This document shows, piece after piece, positions 1 to 64,000 of a stretch of DNA of 64,000 nt. Origin of the DNA: Deltaproteobacteria bacterium (GTDB taxonomy: Bacteria > Bdellovibrionota_F > JAHFAK01); NCBI GenBank assembly GCA_023250585.1, contig JAHFAK010000001.1, positions 24,054 to 88,053 on the forward strand. The letters run 5' to 3'. Each line of letters opens with the position of its first letter. Position 1 is the first letter of the stretch. Made by a program: the position numbers and the translations under genes. The notes beneath the pieces were generated by a model. The model worked only from the letters and a program-made list of their open reading frames with translations, did no database searches and was not told the origin of the DNA.

Positions 1-683
1 GCAAGAAAAGGAAGACTCCGGCGACCCTGGACCCCATGGCCAAAACCATTATCTAAGTACGCTGAAAGCGGGAAAAGATCCCATGATGGAGGAGGAATAT
101 CATCCACCTTTTGGATACGGAGTGCCCGTAAGTTACGATCAACAGAACCTTGTGTAGGAATATGCCGAACTGGATTTTTTTGAGAAAGAATTGCTCCCGT
201 TTCAGGCACAGGCTTACCATTATCTAGCAAGGAAATAAGACTTAAAAATGAAAATTCTCCTTCACCAATTATGCAATAATCTATCTCAGGATTTTCTTCA
301 AGTGTTATCTGAGCGGTAGCGGTCACATGTTCACCTCCAACGACAATTGGTCGATCTGGAAAATTTTTACGAATTTTTTTGATGAGATCTCGAGCAATTG
401 GCCATTCATGAGAAAACATACATGAGATTCCAAAATAATCAGTTTTTGGATTGAGCCGCTCCAAAACTTCATCGAGTGTAAGACCGTGAGCAAAATATTT
501 TCCTTCATGAACAGGATAAATTTGAAAGATTGATTCTCCTACTGAATCAATTGCATCTACAATGTGATCTTCTTTTTGGAGACAGGCAGCAAGATATGCA
601 AGACCTAGAGGTGGAACACAAGACCGCGAAGGAACAGCCCTTACTACAACCATTGGTGGTCGTATCAGTGTAATATAACTCAT
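1..683 (-). CDS. Radical SAM protein with N-terminal cobalamin-binding-like domain, partial (C-terminus off the window)
   Basis: The minus-strand reading starts at ATG 681-683 and stays open to the left edge, giving 227 codons of the N-terminal region. It begins MSYITLIRPPMVVVRAVPSR and continues with the PPLGLAYLAA, IVVGGEHVTATA and GEGEFSFLSL motifs typical of the domain preceding the SAM barrel in BchE/P-methylase-type radical SAM enzymes. The CxxxCxxC cluster motif would lie just beyond the edge. No DxHxxG cobalamin motif is visible, so real B12 binding is uncertain. It is a close paralogue of the complete gene at 3005-4573: the two align nearly end to end over this stretch, with roughly half the residues identical by eye. 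It is the most downstream gene seen and follows the FkbM methyltransferase by about 35 bp. The substrate is unknown. Confidence 0.85.
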   Translation of the reverse strand, partial: MSYITLIRPPMVVVRAVPSRSCVPPLGLAYLAACLQKEDHIVDAIDSVGESIFQIYPVHEGKYFAHGLTLDEVLERLNPKTDYFGISCMFSHEWPIARDLIKKIRKNFPDRPIVVGGEHVTATAQITLEENPEIDYCIIGEGEFSFLSLISLLDNGKPVPETGAILSQKNPVRHIPTQGSVDRNLRALRIQKVDDIPPPSWDLFPLSAYLDNGFGHGVQGRRSLPFL

Positions 684-718
684 ATACTATTATTGTATAT
701 ACTCTTAAAAAATTCTTA

Positions 719-1642
719 TCAAGAAACTTGTTTTTGTAGAATCAAATGAAGTCCATCTTGTTTTCGCTTTGCTCTCTCTAGCGCAATATCAATAACATCT
801 TTTGCCGAAAACGAATTCTTATGAACTGGAATATTAATTGGCTTATAGTAATATCCTAATGCTCCTAACCACTCCAAAAGATTTTTTGCACTAGTACCAA
901 ATCTTTCTAAACCTGGTGGCCAAAATTCCATAATAATGGTCGGACTGCTTTTTTGCAAAAGTCTTTTTGCTCCTTCTAATACCAAACCTTCTGCTCCTTG
1001 AATATTCATCTTGAGTACATCCAATTTCATAGTACCAACATGCTGATCAAAATAATCGTCAAGTCTTACTGAGTTGACTGAATATTCTCTATACTCGTTT
1101 TCATCTCTTTCATTATCTTTACCGTGACTTTTGAGGGATGAAGATAAATTTTCTCGAGAAAGAGAACCTGCAGAAGTAAAATTGTTGTTTGCATATAAAG
1201 TTTGATAACCATTCGAGTTAGAAACTGCCATTTCTAATAGTGAAACGTTTTTATGAGTATTCGCCTCAACATTTTTCTTGAGGATTGCAAAACACTGAGG
1301 ATCTGGTTCAAATGCATATACATGTCCTGTTTTACCCACTTGTTCAGCAGCTATTAGAGTGAGATGACCTATATTGGCACCGATATCCGCTACAAACATG
1401 CCTGGTGAAATAGTCTTACTAAAATAATCGGTTATTGGCTTCACATGATCACCAAAAACAAGCAGACGGCGAGAAACACCTAAATCAGTTGGAATAAGAA
1501 AAATTCTTTGCCCATGAAATTCCACTGATGGATTTTTTCCCAAGGTACGAATAAATATTAGATATGCCGAACTATAGAATGAAAGAAACCCCGGGATTTT
1601 ACCTATTCCCATTTTTTTAAGAAAACGAAAAAAATTTCTCAT
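719..1642 (-). CDS. FkbM family SAM-dependent methyltransferase
   Basis: A 307-residue protein with the SAM-binding motif FVADIGANIGHLTL at about residues 83-96 and the acidic strand end FEPDP at 111-115, followed by the NVSLLEMAVSNSNG and LKMNIQGAEGLVLEG segments characteristic of the FkbM family. These usually O-methylate sugars or polyketides. The ATG at 1640-1642 has a strong GGAGGAGT ribosome site and overlaps the stop of the upstream PhyH-Rieske gene (ATGA), so the two are translationally coupled. The likely role is methylation of a glycan or lipid made by this locus; the acceptor cannot be read from sequence. Confidence 0.85.
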   Translation of the reverse strand: MRNFFRFLKKMGIGKIPGFLSFYSSAYLIFIRTLGKNPSVEFHGQRIFLIPTDLGVSRRLLVFGDHVKPITDYFSKTISPGMFVADIGANIGHLTLIAAEQVGKTGHVYAFEPDPQCFAILKKNVEANTHKNVSLLEMAVSNSNGYQTLYANNNFTSAGSLSRENLSSSLKSHGKDNERDENEYREYSVNSVRLDDYFDQHVGTMKLDVLKMNIQGAEGLVLEGAKRLLQKSSPTIIMEFWPPGLERFGTSAKNLLEWLGALGYYYKPINIPVHKNSFSAKDVIDIALERAKRKQDGLHLILQKQVS

Positions 1643-3003
1643 ACTCCTCCTCTTTGTGTATGTACTTCAATCCATTCTCCATTTTCATGACACTTGAAAA
1701 AGGTAAGTGGCTTGATTGATTGACATAAACTTTTGCCTGTTGTTGAGTCAAATCGAAGGCCATGCCAAGGACATAGTATTGTTGAATCTTTAATAATTCC
1801 AGTAGCAAGATCTGCTCCCTCGTGAGGACAGAAACGATTAAATGCCATAACTCGATCATCGTATCGAGCAACGCAAATTGAATCACTTAAAGGTCTAGTC
1901 TCATTATGCACAAGATCGGTTGAACGGAATACTATAATTGAAGGATCATTCCCCGAACGCGTTTTGAGATACTGATTTTTGCTCAGAGGTATTTCTGTTG
2001 CAGGAGGAATTATGCCTCGTTTAAAACCTTTGCTTCGGGCTAAGAAAAAACGAGGGTGAGGAAATCTCTGAACTTTGGCTTTCATCCTATGATTATGCGA
2101 AAAAAATTTCACTCGCCGAAAATCGTAATAACAGAAGTTCTTATAGTAATCAGGTTTTTCAAACGTCATTCTCATGCTGATAATTAAACGTGTTTTATCT
2201 GTTTGATTAATAGTTGAAGCATGAATTTGGTCTGCCATGAATAATAAAACATCTCCAGGCTCTAAATTAAACGTAATTCCTCTACCTAAATGATAATGAG
2301 GATCTATCTCTTGTTTTTCATTACAGGCAAGCTGTTTGCCCCACATGGTTGGATAAAATGTCAAACCATTAAATTCAGAGACATGTCCAATGGCACACCA
2401 AAGATTTACAGTATTAAATGCATGAAAAAACCAGGAATCCTGATGAGGCCCGTGAAGGGTTACTTTACCACGACCAATTGTTTTTGCTAAATGCCGGAGA
2501 CTTACTAACTCACGAGACATAACATCATATGGATACATCATTCGTATATTTGGGCCTGTCTCTACATAAAACGGAGTTCTCCTTGCCAAAGTAAAAAAAT
2601 TAAACCGTGCCATAATATTGAGGGCAAGCTCGGGAATTACTTTTTCGGTTTCCTCATAAAATTTGCTAAGGCTTTTGGCAGGTAAAACTTCATGAATTTT
2701 TTCTATACCGTGTTTTTTAACATAACTTACAGCGCCTTCATTACAAACGATCATGAGTGCTCGCAAGATTTCAGCAACAACGGTATCGTGCATTGCAATA
2801 TTTTGAAGACACCGGCGGATCACAACGATTTCACCATGTTTAATCCGCTCAATTATTTCTTGAGAAGAAATTAATTCCATTGTATCGAAGTTATGTGACT
2901 CTAGTAAAACCACGCCTTGAAAATCACGAACATCCCAAGAAAAAACATTAATCTTTTTCAGAAAATAACGTCTCAAATATGCAGGCATTTGTTGTAAACT
3001 CAT
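1639..3003 (-). CDS. PhyH-like Fe(II)/2-oxoglutarate dioxygenase fused to a C-terminal Rieske [2Fe-2S] domain
   Basis: A 454-residue protein counted from ATG 3001-3003; a TTG at 3027 could add eight residues. The N-terminal two thirds is a phytanoyl-CoA-dioxygenase-type double-stranded beta-helix: the HQD triad part (His187, Asp189), distal His261 in the segment ADQIHASTINQ, and Arg272 in TRLIISMRM for 2-oxoglutarate. Residues about 355-454 form a Rieske ferredoxin domain with both iron-ligand pairs, CPH (Cys392, His394) and CPWH (Cys411, His414). The start was chosen because it lies one base after the stop of the upstream radical SAM gene. PhyH enzymes do not normally need an electron-transfer domain, so the fusion is odd. 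A hydroxylase acting on a lipid or sugar is likely; the substrate is unknown. Confidence 0.85.
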   Translation of the reverse strand: MSLQQMPAYLRRYFLKKINVFSWDVRDFQGVVLLESHNFDTMELISSQEIIERIKHGEIVVIRRCLQNIAMHDTVVAEILRALMIVCNEGAVSYVKKHGIEKIHEVLPAKSLSKFYEETEKVIPELALNIMARFNFFTLARRTPFYVETGPNIRMMYPYDVMSRELVSLRHLAKTIGRGKVTLHGPHQDSWFFHAFNTVNLWCAIGHVSEFNGLTFYPTMWGKQLACNEKQEIDPHYHLGRGITFNLEPGDVLLFMADQIHASTINQTDKTRLIISMRMTFEKPDYYKNFCYYDFRRVKFFSHNHRMKAKVQRFPHPRFFLARSKGFKRGIIPPATEIPLSKNQYLKTRSGNDPSIIVFRSTDLVHNETRPLSDSICVARYDDRVMAFNRFCPHEGADLATGIIKDSTILCPWHGLRFDSTTGKSLCQSIKPLTFFKCHENGEWIEVHTQRGGV

Positions 3004-3004
3004 A

Positions 3005-4573
3005 TTATCGTAAAAAAACCTTTTCAAAAGGATCTTTAAAAATTTTATTAAACAACTTACTGATAAGCGCCTTAAGAGATGCCTCCATACGAGACTCTTC
3101 TTTTTTTCCCATCACAATATTAAACAGGGGTTTGAAAAATCTTTGTGGACGTCTCACAAAGCTCACTGAATAAAAAAGCAGAAGACCAAAAATACGATAC
3201 AAAGCTAGCTCTCTATGAGAAATATCATCCGACCATGATACTGATTTTGAAATATTTGAGGTTGTTGCTAAAGACCAGAAATACTCATCATGGTATTCGG
3301 GTAAACGTCCTGTAGCTCTTAAGTGATCATAGATTTCAGTTCCTGGATATGGAATATATCCTGAGATAGTTGTTTCATGTACTCCCAACCATGCTATTTC
3401 TACTAAAAACTTCATTGTCTGCCATACTTCTCTATGCGTTTCTCCAGGAAAACCTAATATAGTATTACTCTTGATTACCATGCCTTTTTTAAGACATCCT
3501 TTCATTGATTTTTTCATAGAATGAAGGTTCACCTTCTTTTTTATTCTCGCAAGTACTGTAGGCGACCCACTTTCTGGGGCATAATTTAAATTACGGCACC
3601 CTGATGTATAAAGAAGTTCTGCAACTTCTTCATCAATCGCTTCTGACCGTGTACCACTAGGCAGTTGCCAGGTAAATTGGTGTTTTCTTTTAAGAATAAG
3701 ATTGCAAAATTCTACAATCCAATTTTTCTTAACAATTGCCGTGAGGTCATAAAAACTAAAATTTTCTGCTTTATACCGATCAAGATACAATTCCATTTCT
3801 GATAAAACTTTTTCAGGTTTTCGTGCAACCCATCGGGTACTCCACATTTGAGGACTAGAACAAAAAGTACATTGATACGGGCATCCACGTGTGGCAAGCA
3901 TCGGCATATTTCGACCACGATTAACGCCGTAACCAAAGTTGTGGTCAAGATATTCTTCTAATCGAATAAGATCCCATGCAGGTAGGGGTATATCATCAAT
4001 ATCATGTACTCGAAGATTAAAGAGATATTTATCAACGGGACCGGAGCGATGTGGCTTTATAGGATTTGATTTTGTAATAACAGCAGGAAGCCCTTCTCCG
4101 TTTTCACCTAAAGATAAAGCGCCTACAAGTCGAGTAAAATGCAACTCCCCCTCTCCTAATACACATGCATCGACTTCTTGAAAATTTTTTAAAATCCATG
4201 AAGCAGTAGCCGTTACATGTTCTCCCCCACAAATGATAGGCTTATGAGGGAATCGAAGCTTTAACTTTTTAATGACCTGATACGCAAGAGGCCACTCTAC
4301 GGAGAACATAGCTGAAACACCAATGATATCGAAATTATCATCAACCCTTTCAACAATTTCATCAGGGGTAAGACCATGAATAATATGACGCCCATTATTA
4401 ATAGGTGTCATTTGAAATATTGATTCTCCAACTGCATCGATAATTTTAACCTCATGTCCTGCTTCTCGTAAACTTGATGCAATATACCCAAGCCCAAGTG
4501 GTGGACACGTGGATCGAGACTGAACAAGTCTCACAACAATCATTGGAGGACGAATTAAGATAACTCGACTCAT
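3005..4573 (-). CDS. Radical SAM protein, BchE/B12-binding-like architecture
   Basis: A 522-residue protein. Residues 1-200 resemble a cobalamin-binding Rossmann domain (ILIRPPMIVV, PPLGLGYIASSLREAGHEV, ICGGEHVTATA, LGEGELHFTRL) but lack a clear DxHxxG motif. The radical SAM barrel follows, with the 4Fe-4S motif Cys231-x3-Cys235-x2-Cys238, then NYAPESGSPTVL and NTILGFPGETHREV, typical of the Elp3/MiaB/NifB-like barrel. Family members carry out methylations, cyclisations or carbon-skeleton changes on lipids and tetrapyrroles. The start ATG overlaps the stop of the upstream SDR (TAATG). It is paralogous to the partial gene at the left edge, with an FkbM methyltransferase and a PhyH-Rieske oxygenase between them, which suggests one modification pathway. 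The substrate is unknown. Confidence 0.85.
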   Translation of the reverse strand: MSRVILIRPPMIVVRLVQSRSTCPPLGLGYIASSLREAGHEVKIIDAVGESIFQMTPINNGRHIIHGLTPDEIVERVDDNFDIIGVSAMFSVEWPLAYQVIKKLKLRFPHKPIICGGEHVTATASWILKNFQEVDACVLGEGELHFTRLVGALSLGENGEGLPAVITKSNPIKPHRSGPVDKYLFNLRVHDIDDIPLPAWDLIRLEEYLDHNFGYGVNRGRNMPMLATRGCPYQCTFCSSPQMWSTRWVARKPEKVLSEMELYLDRYKAENFSFYDLTAIVKKNWIVEFCNLILKRKHQFTWQLPSGTRSEAIDEEVAELLYTSGCRNLNYAPESGSPTVLARIKKKVNLHSMKKSMKGCLKKGMVIKSNTILGFPGETHREVWQTMKFLVEIAWLGVHETTISGYIPYPGTEIYDHLRATGRLPEYHDEYFWSLATTSNISKSVSWSDDISHRELALYRIFGLLLFYSVSFVRRPQRFFKPLFNIVMGKKEESRMEASLKALISKLFNKIFKDPFEKVFLR

Positions 4574-5325
4574 TAGTCAGTTCTTCCTATATGATACCCG
4601 CCATCGACGGGTAATGTTACGCCCGTAATCCACGAAGAATCATCGGAAAGTAAAAAAAGTACTGCGCGAGCAATATCATGTATTGAACCAAATCTTCCTA
4701 AAGCATGACTCTTTTTCAGTGCTTCATGTTCGTCATCTGATAATGCTGATAGATAATTTTCTACCAATGGAGTTTCTACATACCCTGGGCAGACACAATT
4801 TGCTCTAATATTATGTTTAGCATAGTCAATAGCAATTGATTGAGTCAGCCCAACAAGACCCCATTTACTTGACATATACGATGCACGTTCTTTCAGTGCA
4901 CAAATTCCTGCAATAGATGAAATATTGACAATACTTCCCGCGCCTACCGAAATCATATGCTCAAGCGCTGCCTTAGAACAATTAAACACTCCGGTGAGAT
5001 TTGTCGCAATGGTTTTTTCCCAATCATCAAAACTGGTATTTCCAAGAACATTACGGGATGGGTTAATACCGGCGTTATTCACAAGTCCAGTGACAGCATG
5101 CCCCTCTTTTTTAAGATGTTCAAAAAGTTTTGTAACATCTTCGGGAATGCTTATATCACATACATTGGTAATAAGTGACGAAGATCTTTTGAGAGAAGCT
5201 AATTTTTCTTCTGTACGACCAATAGCATAAACAGTTGCTCCTTCATGTACAAGATCATAGGTAATTTGTTTTCCAATACCTGAACCTGCACCGGTAACGA
5301 CGATCGTTTTTTCTTTAAATCGCAT
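4573..5325 (-). CDS. Short-chain dehydrogenase/reductase (FabG-like)
   Basis: A 250-residue classical SDR. It has the dinucleotide-binding TGAGSGIGKQ (residues 11-20), NNAG (83-86), and the catalytic Ser137, Tyr150 and Lys154 in the YMSSK motif, then CPGYVETPL and a C-terminal WITGVTLPVDGG. Length and motif order match the FabG/gluconate-dehydrogenase group of NAD(P)-dependent oxidoreductases. It sits three bases downstream of a dehydroquinate-synthase-like gene and overlaps the following radical SAM gene, so it probably reduces or oxidises an intermediate of the same pathway. Generic FabG function in fatty-acid synthesis is less likely given the context. Confidence 0.85.
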   Translation of the reverse strand: MRFKEKTIVVTGAGSGIGKQITYDLVHEGATVYAIGRTEEKLASLKRSSSLITNVCDISIPEDVTKLFEHLKKEGHAVTGLVNNAGINPSRNVLGNTSFDDWEKTIATNLTGVFNCSKAALEHMISVGAGSIVNISSIAGICALKERASYMSSKWGLVGLTQSIAIDYAKHNIRANCVCPGYVETPLVENYLSALSDDEHEALKKSHALGRFGSIHDIARAVLFLLSDDSSWITGVTLPVDGGYHIGRTD

Positions 5326-5327
5326 AA

Positions 5328-6452
5328 CTATACATCTTGTTTCAATTTATTCCAATGATCAATCCAAATATTATCATGAGTATCAAAAAAACGCGTTAGG
5401 AAATTTTTTACTCTATCTGGTTCTACCATATAAAAAGGTGAACCATTATTGTTATAGGGTAGTGCAATATCTTTAATAAGAACAAGACCTATTTTTTCGC
5501 TGGATGATTTTTTATCTCCTCGCATAAGCGCTGTTATAGCTTCTGCATCGATTCCTTGCTGAACTCGTCTATTAAGAGCTAAACGATTCATAAGTATAAC
5601 AACATAATCTTTGAGTTCTGATGAAATTATACTCTGCTCTACACTAAAAGTAAGAGCCATCATGATACCAGCAGCGATCGCATCTCCATGGCTTACCTCG
5701 TAATGAGAATATTTTTCAAGCGCATGGCCAAACGTATGCCCTAGATTGCTTGCTAATGGATCTTGTCGTCGTATCTTAATTCTCACATTAATTGTTTCTC
5801 GTACAATTTCTATCATTACATCATCCGATGGTACTTCTTTATAGGCCATGAGAAGATCAAGAAGACGATGCGATCCGAGTAATCCATATTTAAATACCTC
5901 AGAAAATCCTTGTCTCATTTGATACGGTGAATTCGTATGAAGTAAGGTTACATTGTTGTATACAACACGAGGAAGATAGAGTGTGCCTAATAAATTTTTT
6001 GAGTACTCTGTATTAATACACGTTTTACCTGCAGTCGCTGCATCAGCTTGACCAATTAACGTCGTAGGAATCATCATAAGAGGAATGCCTCTCATATATA
6101 CTGAAGCAAGAAATGAAATCGCATCAAGAATTGTTCCACCCCCAAGAGCAACAATTAAATCATCTCGCGAACATTTTAAATGAGCAAGATGATCAACTAA
6201 GAAAGCAAATGATCTAAGATCTTTTGATGCTTCTTCTGCTTTTAGAAATATAATCCCTTCTAAAGGAAAAAAATTGTGCAATTTTTTTTGTAAAGCGGGT
6301 AACCACGTATTTCTCAAAGCTTCGTCACAAAAGACAATCACTTTTCCGGGTTGTTTTGTAAGAATATTAAGCGTAAGTTCATCAAAGCTTTTTGTTTTAT
6401 CAAGAATAAAACGCACTGTTTGTGTCTCAGTAACTGATTCTTCAAAAATCAT
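5328..6452 (-). CDS. Sugar-phosphate cyclase / 3-dehydroquinate synthase-like enzyme, divergent
   Basis: A 374-residue member of the DHQ synthase superfamily. Visible landmarks are the NAD-binding ALGGGTILDAISF (about 102-114), PTTLIGQADAATAGKTCIN with Lys143, and the zinc ligands Glu185 (SEVFKYG), His239 (NLGHTFGH) and His255 (SHGDAIA). The segment before the NLGHT motif reads RRQDPLASNLGHT. It is shorter than in AroB and lacks the usual xLRxxLN arginine that contacts the substrate. True AroB function is therefore doubtful, and another cyclised or reduced polyol phosphate is more likely (compare valiolone or inosose synthases). It lies in a compact block with kinase-like, GAPDH-like and CDP-alcohol transferase genes. 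Confidence 0.75.
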   Translation of the reverse strand: MIFEESVTETQTVRFILDKTKSFDELTLNILTKQPGKVIVFCDEALRNTWLPALQKKLHNFFPLEGIIFLKAEEASKDLRSFAFLVDHLAHLKCSRDDLIVALGGGTILDAISFLASVYMRGIPLMMIPTTLIGQADAATAGKTCINTEYSKNLLGTLYLPRVVYNNVTLLHTNSPYQMRQGFSEVFKYGLLGSHRLLDLLMAYKEVPSDDVMIEIVRETINVRIKIRRQDPLASNLGHTFGHALEKYSHYEVSHGDAIAAGIMMALTFSVEQSIISSELKDYVVILMNRLALNRRVQQGIDAEAITALMRGDKKSSSEKIGLVLIKDIALPYNNNGSPFYMVEPDRVKNFLTRFFDTHDNIWIDHWNKLKQDV

Positions 6453-6466
6453 ATTTTCTCATGATG

Positions 6467-7177
6467 CTATAAGAGAAAGAGTTTTTCTCTTTCTCTTTGT
6501 TGTTCTATTTCTTTGATTTTATTGACTCGTGTAACAAAAGCATCAAAATTGCCTTGTATAAGATTATGTTCGCCGAGTATCGAAAAAAGACGAGGCATTG
6601 TACTCATGTATATAGGGTCCATTTTTAAAAAATCAGCAGCAAAGTGGTAGCCTAATTGTTGAGGTTCCATGCATGAAAAAAAATCTTTTAAAATTTTTTT
6701 TTCATGCTCACACGCAAGTGAAAGACGTACATCATAGTAAGAATCTACCCACGGTGGAGTAAAATCAACATAAGCCAGTTCGACTCCATTCCATACAAAG
6801 TTTTTAATGTGAGGATCAAAATTCAATCGAGCGTTTTGTGCTTTACGGAGAATACTAAAAATCCTGTCGAGAACTTTTTTTTCCGGGAGCAGATCATTAG
6901 GTGCTATTTTCCTCATATATTGTAAAATATTTGGACCTTTAAACTCACATATATAGATGAGACGTTCTTGATTTGCTTCTGATTTATATATTTCTGGTAC
7001 GGGAATTCCAGCACTTGTTAGTTTTGTAACGTAGTGAATAATAGCTTTCTCAAGATCACACCAGTGAATTCCCAAGTGAACATTTAGGCGAGTTTCCTTA
7101 CGGATACATTCACGACCTTCAAAATGTACTGTAGAAAATTTAGAATCTTGAACGCTATAACGATTTAATTCTTCCAT
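6467..7177 (-). CDS. Kinase-like protein (LPS/aminoglycoside kinase-type fold), function unknown
   Basis: A 236-residue soluble protein. Traces of a protein-kinase-like fold are visible: an N-lobe with RECIRKE, a hinge-like segment LIYICEFKGPNIL, and a catalytic-loop-like NFDPHIKNFVW followed by the DFG-like VDFTPP. This is the spacing seen in Kdo/heptose kinases and in small uncharacterised families linked to glycan loci. The usual HxDxxxxN loop appears as DPHIKN, so activity is uncertain. Its start overlaps the end of the GAPDH-like gene by 13 bp, and it precedes the cyclase-like gene, which suggests that it phosphorylates a sugar or polyol in that pathway. Confidence 0.6.
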   Translation of the reverse strand: MEELNRYSVQDSKFSTVHFEGRECIRKETRLNVHLGIHWCDLEKAIIHYVTKLTSAGIPVPEIYKSEANQERLIYICEFKGPNILQYMRKIAPNDLLPEKKVLDRIFSILRKAQNARLNFDPHIKNFVWNGVELAYVDFTPPWVDSYYDVRLSLACEHEKKILKDFFSCMEPQQLGYHFAADFLKMDPIYMSTMPRLFSILGEHNLIQGNFDAFVTRVNKIKEIEQQREREKLFLL

Positions 7178-8214
7178 TGCCCAATATATCTTACTAAATC
7201 AACAACACGTGATGAATATCCCCATTCGTTGTCATACCACAAAACCATTTTCAGATAATTGTGTTCATTCATATAAATCCATCGGTGATCTATGACAGCT
7301 GAATAGCTTGATCCAGTAAAGTCTGTAGAAACAAGCGCTTCTTTATTATTAAAGAATATATTCCATTTCTGATTTTTTTCTTCCTCTTCAAATACTGATT
7401 GAATGGTATCAACATTGACTTTTTCCTCGAGCTCAACGGAAAGATCAGCAGAAGAAACAATCATTGTTGGAATACGATATGACATAGATAAAAATTTTCC
7501 CGTAAGGTTTTTAAGTACTTTACATGAAGCAGAAATTGCAGATGTTGTTTTTGGTATTAATGAATTCGTACTTCCTCTTCCTAACGCATAATGATCATGA
7601 ATTTTCCCCGGCGTAGCATAAGAAATCGAAGGACCATCAAGGAGATTCTGATAATTTAACCATGGATGTAGGGTAGTCAAAAATCCATGTTTAATTCCAA
7701 ATTTTTTATCGAGCACATGTGCTGTCGGTGAAAAAGCATTGGCATCGCAGATACTACTTGAAATAAGAAAATGACGTTCTGGCTTGAAATCATCATGATT
7801 AACTCCTAAGATAATTGCAATATCAACTTCATCTTCTTGAGGAGCATTCGTAACAATGCAATGACGAACTCCTTGTGTTTTCAGTTTCCGTGCATTGATA
7901 AGATTCTGCTTAACCCCAGAAGAATCAATGACAATATCAACTCCTTCTTTATTCCATGGAACATCAGAAATATTTTCATGACGATACACGCGCAATTTTT
8001 TTTCGTTTCCTATAGTAATTGTATCTCCTGTTACTGCAATACTCTTCTCAAGACGTCCATATGTTGAATCATACTTAATAAGATAAGCAATATTATTAAT
8101 ATCTGGGTTAATATCGTTGATACAAACAATATCAATATCAGGATGCTCAAGCGTAATACGTAATACCGCTCGCCCTATTCTTCCTAGACCGTTAATACCT
8201 ACTTTAAAACTCAT
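7165..8214 (-). CDS. Glyceraldehyde-3-phosphate dehydrogenase-like enzyme with altered phosphate site
   Basis: A 349-residue GAPDH-superfamily protein. The start at ATG 8212-8214 is chosen because of a GAAAGGAA ribosome site and the immediate GAPDH start MSFKVGINGLGRIGR. A longer reading to 8358 would add 48 non-homologous residues and overlap the upstream gene. NAD-binding GxGxxG, catalytic Cys156, His183 (TLHPWLNYQ) and the C-terminal WYDNEWGYSSRVVDLV are kept. The canonical SCTTN, however, reads ICDAN, and STGAA reads TTSAI, so residues that bind inorganic phosphate in glycolytic GAPDH are changed. A specialised aldehyde dehydrogenase for another phosphorylated or non-phosphorylated aldehyde is more likely than housekeeping Gap. 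Confidence 0.8.
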   Translation of the reverse strand: MSFKVGINGLGRIGRAVLRITLEHPDIDIVCINDINPDINNIAYLIKYDSTYGRLEKSIAVTGDTITIGNEKKLRVYRHENISDVPWNKEGVDIVIDSSGVKQNLINARKLKTQGVRHCIVTNAPQEDEVDIAIILGVNHDDFKPERHFLISSSICDANAFSPTAHVLDKKFGIKHGFLTTLHPWLNYQNLLDGPSISYATPGKIHDHYALGRGSTNSLIPKTTSAISASCKVLKNLTGKFLSMSYRIPTMIVSSADLSVELEEKVNVDTIQSVFEEEEKNQKWNIFFNNKEALVSTDFTGSSYSAVIDHRWIYMNEHNYLKMVLWYDNEWGYSSRVVDLVRYIGQWKN

Positions 8215-8240
8215 ATTAATTCCTTTCGTAAAGAGCATTA

Positions 8241-8942
8241 TTATTGTATATTCTTTGATCGAGGATAATTCAAGAAACTCATGCTGAGCCACAGTATTGA
8301 TGAAATTCCATAAAAAATAGTTACAACAAATGAAATAACTTTTAGATCCCACCCACAAACAATAGTGATTCCTAAAAAAAGAGGAAGTAAAGCTAACATA
8401 AACCGTACTGAAAGAAATGAATATTTGTTATAGTATAAATGAACAAATGTTCCTATAAAACCTTGAGAAGGCATTTCTTTTACTGCCAGTGGAACAAAAA
8501 TGATGAGCACTCCGCTTGAAAAAGCTGCGAGTAGAATTAAGTAATAGCTCTCTGTATAAATCCCAAAAAGGACAATGAGCATCAACCGAGCAAGATTACA
8601 GCCCAAATCATCAAGAAGGTGCCCAAGCATACTACAACTGTTTGAAGCTTTAGCTATAGGACCATCAGCAAAATCAACAAAGATAAGAAAATAAATGCAA
8701 AAGATTCCAATAATGGGAAGCAGAACTACTCCATTCATAGCTGTCACAAGAAAACAATATCCAATGAACACAAGAAAAATTGCAGAAACATCAAGCACGT
8801 TGGCGGTTATCCCAATTTTGTAAGCAAAAAAAGCAAACTGCAGTGCAATCCATTTCACAAGATTAGTCGTAAAATCAAATTGTTTTCTGTCAAAAACTGA
8901 TCTTTCAGGAAACTGTTTAGCTGTAAATTGAGTAAATGTCAT
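8241..8942 (-). CDS. CDP-alcohol phosphatidyltransferase family membrane protein with atypical motif
   Basis: A 233-residue integral membrane protein with about five or six hydrophobic segments. The family signature D-xx-DG-xx-A-x-G-x3-D-x3-D is recognisable at Asp90, Asp93, Gly94, Ala97, Gly107 and Asp111, but the arginine after Ala is Lys98 and the fourth aspartate position is Cys115 (DDLGC). The fourth Asp is the proposed catalytic base in this family, so activity or mechanism may differ. These enzymes normally transfer a phosphatidyl or phosphoryl-alcohol group from a CDP-alcohol. It overlaps the GT4 gene by ATGA at 8939-8942 and precedes the GAPDH-like gene, suggesting that a polyol or cyclitol phosphate is attached to a lipid. 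Confidence 0.75.
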   Translation of the reverse strand: MTFTQFTAKQFPERSVFDRKQFDFTTNLVKWIALQFAFFAYKIGITANVLDVSAIFLVFIGYCFLVTAMNGVVLLPIIGIFCIYFLIFVDFADGPIAKASNSCSMLGHLLDDLGCNLARLMLIVLFGIYTESYYLILLAAFSSGVLIIFVPLAVKEMPSQGFIGTFVHLYYNKYSFLSVRFMLALLPLFLGITIVCGWDLKVISFVVTIFYGISSILWLSMSFLNYPRSKNIQ

Positions 8943-10144
8943 AATGTAGTTCCTTCCATGAGTTCAAGAAAACGATCTGCTGAAATTGACCATGAATAAT
9001 GCTTTTCGGTAATCGAACGGATATCTTCTGCTCGCATAACATACCTTTCTCGATTTCGACAAAAATCCTCTATTTTATTACCTATGCTTTGAGGATCACA
9101 TCCATTAATAATCCACTCTTTGTTATAGCGCTTAAGAATTTCTGGAGTTGCCCCATTGTCAGTGCCAAGCACAACAAGTCCTGAGAGTAATGCTTCAACA
9201 GTTGCAAGACCAAATCCTTCAGCACCTTGCGTAGGAAGAATAAAAGCATCCGCAACTTGATAGTAATGAGCTAACTCTATTTCAGAAATTCCACTGACAA
9301 GGCGGACAGAATCTTTTAGAGAAAGTGAGTCTATGTACTGACGAATTTTCGTTTCCATCACACCTCGTCCAACAATTATTATAAAAAATGAAACTCCTTT
9401 TTTTTTGAGCCCTGCAAGGGCTTCGACAAGTTTATCAACTCCTGTCCGAGGTTTCAAACCACGTGCTGTTATAAAAAGAATCTGCTCTAACGGAAGATTA
9501 AGTTCCTTACGAAGTTTTATCTTTAATGCATTATTAGTAATCGGAGTATACAGTTTTTCATCTGCTCCACCTGGAACAATTTTAATCTTATCTTTAACTC
9601 CATTTCGGCCAATTGAAATACAACGATCACGTGCATACTCACTGTGAACCAAAACAAGATCTGCTTTGCTAATAACTGAAATAGCAATGCGATCGAAAAA
9701 ATGTCCAATAATCTGTACTACTGGATTTTTTGGATAATTATATAAAAGTTCCGAATAAACATCACTATGAAAATCATATATAATTTTTGCACGAGGCCAC
9801 CATCGTTTTGGATTAAAACCTATCATCCACCATGGATTATGAACCCACACAACATCTATATTTTCATACTGCGATGCCATCTTCTTCTGAGCACTATAGG
9901 ATTGTACTGCAGTAACAAGAGGCCATAACATATGAGTGAGATCGCCTCTTTTAGGAATAGAAACTCGGAAATAGTGCATATTTTCGACTATTTCATATGA
10001 AGAATATTTATGACTGTATTTCCGGGTAAGTATAATAACTTCATGGTTTCGATATGCTAATTCTCGTGAAATATTGTATACAAGCTTAGGTAAGCCGCTA
10101 TGGCGATCAGGATAAATTCCGGGTGTAAGAACAAGTATCTTCAT
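8939..10144 (-). CDS. GT4 family glycosyltransferase
   Basis: A 401-residue GT-B retaining glycosyltransferase. The start at ATG 10142-10144 (MKILVLTPGIYP) is one base after the stop of the upstream beta-helix gene; a reading from 10171 would run into that gene. The N-terminal domain shows GLPKLVYNISRELAYRNHEVIILTRKY, and the C-terminal nucleotide-sugar site shows KIKIVPGGADEKLY, LFITARGLKPRTGVDKLVEAL and the EX7E region GAEGFGLATVEALLSG. It likely adds a sugar in glycan or glycolipid assembly on the cytoplasmic face of the membrane. Donor and acceptor are not predictable. Confidence 0.88.
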   Translation of the reverse strand: MKILVLTPGIYPDRHSGLPKLVYNISRELAYRNHEVIILTRKYSHKYSSYEIVENMHYFRVSIPKRGDLTHMLWPLVTAVQSYSAQKKMASQYENIDVVWVHNPWWMIGFNPKRWWPRAKIIYDFHSDVYSELLYNYPKNPVVQIIGHFFDRIAISVISKADLVLVHSEYARDRCISIGRNGVKDKIKIVPGGADEKLYTPITNNALKIKLRKELNLPLEQILFITARGLKPRTGVDKLVEALAGLKKKGVSFFIIIVGRGVMETKIRQYIDSLSLKDSVRLVSGISEIELAHYYQVADAFILPTQGAEGFGLATVEALLSGLVVLGTDNGATPEILKRYNKEWIINGCDPQSIGNKIEDFCRNRERYVMRAEDIRSITEKHYSWSISADRFLELMEGTTL

Positions 10145-10145
10145 T

Positions 10146-11843
10146 CTAGTTATTTTTTTTATGCCCAACAAAACGGTAACTCAATAAAAGTATGCTCACC
10201 CATAGTAATAAAATCAATGAGGAAACAGTGAACTTTGTCTCTACCAACCCACAACCGCCGATAGAATCAACGTTCGAGAATATTGAAAGTCTCTTTATAG
10301 AACAGTTGACTTTACAACTTCCTTTAGAACTATTGCCATTAGCCTCTCCATCATCACATTCTTCTTCTCCCGCTTCTATAAAACCATCTCCACATATAGC
10401 TAACTTACAAGTATTCAAGCATGAATCAGTATTCTCTGCATTACCATCATCACATTCTTCTTCTCCCGCTTCTATAAAACCATCTCCACATATAGCTAAC
10501 TTACAAGTATTCAAGCATGAATCAGTATTCTCTGCATTACCATCATCACATTCTTCACCCACAGCGAGTTTTCCATCACTACATCCAAGTTCTATAGCTC
10601 CAATATCACATCTGACGCTTTGATCCCCATCACCATCAATTGGCCTAATAAAACCACGCTGATCAAAAGAAGGACAACTCACTGGATCTCCTTTATCAAT
10701 TGCAGGACTTCCGGGCCGAATCACATGAGTATCGGTGGGCCCTCCATTGTTATCAAGCGAACCTAGTTTCACATCCAGTTCATAATTCGGATAATATCCA
10801 TAGATATCAGTAGTATTTGAAGGTTTAGGAAGATCATAGGTATTAACACCATTTATCTTACATCCCATGGTTACTTTGATGATGTTGTATCCCTCTGAAA
10901 CAATTGGGCCTCGACAATCATGCGGCGGACTCCCCTGATCAGGACTTGCATCCTTATTCTCCGCTATAATCGTATTCTTTACTACTATAGTTAATACATC
11001 TGTTGGAAAATCACTTGTATAAATTCCCCACGTAAAATCACCTATGGCTATACCACCTGCATGACCACTATCATTTTTATCGCTATCGGCAGTATTACTA
11101 GAAATTGTACTATTTACTATGGTTGTCTCAGCGTCTAAGGACATTGCCGCACCACTCTCGATTGTAGTATTTCCGCTAAACGTAGAACTTTCTACAATCA
11201 TTATTCCCGAAGCATTCCATACTCCACCGCCATAGTCTGCTTTATTACCAGAAATAGTACTCCGATCTATATGTAATATCCCATTATTCGTATTTAATAT
11301 TCCTCCTCCTGTTCCTAGTCCCTCTGATATACCTGTTAAAGAATGAACTGCTACAGGAAAAGTTCCTGAAAGGGTACTATTATTTTTGATAGTACAATAG
11401 AAAAGAGATAAATTTCCTTCATTGCGAACACCTGCTCCACCCTTATCAACATCCATTCCATTTTGGATTGTCACATCTCGAATTGTTACTGTTGCACCTG
11501 AAGCAACAAAGAAAATTCGTGGAGGAGTATTTCCTCCATCAATGAAAGTACTTCGTGTACCCGATCCCTGAAGTGTAATATCTTTATTAATGGTGATCCC
11601 ATTTTCAATATACGTCCCCTCAGCAATAATAACAACATCAGCATCCTGTGACGCTTCTATCGCTTCTTTAATTGAACAATAGGGATTACCATGTATATCA
11701 TTACAATGGGAATCATTTTTATTAACATTTCGTGTGATACCAGCCCACGTATGAGAAATAAACACTGGACTACTCATTAGAATTACCATAGCTGTAAGGG
11801 AAATATATTTTATTTGGTAGATCTTAATTTTTATACTCAACAT
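10146..11843 (-). CDS. Secreted parallel beta-helix protein with DUF4215 Cys-rich repeats and MYXO-CTERM-like anchor
   Basis: A 565-residue protein. The order is: N-terminal signal peptide (hydrophobic about 10-30, cleavage near HTWA); CSIKEAIEAS and a right-handed parallel beta-helix with repeated GGGxxN and xSTISGN turns (about 60-330); a choice-of-anchor-type end SPAIDKGD and CDIGAIELG (about 385-425); then DUF4215 repeats, CGDGFIEAGEEECDDGNAEN and relatives (about 425-525). The C-terminus is GGCGLVE, a hydrophobic helix and a basic tail RFVGHKKNN, the layout of Cys-containing MYXO-CTERM or rhombosortase-type sorting signals. It is probably cell-surface bound. It differs in kind from its biosynthetic neighbours and may be a surface adhesin or glycan-binding protein. 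Confidence 0.85.
   Translation of the reverse strand: MLSIKIKIYQIKYISLTAMVILMSSPVFISHTWAGITRNVNKNDSHCNDIHGNPYCSIKEAIEASQDADVVIIAEGTYIENGITINKDITLQGSGTRSTFIDGGNTPPRIFFVASGATVTIRDVTIQNGMDVDKGGAGVRNEGNLSLFYCTIKNNSTLSGTFPVAVHSLTGISEGLGTGGGILNTNNGILHIDRSTISGNKADYGGGVWNASGIMIVESSTFSGNTTIESGAAMSLDAETTIVNSTISSNTADSDKNDSGHAGGIAIGDFTWGIYTSDFPTDVLTIVVKNTIIAENKDASPDQGSPPHDCRGPIVSEGYNIIKVTMGCKINGVNTYDLPKPSNTTDIYGYYPNYELDVKLGSLDNNGGPTDTHVIRPGSPAIDKGDPVSCPSFDQRGFIRPIDGDGDQSVRCDIGAIELGCSDGKLAVGEECDDGNAENTDSCLNTCKLAICGDGFIEAGEEECDDGNAENTDSCLNTCKLAICGDGFIEAGEEECDDGEANGNSSKGSCKVNCSIKRLSIFSNVDSIGGCGLVETKFTVSSLILLLWVSILLLSYRFVGHKKNN
10348..10556 (-). repeat. 96-bp perfect tandem repeat encoding a DUF4215 unit
   Basis: Two identical 96-bp units (10348-10443 and 10444-10539) are followed by the first 17 bp of a third. 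Each codes in frame for 32 residues of the Cys-rich DUF4215 repeat containing CGDGFIEAGEEECDDGNAEN. No difference between the two full units was found, which points to a recent duplication and probable copy-number variation. Confidence 0.95.
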
Positions 11844-11846
11844 TCT

Positions 11847-12440
11847 TTATACAAGAAAAGAAATTTCTTGAGCTATTCTATGAGTATCACGTTGACCAAT
11901 GATACGATTATAAACTAAAGATACTTTCTTGGCAGTTTTTGTCTCAAGATCATAACTAAGACAACCAACAATTGGTTTATAATAAACATGAAGCGTACAG
12001 GCACGACGATTGTTAATTGCAGGATTCTCTAATTGATGAATCCCGATCTCATCATCAATATAAGAAACGTCTCCCCTATTATACGTTTCTTGAAGTAATG
12101 GTGTAAGGTCGCCTTTAAAGTCAATGGATTTTACATAAACATAATTTTTACTCTCTATAGTCCCTCGTAGAACAGTCATACAACAATGCTGCCCTTCATG
12201 ATCATGAATTGGTGTTTTTTGCCCTGGTTCCCAACATAGAATAAGTATTTCAAAAAATTCATTTTTAAAAATAAGATTCCGGGTATAATGAGATTGATGA
12301 AAATAATATAAATTTTCCAAGGAACATTCAAAAAGTTTATATTGATGCATGAGTTCTAAAATTCTTTCATTTTCTATAGCTAAGGATGGAGAGAATAATC
12401 GAGAAATTTTCTGAATAAATTCTCTCAGTTGAGTTAGCAT
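11847..12440 (-). CDS. Cysteine dioxygenase-type cupin (thiol dioxygenase)
   Basis: A 197-residue protein matching bacterial cysteine dioxygenases in length. The iron ligands are visible as His79 and His81 in TPIHDHEGQHCC and His135 in IGIHQLENP. The catalytic-tyrosine region TLHVYYKP is at about 150-156, and the start of the cupin core is CWEPGQKTPIHDH. These enzymes oxidise L-cysteine (or 3-mercaptopropionate) to the sulfinate with O2. Cysteine sulfinate can yield sulfite, which is the sulfur donor for UDP-sulfoquinovose synthase, encoded two genes upstream. That link is inference. A 3-mercaptopropionate dioxygenase is the main alternative. Confidence 0.8.
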   Translation of the reverse strand: MLTQLREFIQKISRLFSPSLAIENERILELMHQYKLFECSLENLYYFHQSHYTRNLIFKNEFFEILILCWEPGQKTPIHDHEGQHCCMTVLRGTIESKNYVYVKSIDFKGDLTPLLQETYNRGDVSYIDDEIGIHQLENPAINNRRACTLHVYYKPIVGCLSYDLETKTAKKVSLVYNRIIGQRDTHRIAQEISFLV

Positions 12441-12551
12441 ACAATATTTTCTACAATATTATAGGAAAATTATTGTTCATTTTTTATAGCTTTAATTAAA
12501 ATATCATCAGCGAACAAAGAAATTTTTCTATAACCAAATCCGATCTCCTAG

Positions 12552-14531
12552 TTAATACATTCGGGGAAGAGCATTAATAGTTTTTAGCACTTCTTTATGA
12601 TTAACACGTATCACATCGAGATATTCTAATATAGACTCTTTGCGAGGATAATTTTCTACTTCTATAAGCTTTAATGCATCTGACCGATCGATGTGATGTT
12701 CACGTATTTGATTTGAACGAAAACAATCATTTTCGCTAAAACCGCATATCGTTCTATACACATAGTTATAGAAAGCAGCGGTTCCATCACCTATACGCCA
12801 TGTAGTACTTGTATCTTTCGCTATCTCCCAATTATATTCATTAATTAAGATATCATTTATAATTTTTTCATTCCATGGAACATATTTATATAAATAAACA
12901 TGGTCTTGCCGAATAAAATAATAACAAAGATAAGCCCAAAAAGTATCGATGATAGAATTATTAAGATACCGAGGATTAAGAAGATATTGCTTCATATAGT
13001 AATAGAGAATCTTAATCTTATTAAAGTTAGAAATAGTTATATGTCGTCTACCTTGAGACAGATCTTTGACATATCCAATATTATTAATTCCTGAAAAACC
13101 TGCTTTAAAGCCTACATGCTCTAAGAAATTTTGACAAAAGATTAAGAGCTGTATTCCCGTATCTTTTTTTATCTTGTTCGCATAATAGAAAAATTGTTTA
13201 TCTCCTGCCATCAATAATGGGATCATTCCAAGAACTGGCTGATGAATCCAGGCATTAATATTTTTTCTGATATTATCCCTCTTTTTTTTGATATCGGCTG
13301 AAACAAGAATATGCTCAATACCAAGTTTTCCACAGACTCTAGCTTGATTTCGTCTGCCAATATCGGTAATTATCCCCCAATCATATGAATAGGCAATGGG
13401 ATTCATACCAAATTCTTTTTTAATAAGATGCAGACCATAACTGCTGTCGCGTCCACCGCTAAAGGCAACAATGCAATCTGGATTACCGTTATTTTGGCGA
13501 TGCTCATCTAAAATTTGAAGGAACTTGTCCTTTCCCTGTAATTTGATATTTTTGTAAGAATGACAGTAATTACAAACTCCTTTCTCATCAAAGCTAATGA
13601 AAGGCATAGTTTCTGTAAGTATACAGATGGAACAACGCTTTAAATGGTAATTTTGAGGATAAAGCCATAGATTTTCATTATCATTGAACTCCGTATTTTC
13701 TACTGCATTTTTAAAAGCATTCCCATTCTTTTGAGAAAATATGCGAGATTGACATTTATTAGAGTTATCTAACAAAAAATTCTCTCTATGAAGAGTATCA
13801 AGGTTCATGATAATTGCCTGATGAGCACCTACATGAAAAATTTCTAATTTATTTTCAAAAGATTTTAATATCCCACAAGACTTAATTCGTTTTAGCATTG
13901 AGTATTCAGATGCAAAAATGAAGATTTCTTGGTTTGAATCAGCCATATAATAGAGAGATCCATTATTCGTAGCTAGAATTAAATTTTTGTTTATACTATC
14001 TATCAAAGCAGTAGAAACAGTGCCTTCTATTTCACTATACGTTAAACTAAGTGATTGCGCATAAGAATGATTTCTACATAAATGAGAAAAAATTTTCAGA
14101 AAGATTTCTGTATCTATGGTGTGTTTTTTTTCTAAAAACGAGTATTTATCCCATAGCATATCATCATTGACAATAATTCCATTATGAATACAGTAAAAAG
14201 AATGTTCTTCAAGGGGTTGATTATTATCTTGATGGATACTGCTCCCATCCGTAACTAATCGTGTATGGCCAATAACGCAGCTTGGGTGTATATTATCTGT
14301 CTTTTTACTGCCTATATTAAATAATTCTTTAAACTCTCGACTCTTAATAAACACAGAGGCCTTTTCTCTAGATTTTTTAATTGTTACTTTATTATCTTTA
14401 AAGATTGCAATTCCGGCAGCATCTTTCCCGCGAGACTGAGAGTATTGAAACAACTTTTGAGTGGTTTCTTGGAAACTATCACAAGGAATAATATCTGCTT
14501 CTCTTAGTGCTATACCAAATATACCACACAT
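12552..14531 (-). CDS. Class II glutamine amidotransferase fused to PP-loop N-acetyl-sugar amidotransferase
   Basis: A 659-residue two-domain enzyme. Residues 2-280 are an Ntn-type class II glutaminase: nucleophile Cys2 in MCGIFGIAL, SRGKDAAGIAIF, GHTRLVTDG and HNGIIVND. Residues 298-659 are a WbpG/PseA-type sugar amidotransferase with a Cys4 zinc-ribbon (Cys300, 303, 320, 323) and the ATP pyrophosphatase loop AFSGGRDSS at about 356-364. In known systems this synthetase uses ammonia from separate HisH/HisF partners, whereas here the glutaminase is built in. A strong GGAGGTAG site precedes the ATG. The predicted reaction is conversion of a sugar N-acetyl group to an acetamidino group. Asparagine synthetase is the family relative but the zinc-ribbon argues against it. 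Confidence 0.85.
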   Translation of the reverse strand: MCGIFGIALREADIIPCDSFQETTQKLFQYSQSRGKDAAGIAIFKDNKVTIKKSREKASVFIKSREFKELFNIGSKKTDNIHPSCVIGHTRLVTDGSSIHQDNNQPLEEHSFYCIHNGIIVNDDMLWDKYSFLEKKHTIDTEIFLKIFSHLCRNHSYAQSLSLTYSEIEGTVSTALIDSINKNLILATNNGSLYYMADSNQEIFIFASEYSMLKRIKSCGILKSFENKLEIFHVGAHQAIIMNLDTLHRENFLLDNSNKCQSRIFSQKNGNAFKNAVENTEFNDNENLWLYPQNYHLKRCSICILTETMPFISFDEKGVCNYCHSYKNIKLQGKDKFLQILDEHRQNNGNPDCIVAFSGGRDSSYGLHLIKKEFGMNPIAYSYDWGIITDIGRRNQARVCGKLGIEHILVSADIKKKRDNIRKNINAWIHQPVLGMIPLLMAGDKQFFYYANKIKKDTGIQLLIFCQNFLEHVGFKAGFSGINNIGYVKDLSQGRRHITISNFNKIKILYYYMKQYLLNPRYLNNSIIDTFWAYLCYYFIRQDHVYLYKYVPWNEKIINDILINEYNWEIAKDTSTTWRIGDGTAAFYNYVYRTICGFSENDCFRSNQIREHHIDRSDALKLIEVENYPRKESILEYLDVIRVNHKEVLKTINALPRMY

Positions 14532-14551
14532 TCGTAACTACCTCCAATCAT

Positions 14552-15742
14552 CTATTTCCCATGAAAGTAGGTGACTTTTTTTCTCTTACCATCCCAATGA
14601 ATATCGGGAATGAGAACCTCTTTCTTTGCTTCTATACGATCTCGATATTTAATAAGATCCTGTAACATGATATGAATCTCTGCTTCCATATCTTTTGTTG
14701 GTTGATAGCCTAGTTCTAGTAGCTTTTTATGATCGGGTTTATAGTAATGTTCTTCCGCTTCATACCGTGGATTTTCAACATTCTTAACTTCTACTTTTAA
14801 TCCCAGATCTCTTCCTACACTTTTTACTTTTAAGGCCAATTGTGTAATATCATATACTTCTTCAAACTGATTGAAGACTCGATATTCTCCTTGTGCAGGA
14901 GGATTTTCAATAACAAGCGTTAAACACTGGATTGAATCTTTCAGAGGCAAGAAACCCCGTTTTTGATGACCCTTTCCAAATGGAGAAAGTGGTTGATCAA
15001 CTACAGCTTGGCAACAGAAACGATTGATAGCTGTTCCAAAACACTGGTCAAAATCAAGTCTCGTCAGCAAACGATCATCTTCGTTCATTTCAAGAATACG
15101 CGAACCATATACTATTCCTTGCATAATATCAGAAGAACGAAGTCCCCAAATACGACAGGCAAGCATGACATTATTGCTATCATGTACTTTACTTTGATGG
15201 TACCAACTACCCGCTTGCCGAGGAAAAGGAAGATTTTCTTTTCGACCACGATATTCAATCTCAAAAAACCCTTCAGGAATATCTATGTTTGGTGTGCCGT
15301 ACTCCCCCATAGTTCCCAGCTTTATAAGATGACCTTGTGGTGTTATATTCTTCATAGCATAGAGGACATTAAGAGTACCTACAATATTGTTTGTCTGCGT
15401 CCACGCAGCATGTTTAGCATCAATCATACTGTAAGGAGCAGATGGATTTTCGCCTAAATGGACAATGGCTTCAGGTTTGAAATCTCTGAATATCTGTTCC
15501 ACAAAATCGTAATGAATAAGATCCCCCTTAGAAAAAAAGAGTTCCTTTTTAAAGTGATCCTCAAAAGCTTTCAGACGTTCTGGCATTTCGTGAATAGGGA
15601 GAGCAGAATGGGAATCCATTTCACTCACACATTCTCGACGTGAAAAATTATCTATTCCTCCTATGGTATAACCTTTCGAAGCAAGACGTAGTGCAAGAGA
15701 CCAACCTAAATATCCATCAATACCTAAAATAAGAACTCTCAT
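14552..15742 (-). CDS. sqdB: UDP-sulfoquinovose synthase (SQD1/SqdB family)
   Basis: A 396-residue extended SDR very like plant SQD1 and bacterial SqdB. It has NAD-binding GIDGYLG (7-13), DNFSRRE (31-37), HLGENPSAPYSMID (95-108), TQTNNIVGTLNVL and the catalytic Thr144, Tyr181 and Lys185 in GTMGEYG and YHQSK. The late signature FDQCFGTAINRFCCQAV, SPFGKGHQKRGFLPLKDS and EYRVFNQFEE is family specific. The enzyme joins UDP-glucose and sulfite to give UDP-sulfoquinovose. It has a good ribosome site (AGGAG). A cysteine dioxygenase gene lies two genes away and other sulfur genes are in the same operon. Sulfoquinovose could go into a sulfolipid or into the surface glycan; no SqdX-type partner is identifiable. 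Confidence 0.85.
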   Translation of the reverse strand: MRVLILGIDGYLGWSLALRLASKGYTIGGIDNFSRRECVSEMDSHSALPIHEMPERLKAFEDHFKKELFFSKGDLIHYDFVEQIFRDFKPEAIVHLGENPSAPYSMIDAKHAAWTQTNNIVGTLNVLYAMKNITPQGHLIKLGTMGEYGTPNIDIPEGFFEIEYRGRKENLPFPRQAGSWYHQSKVHDSNNVMLACRIWGLRSSDIMQGIVYGSRILEMNEDDRLLTRLDFDQCFGTAINRFCCQAVVDQPLSPFGKGHQKRGFLPLKDSIQCLTLVIENPPAQGEYRVFNQFEEVYDITQLALKVKSVGRDLGLKVEVKNVENPRYEAEEHYYKPDHKKLLELGYQPTKDMEAEIHIMLQDLIKYRDRIEAKKEVLIPDIHWDGKRKKVTYFHGK

Positions 15743-15754
15743 GAAAAACTCCTA

Positions 15755-17044
15755 TCACAATTGAACTTGATTACCTTTGGTTTTAAGAAAATGAGCTTGA
15801 AAATATCTCCATACATATGTCATCCCTGCCCCAGCATACAAAGCTAAAAATGGCTCCAAAGGAAGCCGTGCTCGCATACTCGATCTTATCAATGTAAATA
15901 TAAAAACGAGTGAGATACAATAACCCCATATGACTAAATGGCTCCTAAACATTTTTCGTGCTCTTATAAGCCCAACAAGAGCTAACAACAAAATAGGTCC
16001 ATAGGTCACTATACTCATTACTTTAAAAGGTGATGCCGTAAAAGAACTTTCTGAAATAGTTTCTTCCGGATAAAACCTCCACAAATTTAGAAATCGTTCA
16101 AGACAAAGGACAAGGAATTGTAGAGGATGAGATCTAATAAAATCTGTTGACTTAGCAGTAAAAATTCTATTTTTTGCCAAATCATTTTCATCTTTTAGTT
16201 CTTCTTCTATTCTAGGTAAAATATTGTTAGTAAACTGTAGAAAGTTTTCCTTTCTATTAAATCCAGATGAAAATTCATTATTATGCATATATAAAACTTT
16301 TCCTACATTGCTTTTTGTAGTCAAAAACTCCCCAAGAACAAAATAATTACGTATACCCCAGAGACATACCGTTGAATAAAAAATAAGCATAAATAGCACT
16401 GTTTTTGTTACCCTCTTTATTAATGACTCGTGTCTTAAGATATACATTACGATGAAGAAAGCAAGAATGATAAAAGGGCTTAAGATTGAAATTGTAAAAT
16501 TGGCCAATCCAAAAAGTAATGCGGATAACCAAAGAAAAGACGGTTTCGTACATGCCAGTGAGAAGCTCAAAATTCCTAACACCACAAGAAGAGTAAAAAA
16601 TGTTTCTGGAAGAATAAGAACAGATGAAAAAATAAGAATAGGATAACAAGCAACAATAAACATAGCACATAGAGCACTCGTTTTTCCAAAAATATGGCGC
16701 GTTAGAAAATATACGCAAGGCATCATACTTGAATTAAGGCATGCTAGGATAATGCGTGTCCATAGAATATCTCCATCTCCTAAATGAAAATAAATTGAAA
16801 GTACATAGGGAAAAAATGGCATGATATTAGTTTTACTCCCCCACCCTTTACCTTCAAATAATCGAAGGGCTGCTGGGTAATAATCGTTTATTTCATCAGG
16901 CCATATAAAACGATCACCTGTAACAAAAACAGCAACAATTATACGAAGGGCACCTCCGATGAAACATATAAAAAGTGGAATAATCACACTATTTGAGTTA
17001 TTTCCACCAACTCTTGATAATAGTTTTTCCAAAGTTAAATCCAT
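15755..17044 (-). CDS. Polytopic membrane glycosyltransferase (GT39/ArnT-like)
   Basis: A 429-residue membrane protein with about ten hydrophobic segments. An early periplasmic loop carries acidic residues (RFIWPDEINDYYPAALRLFEGKGWG), the usual site of the catalytic Asp/Glu in polyprenyl-phosphate-sugar-dependent GT-C enzymes. The start at ATG 17042-17044 (MDLTLEKLLS) follows a GGAAT; an upstream ATG at 17077 is possible. Both overlap the end of the preceding GT2 gene. That neighbour is DPM1-like, which would supply the lipid-phosphate sugar donor, so the two probably work as a pair in periplasmic glycan modification. Confidence 0.75.
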   Translation of the reverse strand: MDLTLEKLLSRVGGNNSNSVIIPLFICFIGGALRIIVAVFVTGDRFIWPDEINDYYPAALRLFEGKGWGSKTNIMPFFPYVLSIYFHLGDGDILWTRIILACLNSSMMPCVYFLTRHIFGKTSALCAMFIVACYPILIFSSVLILPETFFTLLVVLGILSFSLACTKPSFLWLSALLFGLANFTISILSPFIILAFFIVMYILRHESLIKRVTKTVLFMLIFYSTVCLWGIRNYFVLGEFLTTKSNVGKVLYMHNNEFSSGFNRKENFLQFTNNILPRIEEELKDENDLAKNRIFTAKSTDFIRSHPLQFLVLCLERFLNLWRFYPEETISESSFTASPFKVMSIVTYGPILLLALVGLIRARKMFRSHLVIWGYCISLVFIFTLIRSSMRARLPLEPFLALYAGAGMTYVWRYFQAHFLKTKGNQVQL

Positions 17045-18041
17045 AATTCCAATCAGTGCCTTTTTTTGTAATACCATATTTTCTTGTATGAATTATTATA
17101 GAAACCTCTCCTATACGAAGGCCTTTTTTAGCAGACTCAAGTATTACCTCTGCAGATTGGAATTGATCTTCTTTTAGTTGAAGACACTTAAGAGCATTAA
17201 CATTAAAAGCCTTGAGGCCGCTCGAACAATCAGTCAATCGTACATTGGCAAGAAAGTTAATAATTCTTGTAAAAAATCGAATCCCTATCTTTCTTAATGT
17301 ACTCCCTCTATAAGCTCCCATCATTCGGGATCCAATCACGAGATCCTTTTCTCCGTTTATAATTGGAGCTACTAATTTTTCAATTTCAAGAGGAGAATGT
17401 TGAAGATCTGCATCCATGGTGACTCCAATAGGAATATTATAGTTAACTAAAACATCGTACCCTAGTCTCGATGCAGCTCCTTGTCCACGATTAATCTTAT
17501 TTTTGACAACGACAGCTCCACTCTCACAACTCACTCCCGCAGTGTTATCAGTACTTCCATCATCAATGACAAGAATTCCTACTGATCTTCTTTGAATCGT
17601 GCGAGGTATCTTACTAAGGAGTTCTTGTAAGTTTGCTTCTTCATTGAATGCAGGAATGATAATGACAATTTCCTTATTAAAAAGTTCCTTGTCCAAAACA
17701 TTCTTAGCTTCTTCATATCCCAAACGACGAAGGAGAAGATCAATTTGATGTCTCATATCATCAAACAATGATTTTGTATAGAAGAAAAAAATCCATATGA
17801 CAAAATTTGAAGCTATAAGCAAAGCTAATATTCGTCCTCTCTGATGCATTGCCAATTGCAACATTTCTGCAATTGCATTGAGAATATTTGGGTTAGAACT
17901 TACTAAAAGGAGTGACACACTGAAACACGCGGAAAAAACAAAATTCATCCTTCTCCATTTAGGTCCTCTATAGAAAATAAAACTTAAGACAAGACCTATT
18001 AGACCTAAACTAAAACCAAATATACGTAGACTTGAAAACAT
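16998..18041 (-). CDS. GT2 glycosyltransferase, dolichyl-phosphate-mannose synthase-like, with N-terminal membrane domain
   Basis: A 347-residue protein. Residues 1-100 are a small membrane domain with three hydrophobic segments resembling DUF2304. The GT-A domain starts at about 124 with IVIIIPAFNEEANL, followed by VIDDGSTDN (158-166), NKINRGQGAASRLGYDVL and the metal site MDADLQHSP (209-217). The order DADxQ and GSRMMGAYRGS is typical of polyprenyl-phosphate mannose or glucose synthases. It would make a polyprenyl-phosphate sugar for the GT39-like enzyme encoded immediately downstream. Confidence 0.85.
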   Translation of the reverse strand: MFSSLRIFGFSLGLIGLVLSFIFYRGPKWRRMNFVFSACFSVSLLLVSSNPNILNAIAEMLQLAMHQRGRILALLIASNFVIWIFFFYTKSLFDDMRHQIDLLLRRLGYEEAKNVLDKELFNKEIVIIIPAFNEEANLQELLSKIPRTIQRRSVGILVIDDGSTDNTAGVSCESGAVVVKNKINRGQGAASRLGYDVLVNYNIPIGVTMDADLQHSPLEIEKLVAPIINGEKDLVIGSRMMGAYRGSTLRKIGIRFFTRIINFLANVRLTDCSSGLKAFNVNALKCLQLKEDQFQSAEVILESAKKGLRIGEVSIIIHTRKYGITKKGTDWNYGFNFGKTIIKSWWK

Positions 18042-18047
18042 ATAATA

Positions 18048-19001
18048 TTATTGAGAAGTATAACTTTCTTTGAAATAGTCGAACGTTTTTTGTAGACCCT
18101 CTCGTAAATTAGTTCTTATACTAAATCCTAAATCTTTTTTAGCTTTTGTACTATCTGCATAATTTCTTACGACTTCCCACTCTGATCTTTGCATATGAGC
18201 TATTTCTACTCGATATTTACCTTCTCTTTCAATAACCTGCTTGATGAGAATAACCAGATCTTTTATACTTGTTTCTCGATTGGTACCAATATGAAAAATT
18301 TCTCCACATCCTTTCTTTTGAATTGCACAAAGAATAGCTTCACAAAGGTCATCAACAAATATAAAATCTCTTGTTTGTGAACCATCTCCGTAAATAATAA
18401 TAGATTTTTTCTCAAGAACGTTTTTCATACATTTTGCCACGACACTATTTTTATGTAGGGAAAAGGGTCCATAGACATTGCTAAATCGAAGAATAGTTGA
18501 AGGAATTCCAAAGCTTTTTGTGTAAGCTCGAGTATATCCCTCACACGAAAGCTTCCCCGCCCCATAAGGAGAAGTAGGTTTTGCTGCAAGCTCTTCATTA
18601 TAGGGAGGATTAACCTCTCCCAAAGCAGCACCAGATGAGGCAAGAATAAAACTTGAGACTCGCGCCTCACGGGCCGCTTCAAGCATATTAAGAGTACCTC
18701 GAACATTTATTTCAAAATCTACTCGTGGATTATTAAGTGAAGGAGCAATTCCCGTCGAAGCAGCAAGATGAATAACAACATTACAATCTGAACAAGCATT
18801 TTGACAACTCTTATAATCTAAAATATCTGCCTCGCGTACTTCTATAGATGGATCTATTTTCATTATTGTTTCTCGACGTCCGATACTAAGATTATCCAGG
18901 ATACAAAGAGTAAGATTAGGTATTCTTTGACGAAGCATTATAATAAGATTTGTTCCAATAAATCCACACCCGCCAGTAATAAGCCATCTTTGAGTTGTCA
19001 T
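18048..19001 (-). CDS. NAD-dependent nucleotide-sugar epimerase/dehydratase (extended SDR)
   Basis: A 317-residue extended SDR with TGGCGFIGTNLI (9-20), DNLSIGRRE after the second beta strand, HLAASTGIAPS, SSGAALGEV, catalytic Tyr/Lys in SPYGAGKLSCEGY, and RFSNVYGPFS. These fit UDP-glucose/UDP-GlcNAc 4-epimerases and related C4 enzymes; the exact substrate cannot be settled. It lies six bases before the GT2 gene in the operon. Several other SDR sugar enzymes occur in the window, so the glycan probably contains several modified sugars. Confidence 0.82.
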   Translation of the reverse strand: MTTQRWLITGGCGFIGTNLIIMLRQRIPNLTLCILDNLSIGRRETIMKIDPSIEVREADILDYKSCQNACSDCNVVIHLAASTGIAPSLNNPRVDFEINVRGTLNMLEAAREARVSSFILASSGAALGEVNPPYNEELAAKPTSPYGAGKLSCEGYTRAYTKSFGIPSTILRFSNVYGPFSLHKNSVVAKCMKNVLEKKSIIIYGDGSQTRDFIFVDDLCEAILCAIQKKGCGEIFHIGTNRETSIKDLVILIKQVIEREGKYRVEIAHMQRSEWEVVRNYADSTKAKKDLGFSIRTNLREGLQKTFDYFKESYTSQ

Positions 19002-19055
19002 AAATTTTTATAATTGTTTCCTACAAGAAGTATGTTCGTGAATATTTAACTCATT

Positions 19056-20444
19056 CTAAATTTTAATTTGAACTAGATCATATTCCTGATATTGAATAGA
19101 GTTAAGTTTTATGATCAATCCAGTAATTATAAAAGTACTTGGGGTGAGATAGAAGGTTCTTACAATGCCGGTCATGACGAGCGCTAGGTAAATTCCTGTT
19201 AGAAACAACGGCAGATGATCAATGGTATCTTTTGGCTGACGAAAATAGGTTCGGAGCCCATACCCTATAGTAAAAATAACAATTAAAATTTGAGTTAAGA
19301 AACCCCAGATTCCAGTATCACCAAGAAAGATAATAAAATTCGAGTGGGACCCATATTTAACCGGATACCGCTTATAGACAAAATCATCAAAATTTTCCGA
19401 GCCTCTCCCAAAACCAAGATTGTCAAAACCATGTATCATCGCAAGTTTCATATGACTCGAAAAAAATTCAATCTGAATAGATCTCATACTTTCAATAAAT
19501 GGATTTACTCTTTTAATAAGATGGATTGGCGTCTTAATTGTTGTTGTCTCGCTTAATTTAATTTCTGATCTGTCAAAAAAAGATGAAGTATTGCTCACAT
19601 AGAGGCCTATTATAATAAACAATACAATAAATGAAGTTTTATAAAAATTAAATACCAAAGGAAAAAACCGACGATCTTTCGAACGGTAGAAAATATAAAT
19701 GAATGATAAGAACGCTCCAAGGCCGAGATATGAACTACGTGAAACCGAAAGCACTATCGTCACAAAGAATAGAGAAGTTATAAACATAAATTTTAGTGTT
19801 TTATATTTATATATACCATATATTGATAAACTGAAAGGAATAATCAACCATGGGCCAAAACCATCTCCAATGAACCCTGTCATATAGGCAAAGCCAGGGA
19901 TAGAGAAAGCACCTGTTCCATATCCAAATGCTTTCATCCCAGATTGTCCCCGGAAGAGTTCTTTCAATGGAGGAAAAATCATTTCATTAAAAAAATAATA
20001 TCCAATAAGCTGAGTTAATCCCATAACACAATTGAAAATCCCTCCTAGAATAAAAAACTTAATTGCTTTTTCTACATGCTGTCTCGTCTTTAGAAAAAAA
20101 ATCACGTAGAAAAAGCAAAGCATATTTTCGAGGAAATACCCTCCTGCACCACGTAAAGCATCTATAGGACTATCAGCAACCACAGCTCCGAACATACAAA
20201 TAAGAAAGAAAATAAAATAAAGAGCCCCTATTATACTAATCTGGGGTACTTGTTGACGAACACAAGCAATCAGAATTACAATGGGTAAAGCAAGGATGAC
20301 AAGAAGATTAATTGGTGTTAGTCCTACATTCCCAAGTTCAACGGCATAGACACCAAATCCAGAAAGAAAGATTATAAGATAAATAAAGCTAGCTCCAGGA
20401 TTTATTCGTACTATCGGTAATTTAAAGCTTGCTACTTTTTCCAT
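19056..20444 (-). CDS. wzy: O-antigen ligase/polymerase-like membrane protein (Wzy/WaaL type)
   Basis: A 462-residue polytopic protein with about 11-12 hydrophobic segments and a large periplasmic loop at about 300-350, ending in FGRGSENFDD and KYGSHSNFIIFLGDTGIWGF. A periplasmic loop with conserved HSNFI/HN-type residues is the mark of the Wzy_C/O-antigen ligase superfamily, which polymerises repeat units or ligates them to a carrier. Polymerase and ligase cannot be separated by sequence alone. With Wzx (23.3 kb) and Wzz (56.5 kb) in the same operon, polymerase is the simplest reading. It overlaps the preceding GT2 gene by 13 bp. Confidence 0.7.
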   Translation of the reverse strand: MEKVASFKLPIVRINPGASFIYLIIFLSGFGVYAVELGNVGLTPINLLVILALPIVILIACVRQQVPQISIIGALYFIFFLICMFGAVVADSPIDALRGAGGYFLENMLCFFYVIFFLKTRQHVEKAIKFFILGGIFNCVMGLTQLIGYYFFNEMIFPPLKELFRGQSGMKAFGYGTGAFSIPGFAYMTGFIGDGFGPWLIIPFSLSIYGIYKYKTLKFMFITSLFFVTIVLSVSRSSYLGLGAFLSFIYIFYRSKDRRFFPLVFNFYKTSFIVLFIIIGLYVSNTSSFFDRSEIKLSETTTIKTPIHLIKRVNPFIESMRSIQIEFFSSHMKLAMIHGFDNLGFGRGSENFDDFVYKRYPVKYGSHSNFIIFLGDTGIWGFLTQILIVIFTIGYGLRTYFRQPKDTIDHLPLFLTGIYLALVMTGIVRTFYLTPSTFIITGLIIKLNSIQYQEYDLVQIKI

Positions 20445-21346
20445 TGCAACCCCATTTTTCCCCGTAATCCATCAAAGAATCCTAACCAACAGGTCCATCC
20501 ATAATGAGGATATCCCTGAAAGGTTCTTATAACAAATTTCATTGGTAATTCTAACAACCCCATGTAAAAAACAGAAAAGATATAGTTCATTGTTGTTCCA
20601 TATTTTCGCGCTAGGTAGAGTCTATTTCTTTGAATTAAGTATCCTTGAAACGTATTAAATTGTTGTGGAAGAGATTTGTGCCGTACACGACACCTGAGAT
20701 CAACATAGGCTTTTAACCCTGCTGTACGTATTTGAAAACCAAGATCAATCTCTTCCCCATACATAAATAATTTTTCATCTAACCGAATTCCCTTTTGCAA
20801 AGCTTTTTGAGAAAAAAGAATCAATGCTCCTTGCACATAATCTACCTCTAATACTTCATTGTCAGGCATATTATACGGAAGAGTTCTTTCCCAATGACCG
20901 CGAGCTTTTAAAAATGAAAATCCTTTCCCCCCTATAGTTCGTATTTCTTTTGTTTGATAATTCTCTTCTATAACTCCAACCATTCCACAATTGGGCATCT
21001 TTTCGGCTGTTTCAACGAGGTGTTGAAGCATATCAGGGCCACAGATAAGATCATGATTACTAATTAAAACATAATTAAATCCTTCACGAAGTCCACGATC
21101 AAAAGCCCAATTATTACCACCTGTATAACCATGATTTTGATTAAGGACAACAACTTCAAGATCAGGAAAGGTATTTTTGATAGTTTCTCCAACAGGATTT
21201 GGAGATGCATTATCAACAACTTGAAGATAAAAATTCTGATAACTCTGATTTCGAAAGCACTTTACTGCCTCGAGAGTGTCTTCAACGTTGTTATATGTTA
21301 GTATTGATACAAGAACTTTAGGGTCTGTTTTATATTCTCTTTTCAT
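20432..21346 (-). CDS. GT2 family glycosyltransferase (rhamnosyltransferase-like)
   Basis: A 304-residue GT-A enzyme. It has VLVSILTYNNVEDTLEAVKCF at the N-terminus, QVVDNASPNPV, NQNHGYTGGNNWAFDRG, and the donor/metal site LISNHDLICGPDML in place of a classic DxD. These are features of the WbbL-like rhamnosyltransferase group. The EEIDLGFQIRTAGLKAYVDLRCRVRHKS segment holds the catalytic ED/EEID motif. It is cytoplasmic with a weakly hydrophobic C-terminal stretch, and probably extends the lipid-linked repeat unit. Confidence 0.85.
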   Translation of the reverse strand: MKREYKTDPKVLVSILTYNNVEDTLEAVKCFRNQSYQNFYLQVVDNASPNPVGETIKNTFPDLEVVVLNQNHGYTGGNNWAFDRGLREGFNYVLISNHDLICGPDMLQHLVETAEKMPNCGMVGVIEENYQTKEIRTIGGKGFSFLKARGHWERTLPYNMPDNEVLEVDYVQGALILFSQKALQKGIRLDEKLFMYGEEIDLGFQIRTAGLKAYVDLRCRVRHKSLPQQFNTFQGYLIQRNRLYLARKYGTTMNYIFSVFYMGLLELPMKFVIRTFQGYPHYGWTCWLGFFDGLRGKMGLQWKK

Positions 21347-21382
21347 AAGTTTGATATCTTCCCTAGATAATTTATATCAGGA

Positions 21383-23293
21383 CTAATTTCTTACTGAGAA
21401 ATCTTTTACCTTGGGAAATATTTTCTCGCTGACGAAAAAATCAAAATTCTTGGAATGACGAGATATACATTGAATGAGCTTCTCTTTTAAATTAACATCA
21501 ATTTTTGATCCGTTTAAATAAATAATGATTCGTTCATAAAATTCACCGCGAGCAATACCATGTCTTTCTTCCTGAAGAATATGTATATTTTCAAGGTTAA
21601 TCCTTGAAGTAGCACGTTCTCGAGAAGAAGCAAACAATATATATCCGCCTAATCGATCAATTATTTTCAGTTGATAACTATCAAGATATACTAATTCAGC
21701 AATAGCATAATCTTTTTTATTTTGTACTCCATCAGCATCAAATAATGAAGAACCATGTCGGAATGAAACATCATTAAGATGATATAAGGATGACAAAGTT
21801 GGGAGAAGGTCAATAGATGATTCAAGCAATTCATCGCACTCACCATTCTGAAGAGGAAACTCATTTGAATACAAAAGAAATGGAGTTCTAATTTCTTCAT
21901 CAGATAAATTATTTCCTAAAGGATGAGTAAATGAATATCCATGATCCGAAGTAAGAATTACGCTTACATTTTCTCTTTTTTCAAGAAGACTGAAGACTTC
22001 TCCTAACTCTTGATCAACCTCTCGGAGCTTGTCGCGATAGCAATCATCAAGAAATGCAAAATCTTCAGCGTTTAAGTTGTTTTGAAATGACCTTTTAACG
22101 TAATGGTTGATGGTTTCCTGAAAAAGTAAATAGTTTTTTTGTTGTCTTCCCGAACTATGAAGGTAGGGAAAATGTGTATCAAAAATATGAACAAATCCAA
22201 AAAAAGGAATATCAGAAAAATTCCTTAAATAGTTTTTTAGTTCCCTTAGCTCTAAATATACATTATTTGGTCCTTTTTCTCCTGGAGAATTATATTTTCC
22301 TTCAACAGTTTGGCTAAAACTAAAATGTTCAAACCCTCTATGATGCCCAAGTGCTTGATTACATCGACGATGAGAGACAGAAGCATACGTATAAAATCCC
22401 TTATTACGGAAAAGCTCAGCAAGTGTAGGGATAGTTCGAGATAATGGAGAGCTATAACGATCGGGATCTACCACATTGTGATTAGAAGCATAACGAGATA
22501 AAGACATAGATGCAAACGTAGGTAAAGTCCAATTACTTTGTGCAAAACTATTTTTATAATAAATTCCTTTTTTAAAAAAATGATCAATTGCGGGAGTTTC
22601 AGTTCTCATGGGATTATAAATACCCAGATCGTTGGGTCTAAGAGCATCGAGAATAAAAACCAAGAGCATTTGTGGTATCTGTTTTTTTTTACGAATTATA
22701 GGAGATGAAATACAAACGCGGCTATCATTATGATCAACTTTCCAGCTCATTGTAACTGCATCCTCTACATTAAAAGAAGAAGGAAATTTGAATTCAAAAA
22801 GATCCCAATGATTTTCAAGAGACGAAATTTTTTTATGAAGTATCATTTGTTTTTGCTCTTTTTGTTCAAGAAATACCTGTAATGACCCCTTCCGAGATGA
22901 GAGTTTTTGACAACCAATAAAAAGACGAATTGTTTCAATTTCTGATAGATGAACTGTCATTGGGAGATCGCCTTGTGCGGCATAAGCAGTAGAAAAACTA
23001 TTCTTAAAAGTATGATCAATAGAATATTTTGCATACATATCAGGTGCTGACGGCAAAAAATCTGGAATCAGTAATATTTCTTCATTAAGAAACGATGAAA
23101 AATTTTTTCTCAAAGCCTGAAGTGTATATTTAAAAGTAGCATAACTAAGAAAATATAATGATCTTGTTTTATTAATTTTCACTCGTTCACTGGTTTTTAT
23201 ATCAAAGAAAGAAACCAATTCTCCATCTCCATAGCGAAGAATGCGAATAAACCTTAAGATTTGCTCACGGATTTTTTTTAGTTTTTTTTTCAT
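21383..23293 (-). CDS. Alkaline-phosphatase-fold (sulfatase-superfamily) hydrolase/transferase without canonical Cys/Ser site
   Basis: About 636 residues from ATG 23291-23293; an in-frame TTG at 23314 is an alternative. Residues about 210-540 form the catalytic domain: LLVFILDALRPNDLG (metal Asp), ETPAIDHFFKKGIYYKNSFAQ, SNWTLPTFASM at the nucleophile, FVHIFDTHFPY and LTSDHGYSF for the second metal set. The formylglycine signature C/S-x-P-x-R is absent; WTLPT suggests a Thr nucleophile, as in phosphohydrolases or phosphoethanolamine-type transferases. No signal peptide or membrane helix is evident. A role in removing or transferring phosphate or phospho-groups on the glycan is possible; true sulfatase activity is doubtful. 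Confidence 0.7.
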   Translation of the reverse strand: MKKKLKKIREQILRFIRILRYGDGELVSFFDIKTSERVKINKTRSLYFLSYATFKYTLQALRKNFSSFLNEEILLIPDFLPSAPDMYAKYSIDHTFKNSFSTAYAAQGDLPMTVHLSEIETIRLFIGCQKLSSRKGSLQVFLEQKEQKQMILHKKISSLENHWDLFEFKFPSSFNVEDAVTMSWKVDHNDSRVCISSPIIRKKKQIPQMLLVFILDALRPNDLGIYNPMRTETPAIDHFFKKGIYYKNSFAQSNWTLPTFASMSLSRYASNHNVVDPDRYSSPLSRTIPTLAELFRNKGFYTYASVSHRRCNQALGHHRGFEHFSFSQTVEGKYNSPGEKGPNNVYLELRELKNYLRNFSDIPFFGFVHIFDTHFPYLHSSGRQQKNYLLFQETINHYVKRSFQNNLNAEDFAFLDDCYRDKLREVDQELGEVFSLLEKRENVSVILTSDHGYSFTHPLGNNLSDEEIRTPFLLYSNEFPLQNGECDELLESSIDLLPTLSSLYHLNDVSFRHGSSLFDADGVQNKKDYAIAELVYLDSYQLKIIDRLGGYILFASSRERATSRINLENIHILQEERHGIARGEFYERIIIYLNGSKIDVNLKEKLIQCISRHSKNFDFFVSEKIFPKVKDFSVRN

Positions 23294-23341
23294 AAACTTA
23301 AGAATAGCATCCAAATAAGTGCTTCATGTTTCTATTCCATC

Positions 23342-24694
23342 TTAATGAGATACAGGCGATTTTCTGAAATGAAATACTTTGAAATAGTGAATTAGTTTAT
23401 TCCATCCAAAAGTCCATAAAAACTTAAAGTCCTCCCTTTTTGGGATAAGAAATTCCTTGTATAATCCTGAACTAATTTTTTTATAAATTATAACAGTGAT
23501 AACAGATGTTACAAGAAATGAAATTGATACTGCTAGTGCTCCTCCAATAATTCTGAAAGGAGGAATTAACATGAAGCAGAGTACTATTTGTAAAATGAGA
23601 GGAACTATTTGTATGTACATTGGAATCTCTGGTCTACCAATACCAAGAAAATATTGCCGTAAAAGACTTGAAGGACCAAAAAGAATAAGACCCGGCAAAA
23701 TTATAAAAAAGGCATCAACACTTGGAAGGAAAGCACGTCCATATAAAATCAAAGTAGCGGGATATATTATCAACGCTAAAAAGATTCCAGCAATAATAAA
23801 TGTAATAAAAGATAGTCTAAATACACGTTCCGTTATTTTCCGTGAATCGCAATTCATACCATTTAAGTTTGATACGTGAGGAAAAAGAATGGTACCAATT
23901 GCATTGCTAATGCGATTGAGATATTCCGCTTTTCCTTTTGCCATTGCAAAAAATCCTAATGCCGCAGGAACGAGTAAAATAGCCGTCACCATGTTCGAAA
24001 AATAAATAGTCAAAAAACCAATCGCTTCAGAAAGGTAGATTTTCATACTATATCTCAGTAATTCTGGAAGGCGAGCACAAGACGTTTTCCAACGCCAAGG
24101 AATTTTTCTATGTACAACACTTATTCCATAAATCAACGCAATCAAATTGGATACATGAAAAGCAATGGCAACTGACCACAGATTCATATTAAAGACTACA
24201 AGAAGAACAATATTGACAATACCCTTACAAGAATCGTGGATAAGCATTAACCGATTATACGACTTTACATCTTCCTGTGAGAGAAAAATATACATATAAT
24301 TTCTCAAAAGAAAACGAAAAGGTATATAAGCAAAAACAAAACTTATGAAAAATGATGATAAGGTAGTCTTGAAAAAAAATTCTGAAAGTATCTCTTGACC
24401 CATAGAGAGTAATAAAAAAATGCCGACCCCAAGACCAAAACCAACGTAATTAATAAGACTCAAAAGCTCTGCTGGATCTATTGTTTTTTTACCTAAAAAA
24501 TGTACTGCAGCAATCTCTAAACGTGGTCCGCCAAAAACTCGACAGTAATTGATGACAAGCTCAAACATTGCCCATAACCCAAAACCAGAAGGTCCTAGCT
24601 TACGCGCAACAATTGCTCCAGTTACAATATGGATACCTGTAAAGAGAAGTTCGCGATTAAAGAGACTAAATGATTTATCTGCAAGTGATGACAT
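23342..24694 (-). CDS. wzx: Wzx-type polysaccharide flippase
   Basis: A 450-residue polytopic protein with about 12 hydrophobic segments. The N-terminus FNRELLFTGIHIVTGAIVARKLGPSGFGLWAMFE is the hallmark of the MATE/MOP polysaccharide transporter family. It should flip undecaprenyl-PP-linked repeat units to the periplasm. The window also has a Wzy-like protein and Wzz, so a Wzx/Wzy route is consistent. It overlaps no neighbour and is six bases from the following glycosyltransferase-like gene. Confidence 0.85.
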   Translation of the reverse strand: MSSLADKSFSLFNRELLFTGIHIVTGAIVARKLGPSGFGLWAMFELVINYCRVFGGPRLEIAAVHFLGKKTIDPAELLSLINYVGFGLGVGIFLLLSMGQEILSEFFFKTTLSSFFISFVFAYIPFRFLLRNYMYIFLSQEDVKSYNRLMLIHDSCKGIVNIVLLVVFNMNLWSVAIAFHVSNLIALIYGISVVHRKIPWRWKTSCARLPELLRYSMKIYLSEAIGFLTIYFSNMVTAILLVPAALGFFAMAKGKAEYLNRISNAIGTILFPHVSNLNGMNCDSRKITERVFRLSFITFIIAGIFLALIIYPATLILYGRAFLPSVDAFFIILPGLILFGPSSLLRQYFLGIGRPEIPMYIQIVPLILQIVLCFMLIPPFRIIGGALAVSISFLVTSVITVIIYKKISSGLYKEFLIPKREDFKFLWTFGWNKLIHYFKVFHFRKSPVSH

Positions 24695-24700
24695 ATAAAA

Positions 24701-25615
24701 TTATAATAAACCTCCAAGATATTTTATTAAACGTTTCATGAGTCCCGTATAATAATCTTTTCTAAAATTCATTTCACATTTAAAAGCCAATAGCCAATTA
24801 AAACGATATGATTCCTCATAGCTTTTGACGTGTTTTCTTGTTACAAGATCAATATATCCTGATTCTCTTTTTTTAAGATACCTAAAATTCTTTATCGTAC
24901 AATCCCAAGGAGTAGCAAAATACCAAGCATTGGGAGAATATTGAATTGCAAAATGCTTTCTATCTAATTTATGGCAGAGTTCAAAAATACGATTAGTACC
25001 GACCGCATCAGCAAGTGCCGACGGAAAAGATTGATTACCAATATACAAATTGCATCCTTTTAATATACATGCGTGTTCATAATTATCATATGGGCGATAA
25101 TATTCTACCTGTACATCATCAAATTCTTTCCATTCATCTTCAAGACGCGAAACAAACACAATATTTTTCTTTCCAAGAACATCGATAAGTTTTTTCCAAT
25201 TAAAAAGTGGGTTTGGAATTCTTACTGTTTTCGAAGTTCTGCGATGAATGACTATCTTATCAGAAAATCTATGATCAGCAGGAACATCGATCCATCCATA
25301 AACAGGCTCATTCAATGTGAGCCTATGAGATCTACTCATTACATCGAGAAGTGTCGTACGATATAACGATTTACTTTTTCGAAATTGATCAAGATTAACA
25401 TCAATAGGTTCCCCTTTATGAATATTGAAAGAACTAATATAATTTTGAGAACTCACAAGTTTTCCACATGACTCAAGAACGCTTTCAAGAGGTTCTTCAA
25501 ATTCGCCCTTAGTCACAAATACGTTACCCCCTCCCATTGCTTTCACGATATAGAGGGTCATAATGAGATCTCCCTTTTTACCGGAAGTGATAAAATTATA
25601 TTTAGTAGGAAACAT
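24701..25615 (-). CDS. Uncharacterised GT-B-like protein (heptosyltransferase-fold relative)
   Basis: About 304 residues from ATG 25613-25615; two upstream TTG codons reach 25633 but only extend the overlap with the preceding gene. The N-terminus ITSGKKGDLIMTLYIVKAMGGG resembles the GDxIxxLPxxxxL start of GT9 heptosyltransferases, and the C-terminal half shows CNLYIGNQSFPSALADAVGTN, a donor-site-like motif of the same fold. Overall similarity is weak and no donor can be named. It directly follows and overlaps a DUF6165 gene. A transferase for this glycan is the best guess. Confidence 0.6.
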   Translation of the reverse strand: MFPTKYNFITSGKKGDLIMTLYIVKAMGGGNVFVTKGEFEEPLESVLESCGKLVSSQNYISSFNIHKGEPIDVNLDQFRKSKSLYRTTLLDVMSRSHRLTLNEPVYGWIDVPADHRFSDKIVIHRRTSKTVRIPNPLFNWKKLIDVLGKKNIVFVSRLEDEWKEFDDVQVEYYRPYDNYEHACILKGCNLYIGNQSFPSALADAVGTNRIFELCHKLDRKHFAIQYSPNAWYFATPWDCTIKNFRYLKKRESGYIDLVTRKHVKSYEESYRFNWLLAFKCEMNFRKDYYTGLMKRLIKYLGGLL

Positions 25616-25976
25616 ATTCTTTTTCTTCAACAAGCTCTGAACCTACCTGATCGTTAATTTTTCTTTTAATGCGAGCTCGTTCATCATTTGAGCGATATTC
25701 ATCACGAGTTAGCTCAATAAATTCTTTGCCAAATTTTTTTTCAGCTTCTGCGCGACGCATAAAGTCTTCAATATCCCACAATCGTTCATTTATTTTTTTT
25801 AATGCTATTTGTTCATTTGGATAAGAGATCTTATGCTCCTTTACAAGACTCATTAATATTTCATATTCATGGCGAACATTATCTTTTTTATTTTTATCTT
25901 TCATTCTTTCGAGTTTGATTTCTAAAATTGTAATTTTGTCAATTAATTCACCAACGGAAACAGGAACCTTGATCAT
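25602..25976 (-). CDS. DUF6165 family protein
   Basis: A 124-residue protein. The ATG at 25974-25976 follows an excellent GGAGTAGCT ribosome site and begins the conserved MIKVPVSVGELIDKITILEIK. An upstream reading to 26009 would overlap the previous gene. The rest is strongly charged and helical (KLERMKDKNKKDNVRHEYEIL), with ERLWDIEDFMRRAEAEKKFG and YRSNDERARIKRKIN. I recall this family mainly from polysaccharide and glycosyltransferase loci; no function is established. It may be a structural or regulatory partner of the GT-like protein with which it overlaps. Confidence 0.7.
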   Translation of the reverse strand: MIKVPVSVGELIDKITILEIKLERMKDKNKKDNVRHEYEILMSLVKEHKISYPNEQIALKKINERLWDIEDFMRRAEAEKKFGKEFIELTRDEYRSNDERARIKRKINDQVGSELVEEKEYVSY

Positions 25977-25978
25977 AG

Positions 25979-26950
25979 CTACTCCTTTTTTGATTGATAA
26001 TCTTCCCAATACCAGGAAACTGTTTTTTTTAAACCATCTATGAGAGAAGTTTTTGGTTTAAAACCAAGTTGTTGCAATTTAAGCGTGTCAGGACATCGAC
26101 GAGGTGTCGAACCTAAAAGCCGTTCCGAAGTAAGAACTTTTATAGTATACCCACAAACATCTGAAAGTTTTGCAATTAGATCTTTAATAGTAATTTCTTC
26201 CATAGTACCTATATGGTATATATCATTTTTGTTGGTACCAAGAGTACTCATAATAATAGCTTGTGCGGCATCTTCTACGAAAATAAATGATCTCGTTTCC
26301 TCTCCGTTGCCTTGAATCGTGATTGTTATTTCTTCTGTAGTCATATTGCTGTGATGTGCTTCAACAATTTTTTTTACGAGCTCCGGAATTACATGCTCAT
26401 ATCCCATACACGGACCATAGACATTATGAGGACGAAAGATAACCCAGCGAGTATCTGAATTACGAAGATAGTTAATCGTCAAAAGCTCACTTGCAATTTT
26501 ACCTCCACCATATGAAAAACGCGGATTTGTTACATCAGGAATTTTCATTTCAACTTCTTCAGTAGTCGGAATATGATCAGCTTTTTGATACACTTCAGAA
26601 GAAGATGCCAAAAAGAAATGAGGAACTTTATTCTTAAGACATGCTTTGAGAATATTATGGGTACCTATAATACCAATTTCTAAAATTTTGTCGGGAATAG
26701 TATAAAAATACTTTGTACCATTAATATATGCAAGATGATAAATCGCTTCAACACCGCAGGTAATCTCACAAAGACCTTCAAAATCAAGTACATCACCTGT
26801 CACTAACTTAATACGCTCATGACCATGAAGCATATCAAGATTACCGCGAGTATTGTTATCAAATGCTAAGACTTCATGTCCTTGTTCTGCTAAACTATAC
26901 GTTAAGACACGGCCGATGAAGCCTCCTGCTCCTGTAACAAGTAGCTTCAC
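25979..26950 (-). CDS. NAD-dependent nucleotide-sugar epimerase/dehydratase
   Basis: A 323-residue extended SDR starting at GTG 26948-26950, whose TGA overlap with the dehydrogenase gene (GTGA) supports the start. Motifs are TGAGGFIGRVL (6-16), FDNNTRGNLDML, HLAYINGTKYFY, SSSEVYQ with the catalytic Tyr/Lys in FSYGGGKIASELL, and RPHNVYGPCMG. It is likely a C4/C5 epimerase or 4,6-dehydratase-type enzyme acting with the UDP-sugar dehydrogenase just upstream. The product sugar is not predictable. Confidence 0.82.
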   Translation of the reverse strand: MKLLVTGAGGFIGRVLTYSLAEQGHEVLAFDNNTRGNLDMLHGHERIKLVTGDVLDFEGLCEITCGVEAIYHLAYINGTKYFYTIPDKILEIGIIGTHNILKACLKNKVPHFFLASSSEVYQKADHIPTTEEVEMKIPDVTNPRFSYGGGKIASELLTINYLRNSDTRWVIFRPHNVYGPCMGYEHVIPELVKKIVEAHHSNMTTEEITITIQGNGEETRSFIFVEDAAQAIIMSTLGTNKNDIYHIGTMEEITIKDLIAKLSDVCGYTIKVLTSERLLGSTPRRCPDTLKLQQLGFKPKTSLIDGLKKTVSWYWEDYQSKKE

Positions 26951-28179
26951 ACACGTTCCTTTCTTAATACGACCTGGTTTTTACCAAGGCAATTCCAAAT
27001 ATCAATGACAAGGGCTTCTGGTTTAAGAGCTTTCCAAATGATATTACTGTTACTAAATTCCTTATGATTAACTGCTACAAAAACAATATCCGTTCCTTGC
27101 AACGCTTCTGAAATATTTCGGTTAGCATATCGTTCGATCACCTGTGTTTTGAGATTTGGTTCACAAAGAACAATTTCATGAGGAACTTTTCTCTCAATAT
27201 AGCGAATAAGCTTTGGAACAAGACTATCACGTGTATCGTCTGAATCTCTCTTGAAGGTATACCCAAGAACTGCAACCTTTGCTCCTTTAATCTCAGCATG
27301 GCGAGCGGCAAGTTCTATAAGATGATAAGGCATAAATTCATTAATTTTCCATGAAGCAAGTAAAAGATCCGAACCCGGAGAAAGTTCGTTAATCATACCA
27401 AAGTCTTTACGAAGACATGTCCCCGCGGTAAGCCCTGGCCGATAAATAAAACCACGAGGATAATCTTCATTTGCAAGTCTTAAAATATCATAAATGTTTT
27501 GATCGAACTCATTTGCATAAATCGCAAATTGGTTTGCAACTGCAAATTCAATATACCTCGCAGAATTGTTGAAGAGCTTAACTAATTCAGCAGAAATATA
27601 GGTGGTTTTAAACATTTTAACATTAAAGGGAGCGAATATCTCTATTGCTTTTTCATAGCTTAATTCATCTTCACAGCCAATTATTTGAGGAAGCGTTTTC
27701 AATTCTGCCAAAGCTTTGTGCTCTGCCAAACGCTCTGGACAAAATGCAAGCGCTATATTTTTTCCTATACGAAATGATGAATGTTCTTCCAAAAAACTTT
27801 TCACATATTCAGTTGTACGTGGAGCTACAGTAGAACGTAAAAAAATTGATTGTCCTTTCTGCATGTGAGGAATTAAAGATTTTATGACTGCTTCAACGTT
27901 TGAAAGATCAGTTTCAATATGAGGCATTAAAGGAGTTCCCACTGTAATAAAGATATAATCGACATTTTTTATTATACTAATATCATCGGTAAATTGAATC
28001 CGTGAATGGGTTAAAAGATCTTGGCAGCCTGGTTCTTCAAAGGGCATAATACGATCTCTTAAAATTTTCAAAAGGGCTATGTCTTTATCAATTCCCGTTA
28101 CAGAAAATCCCAAGGACTCAAGAAAAAGCCCAAAAGGAAGACCCACCCTCCCCGTTCCAATGATTGCTATTTTTTTCAT
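26947..28179 (-). CDS. UDP-glucose/GDP-mannose dehydrogenase family protein
   Basis: A 410-residue protein. It has N-terminal NAD-binding IAIIGTGRVGLPFGLFL, PFEEPGCQDLL, TVGTPLMPHIETD, LRSTVAPRTTEYV, CPERLAEHKAL, and the catalytic-cysteine region PGLTAGTCLRKDFGMI. The C-terminal domain begins at about 290 with KVAVLGYTFKRDSDDTRDS. Members oxidise nucleotide sugars at C6 to uronic acids in two steps. GTAGTCLxKD differs slightly from the usual GGxCxxKD but keeps the Cys. A strong GGAG site lies upstream of the ATG. It probably supplies a UDP- or GDP-uronate for the glycan. Confidence 0.82.
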   Translation of the reverse strand: MKKIAIIGTGRVGLPFGLFLESLGFSVTGIDKDIALLKILRDRIMPFEEPGCQDLLTHSRIQFTDDISIIKNVDYIFITVGTPLMPHIETDLSNVEAVIKSLIPHMQKGQSIFLRSTVAPRTTEYVKSFLEEHSSFRIGKNIALAFCPERLAEHKALAELKTLPQIIGCEDELSYEKAIEIFAPFNVKMFKTTYISAELVKLFNNSARYIEFAVANQFAIYANEFDQNIYDILRLANEDYPRGFIYRPGLTAGTCLRKDFGMINELSPGSDLLLASWKINEFMPYHLIELAARHAEIKGAKVAVLGYTFKRDSDDTRDSLVPKLIRYIERKVPHEIVLCEPNLKTQVIERYANRNISEALQGTDIVFVAVNHKEFSNSNIIWKALKPEALVIDIWNCLGKNQVVLRKERV

Positions 28180-28188
28180 TTATTCTCC

Positions 28189-29175
28189 TTAATCTAAGGT
28201 ATGTAAAGCAACTGACTGAACCATTAAAGTTACAAGTTCATCGAATTTTATTGTATGCTTCCATCCAAGCTTTCTATATGCTTTATCTGCATTACCAATG
28301 AGTTGTGCTTGCCCAACAGAGGTGTAACTGGGTTCAAGCCGAATATAATTTTTCCAGCCTGTAATATTGACTGCTTGAAAAGCAAGTCGAAGAAAGTCTT
28401 CTACCGTGTGTGTAACTCCTGTTGAAAGAATATAATCATCTGGACTATCTGCTTGTGCCATAAGCCACATACCATAGGCATAATCTTTGGCATATCCCCA
28501 ATCTTTTTGAGAATCCATATTGCCTAAAACGATTTCCTTTTTTTGTTTTTCTTTTATAAGCACTACTTGTTCTGCTATTTTTTGCGTAACAAATGAAGAC
28601 CCTCTCCGTGGAGATTCATGATTGTAAAGAATTACTGTTGAAAAATGCATATTTTCTGTGTCTCTATAAAAACGTGCAAGTTCTGCAGCAGCAATCTTTG
28701 ATAAACCATACAAAGAATTACTTTGATATGGTGTGAGTTCGGTTTGTGGCGACTGAGACGTTCCATCAAACATAAGACATGACCCTGCCAAAACAAGACG
28801 AGTTTTTGGAGAGACTTCATTAATTCCATGAATCAAATGAGAAGCAGAACGAATATTATTCTCATATAAGGTACATGCGATTTTTTTCCGTTCTCCTTGT
28901 GATGTTGACGATGAATAATGAGTAGCGGCCAGATGGTAACATTCATCGGGTTTTAATTCAGCAAGTAATTTTACAACATCTCTATATTCATTGAGATCAA
29001 TCTCATGAGTATGAATCTTAATTTCTTTACCAAAAAGATATTGGGCAATCCGTTTGGTATTTTGCGATAAAGGCTTACGAATAATGCCATGTACTTCATA
29101 GCCTTTGTTGTAAAGAATCTCTGTAAGATAACTTCCATCTTGACCAAAAATACCAGTTACTACTGCTTTTTTCAT
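28189..29175 (-). CDS. GDP-mannose 4,6-dehydratase-like SDR
   Basis: A 328-residue extended SDR close to GMD: VTGIFGQDGSYLTEILYNKGYEVHGIIR (7-34), LYGLSKIAAAELARF with catalytic Tyr and Lys, and the family segment LYNHESPRRGSSFVTQKI. In GMD the serine/threonine strand reads TSELYG with a catalytic Glu; here it reads GSCLMFDG, so that Glu is not obvious. It may have changed activity, such as reduction or epimerisation of a nucleotide 6-deoxy-sugar. It sits between a C-methyltransferase and a sugar dehydrogenase gene, consistent with nucleotide-sugar tailoring. Confidence 0.75.
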   Translation of the reverse strand: MKKAVVTGIFGQDGSYLTEILYNKGYEVHGIIRKPLSQNTKRIAQYLFGKEIKIHTHEIDLNEYRDVVKLLAELKPDECYHLAATHYSSSTSQGERKKIACTLYENNIRSASHLIHGINEVSPKTRLVLAGSCLMFDGTSQSPQTELTPYQSNSLYGLSKIAAAELARFYRDTENMHFSTVILYNHESPRRGSSFVTQKIAEQVVLIKEKQKKEIVLGNMDSQKDWGYAKDYAYGMWLMAQADSPDDYILSTGVTHTVEDFLRLAFQAVNITGWKNYIRLEPSYTSVGQAQLIGNADKAYRKLGWKHTIKFDELVTLMVQSVALHTLD

Positions 29176-29176
29176 T

Positions 29177-30457
29177 TTATTTCTTTAGTATTGAACTATC
29201 GAGACAATGAACTTGAGGCATTGGAACAATAAACTTTCCACCTTCTTTAAGGAATTGAAATTCTCTCTTAATCATTTCATCCATAAAGAAGTATGGCAGA
29301 ACGAGAAAATAATCAGGTTTCTTCATACGAGCTTCTTCTTCTGAAATAATAGGAATGTTCGAACCAACCGTCCAGCAGCCAGCTTTATGAGAGTTACGAT
29401 CAGCAGCGTATGGAATATCATGAACGGTTAAACTACAATACTGAAGTATAACATTTCCTTTACTTGAAGCACCATATACAAAAGTTTTTTTACCTTTTTT
29501 ATTTTCAGTTCTAATAAACGTTGTCAGTTTATCGCGAATTCGTTCCGAATTTTCACGGAATTTTTTATAGGGTTCTTCTTCGTCTAATTTTAGTTTTTTT
29601 TCTTCATTAAAAAAAGTATTGAGACGAACGTTTGCTTCCGCTGAAGGTTCAGAGCCCTCTTTTTTACGAAGATAAAATCGGTAGCTACTACCATTTACTG
29701 TATTTTTTTCCATATCTACAATTTTTAATCCATGACGTTCAACAAGATAACGAAAAGGTCGGATATGATAGTATTCCAAATGTTCATGAAAAATTTGATC
29801 GAACATATTTTGTTCTAGCATCTCAGGAAGGTCAGCCATTTGAACCACCCACACTCCATCGGTATGCAAAATTGAAGCAATATCAGAAACAAAAGTATTC
29901 GGATCATCTAAATCATAAAACATTGCGATACTTGTAATAACTTTTGCTTTTTTTGTAGGACACGCCTTTTCAAATGATCTTCTATTAAAAAAATCCACAA
30001 CTCGTCTGAAATTTTCTTTCTCACCTCGTATATTTTCAACAGGATCAAATCCTATTCGATCGATAAAATTCTGTGTATAACTATTTAAAAGTGTCCCATC
30101 GTTACAGCCAATATCAACTACCGTATCACCAGGAATAAGGTCCACAAAATGCCCCGCGCCCTCAATAACATCTTTGAGAGCATCACGCATCGTCTGATTT
30201 ATACCCGAACGATACCAATATTCTCGGTAGATAAGATCTCCTGGAAACGTATGACGAAGCTGAACAAGCCCACACGCATTCTTATTTTTTGCAGGATTAC
30301 AGCGAACAACTTCAATTGGCACTGCTTGAGAAGGATAACGATCCTGATTCTCATGACTAACGGTGACTGAGGCTAACAGCTGACTTCCCAAGTTGATTAC
30401 TGGAGTTAACTCTTTTGATCCGCAAATCCGACACGAATCAATTGCTTTAATATTCAT
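29177..30457 (-). CDS. NDP-sugar C-methyltransferase-like protein
   Basis: A 426-residue protein of the three-domain sugar C-methyltransferase family. It has an N-terminal zinc-site-like CRICGSKELTPVINLGSQ (10-27), a SAM domain with PGDTVVDIGCNDGTLLNSY (about 118-136), the active-site stretch QIFHEHLEYYHIRPF, and a C-terminal domain FVYGASSKGNVILQYC. Known relatives add a methyl group to C3 of keto-deoxy sugars (TylC3, EryBIII). The last residues, HCLDSSILKK, recur as a remnant at 45476-45508. The 3' end is two bases from the GMD-like gene. Confidence 0.82.
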   Translation of the reverse strand: MNIKAIDSCRICGSKELTPVINLGSQLLASVTVSHENQDRYPSQAVPIEVVRCNPAKNKNACGLVQLRHTFPGDLIYREYWYRSGINQTMRDALKDVIEGAGHFVDLIPGDTVVDIGCNDGTLLNSYTQNFIDRIGFDPVENIRGEKENFRRVVDFFNRRSFEKACPTKKAKVITSIAMFYDLDDPNTFVSDIASILHTDGVWVVQMADLPEMLEQNMFDQIFHEHLEYYHIRPFRYLVERHGLKIVDMEKNTVNGSSYRFYLRKKEGSEPSAEANVRLNTFFNEEKKLKLDEEEPYKKFRENSERIRDKLTTFIRTENKKGKKTFVYGASSKGNVILQYCSLTVHDIPYAADRNSHKAGCWTVGSNIPIISEEEARMKKPDYFLVLPYFFMDEMIKREFQFLKEGGKFIVPMPQVHCLDSSILKK

Positions 30458-31985
30458 AAACCTCCTTAATAAGTTTTGCTAATCGCACTGATGAACTCAC
30501 ATTTTGTACAAGCCCCGCATGACGGCAATAGAGAACTTGCTTATTTTTCAATTCAGTACGTATATTTTGATCTTCGAGCAATAAACGAATAGTAGGAATA
30601 AGTTTTTCTTTCTTTCTTACTGCCATCGCAGCCTCAAGAGTTGCATAATCCACAAGATCCTCTCTGTTTGTCAAATTAATAAAGATTAGAGGTTTCTCAA
30701 GTAAAATTGTTTCTAAGCCTGCAGTAGAATGTAACGTAATAACAACATCGGCTGCATTTAAAATTTCTCTTAAAGTTTTCTTTTGATCAATTAATATTTG
30801 TTTATTCTGATTAAGAAAGGATTGATGGACAGAATGATCTTCTTCCGGATGAAATCGTACAAACAATTTTATATCCTGTATCTTTTTTGGCACTTCATAT
30901 ACCGCTTGAAGGACATTCAGATATTCTGTATGAGTAATATATGATTCTAAAGAACCAATGCCTTCTGGGGCCAAAGGAATTGACAAAAAAACGACTAATG
31001 GAGTTTGATCAGAAAGACCTAGTTCTTGTCGTATTTTTTTGCGTCCTTCTTCATCATCTTGTTTATATTGATCAAAACGTGGATTCCCCGTAACAAAAAT
31101 TTTATCTTTGGAAATTCCATGCTTTTCGATGATTTCTGCTGACTGCGTGTCAAATGCTGCCACATAATCATGAGCTAGAAACCTCCATTCACTGTCAGCA
31201 GCACAAACACTTCCATACTGAAGACACAGAGAAGGAATTCCAAAAGAACGCCCAATGAGCGCAAAACTTTTTGCCTCAAAATCTGCGGGATCTGTTGTCA
31301 CAATTATTGAAGGCTTTGTTTGGCTCAACATGATATCGGCAAGGAGAAGAGATCGTACACAATGGACTGCTTTTTTTCTAAACCATGCTTCAAAACCTGA
31401 CCAAATACGTCCATTGAGTTGCAGACGCGCTTTTCGTTTCCAATAACTCATTAACTGCCGTGTTTCTTTTATTAGTCGTTTTATGTAGGTAACATCTCGA
31501 AGCGTAGTCCAATCACTATAATAAGCATTCTGATGAAGAACTTGAGCGTCTTTGGGTAAGGCTGCTTTACTTACGATACCGATTTTTAATTTTTCAGATT
31601 TCAACAATTCACGGATTACGGGAGCTATACTTTCATGCTGCCGGCTAACGTTACAAACAAAAAGGATGTTAGTCTGTAACGATGAATGCTTATGTTCTAT
31701 ACTTTTAGCTGCTAATGCTACTTCACGAATAAACCACATGAGATTGAACAAAAAATATTTTGAAGACGATTCTACATTCCTACCTAACGCTTCTTCTTTT
31801 AATACTTTTCGAAGATAATATATGACGAGAGAAGATGCCCCTGCTTCAAAGACCGTTGTTCCTTGAATATGAGGCGCAACGGTATCATTTTTAATTGTAT
31901 CAAGAAAAGTAAGCATTACATCCTCTGCTTTTCGAGAAAAATCAAACTCAGAAAGAGCATCTTTTATACTAGTCATTGTAGGCAT
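30447..31985 (-). CDS. Large GT-B-type glycosyltransferase-like protein (polysialyl/CDP-glycerol transferase fold)
   Basis: A 512-residue soluble protein not matching a well-known family closely. The second half looks like a GT-B donor domain: CLQYGSVCAADSEW, DKIFVTGNPRFDQY, TPLVVFLSIPLAPEG, KLFVRFHPEEDHSV and ADVVITLHSTAGLETILLEKPLIFINL. The FHPxE and STAGLE motifs resemble those in capsule polymer synthases and 2-epimerase-fold transferases. The first third is helical. It probably transfers a sugar or phospho-alcohol unit. Its 3' end overlaps the C-methyltransferase start by 11 bp. Confidence 0.65.
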   Translation of the reverse strand: MPTMTSIKDALSEFDFSRKAEDVMLTFLDTIKNDTVAPHIQGTTVFEAGASSLVIYYLRKVLKEEALGRNVESSSKYFLFNLMWFIREVALAAKSIEHKHSSLQTNILFVCNVSRQHESIAPVIRELLKSEKLKIGIVSKAALPKDAQVLHQNAYYSDWTTLRDVTYIKRLIKETRQLMSYWKRKARLQLNGRIWSGFEAWFRKKAVHCVRSLLLADIMLSQTKPSIIVTTDPADFEAKSFALIGRSFGIPSLCLQYGSVCAADSEWRFLAHDYVAAFDTQSAEIIEKHGISKDKIFVTGNPRFDQYKQDDEEGRKKIRQELGLSDQTPLVVFLSIPLAPEGIGSLESYITHTEYLNVLQAVYEVPKKIQDIKLFVRFHPEEDHSVHQSFLNQNKQILIDQKKTLREILNAADVVITLHSTAGLETILLEKPLIFINLTNREDLVDYATLEAAMAVRKKEKLIPTIRLLLEDQNIRTELKNKQVLYCRHAGLVQNVSSSVRLAKLIKEVYEY

Positions 31986-31990
31986 CTCAA

Positions 31991-33544
31991 TTATTGTTTA
32001 GGTAAATACAACTGAAGGCTTTTCATAAAATCACCAGTAGAAATTTCTTCTTTCAATTCATAATTGCGAGTAATTGATTCCATCAAAGTTGGAATATAAG
32101 GAGCTATTACTTTTGACATGTTCTTTTGTGCAAAAAACCTTCCTTCTTCAAGAACAATGATGGAATATTTTTTAGCTTCAATATTATTTTTCAAAATTTT
32201 TTCGTTTGCCAAATGATGTGTTTCAACAAATGTTTCATCTAAGCTGGGTTTGAACGCATACATCTCCATATTAAGCCGTGGTTCATTAATTATTGTTTCA
32301 TTTGCTAAAACTGGAGTAAATGAAAGCATAACTCCTCTTTGGTTGTGTGTATATGAATTAATTTTTGCCCCAACTTTTCTAATAATTGCAAGGTCAGATT
32401 GAAAATAATTAGTTTTTAAAAACTCTCCTGTTGAAGCAAGAGGCGCTCCTAAAAATAGTAAAAAAAACAATATAAAAACATTTGGCGTCCGTGGTCCGGA
32501 TTGATCCATTAATTTATTAATTAAAGCTAAACATAAAATCATGATAAATGGGAAAGTATAGAGTTTTGTTGGCGGATAATCAGCTATAGTTTGATAATAA
32601 AATGAAAAACTGAGTAAAATCATTATAGAAACATAAGAAAATGCTACGGTATGCTCAGAAGATAATTTTTTTTCGTAATTCTCTTTATTTTTTTTGTCTT
32701 TCAGCCAGGAAAAAGCGAGATATCCCATAGAAAAAAAGGCCAAAATATTATAAGGATACAAACTGTCAAACTCTTCGAATCTTAGATTCAAGAAAGTACG
32801 TACTATCGATGAAAGGTTCTTGTTATCTATTTTTACTGAAGACTGATCAATATTAAATCGAATAGTATCGAAGAAAATATTTATATCTCCAAAAAAAATT
32901 GAATACTTAAAAATATAACAAAGCCCAATAAACGTTGCTGCAAAAATTGCGCCAAGAATGGCAAAATCCTTTCGAAATTTAATACAAAGAATTATAACGA
33001 GACCGAGAATAAACATAGTCTGATAATCAACAAGATAACGATTTGAAATAAGGAAAAAATTAATCAGAAGAAACCAAAATACTTTCCAATGTTTTTGCCA
33101 GGAGCTGAGAAGAACTAATAATGAAAGAGTTCTCAATAAAGCATTCAAAGAATATGTTGTATTTGTTAAAAAACTATATAATCCCATCGGAATTAAAAAT
33201 GAAGTATAACTGAGTATAATCGACTGAATATTGCTAAATAATTTATATACAACAAGAGCCTGAATATTGATGAGTAAAATAAAAAATACTAATGAAATAA
33301 TTCTTCCTGTTAAAAAAGAAGCCCCAAAAATTTTAAATAAAGTTCCATAGAGCTCAATATGTAATGGCAATCGATGATAGAAAAAATCGATATAGGGATA
33401 CATTCCTTTGGAAAATAGCAATGCTCCATGATAATACCAATTTTCATCGTTCCAAAATCGACAATGATAGATCCAGAAAAAACCAAACAATATAAAAAAT
33501 AAATTAATCCCTAGAAAAAGAAAAACTTTTGACTGTTTTATCAT
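31991..33544 (-). CDS. Polytopic membrane glycosyltransferase (GT39-like)
   Basis: A 517-residue integral membrane protein with about 11 hydrophobic segments. The first periplasmic loop after helix 1 reads YHCRFWNDENWYYHGALLFSKGMYPYIDFFYHRLP, placing acidic residues (NDE) where GT-C enzymes have the catalytic acid. The C-terminal 140 residues are a soluble periplasmic domain. It is likely to use a polyprenyl-phosphate-linked sugar. A DPM1-like GT2 gene at 35012-35758 in the same block could supply that donor, repeating the pairing seen at 15.8-18.0 kb. Confidence 0.7.
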   Translation of the reverse strand: MIKQSKVFLFLGINLFFILFGFFWIYHCRFWNDENWYYHGALLFSKGMYPYIDFFYHRLPLHIELYGTLFKIFGASFLTGRIISLVFFILLINIQALVVYKLFSNIQSIILSYTSFLIPMGLYSFLTNTTYSLNALLRTLSLLVLLSSWQKHWKVFWFLLINFFLISNRYLVDYQTMFILGLVIILCIKFRKDFAILGAIFAATFIGLCYIFKYSIFFGDINIFFDTIRFNIDQSSVKIDNKNLSSIVRTFLNLRFEEFDSLYPYNILAFFSMGYLAFSWLKDKKNKENYEKKLSSEHTVAFSYVSIMILLSFSFYYQTIADYPPTKLYTFPFIMILCLALINKLMDQSGPRTPNVFILFFLLFLGAPLASTGEFLKTNYFQSDLAIIRKVGAKINSYTHNQRGVMLSFTPVLANETIINEPRLNMEMYAFKPSLDETFVETHHLANEKILKNNIEAKKYSIIVLEEGRFFAQKNMSKVIAPYIPTLMESITRNYELKEEISTGDFMKSLQLYLPKQ

Positions 33545-34164
33545 AGAATAAATTGAATAGAAACGATTTGCGTTTCCAGATATTTTTCGGGCATTTCTTG
33601 AAAAATCTCAATGTTTGCAGATTCTTGTAATTCATGCTCAATCTTCTTAATTTCATCTTGTGCTAAATAAAGCAAAAGACGCCCCGTTTTTTTAAGATAT
33701 TGTGGAGATTGCTTAATAAATAAAAGAATCAATGAAAGCCTTTCTTGTCCAAAGAATAATTTTACAAATGGAATTGCCATTCCCACGAGCAGCGGATGTC
33801 TTCTTACAAAACTACCTATATGATTTATAAAGGCATTATTCGGAATTCTTGGTGGATTGAAAACAATAAGATCATAAGTCGCTTTTACATGATCAAAGAG
33901 AGAAGAGTAATAGATATTCAAAGCTATACCATTTCTTTGAGCATTCTCTCTTGTATTTTTGAGAGCCTTTTCATTCACATCAACAGCATCTACATCAAAA
34001 CCAAGCTTTGCAAGATAAATCGCAATATAGCCTGTGCCTGTCCCCATATCAAGAGCTTTCCCACGTGGAAACAGAGAAGCTGTTTTAGCTAACAGAAAAG
34101 TATCTTCTGCCGGTTGGCAGACTCCGGGAAATTCTATAATTTTAATTTCATCTTTGATCGACAT
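33541..34164 (-). CDS. SAM-dependent methyltransferase (PrmC/HemK-like small domain)
   Basis: A 207-residue class I methyltransferase: EDTFLLAKTA, GKALDMGTGTGYIAIYLAKLGFDVDAVDVNEKAL (motifs I and II), and the NPPY-type FNPPRIPN at about 108-115, as in enzymes methylating planar nitrogen or glutamine. There is no peptide-chain-release-factor N-terminal domain, so it is not PrmC itself. It overlaps the following membrane transferase gene by ATGA and follows the YdjC gene by five bases. It likely methylates a sugar or amino group of the glycan. Confidence 0.78.
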   Translation of the reverse strand: MSIKDEIKIIEFPGVCQPAEDTFLLAKTASLFPRGKALDMGTGTGYIAIYLAKLGFDVDAVDVNEKALKNTRENAQRNGIALNIYYSSLFDHVKATYDLIVFNPPRIPNNAFINHIGSFVRRHPLLVGMAIPFVKLFFGQERLSLILLFIKQSPQYLKKTGRLLLYLAQDEIKKIEHELQESANIEIFQEMPEKYLETQIVSIQFIL

Positions 34165-34169
34165 ACATC

Positions 34170-35015
34170 TTAAATGAGCGTTACATTAAATTTTCGTACA
34201 ACGTCTAATGTCTCCTTAGCCGTTATAGCGCGAAGTTCTTCCTCTCGCATGTCGGTCCAAAAATCATACTCTTTAAGATCATTATCAACATATCCGGGAT
34301 GGCAGACTATTTCAGAAACACCTTGAGGGATATTTTTTATATAATGATACAGCGCTTCTTTATAGTATCCCTTAGGAACATAGCCCACACCAAAGACATG
34401 CCCCGCGTTATTCAAATTACTCATAGGACGCTGTAATGGAGATGCAATTTTAGAAAGAATCAACTGTTTCACAAATCCAATATATATTCCTTTTCGAAAC
34501 AGAATTTGTTTTTTATAGAATGATCCTCTCCATAATCCTAAAGAAACACTTCGGATTCTACGGATTCCAAACCGCGAAGAAAGTCCCAAAAGCACTCGTC
34601 CAATTGCAGGATGAAAATGAATATGCCGATGTGAATCTATATGTTCTAGATTAATTCCGCTTTCAATCACTCTTTCAATTTGTGCACTGAATTCCTTCTC
34701 AACTTCTCTTAATGAAATACGTCCTAAGAAAAGTCGAGACATAAAACGAGAAAGCGAATAAAAAGTATTATTCTTATCAAGAAGGCTTGAGATTTCTCTA
34801 GGAGAAGATAGAGAGCTCCCACACGTAATATTTAAATGAAGACCTACCGATAAATCAGGTTCCTTCTTGAGCAGTTGTACACTTTTCTCAAAGCCTGGTA
34901 TATTAGACATCAATGAAGTACTTCTCACAATTCCATTGCGAAAACATTCAATGATACCTGCGTTAATTCCCTCAGAAATACCAAAATCATCTGCGTTTAC
35001 AATGAGTTTTTTCAT
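34170..35015 (-). CDS. YdjC/ChbG-family carbohydrate deacetylase
   Basis: A 281-residue protein with the YdjC signature: VNADDFGISEGINAGI (6-21) with the metal aspartates, VGLHLNITCG (about 57-66), HIDSHRHIHFHP (about 124-135) and CHPGYVD near the end. Family members remove N-acetyl groups from sugars in a divalent-metal-dependent way (ChbG, HpnK). It overlaps the DPM1-like GT2 gene by ATGA. This pairing resembles glycolipid pathways in which a lipid-linked N-acetyl sugar is deacetylated before transfer. Confidence 0.83.
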   Translation of the reverse strand: MKKLIVNADDFGISEGINAGIIECFRNGIVRSTSLMSNIPGFEKSVQLLKKEPDLSVGLHLNITCGSSLSSPREISSLLDKNNTFYSLSRFMSRLFLGRISLREVEKEFSAQIERVIESGINLEHIDSHRHIHFHPAIGRVLLGLSSRFGIRRIRSVSLGLWRGSFYKKQILFRKGIYIGFVKQLILSKIASPLQRPMSNLNNAGHVFGVGYVPKGYYKEALYHYIKNIPQGVSEIVCHPGYVDNDLKEYDFWTDMREEELRAITAKETLDVVRKFNVTLI

Positions 35016-35758
35016 TTATAATAACCCTGATGATCGTTTCGTTTAACTTTCCAAAGATCTCGCAACATTCTGACTGTATCTTGAAAAAAATTCACTGTTG
35101 ATTTTTCATGAAAATAACGAAATCGTATGGGGACTTGATGAATAATAAATCCTAATTTTTTTGCAACGTACAAAGCTTCAACGTCGAAACTAAATCTCTC
35201 CAACGTTTGTTTTGTAAAAATAGCCTGTGCTGCTTCCTTTCGGAAACCTTTCAATCCCGCTTGTGTATCAAGCAATTCGGGTAAAAGCCACAGCCGCACT
35301 AATAGATTAAAAAAGCGGCCCATTAAATGTCTTGTATAGAGATAACGAAAGAAAACCGGACTGATTTCATAGCGAGATTCCGGAAGTACACGGCATGCAA
35401 TGGCAACATCTGCGCCCTTCTCTAACACCTCCAGAATTCTAAAAATTTGATCGGGCTGATATGCTAAATCTGAATCGTTAAAGACAAGATACCGTCCACG
35501 AGCTTCTCCAAATCCATGTCGAATTGCATATCCCTTACCACGATTTTTTCTGTTAGAAACAACTTTAATGTTTTGGTACTTCTCTGTAATACGGTTCAAT
35601 ACAGAAAGAGAATTATCATAACTACCATCATCCACGAGAATCAATTCCCATGGATAATGCTGTTTTTCTAACTGTTCCACTAATAAAGCAACATTTCCTT
35701 CAATAAACTCTGAAGCATTAAAAACTGGAACTACAACTGATAAGTGTATAGTACTCAT
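35012..35758 (-). CDS. GT2 glycosyltransferase, polyprenyl-phosphate sugar synthase-like
   Basis: A 248-residue GT-A enzyme. It shows LSVVVPVFNASEFIEGNV, LVDDGSYDNS (about 40-49), NRKNRGKGYAIRHGFGEARG and FNDSDLAYQP in place of the DxD, followed by SRYEISPVFFRYLYTRHLMGR and DTQAGLKGFRKEAA, typical of dolichyl-phosphate beta-glucosyltransferases. It has no membrane domain. It likely charges a polyprenyl phosphate with a hexose for the membrane transferase encoded three genes downstream. Confidence 0.83.
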   Translation of the reverse strand: MSTIHLSVVVPVFNASEFIEGNVALLVEQLEKQHYPWELILVDDGSYDNSLSVLNRITEKYQNIKVVSNRKNRGKGYAIRHGFGEARGRYLVFNDSDLAYQPDQIFRILEVLEKGADVAIACRVLPESRYEISPVFFRYLYTRHLMGRFFNLLVRLWLLPELLDTQAGLKGFRKEAAQAIFTKQTLERFSFDVEALYVAKKLGFIIHQVPIRFRYFHEKSTVNFFQDTVRMLRDLWKVKRNDHQGYYK

Positions 35759-35768
35759 ACTAATCTAT

Positions 35769-36689
35769 CTAACTCCAATCATGATCATTGTAAAAAGATC
35801 GAGAGATAGGCTCTACCTCACGTCGAATTCGGTCTATCTCAGCAGCAGTAAGTCTACTTTTCCAAATATCAACTGTTTTACGACTATCTCTTCTACTATT
35901 ATCTTTTTTTCCATGAAATTCTACTACATTTAATGGAGAAGTATAAAGATTCATTATCTCTTCTGTTTTCTTTGTAAATGATAGATTGAATTTCTCGTAA
36001 AGTTTTCTAAATTCCTCAATAGGTGCAGAGGCTAAATCCTCATGTCTAACAAAAATCCATTCAGGATGTTCCCTTGTAAGAATTTCAACCGTTCCATACA
36101 GAGCTTTCCATTGAAGAATTCCCATACCTATAATATCAGGTCTTTGAGGATGATTTTGAATTTCTTTCTCAAATCTAAATAAATATCTTTTCATTAAATT
36201 TTTCTGATCAAGAAAATGATTAAAGTTAAATCCCCAATTAAGACGTTTTAAGCTACTTACGAAGGATGCTGGGTGTCTTATAACAACGATAACATGCGTA
36301 TTAAATTTTTTAGCAAACCATTCGGTAGAAAAAAGACCAATAGGTTCGATAAAAATCTGCGGAAATCTAGAATTAAACTGGCGAAACAGAGATCTAAATT
36401 TTCTTTTGGTTACACGTCCAAAATCTCGGAGTGATTCTATTTTGCTCAGGCTTTTAAAAAAATCATACTTCATATCCACACACTTTTGGATATAGGGATA
36501 AAATTGCTTCTCGTTTTCCTGAGAGATATAGGTGTACATCCATGGAAAAGGTTGACATCCAATCTCTGAAGCAACATTAAAAATTTCCTCATCTCGCATA
36601 AGAAATTCTCCTGAGATAGAAAGCATTCTTCCAACCCAGCTTGAACCAGATCGATGTGATCCTGTAATGTAGATATGTTTTTTTATCAT
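35769..36689 (-). CDS. PAPS-dependent sulfotransferase family protein
   Basis: A 306-residue protein. The 5'-phosphosulfate-binding loop is ITGSHRSGSSWVGRML (8-23). The 3'-phosphate site is VIVVIRHPASFVSSLKRLNW (133-152), with the conserved Arg and Ser. C-terminal helices contain FVRHEDLASAPIEEFRKLYEKF. This layout is that of cytosolic carbohydrate sulfotransferases that move sulfate from PAPS to a sugar hydroxyl. It lies 19 bp after the pyruvate kinase-ATP sulfurylase gene, and CysQ, which removes the PAP by-product, is encoded near the start of the same operon. The glycan acceptor is not known. Confidence 0.85.
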   Translation of the reverse strand: MIKKHIYITGSHRSGSSWVGRMLSISGEFLMRDEEIFNVASEIGCQPFPWMYTYISQENEKQFYPYIQKCVDMKYDFFKSLSKIESLRDFGRVTKRKFRSLFRQFNSRFPQIFIEPIGLFSTEWFAKKFNTHVIVVIRHPASFVSSLKRLNWGFNFNHFLDQKNLMKRYLFRFEKEIQNHPQRPDIIGMGILQWKALYGTVEILTREHPEWIFVRHEDLASAPIEEFRKLYEKFNLSFTKKTEEIMNLYTSPLNVVEFHGKKDNSRRDSRKTVDIWKSRLTAAEIDRIRREVEPISRSFYNDHDWS

Positions 36690-36708
36690 TACAAAAAAGA
36701 GCCTTTGC

Positions 36709-38889
36709 TTATGCTACAAAAATTTCCTCTCCTCTCTCAATTTCCTCTAATAAAAAAGTTGATATCTCTTTTCTCATAAACCAATCAGGAAGCTCTTTTC
36801 CTGATTTGAGCATTTCACGCGCTTCACTGCCACTGATTAAACGCATATTTTTTTCATCATGATTACATTTTTCTACATAGCGATTGCACTGCTGACAGTA
36901 AGAAATAGTGTCAAAAAATACAGGCGTTATTCCCAAATCCCCCATACTCTTAAATAGTTCTTGAGAAGCATGAGTACCATAGAAATTACCAACGCCTGTA
37001 TGATCTCTTCCCATAATAAAATGAGTACATCCAAAGTTTTTCCTACAAAGAGCAGTAAAAACAGCCTCACGTGGTCCCGCATATCGTGAATAGGTAGAAA
37101 ATGCTCCGATCAATACTTTTTCTTTAGGGTAATAAGTATTAAGCAACTTCTCATAACTTTGTATAATAGCATGACTGACAAAATCACCTTTCTTTTTGAT
37201 ACCTATTACTGGATGAACAAAAAGGCCATCGCATGAAGTACGTTCCAGCGCTAGAATTTGTAATGTTTCATGGGCTCTATGAACAACATTTCTTGTATGG
37301 AAACCAACAACTCGGCTCCATCCTTTATGTTCAAAAAGGGCCCGCGTTTGCAAAGGAGTGAATTCATATTGTTTGTTCATACGTGGAAGACGTTTTATCA
37401 ATTCAACTTTTCCACCAATGAAATAATTGTCTTTTCCGAAGAGAGCTGCAACTCCTGGATGCGCTTTATCTTGTGTTCCAAACATCATTTGAGATAATTC
37501 CGTGAGGTCATAGGGGTAAATTTCCTCTATCTCAATCGTAGCAACAATATCCTGCGAGGATTGAAGAGCTAAACTCACTATAGTTCCTTCATGAAATTTT
37601 GTTGCTTCTTCTTTACTCACTTGCAATAAAATAGGAAGAGGCCATGCAACCCCGTTAGAAAGTTTATAATCATGCAAAACACTCGTAAGTTCTTCTCGAT
37701 TCATAAAACCTTGTAATGGCGAAAAAGAACCAAGAGCAATTTGCTCTGCATCCATCAGTATTTTTTCGTCAACAATTAAGCGTGGGTACTGATTAAGCAG
37801 AGTTTTATCACACTCTTGAGCAATACGATACGTAAGTATTCCTCCATGTGGCTTGATCAAAAATCGAGAATGATCATCCAGAAGTTTTCCAAAGGAAACT
37901 TTTCGATTGGAGCTCTCAAATTCATTTATAAGAGAAACAACAACCGCTGCACAATCAACGGGATGTTGACCAATAGCAGTTTCAGCAGCGAGGACTAAAC
38001 CGTCAGCTCCATCAAGTAAAGTATTGATAACATCGTTAACTTCTGCTCGTGTTGGTTTCCTCTTTTGTGTCATAGACTCTAATAAGTTTGTAGCTACATA
38101 AATCGGTTTACCAGCAGAATTTGCTCGTTGAATAAGAAGCTTCTGAAGAAAAGGAATTTTTTCGATGGGAACTTCGCGAGAGAGATCTCCTCTATCGATG
38201 AGGAGCGCGTCAGCAAGCGTCACAATAGCATCAACATTTTTTACACCCTGCCTGCTTTCAATTTTTGCAATAATTCTGGCCTGTGCACCAACGAGTTCTC
38301 TCATTTCCGAAACAGCTTCTTTACTCGATGCAAAGGAAAGAGCAAAATTGGTTATGCCATATTTTTTGGATAACGTCATGACTTCTTTGTCTTTTTTAGA
38401 AAGAACAGGAAGCATAATATCTTGATCAACAGTAACTGCTTTATTACTTCCGACAATACCTCCGCAAAGCACTCGTGCTTTTAATGAACCACCATTTTTT
38501 TCAATGACCTGTAAAAAGAGAGAATTAAAATCAACATTAATGAGACTACCTATTTCTATTTTTTCTACTACAAATCCTGGAGTAAGTGAAATAGTATGTT
38601 CATCACAAATGATATTTTCACTTACAATATCAACTATATCTCCTTCTTTTAGATAAATTTCTCCGCCTTTTACACTTCTATTCCTAATTTGAGCTCCTTC
38701 GGTATCAATACATATTGGTTTTTTCGTGTATTGACCAATGGTCTGCATCATTTTTTCAGCTACATTGATATCAACATGTGAAAGATTAATACGAAAGAGA
38801 TCTACTCCAAGCGCGTCTAAACGTTGAATAACAATTTTATCCAACGAAGCAGGCCCAATAGTTGCTAATATTTGAAGTTTTTTTATCAT
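36709..38889 (-). CDS. Pyruvate kinase-like domain fused to ATP sulfurylase
   Basis: A 726-residue fusion. The start at ATG 38887-38889 has GGAG at good spacing and overlaps the upstream stop (ATGA). Residues 1-326 are a pyruvate kinase barrel plus B domain: RINLS (33-37), DTEG (62-65, usually DTKG), KIE (209-211), RGD (233-235), Thr267 in ATNLLESM, and PTRAEVNDV. The PK C-terminal regulatory domain is missing. Residues about 336-726 are ATP sulfurylase: GSFSPLQGFM, the nucleotide motif HTRNVVHRAHE (531-541), GRDHTGVG (627-634) and a zinc knuckle Cys665/668/675, His677. The sulfurylase makes APS from sulfate and ATP. The kinase half might regenerate ATP from PEP (inference). The sulfotransferase gene follows directly. 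Confidence 0.9.
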   Translation of the reverse strand: MIKKLQILATIGPASLDKIVIQRLDALGVDLFRINLSHVDINVAEKMMQTIGQYTKKPICIDTEGAQIRNRSVKGGEIYLKEGDIVDIVSENIICDEHTISLTPGFVVEKIEIGSLINVDFNSLFLQVIEKNGGSLKARVLCGGIVGSNKAVTVDQDIMLPVLSKKDKEVMTLSKKYGITNFALSFASSKEAVSEMRELVGAQARIIAKIESRQGVKNVDAIVTLADALLIDRGDLSREVPIEKIPFLQKLLIQRANSAGKPIYVATNLLESMTQKRKPTRAEVNDVINTLLDGADGLVLAAETAIGQHPVDCAAVVVSLINEFESSNRKVSFGKLLDDHSRFLIKPHGGILTYRIAQECDKTLLNQYPRLIVDEKILMDAEQIALGSFSPLQGFMNREELTSVLHDYKLSNGVAWPLPILLQVSKEEATKFHEGTIVSLALQSSQDIVATIEIEEIYPYDLTELSQMMFGTQDKAHPGVAALFGKDNYFIGGKVELIKRLPRMNKQYEFTPLQTRALFEHKGWSRVVGFHTRNVVHRAHETLQILALERTSCDGLFVHPVIGIKKKGDFVSHAIIQSYEKLLNTYYPKEKVLIGAFSTYSRYAGPREAVFTALCRKNFGCTHFIMGRDHTGVGNFYGTHASQELFKSMGDLGITPVFFDTISYCQQCNRYVEKCNHDEKNMRLISGSEAREMLKSGKELPDWFMRKEISTFLLEEIERGEEIFVA

Positions 38890-39668
38890 ATAATACTCCA
38901 TCCTCCATCTACAACTAAATTATGTCCCGTAACATAGGCTGAGGCATCCGAAGCTAAGAAAATTGCTGCACCTACTATTTCTTCTGCAGATGCCATTCGT
39001 TGTAACGGTGTTTTTTTAATATAATTTTTTACGAAACTTTGAGGTTGTGAATCAAAAATTCCACCAGGAGAAATTGCATTTACTCTCACTCCATGGTTAC
39101 CGTAATATGATGCTAAATATTTTGTAAATTGGATAACACCCCCTTTGATTGCGGCATACGCAGCTGGCATAGTCATATCTGTTCCTTCATAGATTGAAAA
39201 ATCAGGGGCAACAATTCCATAAATTGAAGCAATATTTATAATAGATCCTTTTTTTGCTTCTTTCATTATTTCGGTAACTTTTTGGCAGCAGAGGCAATAC
39301 CCATTTAAATGTTTATTGATATTCTCTTGCCACGAATTAAACGGAATTTTTTCAAATGATACTCCCCAATCTTTTGTCCGAGGATATGCATTATTTATCC
39401 ATACATCAATTCGTCCTTCTTCTTTGAGAATTTGTGTTACTCCGTTAATAACAGATTTTTCATCGGCAATATCTAATAAAAGAAAGCGTGCAGTATAGCC
39501 ATCTTTTTTTAATTCTTCACAAGCTCTTATCCCCTTTTCTTCATCGATCTCTGCGATGATCACTTGTGCTCCATACGAAGCAAATCCTCGGGCAAATGCT
39601 TTTCCCAAAAGGCCTCCCCCTCCAGTTATGACAGTTACCTTATGAGTTAAATCAAATAAATTTTTCAT
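38886..39668 (-). CDS. ptmA: SDR oxidoreductase, PtmA-like
   Basis: A 260-residue classical SDR: VTVITGGGGLLGKAFARGFASYGAQVII (11-38), DVWINNAYPR, SIINIASIYG, the catalytic Tyr/Lys in AAYAAIKGGVIQF, AISPGGIFDSQP and VTGHNLVVDGGWSII. The GGGGLLGKA loop and the WINNAYPR segment match PtmA, which accompanies legionaminic-acid genes in Campylobacter. There it belongs to the part supplying the GDP-glucosamine branch or modifying the nonulosonate; the exact step is not settled. It overlaps the CMP-transferase gene by ATGA. Confidence 0.78.
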   Translation of the reverse strand: MKNLFDLTHKVTVITGGGGLLGKAFARGFASYGAQVIIAEIDEEKGIRACEELKKDGYTARFLLLDIADEKSVINGVTQILKEEGRIDVWINNAYPRTKDWGVSFEKIPFNSWQENINKHLNGYCLCCQKVTEIMKEAKKGSIINIASIYGIVAPDFSIYEGTDMTMPAAYAAIKGGVIQFTKYLASYYGNHGVRVNAISPGGIFDSQPQSFVKNYIKKTPLQRMASAEEIVGAAIFLASDASAYVTGHNLVVDGGWSII

Positions 39669-40372
39669 AGAGTTGTGTATCCTTTCTCGATCAAAAATTC
39701 GACAAAGTGAAAATCAATCTCACGGTCTATATCAAAACCTGAAACATCCGGCATACAATACACAATTGAATTATCGGTGATGACCGATGTATTTTCTTTG
39801 AGAAAAAAATTCCGGGAATAAAAATAAATCGAGGCGTTCATATCATAAACTTTCGGAGCATCTTGCCTTCGATGAGTAGCATGCGTTAATGACTTTGAAA
39901 GATGCGCTCGTCCGTTTCGATCAAGTTCTACCATATTAAAATATGGATTTTTATGAGAAGGTACAACGCTAAATAAATTTTCAGGTTTTTCTTTAAGAAA
40001 TAACTGATAACAATTTTCCAAATCCTTTGTAGTTCTTAAAGGAGACGTAGCATCGAGATCAACGACTATATCGTACTTCTCATTAAATATTTTTTCGGAT
40101 TCTAATACTGCATGATGAATGACGGCTAATTTATCCGCAGTATCACTTGCCAAATCTTTCGGACGCTCGAAAGGCACTTCTGCTCCAAAATCTTTCGCAA
40201 CAGCTGCGATATCTTTCGAATCAGTACTGACAATAATGCGCATTGCTCGTTCCCAGCTTTTAGCTTGAGTAATACTATACGCAATAAGCGGTTTACCTAA
40301 AAGATTCCGAATATTTTTTCCCGGAACTCCTTTAGAGCCACCGCGAGCACATATAGTCACCAGAATATTCAT
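39665..40372 (-). CDS. legF: CMP-nonulosonate cytidylyltransferase (CMP-legionaminate synthase-like)
   Basis: A 235-residue NeuA-family protein: VTICARGGSKGVPGKNIRNLLGKPLIAYSI (5-34) carries the nucleotide loop, followed by IVSTDSKDIAAVA, ERPKDLASDTADKL, VDLDATSPLRTTKD and MNASIYFYSR. These are CMP-sialate/CMP-legionaminate synthetase motifs. It activates the nonulosonic acid made by the NeuB-type synthase encoded at 42.0-43.0 kb. The other legionaminate-route genes further upstream favour legionaminic over sialic acid. Confidence 0.87.
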   Translation of the reverse strand: MNILVTICARGGSKGVPGKNIRNLLGKPLIAYSITQAKSWERAMRIIVSTDSKDIAAVAKDFGAEVPFERPKDLASDTADKLAVIHHAVLESEKIFNEKYDIVVDLDATSPLRTTKDLENCYQLFLKEKPENLFSVVPSHKNPYFNMVELDRNGRAHLSKSLTHATHRRQDAPKVYDMNASIYFYSRNFFLKENTSVITDNSIVYCMPDVSGFDIDREIDFHFVEFLIEKGYTTL

Positions 40373-40375
40373 ACT

Positions 40376-41113
40376 CTAAAAGAAAATAAGACTTACACCA
40401 AAAAGAAGAATAAAGAAAGTCATCATATGTTGATATACAGGTTCAGAAGATCTGGTAAAAACTCGTCTACCAATACTATAGTAAACTGCTATAGTTAAGA
40501 TTGGTAAAATAAGCATACGGGCTTCGATTATTTCGGACTTAAAAATAAGCAAAGGAATTAACTGGCTGAAAGCAAAAAAGAAATAAGCCCCAGCAATCGC
40601 AAAGCGAATCTTTTCTTTTCCTGTATAGAGGGTACTTGCAAAAATAGTAAGAAGCCCACCTCCCATATTAGTCAGACCATGAATGAATCCCATAATGCCA
40701 AGATAAACATTGCGATATTTTTTTACTCCTTTTTGAAGCCACATATTTAAGAAGGAATTAATTCGGCTCAATGCATTAAAAAGAAGTAGCAACCCAATAG
40801 GAACTCGTGCATTATATGAATGCTCTTCTAAAAGTACAAAAAGTAATCCCACAAAAAGAAGTGGTAGAGAAATTAAAAAAAATCTTCGTGTTTCAGGCGG
40901 AATCTTTTCTCCTACTCTTCTTCCCTCAAATACTTGAAGAATACTCAAAACAAGCGAGCATGGAAGAAGATACATAAGCGCTTGTAAGAATGGAATACCA
41001 AGAAGTAAAAGCAATGGAGTACCAAAGACTAACAGTCCTACCCCAAAAAGAGACTGAATAAAGGAACAAAAAATAACAATAGGGATAACGAAAAAAAATA
41101 GGTCATTTGTCAT
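40376..41113 (-). CDS. TauE/SafE (TSUP) family membrane transporter
   Basis: A 245-residue membrane protein with eight hydrophobic segments and the family signature SFIQSLFGVGLLVFGTPLLLLLG near the N-terminus, repeated as GFIHGLTNMGGGLLTIFAS in the second half. TSUP proteins move sulfite, sulfonates, sulfoacetate or thiosulfate. It sits between the CMP-transferase and Gfo/Idh genes of the nonulosonate block and in the same operon as sulfate-activating, sulfotransferase and sulfoquinovose genes. A sulfur substrate is therefore attractive but unproven. I recall TSUP genes in other NeuB-type clusters. Confidence 0.8.
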   Translation of the reverse strand: MTNDLFFFVIPIVIFCSFIQSLFGVGLLVFGTPLLLLLGIPFLQALMYLLPCSLVLSILQVFEGRRVGEKIPPETRRFFLISLPLLFVGLLFVLLEEHSYNARVPIGLLLLFNALSRINSFLNMWLQKGVKKYRNVYLGIMGFIHGLTNMGGGLLTIFASTLYTGKEKIRFAIAGAYFFFAFSQLIPLLIFKSEIIEARMLILPILTIAVYYSIGRRVFTRSSEPVYQHMMTFFILLFGVSLIFF

Positions 41114-41125
41114 AATATTTTTTCT

Positions 41126-42013
41126 TTAGATTGCGAAGCTCTTTTCTCTAAATGAAAGTAACTTTCTAAAAAGGTTGCTTGCTTCGCAAAGATTATTCAT
41201 CATTCGAGTGTCTTTTCTATGATCAATGAAATATTCTAATTGCTCACGATAGAGAATATCTCTGTCTCTTCCATCGAGGAGATTTGCTTCTAAAATTTCT
41301 GACTCCGTTTCAATAACAATTTTTCTTTCCGATTCTTTTGAAGCAATATCAATAATAACTTCTGCCTCTCCATGGCGAGTTTCAACCCGTGCTTCAACAA
41401 AATCTTCAGCATCGATAGTAACATTACTTCGTTTTTCTAATCGTCCTTCTATTTTTTCAATAGGTCCCATGATATAGGAAACAAGATCAAATTCATGAGA
41501 TACATCAAGGAGAGCGCCTCCTCCTCGAATACTCGAGGCAGAATACGATTCAAGATGATTCAATTCAGGTCTCCAGTCAGGAAGATATGATCGACACATA
41601 AATTTTGCTCTTCGAATCTTTCTACCCCGAACTTTTTCTTTAAGCGATTTCACCTCTGGATGAAATCGCAAGACATACGCAACATAAGTAGGAACGCTAT
41701 GCTTCTCAACAAGAGAAATGAGTGTGTCTAAGTTCTCAAGCGATGCGCTAATTGGCTTTTCGAGAAAAATGGGAATATTCTGTTCAGCGCAGCGTAGAGC
41801 TGTTTCAATATGCTGATCCGTTGGATTTGTGATAAGTGCACTCTCTACTTCCCATGAATCCAATTCATTCCATGAATTAACTTCAGGAATTCCTAACGTA
41901 TTCTTAAATCCCTTTTTGCCAGAACGAAAAGCAATTACCTCATGGCCCATATCAAGAAGAAGACGCACATGCCTTGTACCAATAGAGCCAAGACCAAAAA
42001 TCATTGCTTTCAT
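41126..42013 (-). CDS. Gfo/Idh/MocA-family oxidoreductase
   Basis: About 295 residues from ATG 42011-42013, which overlaps the legI stop (ATGA); a further ATG at 42031 is possible. It has N-terminal Rossmann MKAMIFGLGSIGTRHVRLLLDMGH, ITNPTDQHIETALRCAEQ, the catalytic EKP in PIFLEKPISASLEN, and GGGALLDVSHEFDLVSYIMG with the DxxxH pair. This family performs NAD(P)-linked oxidation or reduction of sugars. In Campylobacter, PtmF of this kind accompanies legionaminic-acid genes, making a role in that branch plausible. Confidence 0.83.
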   Translation of the reverse strand: MKAMIFGLGSIGTRHVRLLLDMGHEVIAFRSGKKGFKNTLGIPEVNSWNELDSWEVESALITNPTDQHIETALRCAEQNIPIFLEKPISASLENLDTLISLVEKHSVPTYVAYVLRFHPEVKSLKEKVRGRKIRRAKFMCRSYLPDWRPELNHLESYSASSIRGGGALLDVSHEFDLVSYIMGPIEKIEGRLEKRSNVTIDAEDFVEARVETRHGEAEVIIDIASKESERKIVIETESEILEANLLDGRDRDILYREQLEYFIDHRKDTRMMNNLCEASNLFRKLLSFREKSFAI

Positions 42014-43047
42014 TTTTCGAGTAACTCCCATGACACTAAATCATCAGCTTCAACATCATATTTTAAACGTTTGCCAATAACATCATCAAAAACTTCTGGA
42101 GGAAGACCTTTGCCTGGACGCTTAATCACAACGTTGCTTTCTGAAAGAATTGTTCCTGCTTTAAGAGAGGAAGAAAACACAAGACTCCTTTGAGCAACCG
42201 TTTTATTTTCAATTTCTCCTTTTTCGAGTTTTTTGACTCCATCGCCCATTGCCTTTTCAATATTGCGAATCGCTTCTACCATCATTTTCAATTCATGAGG
42301 TTCCAGAGATGCTTTATGATCGGGACCTTCAAGATTTTTATCTAAAGTACAATGTTTTTCAATGACTGTAGCTCCTAAGGCTGTAGCAGCTATTGAAACT
42401 TCAATTCCTGCAGTATGATCTGAATAACCCACAGGAAGATTGAAATGTTTCTGCAATGTTTTTATCGCTCGAAGATTTACTTCTTCATACGGACAAGGAT
42501 AATTAGTTGTACAATGAAGTAAGGTGATATCCTCACAATATTCTTTGAGCGTCCTAATTGCTTTTTGCACATCATCAAGTGTCGTCATACCTGTAGATAC
42601 AATTATCGGTTTTCCTTTTTTTGCAACATACGTAAGGAAAGGAAAATTCACACAGTCACCTGAAGAAATTTTGTATCGATCAACAAGAGGCTCTAAAAAA
42701 TCAACTGAATCCGTATCAAAAGGAGTAGCAAGAAAAATAATTCCTTTTTGGTCAGCATATTTTTTTAAGAAAATGAAATCATCTCGTGATAATTCTAACT
42801 TCTTAAGCATCTCATATTGAGAGATATTTGATTCTCGAGTATTGATCTTTTGATAGTGAGCTTTCTCAGCATTAAACGTTACAAGCTTTCGAGCAGTGAA
42901 GGCTTGAAATTTTATTGCATCCGCTTGCGCATCTTTTGCAGAATCAATTAATCGGCAGGCAAGATCCCGGTTACCGTTATGATTAACACCCGCTTCTGCT
43001 ATGATAAAGACTTTAGAGTTTTGTTTGGACACGACAGGGATTTCCAA
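42010..43047 (-). CDS. legI: Nonulosonic (N,N'-diacetyllegionaminic) acid synthase, NeuB family
   Basis: A 345-residue protein. It has an N-terminal TIM barrel (FIIAEAGVNHNGNRDLACRLIDSAK, DAIKFQAFTA, KISSGDCVNFPFL, STGMTTLDDVQKAI, GYSDHTAGIEVSIAAT, EKHCTLDKNLEGPDHKASL) and a C-terminal antifreeze-like SAF domain (about 280-345: RSLVFSSSLKAGTILSESNV and KRPGKGLPPEVF). It condenses PEP with a 6-deoxy-mannosamine-type sugar. The annotated start is TTG at 43045-43047; a GTG at 43032 is an alternative. Either overlaps the end of the NeuD-like gene. It pairs with the LegG-type epimerase at 49.4-50.6 kb. Confidence 0.88.
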   Translation of the reverse strand: MEIPVVSKQNSKVFIIAEAGVNHNGNRDLACRLIDSAKDAQADAIKFQAFTARKLVTFNAEKAHYQKINTRESNISQYEMLKKLELSRDDFIFLKKYADQKGIIFLATPFDTDSVDFLEPLVDRYKISSGDCVNFPFLTYVAKKGKPIIVSTGMTTLDDVQKAIRTLKEYCEDITLLHCTTNYPCPYEEVNLRAIKTLQKHFNLPVGYSDHTAGIEVSIAATALGATVIEKHCTLDKNLEGPDHKASLEPHELKMMVEAIRNIEKAMGDGVKKLEKGEIENKTVAQRSLVFSSSLKAGTILSESNVVIKRPGKGLPPEVFDDVIGKRLKYDVEADDLVSWELLEK

Positions 43048-43669
43048 ATGCTTTCGAATGCGCTGGAATATTTTTTATAACAACGCTTCCCGCTCCAATG
43101 AAACTTCGTTCGCCAATAACAATATTTTCAATAATAACGCTACCGGTGCCGATATGAGTTCCTGCACCGATGTGTACCCCTCCAGATAAAACTGATCCAG
43201 GAGCAATATGTACAAAATCTCCTATTATACAATCATGATCAATGCTTGAGCTCGTGTTAATTATCGCATGATTTCCAATTTTTGCTCCAGGTTGGATAAC
43301 AGATCCTGCAGTAACTAATACCCCTTCGCCAAATGAAACAGAGGATGCTACACGAGCTGATGAATGTATAATAGAGGGAAACTGAAAACCAATTTCTTTT
43401 AATCTTTTAAAAATTTCCTCTCGAATGTGAGATCCTTGAACAGAACCAACGGCAATGAAGGCTTGCTGAATTCCTTTACGAAAAAGCTCTTGTAAGAATT
43501 CGTCGCTGCCTATAACAGGAACTCCTTCAAGTGAAGTTCCAATAGACAATTTATTGTCTATTATACCAATAATACTAAACTGTGCCTCTGCACGCACAGT
43601 TTCAATAACTACTTTTGCGTGTCCACCGCCGCCAATTAAAATTATATCAGAGGATATTTGATCCGCCAT
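43013..43669 (-). CDS. NeuD/PglD-like left-handed beta-helix acyltransferase (probable LegH)
   Basis: A 218-residue protein with an N-terminal Rossmann-like domain (IILIGGGGHAKVVIETV) and then hexapeptide repeats from about 100 to 205 (GVLVTAGSVIQPGAKIGNHAIINTSSSIDHDCIIGDFVHIAPGS and onward). The SIDHDCxIGDFVHIAPG segment with the catalytic His is characteristic of PglD/NeuD. It would acetylate the 4-amino group of the dideoxy sugar made by LegB/LegC, filling the LegH step, or O-acetylate the finished nonulosonate. It overlaps the amidotransferase gene by 28 bp. Confidence 0.82.
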   Translation of the reverse strand: MADQISSDIILIGGGGHAKVVIETVRAEAQFSIIGIIDNKLSIGTSLEGVPVIGSDEFLQELFRKGIQQAFIAVGSVQGSHIREEIFKRLKEIGFQFPSIIHSSARVASSVSFGEGVLVTAGSVIQPGAKIGNHAIINTSSSIDHDCIIGDFVHIAPGSVLSGGVHIGAGTHIGTGSVIIENIVIGERSFIGAGSVVIKNIPAHSKAFGNPCRVQTKL

Positions 43670-44742
43670 GTATCGTTACTCTTTTCCCAAATGTTATGAT
43701 TTCTAAATCTCTCTACTGTTTCCCAAAATTCTTTTTCTGTGAGCATATGATAATCTAAAAAATCCTGATAATACTCTTTTGGAAATTGGCCTTGTAATTC
43801 GTTTACAATTTTAACTGCTTTCTGTCTCGTCATCCTTCCATTCCAAATTTGATAGCAACACTGATCAGTAGGACGCCAGAACCCAAATTTAATATACTTC
43901 ATCCAAATATTAATCTCGCATAACTTTTCATCAATATTATCGTAATTAATATAATTTCCTGAAAGTGGACCTTCTTTTCGTCCTTCGAAACCATATTTTT
44001 CAGCAAGATCGTAATGTTTTTTTCCATCCCAATTATCATAGTATCCAAGATAAATACTCTTAATTTTTCGTTCTTGTAATAACTCTTCTCTAGGATATTT
44101 AAAAAAGAACACATCTTTTTCGGTAATTTCATCATCAAGCCAATCAAATATTGTTTTATCTTTAATGAGATCGTTTTTATTGATATCAAGGGCATCTGCT
44201 TTTCGTATCGTTGACCTACCTCCAAATTCAACGGAGATATCTTCTCCCCATACTATGAGGGGAACATCATAAATTACGGCAACATTTACGACAGAAGCAA
44301 AGACTGCGCAATGCTCAGCCCAATTGGGCTCACCTTGTTTAACAAAAGCTTTTCTTCGAAGCTTGCGATAGGTACTCGGTTTCAAATTTACTTTAATATT
44401 GTCTACCTCTAAATTGGTAATCATGCTGTTGTAATTTGCGATTCCTTCTTCTGTAGGAAGATGTGCGGCTAAACAAACACTTAAAACATTCATCCCCATC
44501 TGTTTCATCATCCACACTTGGTATTGACTATCTTTTCCCCCACTCACAGGAACAATACAATCATAACAAGAAGTATTGGTTCGTTTTATTTCTTCACAAA
44601 TCTGTTCGAGTTCCGTACGGCGTGAATTCCAATCAATCTCTTTTTTTCTTTCAACAGAACGACAAGCGCTACACACGCCATCTGTATCCATTAAGACGCC
44701 AGGCTTCGTATCAGGCATTACACATCTGGTACAATATTTCAT
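43642..44742 (-). CDS. PP-loop N-acetyl-sugar amidotransferase (WbpG/PseA-like), copy A
   Basis: A 366-residue protein. A Cys4 zinc-ribbon (CTRC at 4-7, CSAC at 24-27) is followed by an intact ATP pyrophosphatase loop VPVSGGKDSQ (64-73), then HCAVFASVVNVAVIYDVPLIVWGEDISVEFGG and a C-terminal helical region with GRMTRQKAVKIVNE. Such enzymes convert a sugar N-acetyl group to acetamidino using ammonia supplied by HisH/HisF-like partners, which are present at 47.3-48.7 kb. The position beside NeuD and NeuB homologues suggests the nonulosonic acid or its precursor as substrate. Confidence 0.85.
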   Translation of the reverse strand: MKYCTRCVMPDTKPGVLMDTDGVCSACRSVERKKEIDWNSRRTELEQICEEIKRTNTSCYDCIVPVSGGKDSQYQVWMMKQMGMNVLSVCLAAHLPTEEGIANYNSMITNLEVDNIKVNLKPSTYRKLRRKAFVKQGEPNWAEHCAVFASVVNVAVIYDVPLIVWGEDISVEFGGRSTIRKADALDINKNDLIKDKTIFDWLDDEITEKDVFFFKYPREELLQERKIKSIYLGYYDNWDGKKHYDLAEKYGFEGRKEGPLSGNYINYDNIDEKLCEINIWMKYIKFGFWRPTDQCCYQIWNGRMTRQKAVKIVNELQGQFPKEYYQDFLDYHMLTEKEFWETVERFRNHNIWEKSNDTWRIKYPLI

Positions 44743-45002
44743 GTCTCTCCTTTAAACTTAAATTAAGTTTCTGCCTAATTGTGTTCAGATATGAATAATT
44801 CATCATCTCTCCATGTATATGGATTTTTAACAATATATTCTCTAATTGCTTCTAAAGATCTTTCATTTCGAATAATGTGCTCATAATAATTACGTTGCCA
44901 TAATCGTTTATCAAATTGTGGCCATTTATTTTTATGTACGTTCTCAATGTATTCTACCGTTGTAATTGATTTAAATGCACCAATAATATTTCCCAATGTC
45001 GG

Positions 45003-45029
45003 TGTAGGGGCGACCCTTGTGGTCGCCCT
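45003..45029 (+). repeat. REP-like palindrome 1 inside the RAYT gene
   Basis: A GC-rich perfect 8-bp stem GGGCGACC / GGTCGCCC with a CTTGT loop, preceded by a TGTAGGGG head. It stands out sharply from the AT-rich surroundings. It pairs with an inverted relative at 45064-45090. Confidence 0.8.
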
Positions 45030-45063
45030 CGTTGGAACCGTATGTATTTCTCGATCATGCAAT

Positions 45064-45090
45064 TGGGCAGGCACAAGGCCTGCCCCTACA
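45064..45090 (-). repeat. REP-like palindrome 2, inverted relative of palindrome 1
   Basis: Read on the minus strand it has the same TGTAGGGGC head and CTTGTG loop as palindrome 1, but the stem is GGGCAGGC / GCCTGCCC. Both stem arms changed together, which is compensatory variation and supports a selected hairpin. The two hairpins in opposite orientation make a BIME-like pair. Confidence 0.8.
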
Positions 45091-45475
45091 ATAATCCCGT
45101 GCATATGATTTGGCATTATTATAAATGCATCTAATTCCATATTAAATCTCTTTTTCAATTCCAACCAAAAATCCTTAATCATCTTTCCGATATCATTTAA
45201 GAACATTTCATTATTATTAATTTTACCAAATAAACATTCTCTATTCTGAACACACAACGTAACATAATAAAAACCATACTCTGAATAATCATACTGTTGT
45301 AATCGTATTGAACGACGGTGGTGTATATCAGGATTGTAGTTCATAGGTCTCCATTATGTATAATACACACTGAATGAGAGTCATTATTTGAGCAGATAAT
45401 TAGAAAAATAAATATAGGAAAGAAAGTAAAATTGAAAGATGTTCCATCTTCTATACTATTTGGGTAGAGTTTTTT

Positions 45476-45508
45476 TCATTTATTTTTTAGCACAGAACTA
45501 TCGAGACA
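45476..45508 (-). pseudogene. Remnant of the 3' end of a sugar C-methyltransferase gene
   Basis: The minus-strand reading here is CLDSSVLKNK and stop, almost the same as the end of the C-methyltransferase at 29.2 kb (CLDSSILKK and stop). A 16-bp stretch is identical (45495-45510 versus 29193-29208), and the bases after the stop are also alike, including an ATGAAAAAA start-like sequence. No more of the gene remains upstream, where the orphan gene at 45514-46023 begins. It looks like a recombination scar. Confidence 0.6.
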
Positions 45509-45513
45509 ATATA

Positions 45514-46023
45514 TCAATCAAGCTGGAACGATATTCCTCCAAAAACCCCACTCGGTTCAACGGAAAATACCGGCCGAATCCTATCAATCAAAGAAAACGA
45601 TTCTTCATGTTGGATAGGAAGTTCCGCTTGTAATTCTCCTAAATAATTGAATCCTCCTATTGCATCCCATATAAGCATTGGGAAGTAAAGAAGTCCTCCT
45701 CCTAATGCTACGAGCCCACGTCCCATACTGCAAAATGCTTTATCTAATCCTTCATTATTAGGGTCTCCGGGAGGGCAAGACTTAAAAATACCATAAAAGA
45801 AAAAAACTCCTCCGGTTGTCCCGAGTACTGCATTCACTGTCCCTTGAATATATCGACCACTATATAAGAGTGCATCGCCAGGGATTGGGTCCAATATAAA
45901 AATAGTTGTAATGATTTCATTCTTTGTATAACCAGAATCATTAGAATAAGCTTGAAGACGTCGTGAATTTAACAATATGCAAAAAATAATTATACTAAGG
46001 GTCATATATATTCTTATTCTCAT
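45514..46023 (-). CDS. Hypothetical secreted or membrane protein
   Basis: 169 residues, no family recognised. An N-terminal hydrophobic signal (about 5-22, ending near RRLQAYS) is followed by a mid-region with two glycine-rich hydrophobic stretches (NAVLGTTGGVFFFYGIF and GRGLVALGGGLLYFPMLIWDAIGG) separated by a short loop with two cysteines, and a C-terminal SVEPSGVFGGISFQLD with beta-barrel-like character. The DPIPGDALLYSGRYIQGTVNAVLG segment resembles small membrane proteins with DUF5683-type repeats, but this is only a visual resemblance. The ribosome site GGAGGAATT is strong. It lies in the recombined stretch between two amidotransferase genes. Confidence 0.6.
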   Translation of the reverse strand: MRIRIYMTLSIIIFCILLNSRRLQAYSNDSGYTKNEIITTIFILDPIPGDALLYSGRYIQGTVNAVLGTTGGVFFFYGIFKSCPPGDPNNEGLDKAFCSMGRGLVALGGGLLYFPMLIWDAIGGFNYLGELQAELPIQHEESFSLIDRIRPVFSVEPSGVFGGISFQLD

Positions 46024-46035
46024 AAAAATTCCTCC

Positions 46036-47310
46036 TTACTTCATTGCCTTATAATTTCGTTTATCGCAATACGCACGACCTGTTAGAGCATACTCTGCAT
46101 CAGGATCATCAGGCTCTTTTGATTGAGTAAGAATATAAGGACGATCTTCTATTTTTTCTAACCGAACGGAATCAATATTCTGACCATGAATATGATTCAC
46201 GATTGAATCTTGAAGAACCCATTCTCCTTGTTTATTTTTTTCCCAAATGCTTTTATGGCGAAAGTGATCAATAGTAGTAAAAAATTCTTTTTCGTTCATT
46301 CCGATCCATGACAAGAAAAGATCAAGGTCTTTTGGTCGCTTATTTTGATATTTCTTTACAAATTCTATCCCATCTTCGCGTGTCATCCTTTTTAAACGAA
46401 TATCACGAGATGCATGATCAGAAGCTTTGCCATAACCGTATTTTAAAAATTTAATATAATCATGTGTTCCAGCGCTGTGATGACAGTGAACGGTTTCATA
46501 CTTATTAAATGTTCTCTCTTGATCGGCTGTCTCGTAATCATATAATTCAATCATGAGTTCAATTTGTTTTTGTGCATCCCAGCGAATATAATTCCCTAAA
46601 TAGATTCCGCGAATAGCTGCAGTTTCAAGTTGAGCATCAGTTGGATAAGTAAATGCCTGCATGAGTTTGGGTGTTACACCTGCCTTTTCATCACACATCA
46701 TCTCTGCATCATGTCCGCGAAGTCCATGTTCTTTACGAACCTTTTTGGTCATTTCAACTAAATCCCAATGTGAAAACATACCAACCTGATCAAGCCAACC
46801 ATTCACACCCCAAATAATAAAAGGTATTTTAAATTTAGTCGCAACTTGAACCGGAAATGTCTGAGATCCTGCAAGACAATGCCAGTACATGTCTCCAATT
46901 TTATGCATCGCAATTCGTGTTATCTTTTTAACTAAGGTTGGATTCACAGTGTACTGGAGATGATCGCAATCAAGTTTTGTTAATAAATTTGCTAAATTTC
47001 TGATTCCTCTTTTGGTATTATACTGAATGTTATAGGTAACAAGGAGTGGATTAAGCCCTAATTCTTTTTTCATTATATGCGTTACATAATAACTATCTCC
47101 ATCTCCCGTTACTGGAATAATACAATCATATTGCGTGAGCGATTTTCCGCGATACTTATTAATCGTATCCTTTAATTCTTGAAATCGTTCTTGCCAATTT
47201 AATTCGTCTTTTTCTTCATGAACTCTACATCCGCTACAAACTCCATCATCATCAAAGGTGAGGCCAAGCGGATGATTTTCAGGATAAAGACATCGTGTAC
47301 AGTACTTCAT
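46036..47310 (-). CDS. PP-loop N-acetyl-sugar amidotransferase-like protein, copy B, with altered PP-loop
   Basis: A 424-residue protein, longer than copy A. The same zinc-ribbon is present (CTRC 4-7, CSGC 25-28), and the following loop reads IPVTGDGDSYY (65-75) where copy A has VPVSGGKDSQ. It shares the downstream pattern (WHCLAGSQTFPVQVATKFKIPFIIWGVNGW and RLKRMTREDGIEFVKKY). The changed SGGxDS motif may alter ATP handling, although the final DS is kept. The extra C-terminal 60 residues are unique. It directly follows the HisF-like gene by a 4-bp overlap, so it is the likeliest partner of that HisH/HisF pair. Confidence 0.8.
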   Translation of the reverse strand: MKYCTRCLYPENHPLGLTFDDDGVCSGCRVHEEKDELNWQERFQELKDTINKYRGKSLTQYDCIIPVTGDGDSYYVTHIMKKELGLNPLLVTYNIQYNTKRGIRNLANLLTKLDCDHLQYTVNPTLVKKITRIAMHKIGDMYWHCLAGSQTFPVQVATKFKIPFIIWGVNGWLDQVGMFSHWDLVEMTKKVRKEHGLRGHDAEMMCDEKAGVTPKLMQAFTYPTDAQLETAAIRGIYLGNYIRWDAQKQIELMIELYDYETADQERTFNKYETVHCHHSAGTHDYIKFLKYGYGKASDHASRDIRLKRMTREDGIEFVKKYQNKRPKDLDLFLSWIGMNEKEFFTTIDHFRHKSIWEKNKQGEWVLQDSIVNHIHGQNIDSVRLEKIEDRPYILTQSKEPDDPDAEYALTGRAYCDKRNYKAMK

Positions 47311-48119
47311 ATAAGTCGTCCTTTTTCATCGATGTTAAAACCTTCATATTTTACTTGTGAAGAAAGGCGAACAGGAATTCCTGCCTTCTTCAAAGCTGAT
47401 TTAGCAATAATGGTGCTATGCTCAGTATATTGAAAAATATTTGCAGCGGCCACAGCTTGCGCTCCTCCATCGACGATCCCTTGAATAAAATGATCCATGG
47501 TACCAACACCTCCGCAGGCAACAACAGGAATTGTAACCGCATCGGTAACCATATGAATCAAATCAAGATCATAGCCTTGTTTCGTGCCATCTCTATCAAT
47601 CGACGTGAGTAAAATTTCTCCCGCTCCTAATGATTGAACTTTTTGTGCCCATTCCGCTGGATGTAAGCCTGTTGATTCTTTTCCTGAATTAACAAAAACT
47701 TCATAATCACCCGATGAATTTTTTTTAGCATCAATTGATACCGTAATACATTGGCAACCGAATGTTTTTGCTCCTTCAGTAATAAAATGAGGACTTCGCA
47801 CTGCTTCAGTATTAATTGACACCTTATCTGCACCTGCCCGAATTACATTGCGGATATCTGAGAGTGTAGAAATTCCTCCACCAACAGTAAAAGGAACAAA
47901 ACATTCCTCTGCATACAGGGCAATAAGATCAAGTCGTGGTTTTCTTCCCTTCCTACTTGCATTAATATCAAGAAGGACAATTTCATCAACATCCCAATTA
48001 ACAAAAAATTCAATCGCTACTTCGGCTTTTCCAATCGGAAGATAGCGTTTAAATTGAATACTCTGAACAATCAGATCATCTTTTAAAATGAGACAGGGAA
48101 TTAAACGGTATTTTAACAT
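47307..48119 (-). CDS. HisF-like ammonia-channel subunit for sugar amidotransferase
   Basis: A 270-residue (beta/alpha)8 protein strongly resembling HisF (VPFTVGGGISTLSDI, ADKVSINTEAV, GAGEILLTSIDRDGTKQGYD, VVACGGVGTMDHF). The catalytic Asp11 of HisF is replaced: the usual CLDVKDG reads CLILKDD, with Ile at residue 11, while the second acid (Asp129 in VSIDAKK) remains. Histidine-pathway cyclase activity is therefore unlikely. Together with HisH next door it would pass ammonia to a PP-loop amidotransferase, as in the WbpG and PseA systems. Confidence 0.83.
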   Translation of the reverse strand: MLKYRLIPCLILKDDLIVQSIQFKRYLPIGKAEVAIEFFVNWDVDEIVLLDINASRKGRKPRLDLIALYAEECFVPFTVGGGISTLSDIRNVIRAGADKVSINTEAVRSPHFITEGAKTFGCQCITVSIDAKKNSSGDYEVFVNSGKESTGLHPAEWAQKVQSLGAGEILLTSIDRDGTKQGYDLDLIHMVTDAVTIPVVACGGVGTMDHFIQGIVDGGAQAVAAANIFQYTEHSTIIAKSALKKAGIPVRLSSQVKYEGFNIDEKGRLI

Positions 48120-48730
48120 AAACGAAGAAAATTTTGTAGAATTTTCATTCCATTAACGTGACTTTTTTCAGGATGAAATTGAGTTGCAAAAATATTGTCC
48201 TTCCGAATTGAAGCAGTTACTTCTCCGCCATATTCGGTTGTTGATTCAATAATGTCTTTATCACAGTTCATGTGAAAACTATGAACAAAATAAAAGTTTT
48301 TATCTTCACCTAAATCATTAAAAAGAATTGATCCTTCTTTCACCGTAACATTATTCCACCCAATATGTGGTAAACGAAATGACTGAGGAGCTTTTATCTT
48401 TCGCACATTACCCTCTATCCATTTCAATCCATGAAAAAATCCATTTTCTTCTGAAGAATCTGCAATAAGTTGCATTCCTAAACAGATACCTAAAAAGGGA
48501 ACTTTTTCATGCATTACTTTTTCTGTGAGAATATCAATGAGGTTTAATGCTTGTAAGTTTTGCATTGCTTCACCAAATGCTCCAACACCGGGAAGGATTA
48601 TAACATCGGCTCTTTTGATGTCCTCAGCTGATGAAGTCAGTGTAACACTTCGGCCAAGATGAACAAATGCATTTTTCACTGAACTCAAATTTCCCATGCC
48701 ATAATCAACAATAGTAATCGAACGTGTCAT
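48113..48730 (-). CDS. HisH-like glutamine amidotransferase subunit
   Basis: A 205-residue class I glutaminase. It shows ITIVDYGMGNLSSVKNAF, ILPGVGAFGEAMQNL, nucleophile Cys83 in FLGICLGMQLIA, and the His/Glu of the triad in FATQFHPEKSH near the C-terminus. It generates ammonia for the HisF-like partner, which overlaps it by 7 bp. Context (no other his genes; amidotransferases nearby) points to amidination of a sugar rather than histidine synthesis. Confidence 0.83.
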   Translation of the reverse strand: MTRSITIVDYGMGNLSSVKNAFVHLGRSVTLTSSAEDIKRADVIILPGVGAFGEAMQNLQALNLIDILTEKVMHEKVPFLGICLGMQLIADSSEENGFFHGLKWIEGNVRKIKAPQSFRLPHIGWNNVTVKEGSILFNDLGEDKNFYFVHSFHMNCDKDIIESTTEYGGEVTASIRKDNIFATQFHPEKSHVNGMKILQNFLRLC

Positions 48731-48732
48731 GT

Positions 48733-49413
48733 TTAACAGAGCTCCTTAAGTAAACAAAACGCTTCCGCTTGCTTCATATGAGCGAGCGATCCCCTATATG
48801 CTGCCAGAGCTCTCAGTGTTTCAGGACTTCGAGGAAATGGATGTTTCCCAACTTCAGATGTATAGAGCGACATAATTTTTATTTTCTGTTCAAAAAATTC
48901 CTCTACATCAACAAATACATTAGGAATAAATGCTTCTTCTCGTGAAGGTGGAACAGCATCGGTTTCTGAAGGAGTTTCATACATTAATACCCTTTTTAAA
49001 AATGGATAACGAAACGATTTACTACACGCCATCATCACTTCAAAGGTAATACGATGGTCAGTATGAACATCACTTCTATTGGGAATATACAGCGTATCGG
49101 GTTTTACTTCCTGTATAACTTTGGAAACACTACTCACTAAATCTCCACGGGGATACGTATCAAGACGAGTAGGACGAAATGGAAGCTCTAAGGTTTTTTG
49201 AAATCCATACATACGTGAAACTTCTTTAATTTCTTGTGTTCGTTTTGTTCGAAATTCTGCAGTAAAATTAGAATCATCAGTAACACTCGTCATTATTAAC
49301 CAAAAAAGGCGATCGCCATTTTTGTGATGCTTTAAAAGCGTTGCGCCTACTCCCAGTGTTTCATCATCAGGATGTGGAGCCACTACTAAAACTGTTTGAG
49401 ATTGCTTCTGCAT
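48733..49413 (-). CDS. PIG-L family (LmbE-like) deacetylase
   Basis: A 226-residue protein with the zinc site VLVVAPHPDDETLGVGATLLKH (8-29; H-x-D-D-E) and a later IPNRSDVHTDHRITFEVM with the second set of His/Asp ligands. Members remove N-acetyl groups from sugars (MshB, BshB, PIG-L). Between the LegG-type epimerase and HisH it may deacetylate an intermediate so that another N-acyl or amidino group can be added. This is inference. Confidence 0.83.
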   Translation of the reverse strand: MQKQSQTVLVVAPHPDDETLGVGATLLKHHKNGDRLFWLIMTSVTDDSNFTAEFRTKRTQEIKEVSRMYGFQKTLELPFRPTRLDTYPRGDLVSSVSKVIQEVKPDTLYIPNRSDVHTDHRITFEVMMACSKSFRYPFLKRVLMYETPSETDAVPPSREEAFIPNVFVDVEEFFEQKIKIMSLYTSEVGKHPFPRSPETLRALAAYRGSLAHMKQAEAFCLLKELC

Positions 49414-49418
49414 AATTT

Positions 49419-50594
49419 TTAATACGTAATATCCTTAATTAATAATTTTTCGTCTAACGTAATAGTGGATAAAATTTCAACTATACGCTCTGATGCTTTC
49501 CCATCGCCGTATGGGCTCTTACATTGAGATATTTTCTTTTTATACTCCTCATCGAAACAAGCTCTTTTGATATGTTCGATTATAGTCTTTGTGTCATGAG
49601 GAACAAATGACACATTGTCAACGTGAAGACGCGCTGTTTGTCGATTGCCGATATTAATGACGGGAAGCTTGAGCGATGGAGCTTCGAGTAATCCTGCTGA
49701 AGAATTTCCAACCATACAAGCCGCGTGTCTCATAGTATTTACAAAAGGTATACGCGGAATATTTCTGAATGTGCGTATAAAAGGTACATTTTTGTATTCT
49801 TCTATACATTCAATAATTGCTCTGCTACCTGGATCTGAATTAGGATAACTCACAACAGTAGGAAAGTTTAATTCTTTAATTGCTTCAAGTGTAGTTTTCA
49901 TTTGAGAATATGCATGTTCAATTTCTGTTGAGATTACATGTTGGATTACAAGCAATAAAGGTTTTTGAATCGCTTCCTGCTCAAAACGATAAAAATTCCA
50001 TAATTCCTCACGATTCATTGTCGGTGTTTGCATAATACGATCAATTCCTGGATTTCCGACATTATAAACGCGGAAAGGTTGCTCTCCCATTTTTATAATT
50101 CGTTCTTTACTTTCTTCATTGGTTGTACAATGAAGATGTGCTAATTTTGTTGTTGCGTGTCTCACATGATCATCAACGTTCCCGACAACACGATCTCCTC
50201 CAGAAATATGAACAACAGGAATGTTGAGATATGATCCAACTAATGCAACATTAATCGATTCCTCTCGATCCCCAAAGGCAAGCAGAATATCTGGGCGAAC
50301 GCGATCTATCATTTCAGCAAGCCCTTTTAACTGGATAGCAGCCCCGATGATGCGTGAAGCATCATGATCATCGTCAATAAGATTTTCAACTTCGCCTACA
50401 ATTGAGAATCCATCATTTCGGATTTGCTCTACAGTGAGACCAAATCTTTTCGAAAGATGTGCTCCTGTTACAATAAGAGAAAGAGAAAGTTTGGGATGAG
50501 CTTCTATAGCTTTATACACGGGATACAAAATATCATATTCTGATCGAATTCCCGTCACACTAAGAATTGTTTTTAATTTCTTTTTGTTATCCAT
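49419..50594 (-). CDS. legG: Hydrolysing UDP/GDP-GlcNAc-type 2-epimerase (LegG/NeuC family)
   Basis: A 391-residue GT-B-fold epimerase. It has ILSVTGIRSEYDILYPVYKAI (10-30) with the conserved RSEYD, GAHLSKRFG, DILLAFGDREESINVALVGSYLNIPVVHISGGD, HLHCTTNEESKERI, VYNVGNPGIDRI, MVGNSSAGLLEAPSL and INIGNRQTARLHVDNV. These are hallmarks of NeuC/LegG, which invert C2 and release the nucleotide to give the 6-deoxy ManNAc analogue used by LegI. It overlaps the WbqC gene by 22 bp. Confidence 0.87.
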   Translation of the reverse strand: MDNKKKLKTILSVTGIRSEYDILYPVYKAIEAHPKLSLSLIVTGAHLSKRFGLTVEQIRNDGFSIVGEVENLIDDDHDASRIIGAAIQLKGLAEMIDRVRPDILLAFGDREESINVALVGSYLNIPVVHISGGDRVVGNVDDHVRHATTKLAHLHCTTNEESKERIIKMGEQPFRVYNVGNPGIDRIMQTPTMNREELWNFYRFEQEAIQKPLLLVIQHVISTEIEHAYSQMKTTLEAIKELNFPTVVSYPNSDPGSRAIIECIEEYKNVPFIRTFRNIPRIPFVNTMRHAACMVGNSSAGLLEAPSLKLPVINIGNRQTARLHVDNVSFVPHDTKTIIEHIKRACFDEEYKKKISQCKSPYGDGKASERIVEILSTITLDEKLLIKDITY

Positions 50595-51265
50595 GCTTTA
50601 GATTGTTTTCCTACATTAAAAAGTAAATCAATAACTGAAAGATCTTTTACAAAACCAGCTTGAGCATAGAGTTGTGGATATTCAAAACTTTTATAGTCTT
50701 GGAAAATAACTTCAATATTTGCTTCTCCAAATGATTCAAGATTTAAATAATCTTTTCCACCACTGCCTGATATATACATACTTGCTCCAAGCGATTTACA
50801 AATCTCTAAAATTCTTTCACTTCCCTCTAAATTAATATTTAATTGTGATGAGAGAATAATTTCTCCTCTAAATTCCAAATATGAAAGGAGTTCTATAATA
50901 ATTTCATTGTTTATCTCTACAAGTTTCCCAAAATCTTTATCAAAAATAGGAGTTAAGAGATTCATAATTTCACTATAAAAGGGACTTTTTGAATAATTTA
51001 ATTCGAGTGTTTTTTTATGCTTTCCAAATACATTTTTATTCGCAATATCTACTTCATTAATTCTTTGTCCAAATGACTGTTTTACGGGAATCGTAAGCCA
51101 CAAAACTCCTTGTGGAGTTTTGATTTGATTACGATTCTGCACTCCATTTTTCTGAAATTGCACATCATCTAAAAGAACAAAAATATCACTTTGTAAAACC
51201 TTATGAAAATAGGGAATCCATGGAAGATATTGAGGTTGATGAATTGTAATAATTTTACGATTCAC
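50573..51265 (-). CDS. WbqC family protein
   Basis: A 230-residue protein starting at GTG 51263-51265 (overlaps the DegT gene stop, GTGA). The signature ITIHQPQYLPWIPYFHKVLQSDIFVLLDDVQF is at 6-38, then RNQIKTPQGVLWLTIPVK and ISGSGGKDYL. WbqC-like proteins occur widely in O-antigen and nonulosonate clusters next to DegT aminotransferases; the reaction is unproven, with acyl or aminoacyl transfer to the amino sugar suggested. The gene order here matches that association. Confidence 0.8.
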   Translation of the reverse strand: MNRKIITIHQPQYLPWIPYFHKVLQSDIFVLLDDVQFQKNGVQNRNQIKTPQGVLWLTIPVKQSFGQRINEVDIANKNVFGKHKKTLELNYSKSPFYSEIMNLLTPIFDKDFGKLVEINNEIIIELLSYLEFRGEIILSSQLNINLEGSERILEICKSLGASMYISGSGGKDYLNLESFGEANIEVIFQDYKSFEYPQLYAQAGFVKDLSVIDLLFNVGKQSKAWITKRN

Positions 51266-52413
51266 ACGAGATCTCTGACTACATCTTTAAATGAATCAAT
51301 AACAAAACGAGCATCTTCTTCTGTAATGCACTGATGAATAGGAAGACAAATGAAATGTTTCATTAATTTTTCCGTTTTAGGAAGCATTCCTTCTTTATTC
51401 CCGTACAGGCTTTTAAAAAATGGCTGTAAATGGAGAGGAGGATCATAAGCCCAATCAATAGTAATATCTTTTCCGGCTAATGATTTTCTAAGCACTTCTC
51501 GATCAATTTTTTCATTCAAACGAACAATATAGCGCCAATAGCTGTGACATGCAGTAGAAGGAACTTTTAAGAGTGTCACATATTCTTTTTGTTCAAATTC
51601 GAGCAGTGATTCTGAATAAATTGAAGCAACTTTATTTCGAGCTTTAATAAAACGATCTAAAACGTTGAGTTGGCTGAGACCCAAAATCGCAACCATTTCA
51701 GTCATACGATTATTGGTACCTAATCTCGTATAGACTTCTTGAGAAGCATTCATATCACGTCCACGATGACGAAAACTATGTGCAAGGTTATAATAATCCT
51801 CGTTTGAGGTTGTAAGCATTCCGCCCTCACCCGTTGTGATTACTTTTGTAGGATAAAATGAAAAACATCCGAAATCGCCAAAACTTCCAGCTCTTTTTCC
51901 ATCAAGCGATGCTCCAGTGGCATGGGCCGAATCTTCAATTAAAGAAATACCATGAGATCGACAGAGCTCCTGAATTTTATATACCTCAGGAGTTACTAAG
52001 CCTGCCATATGAACAAGAATCACTGCTTTTGTTTTTTTTGTAATTCTTTTTGCTACTTCATGAGCTGATAAGCAAAAAGTTTCTGGATCAATATCCGCAA
52101 AAACAACACGGCCACCTTCTCGAACAGCACTACTTGCTGTTGCAATAAAAGTCTCTGCAGGAACAATAACTTCATCATCATTTTGTAAACCAATGGTTCG
52201 TAAAGAAATTTCAAGTGCTGCTGAACAAGAGTTAGTTCCTACTGCATATTTTATTCCTATGTACTGAGAAAACTTTTTCTCAAATTCTTCAACCTTTTTT
52301 CCCATGGAAAGAACTTCTTCTCCGCTAAGAATTTTTCTAAACTTATCTAAAATAGGCTCTATTTCTTCTTTTGGGAAAAATGGATATGCAATTGAATATT
52401 TTTTTTCAGACAT
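51262..52413 (-). CDS. DegT/DnrJ/EryC1/StrS sugar aminotransferase
   Basis: A 383-residue PLP enzyme. It has KYAVGTNSCSAALEISLRTIGL (56-77), DEVIVPAETFIATASSAVREGG, the PLP Asp in LIEDSAHATGAS, and the PLP Lys in FGCFSFYPTKVITTGEGGM (about 190-200). Glutamate-dependent transamination of a keto sugar is expected. It is one of two such enzymes in the block; the other (54.3-55.5 kb) sits next to LegB and is the better LegC candidate, so this one may aminate a second sugar with the adjacent SDR and WbqC. Confidence 0.85.
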   Translation of the reverse strand: MSEKKYSIAYPFFPKEEIEPILDKFRKILSGEEVLSMGKKVEEFEKKFSQYIGIKYAVGTNSCSAALEISLRTIGLQNDDEVIVPAETFIATASSAVREGGRVVFADIDPETFCLSAHEVAKRITKKTKAVILVHMAGLVTPEVYKIQELCRSHGISLIEDSAHATGASLDGKRAGSFGDFGCFSFYPTKVITTGEGGMLTTSNEDYYNLAHSFRHRGRDMNASQEVYTRLGTNNRMTEMVAILGLSQLNVLDRFIKARNKVASIYSESLLEFEQKEYVTLLKVPSTACHSYWRYIVRLNEKIDREVLRKSLAGKDITIDWAYDPPLHLQPFFKSLYGNKEGMLPKTEKLMKHFICLPIHQCITEEDARFVIDSFKDVVRDLV

Positions 52414-53245
52414 CTTTGCCTTCCATTTCTTGAATATATCGTTTCAAGCCATCTTCGATCGATAATGGAATAAATCCTAATTCTTTTTTAATTTTGTCGA
52501 GACAAAACACCCAATTGATTTCAACTGGGGCATTTTCTTTCGACAAATTAATGTTTGAACGAGATTCAAGATACTCAGCTATATTGTGCGCAATTTCTTT
52601 CATAGTTAATGAATTAGCACTACCGAGAAGATAGAGATTAAAACCATGTTTGTGACCAAAATTTTCTATGCCTCTTTCACAAGCCTGTGCAACCTCTTCA
52701 ACATGCAATAAATTACGTTTGAGTTGTCCTTGTGAAAAAATATCAAAATCAGTATTTTTTTTAGCATACGTATAATAGGTGTGTACAAGTCCTCCTATTT
52801 GTGCAGGGCCAAACACAGAAGGCATACGAAAACAAAAACTTGATAATCCATCATGAGCGGTACGAACTTTTAAAATTTGATCTGCTACAAATTTTGAAAT
52901 TGCGTAATCATTGAGTGGATCAACATAACTCTCTTCAAAGAGAATATCTCCTCCTCTGTCTGCATAAACCGTCGCACTCGAAAATGAAATAATTCGCTTT
53001 ACCTCTTTTGTTTTCATCCAATCGAGTGTCTCAATAAGAGATCCAATGTTTCCTTGATAATAATCATGAAATGAAAGATGCGACCGAGGCTGCTGAGAAG
53101 CACAGTGAATAACATAATCCACTGCTTCTTCTATTCGCCGATGAGAAGAAGTAGTTCCTAATACATGATAACCTTTTTTCAAAAAATGATCTCGCAAATA
53201 AGAACCAATAAACCCATTTATCCCAATAATTAAAATCTTTTTCAC
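52406..53245 (-). CDS. NAD-dependent sugar epimerase/dehydratase (extended SDR, short)
   Basis: A 279-residue SDR starting at GTG 53243-53245 (GTGA overlap with ptmE). Motifs are IGINGFIGSYLRDHF (6-20), YVIHCASQQPRS, ISFSSATVYADRG, the catalytic Tyr/Lys in LNDYAISKFVADQI, and FRMPSVFGPAQ. It is shorter than typical epimerases and may be a reductase (RmlD/Fcl-like) or C4 epimerase. Position between a CBS-nucleotidyltransferase and an aminotransferase implies a nucleotide-amino-sugar step. Confidence 0.78.
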   Translation of the reverse strand: MKKILIIGINGFIGSYLRDHFLKKGYHVLGTTSSHRRIEEAVDYVIHCASQQPRSHLSFHDYYQGNIGSLIETLDWMKTKEVKRIISFSSATVYADRGGDILFEESYVDPLNDYAISKFVADQILKVRTAHDGLSSFCFRMPSVFGPAQIGGLVHTYYTYAKKNTDFDIFSQGQLKRNLLHVEEVAQACERGIENFGHKHGFNLYLLGSANSLTMKEIAHNIAEYLESRSNINLSKENAPVEINWVFCLDKIKKELGFIPLSIEDGLKRYIQEMEGKDV

Positions 53246-54303
53246 TTAAATCGCTCCAAAGTTTCTCGATATGCTTCAAGCTCTCCAATATCCATCCAAT
53301 CTCGTTCAGAAACAGGATAAACACCGATTCTTTTCTCTTCAAGTCTTAGTTTTTCAATTAAATGGGTCATATGAAACACTTGACCCTTAGGAATCATCCT
53401 AATTAATTGTGGCTCAACAACATAAAGTCCTGTTAATACAAGGCGATCAAATTCTGGTTTTTCTTCAATACTTTTTAGCAAACCACCATTTGCAATTTCT
53501 ACAACTCCATAGGGGATAGGAAAATGTTTCATTGAACATACAAGCGTAATAAGATTTTCCTTATCTTTATGAAACTGAACAATCTCAGCATAATTTGCCT
53601 CGATTATAATATCAGCATTCGATACTATAAAAGTAGAATGAATGTGATCGGCTAAAAGAGCTACCGATCCGACTGTTCCACTTGGTTCTGTTTCTTCACA
53701 ATAACGAATATTGTAATCATAAGAACAATCTTGAAAATACGCTTTAATCATGTTGGCTTTATAATTAAGAGAAAGAAAGAAATCTCGAATACCAAAACGA
53801 TTAAATTTTTCCATAATTACTTCGATTACTGGCTTATCTCCAATGGGAATTAATGGCTTGGGTAAAATCTTAGTAAAAGGCTCCAAGCGAACACCTCGTC
53901 CACCTGCCATAATTACAACAGGAATATCTAATTTTTCATATTTTTTACGACTTTCTCCATTTTTGAAAAAATCATCCCAGAAAAAGACTTCTACAACTCT
54001 GCATCTGTCGTCTATAATAGGAATACAGTCAATTCTTGTTTCAAGCATTTTTTCTTTAATACGCTCTTTACTCTCATTCTGCTTTGCTACGATAGGATTT
54101 CCGCACATTACTTTTTCAATGGCCGATGTAATTGGTTGATCCTCTAAAATCCATCTACGAATGTCTCCATCAGTCACCGAACCAAGGAGAACTCCTTCTT
54201 CATTTACTACAAATAAAATTTTGTGCCCATTATCGTTTAATTGACGCCATGCTTGTTTAATGGGAATTTCGCAAGAGGTAATAAGATTTTTAATTTGTTC
54301 CAT
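53242..54303 (-). CDS. ptmE: CBS-domain sugar nucleotidyltransferase, PtmE-like (GlcN-1-P guanylyltransferase)
   Basis: A 353-residue protein. Two N-terminal CBS motifs are at about 1-120 (LLGSVTDGDIRRWIL, IDCIPIIDDRCRVVEVF). The nucleotidyltransferase domain starts at about 127 with PVVIMAGGRGVRLEPFTKILPKPLIPIGDKPVIE, then ADIIIEANYAEI and WMDIGELEAY. This CBS plus NTP-transferase architecture is that of Campylobacter PtmE, which makes GDP-glucosamine for legionaminic acid. Adjacent legC- and legB-like genes support this. The CBS domains may give nucleotide feedback. Confidence 0.85.
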   Translation of the reverse strand: MEQIKNLITSCEIPIKQAWRQLNDNGHKILFVVNEEGVLLGSVTDGDIRRWILEDQPITSAIEKVMCGNPIVAKQNESKERIKEKMLETRIDCIPIIDDRCRVVEVFFWDDFFKNGESRKKYEKLDIPVVIMAGGRGVRLEPFTKILPKPLIPIGDKPVIEVIMEKFNRFGIRDFFLSLNYKANMIKAYFQDCSYDYNIRYCEETEPSGTVGSVALLADHIHSTFIVSNADIIIEANYAEIVQFHKDKENLITLVCSMKHFPIPYGVVEIANGGLLKSIEEKPEFDRLVLTGLYVVEPQLIRMIPKGQVFHMTHLIEKLRLEEKRIGVYPVSERDWMDIGELEAYRETLERFK

Positions 54304-55468
54304 AAAACTCTCTCACTGCATCGATAACGCAAAGAAGATCATCATTTGATAAACTCACACTGGAAGGTAAATTTACGACACTTGATTCATACAAAAAAGC
54401 TTTCTCGATACGATAATTTTGACAATTTTTATAAGGCTTTTGACGATGACATAATTCCCAAACAGCACGAGCTTCGATTCCTTTTTCTTTTAAATGACTA
54501 ATGAAAAGATTTTTCATCTTTGAGGCCTCTTTCGATTGAAGAATAACTGCATTCAGCCAAAAATTACTGAAGGCATACTCTGGTTCTCCTAATAATACCA
54601 GTTCTTCAATATCAAGCAATGCCTCTCGATATTTTTGATAATGCGCTCTTTTTATTTTAATAAATTCATCTAGTTGTTCGAGTTGAGCACATCCAATGGC
54701 TGCTGCAATATTTGTCAGACGATAATTAAAACCTATTTCAGAATGTTGATAGTCCTCTGAATCTTTGGCTTGTGTCGTTAAATAGCGTGCTTTTTGTGCT
54801 GTTTCCAATCGTGGAGTTAAAATCATCCCTCCTCCACCAGTACTCAATAGTTTATTTCCATTAAAAGAAAGACAAGCAAAATCTCCTACCGTACCAGCAT
54901 ATTTTGAAGATCCATTCCAATCGCGATAATAGGAACCAACAGACTCTGTGGCATCTTCTATCAGTTTTAGTTGATAACGATCTGTCAATTCTCGAATACG
55001 TTTTAAATTAGCCGGGTGGCCAAAAATATGAACAGCTACAATTGCTTTGACAATACGACCTGTTTTTTTATTTTTAAGACCTCGAGAGGTTTCTTCACAT
55101 TCTTTTGCCAAAAAGTCTGCAACTTTTTCATGATCTAAATTCAGATGATCGTCAGAATCTAGAAAAACAGGATAAGCATCCACATACCGAACTGCATTAG
55201 CCGTAGCAATAAAGGTTAATGTTGGAACCAAGACTTCATCATCAGCTTGCACTCCACTTAAAATCATTGAAATATGAAGCGCTGCTGTTCCATTTACACA
55301 AGCAACGGCATGGGGAGAACCCAACTTTTGCGCCATTTCATTTTCAAAACGATTGACAAAACTTCCGACAGAAGAAATCCATTCTGTTTCAATACATTCT
55401 GTTACGTATTTTAATTCATTCCCTTTTAAAGAAGGAACAGAAAGAGGAATAGTTTTATGCTTAGACAT
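54290..55468 (-). CDS. legC: PLP-dependent sugar aminotransferase, LegC-like
   Basis: A 392-residue DegT-family enzyme. The start at ATG 55466-55468 (MSKHKTIPLSVPSLKGNEL) matches the family N-terminus; an upstream reading to 55540 lies inside legB. Motifs are SPHAVACVNGTAALHISMILSG, LVPTLTFIATANAVRYV, KLIEDATESVGSYYRDW, and the PLP Lys in FACLSFNGNKLLSTGGGGM. ACVNGTAALH and ESVGSYY are like LegC/PseC-type enzymes that aminate the 4-keto sugar made by LegB, encoded immediately upstream. Confidence 0.85.
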   Translation of the reverse strand: MSKHKTIPLSVPSLKGNELKYVTECIETEWISSVGSFVNRFENEMAQKLGSPHAVACVNGTAALHISMILSGVQADDEVLVPTLTFIATANAVRYVDAYPVFLDSDDHLNLDHEKVADFLAKECEETSRGLKNKKTGRIVKAIVAVHIFGHPANLKRIRELTDRYQLKLIEDATESVGSYYRDWNGSSKYAGTVGDFACLSFNGNKLLSTGGGGMILTPRLETAQKARYLTTQAKDSEDYQHSEIGFNYRLTNIAAAIGCAQLEQLDEFIKIKRAHYQKYREALLDIEELVLLGEPEYAFSNFWLNAVILQSKEASKMKNLFISHLKEKGIEARAVWELCHRQKPYKNCQNYRIEKAFLYESSVVNLPSSVSLSNDDLLCVIDAVREFYGTN

Positions 55469-56465
55469 TGTAGAGATCAGATTTATAGATGTGTAAATTC
55501 TTGCAAATCCATTGAATAGTTTCTTTAAGTCCGGCCTCAAAAGTATATTGAGGCGCCCACGCAGTGAGGCGTTTTAATTTTTCACAACTTCCTAAAAGCC
55601 TAAACACTTCACTTTTCTCAGGCCTTAAACGATGAGAATCTTCTATAATTTTTGCTTCAGTATTTACATGCTTCATAATTTGTTGGACTAATTCTCCGAT
55701 ACTTATTTCTTGTTGCATGGCTACATTAATTTCTTCTCCAATCGTTGCATCTGCTCGTGCAATTTCAATAAAGCCATGACATGTATCTTTAACATACGTA
55801 AAATCACGAGTTGGTTTGAGCGAACCTAAATGGAGTTCTTTCGCACCCGATAATAATTGAGTAACTATAGTAGGTATAATAGCGCGAGCTGACTGACGAG
55901 GGCCATAGGTATTAAAAGGTCGAACAATTGTAATAGGTAACCCAAATGACCGATAGAAAGATTCAGCAAGCCGATCTGCACCAATTTTCGTAGCACTATA
56001 AGGAGATTGCCCCTGTAAAGGATGTTTCTCATCAATAGGTACATACTGGGCAGTACCATAAACTTCCGAAGTAGAAGTTACAAGAACTCTTTTTACTTCT
56101 TTATCTCGGCATGCCTGTATGATATTAAGAGTTCCTTTAATATTAGTATCTACATATGAATCAGGGGAATGATATGAAAAAGGAATAGCAATTAAAGAAG
56201 CGAGATGAAATACAACATCTATTTCATGTACTGCATTGCGCACACCGTAAGGGTCTCGAATATCGCCTACAAAAATTTCTATTTCATTAAGCACATCTCT
56301 TGGTAAAGTATCAAGCCAGCCCCAAGAGTTAAAAGAATTATAAAAGACAAATGCTCGAACCGTAGCACCCTGTTCTACTAACATTTCTACAAGATGGCTC
56401 CCAATAAAACCATCTGAACCTGTAACAAGTACTTTTTTTCCGTTAAACGAGTTGTTTGTTCTCAT
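55461..56465 (-). CDS. legB: NAD-dependent 4,6-dehydratase, LegB-like
   Basis: A 334-residue extended SDR. It has KVLVTGSDGFIGSHLVEMLVEQGATVRAFVFYNSFNSWGWLD (10-51), a stretch very typical of LegB, then VVFHLASLIAIPFSYHSPDSYVDTNIKGTLNII, TSTSEVYGTAQYVPIDE with the dehydratase SEVYG, the catalytic Tyr/Lys in SPYSATKIGADRLAE, and RPFNTYGPRQSARAIIPTI. It converts GDP-GlcNAc (or UDP-GlcNAc) to the 4-keto-6-deoxy sugar, the first committed step. It is three bases downstream of wzz. Confidence 0.87.
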   Translation of the reverse strand: MRTNNSFNGKKVLVTGSDGFIGSHLVEMLVEQGATVRAFVFYNSFNSWGWLDTLPRDVLNEIEIFVGDIRDPYGVRNAVHEIDVVFHLASLIAIPFSYHSPDSYVDTNIKGTLNIIQACRDKEVKRVLVTSTSEVYGTAQYVPIDEKHPLQGQSPYSATKIGADRLAESFYRSFGLPITIVRPFNTYGPRQSARAIIPTIVTQLLSGAKELHLGSLKPTRDFTYVKDTCHGFIEIARADATIGEEINVAMQQEISIGELVQQIMKHVNTEAKIIEDSHRLRPEKSEVFRLLGSCEKLKRLTAWAPQYTFEAGLKETIQWICKNLHIYKSDLYNV

Positions 56466-56467
56466 TA

Positions 56468-57700
56468 CTATCTTTTTTTATAGCGCCAAAATTTGAGGAG
56501 TTCAAGATTAATAGACGTATGATGTCTCACATATTCAAAAATAAAACAAAAGAATATAGAAAAAAATAAGACAAAAATTAGAGCAGTGACTACAATAATT
56601 TTTCTATTTGGTCCTGAGGAAAATGCAGGAGGAATAGCTTTATCTATTACGGTAATTTTCGGTAAATTTTTAGTTTCATCAATCTTTGCTAGCTCATATT
56701 GTTCCATTATTAGTTCAAAAAGAGATTCCTGAACTTTTAAATTTCTTTTGAGTCTTAAAAAATCTAATCCAATACCAGGAGCCATTTCTAATGCTATGAA
56801 ATAATCTTCATTTTTATTAATCGTTTGATCAGGGTTTAATCTCAGCTTAGCTATCTTCTCTTGTTGTTTTTTTAATTCAGAAATTTTGGTTTGAAGTTCA
56901 AGCAATTCGGGGTCATTAAGAAATCTTGCTTTACTTTTTATTCCTAATTCAGTCTCCGTCTCAATTAATTCTGTATTAATAACGCCTAAAGTATTAACTG
57001 TAGAAGAAATTTGAGCCCCTATATCAATTATTTTATATTTTTCTTGAAATTCTTTTAAAATATTCTCTGATTGCATTAAAGAATCTTGAACTTCTTTTAA
57101 ACGTTGCTCTAAAAATTGTCTTTGTTTTGAAACCCCCTTAATATTTAAAAAGTTTATCATATAATCAATATGAGAAACTGCTTCATTGACAAAAAGAGCT
57201 GCTTTTTTAGGGTCAGTGTATTCTACAGAAAACTCAATAAGGTCTTCCCGTGTTTCTCGAACTTGTAACATACCAATAATAATTGCTTGAGCACTACCTC
57301 TCTTTCGTACTCCAAACTCTTTCATTAAATCAAACTTATCTATTAAGTAATCAGCTAGCGCTCGAGTCTTTACTAGACCCAAAACTTGGCGATTAGATGT
57401 TGAGGCTGAACCAACATTAAAAAATCCTCCGGCCATTCCCTTCAGCATTGAAACATATTGTCCGGCATCGTCCTTACCTATGGTTCCTACAGAAACCAAA
57501 GAGGTTGCAGTATAATGATTATGTTTTGTTAAACTTATAATAACCGATAAGAGAAAGGTTATTCCCAAAATAATCATTATAAATTTTCTGTATTGCCAGA
57601 GTGTCTGAAGATATTCCATGAAATCCACTTCGATGTCATCATTATTTAAAGGTTGTTGAGGCAAAAGATTTGAGATTTTTGTTTGATTTTGTTCACTCAT
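56468..57700 (-). CDS. wzz: Wzz-type polysaccharide chain-length determinant
   Basis: A 410-residue protein with two flanking membrane helices (about 38-58, FIMIILGITFLLSVIISL; about 372-392, IIVVTALIFVLFFSIFFCF). Between them is a coiled periplasmic domain with GIDFxxLKRNLKV-like and VIDKAIPPAFSSGPNRK segments; the Pro-rich PPxxPxxP-type motif precedes helix 2. No C-terminal tyrosine-kinase domain is attached, so it is a Wzz/GumC-N-type co-polymerase, not a full Wzc. It sets the polymer length made by Wzy. It is the first gene after the ops site. Confidence 0.85.
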   Translation of the reverse strand: MSEQNQTKISNLLPQQPLNNDDIEVDFMEYLQTLWQYRKFIMIILGITFLLSVIISLTKHNHYTATSLVSVGTIGKDDAGQYVSMLKGMAGGFFNVGSASTSNRQVLGLVKTRALADYLIDKFDLMKEFGVRKRGSAQAIIIGMLQVRETREDLIEFSVEYTDPKKAALFVNEAVSHIDYMINFLNIKGVSKQRQFLEQRLKEVQDSLMQSENILKEFQEKYKIIDIGAQISSTVNTLGVINTELIETETELGIKSKARFLNDPELLELQTKISELKKQQEKIAKLRLNPDQTINKNEDYFIALEMAPGIGLDFLRLKRNLKVQESLFELIMEQYELAKIDETKNLPKITVIDKAIPPAFSSGPNRKIIVVTALIFVLFFSIFFCFIFEYVRHHTSINLELLKFWRYKKR

Positions 57701-57752
57701 AATTCCGTCAATCTATATTATTATTGTTAAGGTTATTACTATAGTTGATAGG

Positions 57753-57760
57753 CTACCGCC
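57753..57760 (-). promoter_or_regulatory. ops element (RfaH recruitment site)
   Basis: The minus strand reads GGCGGTAGCCT, an exact match to the 8-base ops core GGCGGTAG, with T at the position also conserved in enteric ops (GGCGGTAGnnT). It lies in the leader between the RfaH-like gene and wzz, in transcribed orientation, about 53 bp upstream of the wzz ATG. In E. coli, ops pauses RNA polymerase and loads RfaH to suppress polarity in long LPS and capsule operons. A long operon plus an adjacent RfaH homologue makes chance unlikely. Confidence 0.85.
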
Positions 57761-57811
57761 ATCCAGACTTTTCCTATGAAAAAAAAGATGTTCAGATAGT
57801 CCACAAAATAA

Positions 57812-58300
57812 TTATATTTTTTCTAAATAGCATGGGCGTATTTTTACCCGTTTTGGGGATTCTATTGTTCCCAACAATATCTGTACTCGTTCAATTTCCG
57901 ATAGAGTTTTATCAAAAATCGCTTCAAAATCTCTAAATACTCCTGATTTAACACGTACTTTATCTCCGTTTTTGAAGCGATCATTATACTTCATTTGTAT
58001 AAATCCATCTTTATTAAGCCGCCCTTTTATTGAATCAATAATTGAAGGACTTACTTCCGCTTGTTTATTTCCAAATGAAACTATATGAGACACTCCACGT
58101 GTATACTTAAGCATATTAAACGTTTTTTCTAACTGAGTATTAACAAAAAGATACGTCTTAAAAAGAGAAGTACGAATCTGATGTCCATTAAAAGTGGTAT
58201 CTATGTATTCTGGATTGAAACATTCAATGCCTGCACGCGTATAATTCTGAAATACTCTAGATTCATTCTTGGGCTTTGTTTTTATGATGTACCACTTCAT
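57812..58300 (-). CDS. rfaH: RfaH-like NusG-family transcription antiterminator
   Basis: 162 residues, the same length as E. coli RfaH. The NGN domain has WYIIKTKPKNESRVFQNYTRAGIECFNP and FKTYLFVNTQL, then TRGVSHIVSFGNKQAEVSPSIID, which is unusually close to RfaH (TRGVSHFVRFG) and retains the ops-contacting Arg. The KOW-type C-terminal domain carries NGDKVRVKSGVFRDFEAIFD. It is encoded just ahead of wzz with an exact ops site in between, so it probably loads on its own transcript to read through the following tens of kilobases. UpxY or LoaP-like antiterminators are the alternatives. Confidence 0.88.
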   Translation of the reverse strand: MKWYIIKTKPKNESRVFQNYTRAGIECFNPEYIDTTFNGHQIRTSLFKTYLFVNTQLEKTFNMLKYTRGVSHIVSFGNKQAEVSPSIIDSIKGRLNKDGFIQMKYNDRFKNGDKVRVKSGVFRDFEAIFDKTLSEIERVQILLGTIESPKRVKIRPCYLEKI

Positions 58301-58482
58301 AAAGATTTTTTGTTTTATATGAAACCTCTGATAATTACAACAAAAAATTTAGACAGAGAATGCTTATGCAATAACAATGCCAACTATCTATAATTAATTC
58401 CCTCATTTTATTCTACTTTAGCTTTAAGAAAGTGAAAAAATATTTGTTTTTTTAGGTAAGTATCAGAAATCTGATAAATAAG
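58301..58482. other. Intergenic region upstream of rfaH with a 16-bp palindrome
   Basis: The 182-bp gap between cysQ and rfaH is the largest non-coding stretch within the leftward transcription unit apart from the divergent region at 62.0-62.2 kb. It contains a perfect palindrome TATCAGAAATCTGATA at 58461-58476, 8 bp from the cysQ stop. On the minus strand no U-run directly follows, so a strong intrinsic terminator is not evident; the palindrome may be a weak attenuator, an operator or chance. A promoter for rfaH probably lies here, but no unambiguous -35/-10 pair was found. Confidence 0.4.
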
Positions 58483-59334
58483 TTATTGAACTATAAACCA
58501 ATAATTTAAAAGACTTTCTTTATTATATTTTAAAGGAAGATGAGTTTTAAGATCGATTACTTCACCTCCTGATTCTTTAATAATTGCATGTCCAGCAGCA
58601 GTATCCCATTCCATTGAGGGACTATATCGAGGATATATATGAGCTTGTCCTTCGGCAACAAGACAAAACTTTATAGAACTGCCTACTGATATACAATTAA
58701 CAGATTCATATTGTGCTTTGATTCCTGCAATAAACTCTTCAAATTCTTTGGAAGTATGAGAACGACTGCCTATTACGGTAATATCTGCTGAATTATTACT
58801 TATAGATCTCATAGAGAGTTTTACAGATTTTTTGATAATTTTATCTAATGAATCGTACAATATTACATTATCAATTAAAGCTTTACAATTTTCTAATTTA
58901 TATGCGCCACGCTTATGGAATGCAAAATACATTACATCTAAAACAGGAAGATAAATAACCCCCAATAAGGGTGTATCTTTATCAATCAGTGCTATATTAA
59001 CCGTAAATTCTCCATTTCGTTTCATGAACTCTTTAGTTCCATCAAGAGGATCAATGAGCCAAAAATGGCTCCAATTTTTCCGCTCTTTAAATGGAATAAC
59101 TGATCCTTCTTCACTTAGAATAGGTATGGGATCTCCATTGATTTTAATATTTGTCTCTTTTAAGTAGTTAGTCACTATTATATGTGAACGTTTATCTGCT
59201 AATGTAACCGGAGATTTATCTTCTTTATAGTAAATTGCAAAATCTGAGTTATATACATTCAATATAGCATCTCCTGCATTTTTTGCAGATATAATTGCCG
59301 AAGTTAAAAGTTGTAGGATTGTAGTTGCCTGCAT
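58483..59334 (-). CDS. cysQ: 3'(2'),5'-bisphosphate nucleotidase, CysQ
   Basis: A 283-residue inositol-monophosphatase-fold enzyme. It has KEDKSPVTLADKRSHIIV (37-54), SEEG (74-77), the metal-binding DPLDGTKEFMKRNGEFTVNIALI (95-117; DPLDGT plus the CysQ-specific KEF) and WDTAAGHAIIKESGG near residue 240. It hydrolyses PAP, the by-product of PAPS-dependent sulfotransferases, to AMP. Its presence in an operon with an ATP sulfurylase fusion and a sulfotransferase fits PAP removal during glycan sulfation. Confidence 0.88.
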   Translation of the reverse strand: MQATTILQLLTSAIISAKNAGDAILNVYNSDFAIYYKEDKSPVTLADKRSHIIVTNYLKETNIKINGDPIPILSEEGSVIPFKERKNWSHFWLIDPLDGTKEFMKRNGEFTVNIALIDKDTPLLGVIYLPVLDVMYFAFHKRGAYKLENCKALIDNVILYDSLDKIIKKSVKLSMRSISNNSADITVIGSRSHTSKEFEEFIAGIKAQYESVNCISVGSSIKFCLVAEGQAHIYPRYSPSMEWDTAAGHAIIKESGGEVIDLKTHLPLKYNKESLLNYWFIVQ

Positions 59335-59391
59335 ATGAAATTAGGACTTTTATAAATATATCCTCTCGCGAAATCAATAAATTCTATGCTT

Positions 59392-60315
59392 TTACTCATA
59401 ATAGGGCTGAAATAAATTATATTGCACATCACCTGTAAGAAATATTTCGCGATTATCAGAAAGACGAGTATATCCTTCTAATTCTGACTGCAGGAGAATG
59501 CAATTTGTTTTAAAAACTGCAGAAGCCAAGCCCGAATTTTCTTGAATAGCTACTTTCAAATTAATTGTAGTTAATTTCCATCCTTTCCATAATTTGATAT
59601 TTTGTACAAGAATTAAAATTTGCTCATTATTATCCCAATAAATATCTTGAACAAAGCGTGATATTGGAAATCTATATATTATAACGCCTGCATCATCAAC
59701 ATTCTCCGCTTCCTTTAAAGTAAAAGGATCCATAAGTAATATTTCATTTTGATGGTCACTAGGGTCATACTCAGCAGAAGCAATATACCATTTCTCCAAG
59801 TAAAAAACATATTCCGGTCTGGTGGTTCTGGTCCCTGCATTAATTTTTTTTTGAATTGCTCGAGTCAAATTGCGATCGGTATAAAAAAGATTCCAGTCTA
59901 TAGAGTAAATAGCTCCCTGCGATCCTATGAATGTAGGATAACTGGGATGGTATGCTAACCCAGTTGGATGAGGAATCACATCTTCATCATTCACTAGTAA
60001 TAAGCCTTGCCATCCGGTTTTTTGTAATTGCATATCAAGTTCTTGAACGGTTCCTACCTTACTGTCTCCATATAGATAAATAAAATTATCAATAACTTGT
60101 ATACCTTGCCCACTACCAATCTCGGAAAAACTATAAGCATAGAGAAGAGGCGAATCATACTCAACATTTACCATACCTTCACAGGTAAGTGTTTCACACG
60201 AAACATTAAAAATTAGTAAGAAAAAAATAACAACCCTACCAAAATTCTTGTAAGGCAATGGGACATTAAAAATTTTATTATTTTTTCCATTCAGTCGAGT
60301 AGATAATTTTACCAT
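59392..60315 (-). CDS. Putative lipoprotein, beta-propeller-like, function unknown
   Basis: About 307 residues from ATG 60313-60315; longer readings to 60474 lie inside the preceding gene in another frame. The N-terminal hydrophobic stretch VVIFFLLIFNVSC (about 27-39) ends in a lipobox-like Cys. The mature part has repeated beta-rich blocks (YAYSFSEIGSGQGIQVIDNFIYLYGD, IPHPTGLAYHPSYPTFIGSQGAIYSID, YVFYLEKWYIASAEYD, FVQDIYWDNNEQILILVQN) resembling propeller blades, with no recognised catalytic motif. It overlaps the phosphatase lipoprotein gene, so the two may act together at the cell surface. Confidence 0.65.
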   Translation of the reverse strand: MVKLSTRLNGKNNKIFNVPLPYKNFGRVVIFFLLIFNVSCETLTCEGMVNVEYDSPLLYAYSFSEIGSGQGIQVIDNFIYLYGDSKVGTVQELDMQLQKTGWQGLLLVNDEDVIPHPTGLAYHPSYPTFIGSQGAIYSIDWNLFYTDRNLTRAIQKKINAGTRTTRPEYVFYLEKWYIASAEYDPSDHQNEILLMDPFTLKEAENVDDAGVIIYRFPISRFVQDIYWDNNEQILILVQNIKLWKGWKLTTINLKVAIQENSGLASAVFKTNCILLQSELEGYTRLSDNREIFLTGDVQYNLFQPYYE

Positions 60316-62044
60316 CACTTCTAACCATCGTAAACCGAAGACTCTTATTGTTAACTTTAAACCAACCAAAACCATGAGTTGATTCCGAACTAATAACCCT
60401 TGTATCAATGGAATCAATAGTATGAAGCTCAGCTCCTCCAGTCCCAATAATAATCTGGTCGATAGAACAATCATCTATAGTATCTCGTAAGTAAGAAAAA
60501 ATATGATCATGCCCAGACAGAACAATATCAATAGAATTACAAATCATTGGGAGCAAAGAACTCTTAATGCTCAGCTCATCATCCCCATGAATTCCATTAC
60601 TTATTATAGGTACATGCTTAGCCAGGATCTTCCATTGTGCTTTACTCAAAGCAATAGCGTTCCGAAGCCATTCTTGAGCTGTAGCATCGAATTGATAATC
60701 AGTGAAGAGAAAAATTTCAAGTAATGGTTGATCCCGCGAATCGGATCTTTTAACAGAATAATACTCCCCTTCCATTCTCCAAGATGGGTCAACCGCCGAG
60801 TAATCAATCTGAGCTTGAAAGTTTCCGTCAAGGTCATGATTTCCTAAAAGAGGATAAAAAGGAATATTCATTTCACCATAGATTTCAGTATATTTTTTTC
60901 TCCATTGAGGATCATCTATACTCGTAACTCCATATTCGTAAAAATTATCTCCTAAAGCAACCAAAAAATCACATCTATTTTGTATACAATAAGTTTTCAT
61001 CGCTTGAGCTACTTTTTTCTGATTTTTGGTACCACTCCCCCAATCACCAAATGAAAGAAAATCTACTTCATCTTTTTCATCTAATTGATCTTCATAATCG
61101 ATATTATCATTAGTTTGTATTCCTGTTCTCCAATGCCACTCTAAAGATTCAACCGGTGTTCCATCTATACATCTAAGTCCTTCAACATGAGCTGTATAAA
61201 TTGTATCTGCTGCAAACAGTTTATTGTCGTGTACACAGCTGATATCTGTTTGAGTCGCACCGATTTGTGAGAAACGAAAAGCACATTGAATAGGCTCAGA
61301 CGAATTAACTCGAAAAGTCTTATTGGTTACACTTGTAGAATCTATCGCACATCCCACTCGAATACGGACTTTTTTTGATAGAAGAACTACTTCTTTAGCA
61401 ATATATGTTTCCTTATTGTTTATGGGTCTGACTGCAAAGACTCGCGCATAATCTGATTTAACATCTTGACACTGTGAATCTTCATCTTGATCATCAGGAA
61501 ATGAATCTAAATCACAATCAGGTTCTTCCTGATCAAGAATTCCATCTCCATCGTCATCCATATCATCTAAATCTGCAATTCCATCTCCATCTCGATCTAT
61601 TGTTTTTAGAGGATTAATAGATGGCAATCCAATATTTCCTGAAATTGTAACTTCTCCAAGATTAATAGTTTTTTGATTCTCCTTTATAAAAAAGATTGAT
61701 GTTGAAAACTCACTGATTCCCGAAATAAATGAAAGTCTAGCAAGTTTTTCACCATGTAATAAAAAATTAAGAATGTAAGATTTATGTGCCTCAAGTGTAA
61801 TCGTAAAAAAACAATCATTTTGCATATCCCCAAGCAAAATATCTCCTTTTGAATCAATAGCTTGTATTTGATCTGCTCTACATACAGAACTTTTATCTAT
61901 TCCAAGGAAAGAAGGATTAAATTCTCCAAGATATCCCACCACACTCTGGCGACTGTTTTGGAAACGATCAATTCTCTCTACTGTACAGTTAACAACGCCA
62001 ATAACCACAAAACAAAAAAATATTCTGACTGGATACTTCTTCAT
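60278..62044 (-). CDS. Lipoprotein with calcium-binding type-3 repeats and TRAP-like metallophosphatase domain
   Basis: 588 residues. An N-terminal lipoprotein-like signal ends at about Cys20 (FVVIGVVNC). A thrombospondin type-3-like Asp-rich block (DRDGDGIADLDDMDDDGDGILD) lies at about 150-190, followed by a beta-sandwich Big_5-like region (about 200-310). The metallophosphatase (about 325-575) has LSFGDWGSG, LVALGDNFYEYG, PLLGNHDLDG, KHVPIISNG and VLSGHDHIFSYL, the five metal motifs of purple or tartrate-resistant acid phosphatases. It likely hydrolyses phosphate esters outside the cytoplasm. It is the first leftward gene, facing wzi across a divergent promoter region. Confidence 0.85.
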   Translation of the reverse strand: MKKYPVRIFFCFVVIGVVNCTVERIDRFQNSRQSVVGYLGEFNPSFLGIDKSSVCRADQIQAIDSKGDILLGDMQNDCFFTITLEAHKSYILNFLLHGEKLARLSFISGISEFSTSIFFIKENQKTINLGEVTISGNIGLPSINPLKTIDRDGDGIADLDDMDDDGDGILDQEEPDCDLDSFPDDQDEDSQCQDVKSDYARVFAVRPINNKETYIAKEVVLLSKKVRIRVGCAIDSTSVTNKTFRVNSSEPIQCAFRFSQIGATQTDISCVHDNKLFAADTIYTAHVEGLRCIDGTPVESLEWHWRTGIQTNDNIDYEDQLDEKDEVDFLSFGDWGSGTKNQKKVAQAMKTYCIQNRCDFLVALGDNFYEYGVTSIDDPQWRKKYTEIYGEMNIPFYPLLGNHDLDGNFQAQIDYSAVDPSWRMEGEYYSVKRSDSRDQPLLEIFLFTDYQFDATAQEWLRNAIALSKAQWKILAKHVPIISNGIHGDDELSIKSSLLPMICNSIDIVLSGHDHIFSYLRDTIDDCSIDQIIIGTGGAELHTIDSIDTRVISSESTHGFGWFKVNNKSLRFTMVRSDGKIIYSTEWKK

Positions 62045-62088
62045 TGCAACGATTTTTTCTTAATGGATACTCCCCTAGTAGAGCAAGC

Positions 62089-62117
62089 ATCCTATCTTAT
62101 GGATACAATGCTTTCAA
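62089..62117 (-). promoter_or_regulatory. Possible leftward sigma-70-type promoter
   Basis: The minus strand has TTGAAA (62112-62117), a 17-bp spacer and TAGGAT (62089-62094), about 45 bp before the ATG of the phosphatase lipoprotein gene. The -10 is only a 4/6 match, so this is tentative. It would drive the leftward genes starting at 62044. Confidence 0.35.
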
Positions 62118-62158
62118 GTTCTATCATAACACCAATTTTTTTAATAATTCTTGCTGCC

Positions 62159-62187
62159 TTGACTCTTAAAGTTTAATCTTTAATAAT
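62159..62187 (+). promoter_or_regulatory. Sigma-70-type promoter for the Wzi-like gene
   Basis: TTGACT (62159-62164), a 17-bp spacer and AATAAT (62182-62187) give 5/6 matches in both hexamers, about 55 bp upstream of the wzi-like ATG. The region is divergent between this gene and the leftward operon, where a promoter is required. Confidence 0.65.
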
Positions 62188-62242
62188 AAAACAATAAAAG
62201 TTATTACCCAGTATATAAATAAAAGAAAAAAATTTTATCTCT

Positions 62243-63847
62243 ATGAATCGTTTGTTATTTTATCTACTTTATCGTTTTTTAATATCTTTCTTTCCTATAC
62301 TCCTTTTTGCTTCACCCAATGTTTTCATATCTGATGACGTGTATTTTTATCTTAATAAACTCGAAAGCTATGGACTTATTCACACGACGGTTAAAAGTTT
62401 TCCTCAACTTACACGAAAAGAAATTGCTCGCCAAATACTTGAAGCCCAGAAGAATAAAATAAAGCTCACTGATTCAGAAGAACTCTTTGCTGTCGAAAAA
62501 ATATTGAATACACTAAAAAAAGACTTTGCGTATGAGATACAAGATACGAGATACGAGAAATTACATTATAAACCTATCGCTCGAGCCCGTATTGATTTTG
62601 ATTTTCTTAAAGCAAAAAAACATCTAATTGTTCAAAATAATGGAGTTGGATCAATAGATGCAAAAGTCCAAAGTTTTACTGAAAATCAAGAAGGACGCAA
62701 TTTTGAAGATGGATTAAATACTCATGTTGAAACAAATCATTATGCAGAATTGTTTAATCATGCGTCAGTATATTTTGAACCAATTTATTATCTGACTTTC
62801 TCTGATGATACCTCGGACACAAGTCGCATTGAAATACATAAGCTCTATGCAAAAACCTATTTCTATAATATCGAATTAGAGGTGGGGAGAGATTCTATTG
62901 TATGGGGAAATAGTTATAAAAATTACGCTCTTCTTGGACCAAATGCTTTTCCTTTTGACTTAATTAAATTGTCTTTTCCTCATCCAATTATCCTTCCCTA
63001 TCTTGGTCCATTTAAATTTGAATTATTCCATGCGCGACTCTCATTCAATACATTCAGGCATCCCTATCTTACCGGTTCACAGTTTGGTTTTAGACCTGCT
63101 TCATTTTTTGAATTCAGTGCAAGCCAAGCATTGATGTGGGGAGGCGACGGCGCTACTGAATTTGGATTTTGGGAAGGTTTTAAGGAATGGTTTTTTAAAA
63201 GAACTGATTTACATAATAGAGATATTTCCAATAGAATAGTTTCATTTAATTTTAGATTCTATCTTGAACATTTAAACAATACCCAAATATATCTCGATAC
63301 TGCTCTCGAAGATAAAAGATTTTTGCACTCTCTTGAAAATCAATTGGTAGATATGGATACTTACATTTTAGGTTTCTATTTCCCTCGATTAACCAATACC
63401 CCTGAATATGATCTTCGATTAGAATTGATGAGAACTCCTCCTATTGCTTATAGACATGCATCGTACACTGGAGGTTGGACAGATAGAAGTAATCTCCTTG
63501 CAAATGCACTTGGCCCAGATGGAGATAGCATTGATGTAACATTTAATTATCATTACCAGATGAAACACACTTTTACTTTTAACGGAGGGTTCGAATCGAG
63601 AGAAAGTGATATTTATACTACAATATATGATCCTCAATCTCCTCAAGATGGATATGATGAAGTTTTAATAGAAGAAAGAATACATGAATCTAAATTGATT
63701 GGACAAATTGGTTATAAAACTTCTCTGTCCGAAAACCTTGTGGCTACCATGAAACTTGGTTATGCAAAAGTATTTAACTTTAATTATGTACGCGATGATA
63801 ATAAAAGTAATGTGCTTTTTAATCTAGGGATTGAATATACTTTTTAA
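62243..63847 (+). CDS. wzi: Capsule assembly Wzi-family outer membrane protein
   Basis: 534 residues with a signal peptide (about 1-24, cleaved near LLFASP). An N-terminal helical domain follows (YFYLNKLESYGLIHTTVKSFPQLTRKEIARQILEAQ), then a beta-barrel with the Wzi-family motifs LEVGRDSIVWGNSYKNYALLGPNAFPFDLIKLSFPHP and SASQALMWGGDG, and a C-terminal IEYTF ending in Phe, as in outer-membrane barrels. Wzi anchors polysaccharide to the outer membrane in Klebsiella and E. coli. As the first rightward gene next to a glycan operon, it may bind the product made leftward. Confidence 0.83.
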   Translation: MNRLLFYLLYRFLISFFPILLFASPNVFISDDVYFYLNKLESYGLIHTTVKSFPQLTRKEIARQILEAQKNKIKLTDSEELFAVEKILNTLKKDFAYEIQDTRYEKLHYKPIARARIDFDFLKAKKHLIVQNNGVGSIDAKVQSFTENQEGRNFEDGLNTHVETNHYAELFNHASVYFEPIYYLTFSDDTSDTSRIEIHKLYAKTYFYNIELEVGRDSIVWGNSYKNYALLGPNAFPFDLIKLSFPHPIILPYLGPFKFELFHARLSFNTFRHPYLTGSQFGFRPASFFEFSASQALMWGGDGATEFGFWEGFKEWFFKRTDLHNRDISNRIVSFNFRFYLEHLNNTQIYLDTALEDKRFLHSLENQLVDMDTYILGFYFPRLTNTPEYDLRLELMRTPPIAYRHASYTGGWTDRSNLLANALGPDGDSIDVTFNYHYQMKHTFTFNGGFESRESDIYTTIYDPQSPQDGYDEVLIEERIHESKLIGQIGYKTSLSENLVATMKLGYAKVFNFNYVRDDNKSNVLFNLGIEYTF

Positions 63848-64000
63848 TGCCAACACTCATAAAAATAAAATATATACTTATAGCTCTTCTTTATTTCTTC
63901 GTAACCCCTTTGTTATTGCTGTTTTTATTTCATACTCATTGGTTAATGTCTGTATTCATAATCTTTATCATCTACTCTATAGGAGGCCTAATTTTTTATA
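63847..64000 (+). CDS. Hydrophobic membrane protein, partial
   Basis: An ORF starts at ATG 63847-63849, sharing its A with the wzi stop (TAATG), and stays open to the right edge (51 codons). The visible part is almost entirely hydrophobic (two predicted membrane helices, with LIALLYFFVTPLLLLFLF and then MSVFIIFIIYSIGG). Coupled to wzi, it is probably a small inner-membrane protein. No family can be assigned from this fragment. Confidence 0.6.
   Translation, partial: MPTLIKIKYILIALLYFFVTPLLLLFLFHTHWLMSVFIIFIIYSIGGLIFY

Follow-up and report, generated by a model that had tools for sequence, protein, structure and literature searches.

A gene in the window, by which we mean the whole stretch of 64,000 nucleotides of a Deltaproteobacteria MAG that was analysed, encodes a pyruvate kinase (PK) barrel joined to a full ATP sulfurylase. 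It belongs to a family of genes that, judged by their neighbors, evidently serves sulfation. We give about an even chance to the reading that the product is a bifunctional sulfation enzyme, in which the PK half would drive the regeneration of ATP with PEP for PAPS synthesis. An earlier note on this DNA is supported in part. The fusion, its spread and its conserved residues have stood, while the view of a single fusion, the concern over a DTEG motif and the idea of a direct coupling have not.

The fusion gene lies on the minus strand. The mechanical open reading frame, single and uninterrupted, covers 36709-38901 and encodes 730 aa. However, translation more likely starts at the ATG at 38889, since this codon overlaps the stop codon of the upstream gene (ATGA), is preceded by GGAG at ∼6 nt and gives a length that agrees with that of relatives; the nearest of these, L009 and L010, likewise have 726 aa. 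The gene is thus placed at 36709..38889 (726 aa), and the end coordinate of the earlier note, 38889, was the better choice. Residue numbers used here are nevertheless counted from the ATG at 38901. A Pfam search assigned residues 7-316 to the PK barrel (PF00224, E = 1.4e-69), 349-504 to PUA_2 (PF14306) and 511-719 to ATP-sulfurylase (PF01747, E = 3e-78), and found no PK C-terminal domain in the protein. A profile search of the chain found neither an APS kinase domain nor a GTPase domain of the CysDN type. The PK barrel, with its lid (B) domain, a linker and its catalytic residues, is encoded at 37858..38889, and the PUA_2 and catalytic domains of the sulfurylase at 36709..37857, where HTRNVVHRAHE and GRDHTG are intact. 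An AlphaFold model based on 46 family sequences is confident in both halves (mean pLDDT 90.8, pTM 0.84). In this predicted structure residues 6-335 superpose on solved PKs with Z of about 35-37, and residues 347-730 match ATP sulfurylases with Z of 49, an rmsd of 1.6 and 43% identity to 8a8g. Pfam, fold matches and motifs therefore bear out the description of one reading frame holding a PK barrel without C-domain and a full sulfurylase; all motifs that had been listed (KIE, RGD, ATNLLESM, DTEG, HTRNVVHRAHE, GRDHTG and the zinc Cys) are present.

The earlier note had proposed to look for the same architecture in other genomes, its absence pointing to an artefact. A scan with an alignment of the PK half, using one genome per species, turned up 142 related places. 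We retained 80 of them and added two plasmids to make 82 loci. PK and sulfurylase share one frame at 68 of the 82. The other 14 comprise five stand-alone copies of Thermoplasmata type, seven other PK-only copies (one of them reaching a contig end), one gene truncated at a contig end and one whose frame is split. Carriers of the fusion span at least a dozen phyla, isolates among them, and by record title include Omnitrophota, Elusimicrobia, Planctomycetota, Pseudomonadota, Deltaproteobacteria, Bdellovibrionales, Chloroflexi, Actinomycetota, Gemmatimonadetes, Verrucomicrobia, Bacteroidetes, Marinimicrobia, KSB1 and Parcubacteria. Full-length fusions recur at 38-55% identity, also on complete isolate replicons: in Sinorhizobium chiapasense and Ensifer adhaerens the same full-length architecture lies on complete plasmids, at 44% identity, and it occurs as well in isolates of Mesorhizobium amorphae (chromosome), Methyloversatilis and Thauera. 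Two genomes of the window's own phylum were compared, and the only match in the second is a 401-aa frame over the sulfurylase half. These results confirm that the fusion is real and not an artefact.

The PK halves of 83 family members were compared with 28 ordinary PKs, with an alignment to solved PKs as the guide to residue positions. The counterparts of the residues that bind PEP, Mg, K+ and nucleotide are invariant or present in 82 of the 83. The roles of these residues are established from the rabbit and human enzymes. The conserved set in the family is R37, N39, S41, H42, D66, T67, R73, K154, K213, E215, D239 and T271; in rabbit numbering R72, N74, S76, D112, T113, R119, K206, K269, E271, D295 and T327 are present. 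The PEP- and ADP-binding residues are thus kept. Family PK halves also have a private signature in common (DTEGAQ, DRGDLSR, ATNLLESM and LAAET), and against the 28 ordinary PKs they differ at E68, A70 and Q71 of DTEGAQ and at L234, D236, S241, R242, N272, V303 and A305. Part of the invariance of E68 and Q71 follows from the scan pattern C[LI]DTEGAQ itself, although the four loci lacking this pattern still keep E and Q; D236, N272 and A305 belonged to none of the patterns used in that scan. Four of these substitutions, A to D236, Q to N272, S to A305 and M to V303, lie near catalytic residues in sequence, and several of the family-specific positions are presumably, as in the rabbit enzyme, arranged around the enolpyruvate methylene.

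The window fusion scores 270.8 bits against TIGR01064, under the cut-off of 306.4. In a quick tree of 77 family members and 14 ordinary PKs from carrier genomes, the family forms one side of a single branch with an SH-aLRT of 100, so by this tree it is a monophyletic PK clade, apparently one that is undescribed. The loop that reads DTEGAQ in the fusion family is DTKGPE or DLQGPK in ordinary PKs. K+-dependent PKs have the signature T113/K114/E117 and K+-independent ones L113/Q114/K117 (PMC8835810); with T, E and Q at 113, 114 and 117 the family has neither. The change from DTKG to DTEG, which the earlier note had singled out, is present but is by itself no sign of a dead PK, since the rabbit K114Q mutant is near wild type (PMC8835810) and active archaeal PKs carry other residues at position 117 (PMC4374775); DTEGAQ is rather the signature of the family itself. 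Where decay is seen in relatives, it affects the sulfurylase half and not the PK half.

The sulfurylase half of the window protein contains the active-site motifs TRNxxHRxHE and GRDH and scores 344.9 against TIGR00339, above the cut-off of 322.95. Its CxxC...CxxH motif is not shared by all relatives, being missing in the Sinorhizobium members. The protein reads FHTRN (H535) at a place where the solved bacterial, archaeal and Aquifex sulfurylases in the alignment have FQTRN, and 63 of 69 fused members have H at this position. We take the Gln of FQTRN to be a sulfate contact, so its replacement by H535 may alter sulfate binding.

For a comparison of gene context, the carrier genomes also supplied 28 ordinary-PK loci of about the same length. 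A sulfotransferase is found at 41 of the 82 family loci versus none of the 28 controls, APS kinase at 41 of 82 versus 1 of 28, and one or the other near 67 of 82 versus 1 of 28. The APS kinase gene abuts or overlaps the family gene at 36 loci, and sulfotransferases are the most frequent Pfam family among the closest neighbors. At L065 (4106-7312), in a MAG of candidate division KSB1, sulfotransferase, PK and ATP sulfurylase are fused in one protein of 1069 aa. In the window, all on the minus strand, the next gene downstream encodes a sulfotransferase (PF13469/PF00685; 35769..36689) and begins ∼20 bp past the fusion. A short-chain dehydrogenase gene lies directly upstream (38886..39668), its stop overlapping the fusion start, and at 40376..41113 is a TauE/SafE-family membrane protein that may be a sulfate or sulfite carrier. 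A surface-polysaccharide run (29177..44742) with NeuB, a cytidylyltransferase, a glycosyltransferase, methyltransferases and YdjC surrounds the fusion. The contig also encodes, at a distance of ∼55 kb and again among polysaccharide genes, a Sat-APS kinase fusion. The fusion that the earlier note had treated as a single oddity is thus real but a member of a broad sulfation-linked family, with APS kinase and sulfotransferase neighbors. We rejected sulfate reduction as the pathway in the window MAG, where the search for it gave just a marginal match to a PAPS-reductase domain (E = 9e-4). Two other observations concern these surroundings. A gene for an antiporter of the Na_H_Exchanger family recurs near the fusion in lineages as distant as rhizobia, Thauera, Planctomycetota and Chloroflexi (L007, L013, L015, L019, L026, L027, L030, L066, L076 and others), and an ORF that borders the polysaccharide cluster in the window (44775-45344) resembles by eye a REP-associated (Y1-type) transposase.

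We propose that the PK barrel would transfer phosphate from PEP to ADP and so form ATP beside the sulfurylase, which would convert ATP and sulfate to APS. APS kinase would then spend a second ATP and free ADP, and this ADP would go back to the PK half. In relatives the APS kinase is often the next gene; in the window genome it would be the Sat-APS kinase fusion found ∼55 kb away. PAPS would pass to the adjacent sulfotransferase for the sulfation of a surface glycan. The PK half would hold ATP high and ADP low, with PEP paying for sulfate activation, and since the C-domain is gone it would escape the control of a housekeeping PK. Turnover by the PK half, the local recycling of ATP and the nature of the sulfated product are inferred. 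PEP-driven ATP supply, suggested in the earlier note, stays the best reading, but it would need no direct chemical link between PEP and the formation of APS. Synthesis of PAPS in vitro requires recycling by PK and PEP, and omitting PK nearly abolishes it (PMC9885120). Sulfurylase fusions that aid the energetics are known with pyrophosphatase and with APS kinase (PMC2275785, PMC4220642).

The two halves co-evolve, as their distances are correlated (r = 0.76, Mantel p = 0.0005), and each is subject to purifying selection. For the pairs that permit an estimate, dN/dS is <0.3 in both halves and usually lower in the PK half; in a Thauera pair it is 0.08 for PK versus 0.29 for the sulfurylase half. 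Six members (L013, L027, L030, L066, L076 and L081) have lost the sulfurylase active-site motifs while their PK residues are intact, and in L034 the sulfurylase half is truncated beside an intact PK half. The scattered tree positions of these members suggest several independent losses. Decay of the sulfurylase next to an intact PK half means that the latter has a role of its own, which outlives the neighboring sulfurylase. Together with the stand-alone PK copies, the sulfurylase-dead members indicate that ATP supply in cis is not the whole story.

Stand-alone family members were found on two contigs of marine phages, L151 and L152 (1247-3270), and in SAR11 (L087, 9651-11002). At all three places the PK-like gene is accompanied by a mini nucleotidyltransferase of 120 aa (HxGH...ISATxxR). 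On L152 the order is sulfotransferase, PK-like gene and mini nucleotidyltransferase, with 2OG-Fe(II) oxygenase genes nearby, and the PK-like gene occupies the usual place of an APS-kinase-like gene. The mini nucleotidyltransferase is widespread in phages. Among 84 loci with it, most have an APS-kinase-like P-loop kinase adjacent or fused to it and about half have a sulfotransferase; the mini protein is possibly an ATP sulfurylase reduced to a minimum. Neither the window protein by itself nor the PK-half alignment A2 gave matches when viral sequences were scanned, and later alignments found the phage members. Matches in annotated phage records had <35% identity and were taken for ordinary PKs, and a Foldseek search of predicted structures from viruses returned nothing that matched the full PK domain. 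Separately, a cassette of sulfotransferase, APS-kinase-like P-loop kinase and mini nucleotidyltransferase, the last two sometimes fused, is frequent in phages (L160-L239; L240, 2593-3330) and is possibly a minimal phage PAPS synthase.

Two main doubts about ATP regeneration leave room for a changed substrate: the family-specific substitutions close to the active site, and the fact that the PK half survives where the sulfurylase is no longer active. The PK-like barrel would then be an active, sulfation-specific phosphotransferase that uses PEP or a PEP-like donor, or an acceptor other than ADP. Such a PEP-linked enzyme with a rebuilt pocket would perform its own sulfation chemistry, alone in some archaea, SAR11 and marine phages and fused to sulfurylase elsewhere. 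The strictly conserved family-specific substitutions beside catalytic residues, the retention of the PK half where the sulfurylase decays, the stand-alone copies beside sulfation genes in archaea, SAR11 and phages, and the position of the gene in L152 all agree with this. We nevertheless consider it somewhat unlikely, because all known residues for PEP, metal, K+ and ADP are kept. A PEP-dependent replacement of APS kinase is weakened in particular: it would be redundant, as 41 of 42 carrier genomes already have APS kinase and its gene is adjacent at the 36 loci mentioned.

It is quite improbable, in our analysis, that the PK-like half acts as a sensor, or as a module for regulation and oligomerization, that would tune the sulfurylase by binding PEP or nucleotides. 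Fungal ATP sulfurylase offers a precedent in its fused APS-kinase-like domain, which is regulatory and non-catalytic, and the allosteric C-domain is missing here. However, a pure sensor would not be expected to keep a full set of catalytic residues invariant over great distances, nor to persist beside a decayed sulfurylase. That the fusion is simply the housekeeping PK of the window genome, fused by happenstance, we consider very unlikely. A search of the window MAG found no second PK and no PPDK_N match, as this explanation would have it, but this assembly is a draft. Most of the 42 carrier genomes hold a second PK, of the ordinary kind, that scores far better against PF00224, which argues that the family PK is specialized, and the family genes sit in sulfation clusters. 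Although the window comes from a draft MAG of 164 contigs, an assembly artefact or a chance read-through of two genes is ruled out for practical purposes by the identical architecture in complete replicons and isolates.

The earlier note knew of no characterization of this fusion, and our full-text literature search, which covered published papers that are open without subscription, likewise found none that describes a PK-sulfurylase fusion. Sulfate activation is among the least favorable steps of metabolism, and cells are known to meet its cost by removing products or by burning GTP. This widespread fusion, which appears to supply the sulfurylase with ATP made from PEP, would be a further way to do so. 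Since the fusion lies beside sulfate-transfer genes in many phyla, PEP, a fuel from sugar breakdown, may pay for the costly sulfation of surface sugars. The fusion would be the marker of a sulfation module that many bacterial phyla share and that has stand-alone relatives in archaea and phages, and it might be a ready-made enzyme for PAPS regeneration. Direct testing is feasible because cultured isolates carry it.

Compared with known systems, the PK half resembles pyruvate kinase (EC 2.7.1.40; PF00224, TIGR01064) in its barrel and lid, its fold and its residues for PEP, Mg, K+ and ADP, but differs in lacking a C-domain, in being fused to a sulfurylase, in scoring below the TIGR01064 cut-off and in forming a separate clade. 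The other half has the fold of Sat-type ATP sulfurylase (PF01747/PF14306; 8a8g, Methanothermococcus), its HxxRxH/HxxE and GRDH motifs and a score above the TIGR00339 cut-off, but has FHTRN for FQTRN and is placed behind a PK barrel. As in Sat-APS kinase, the PAPS synthetase of Aquifex, fungi and animals, a sulfurylase is joined in one chain to a second enzyme that aids the formation of PAPS; here, however, the partner is PK, and APS kinase is a neighboring or distant gene. In the APS kinase-sulfurylase-pyrophosphatase of diatoms, haptophytes and oomycetes the partner is also thought to pull the unfavorable sulfurylase reaction (PMC2275785, PMC4220642), but there the product PPi is removed, while PK would supply ATP and remove ADP. 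The proposed logic is the same as that of PK/PEP-coupled PAPS synthesis in vitro, where PK recycles the ADP of APS kinase (PMC9885120); that system, unlike the fusion, is an engineered mix of separate enzymes.
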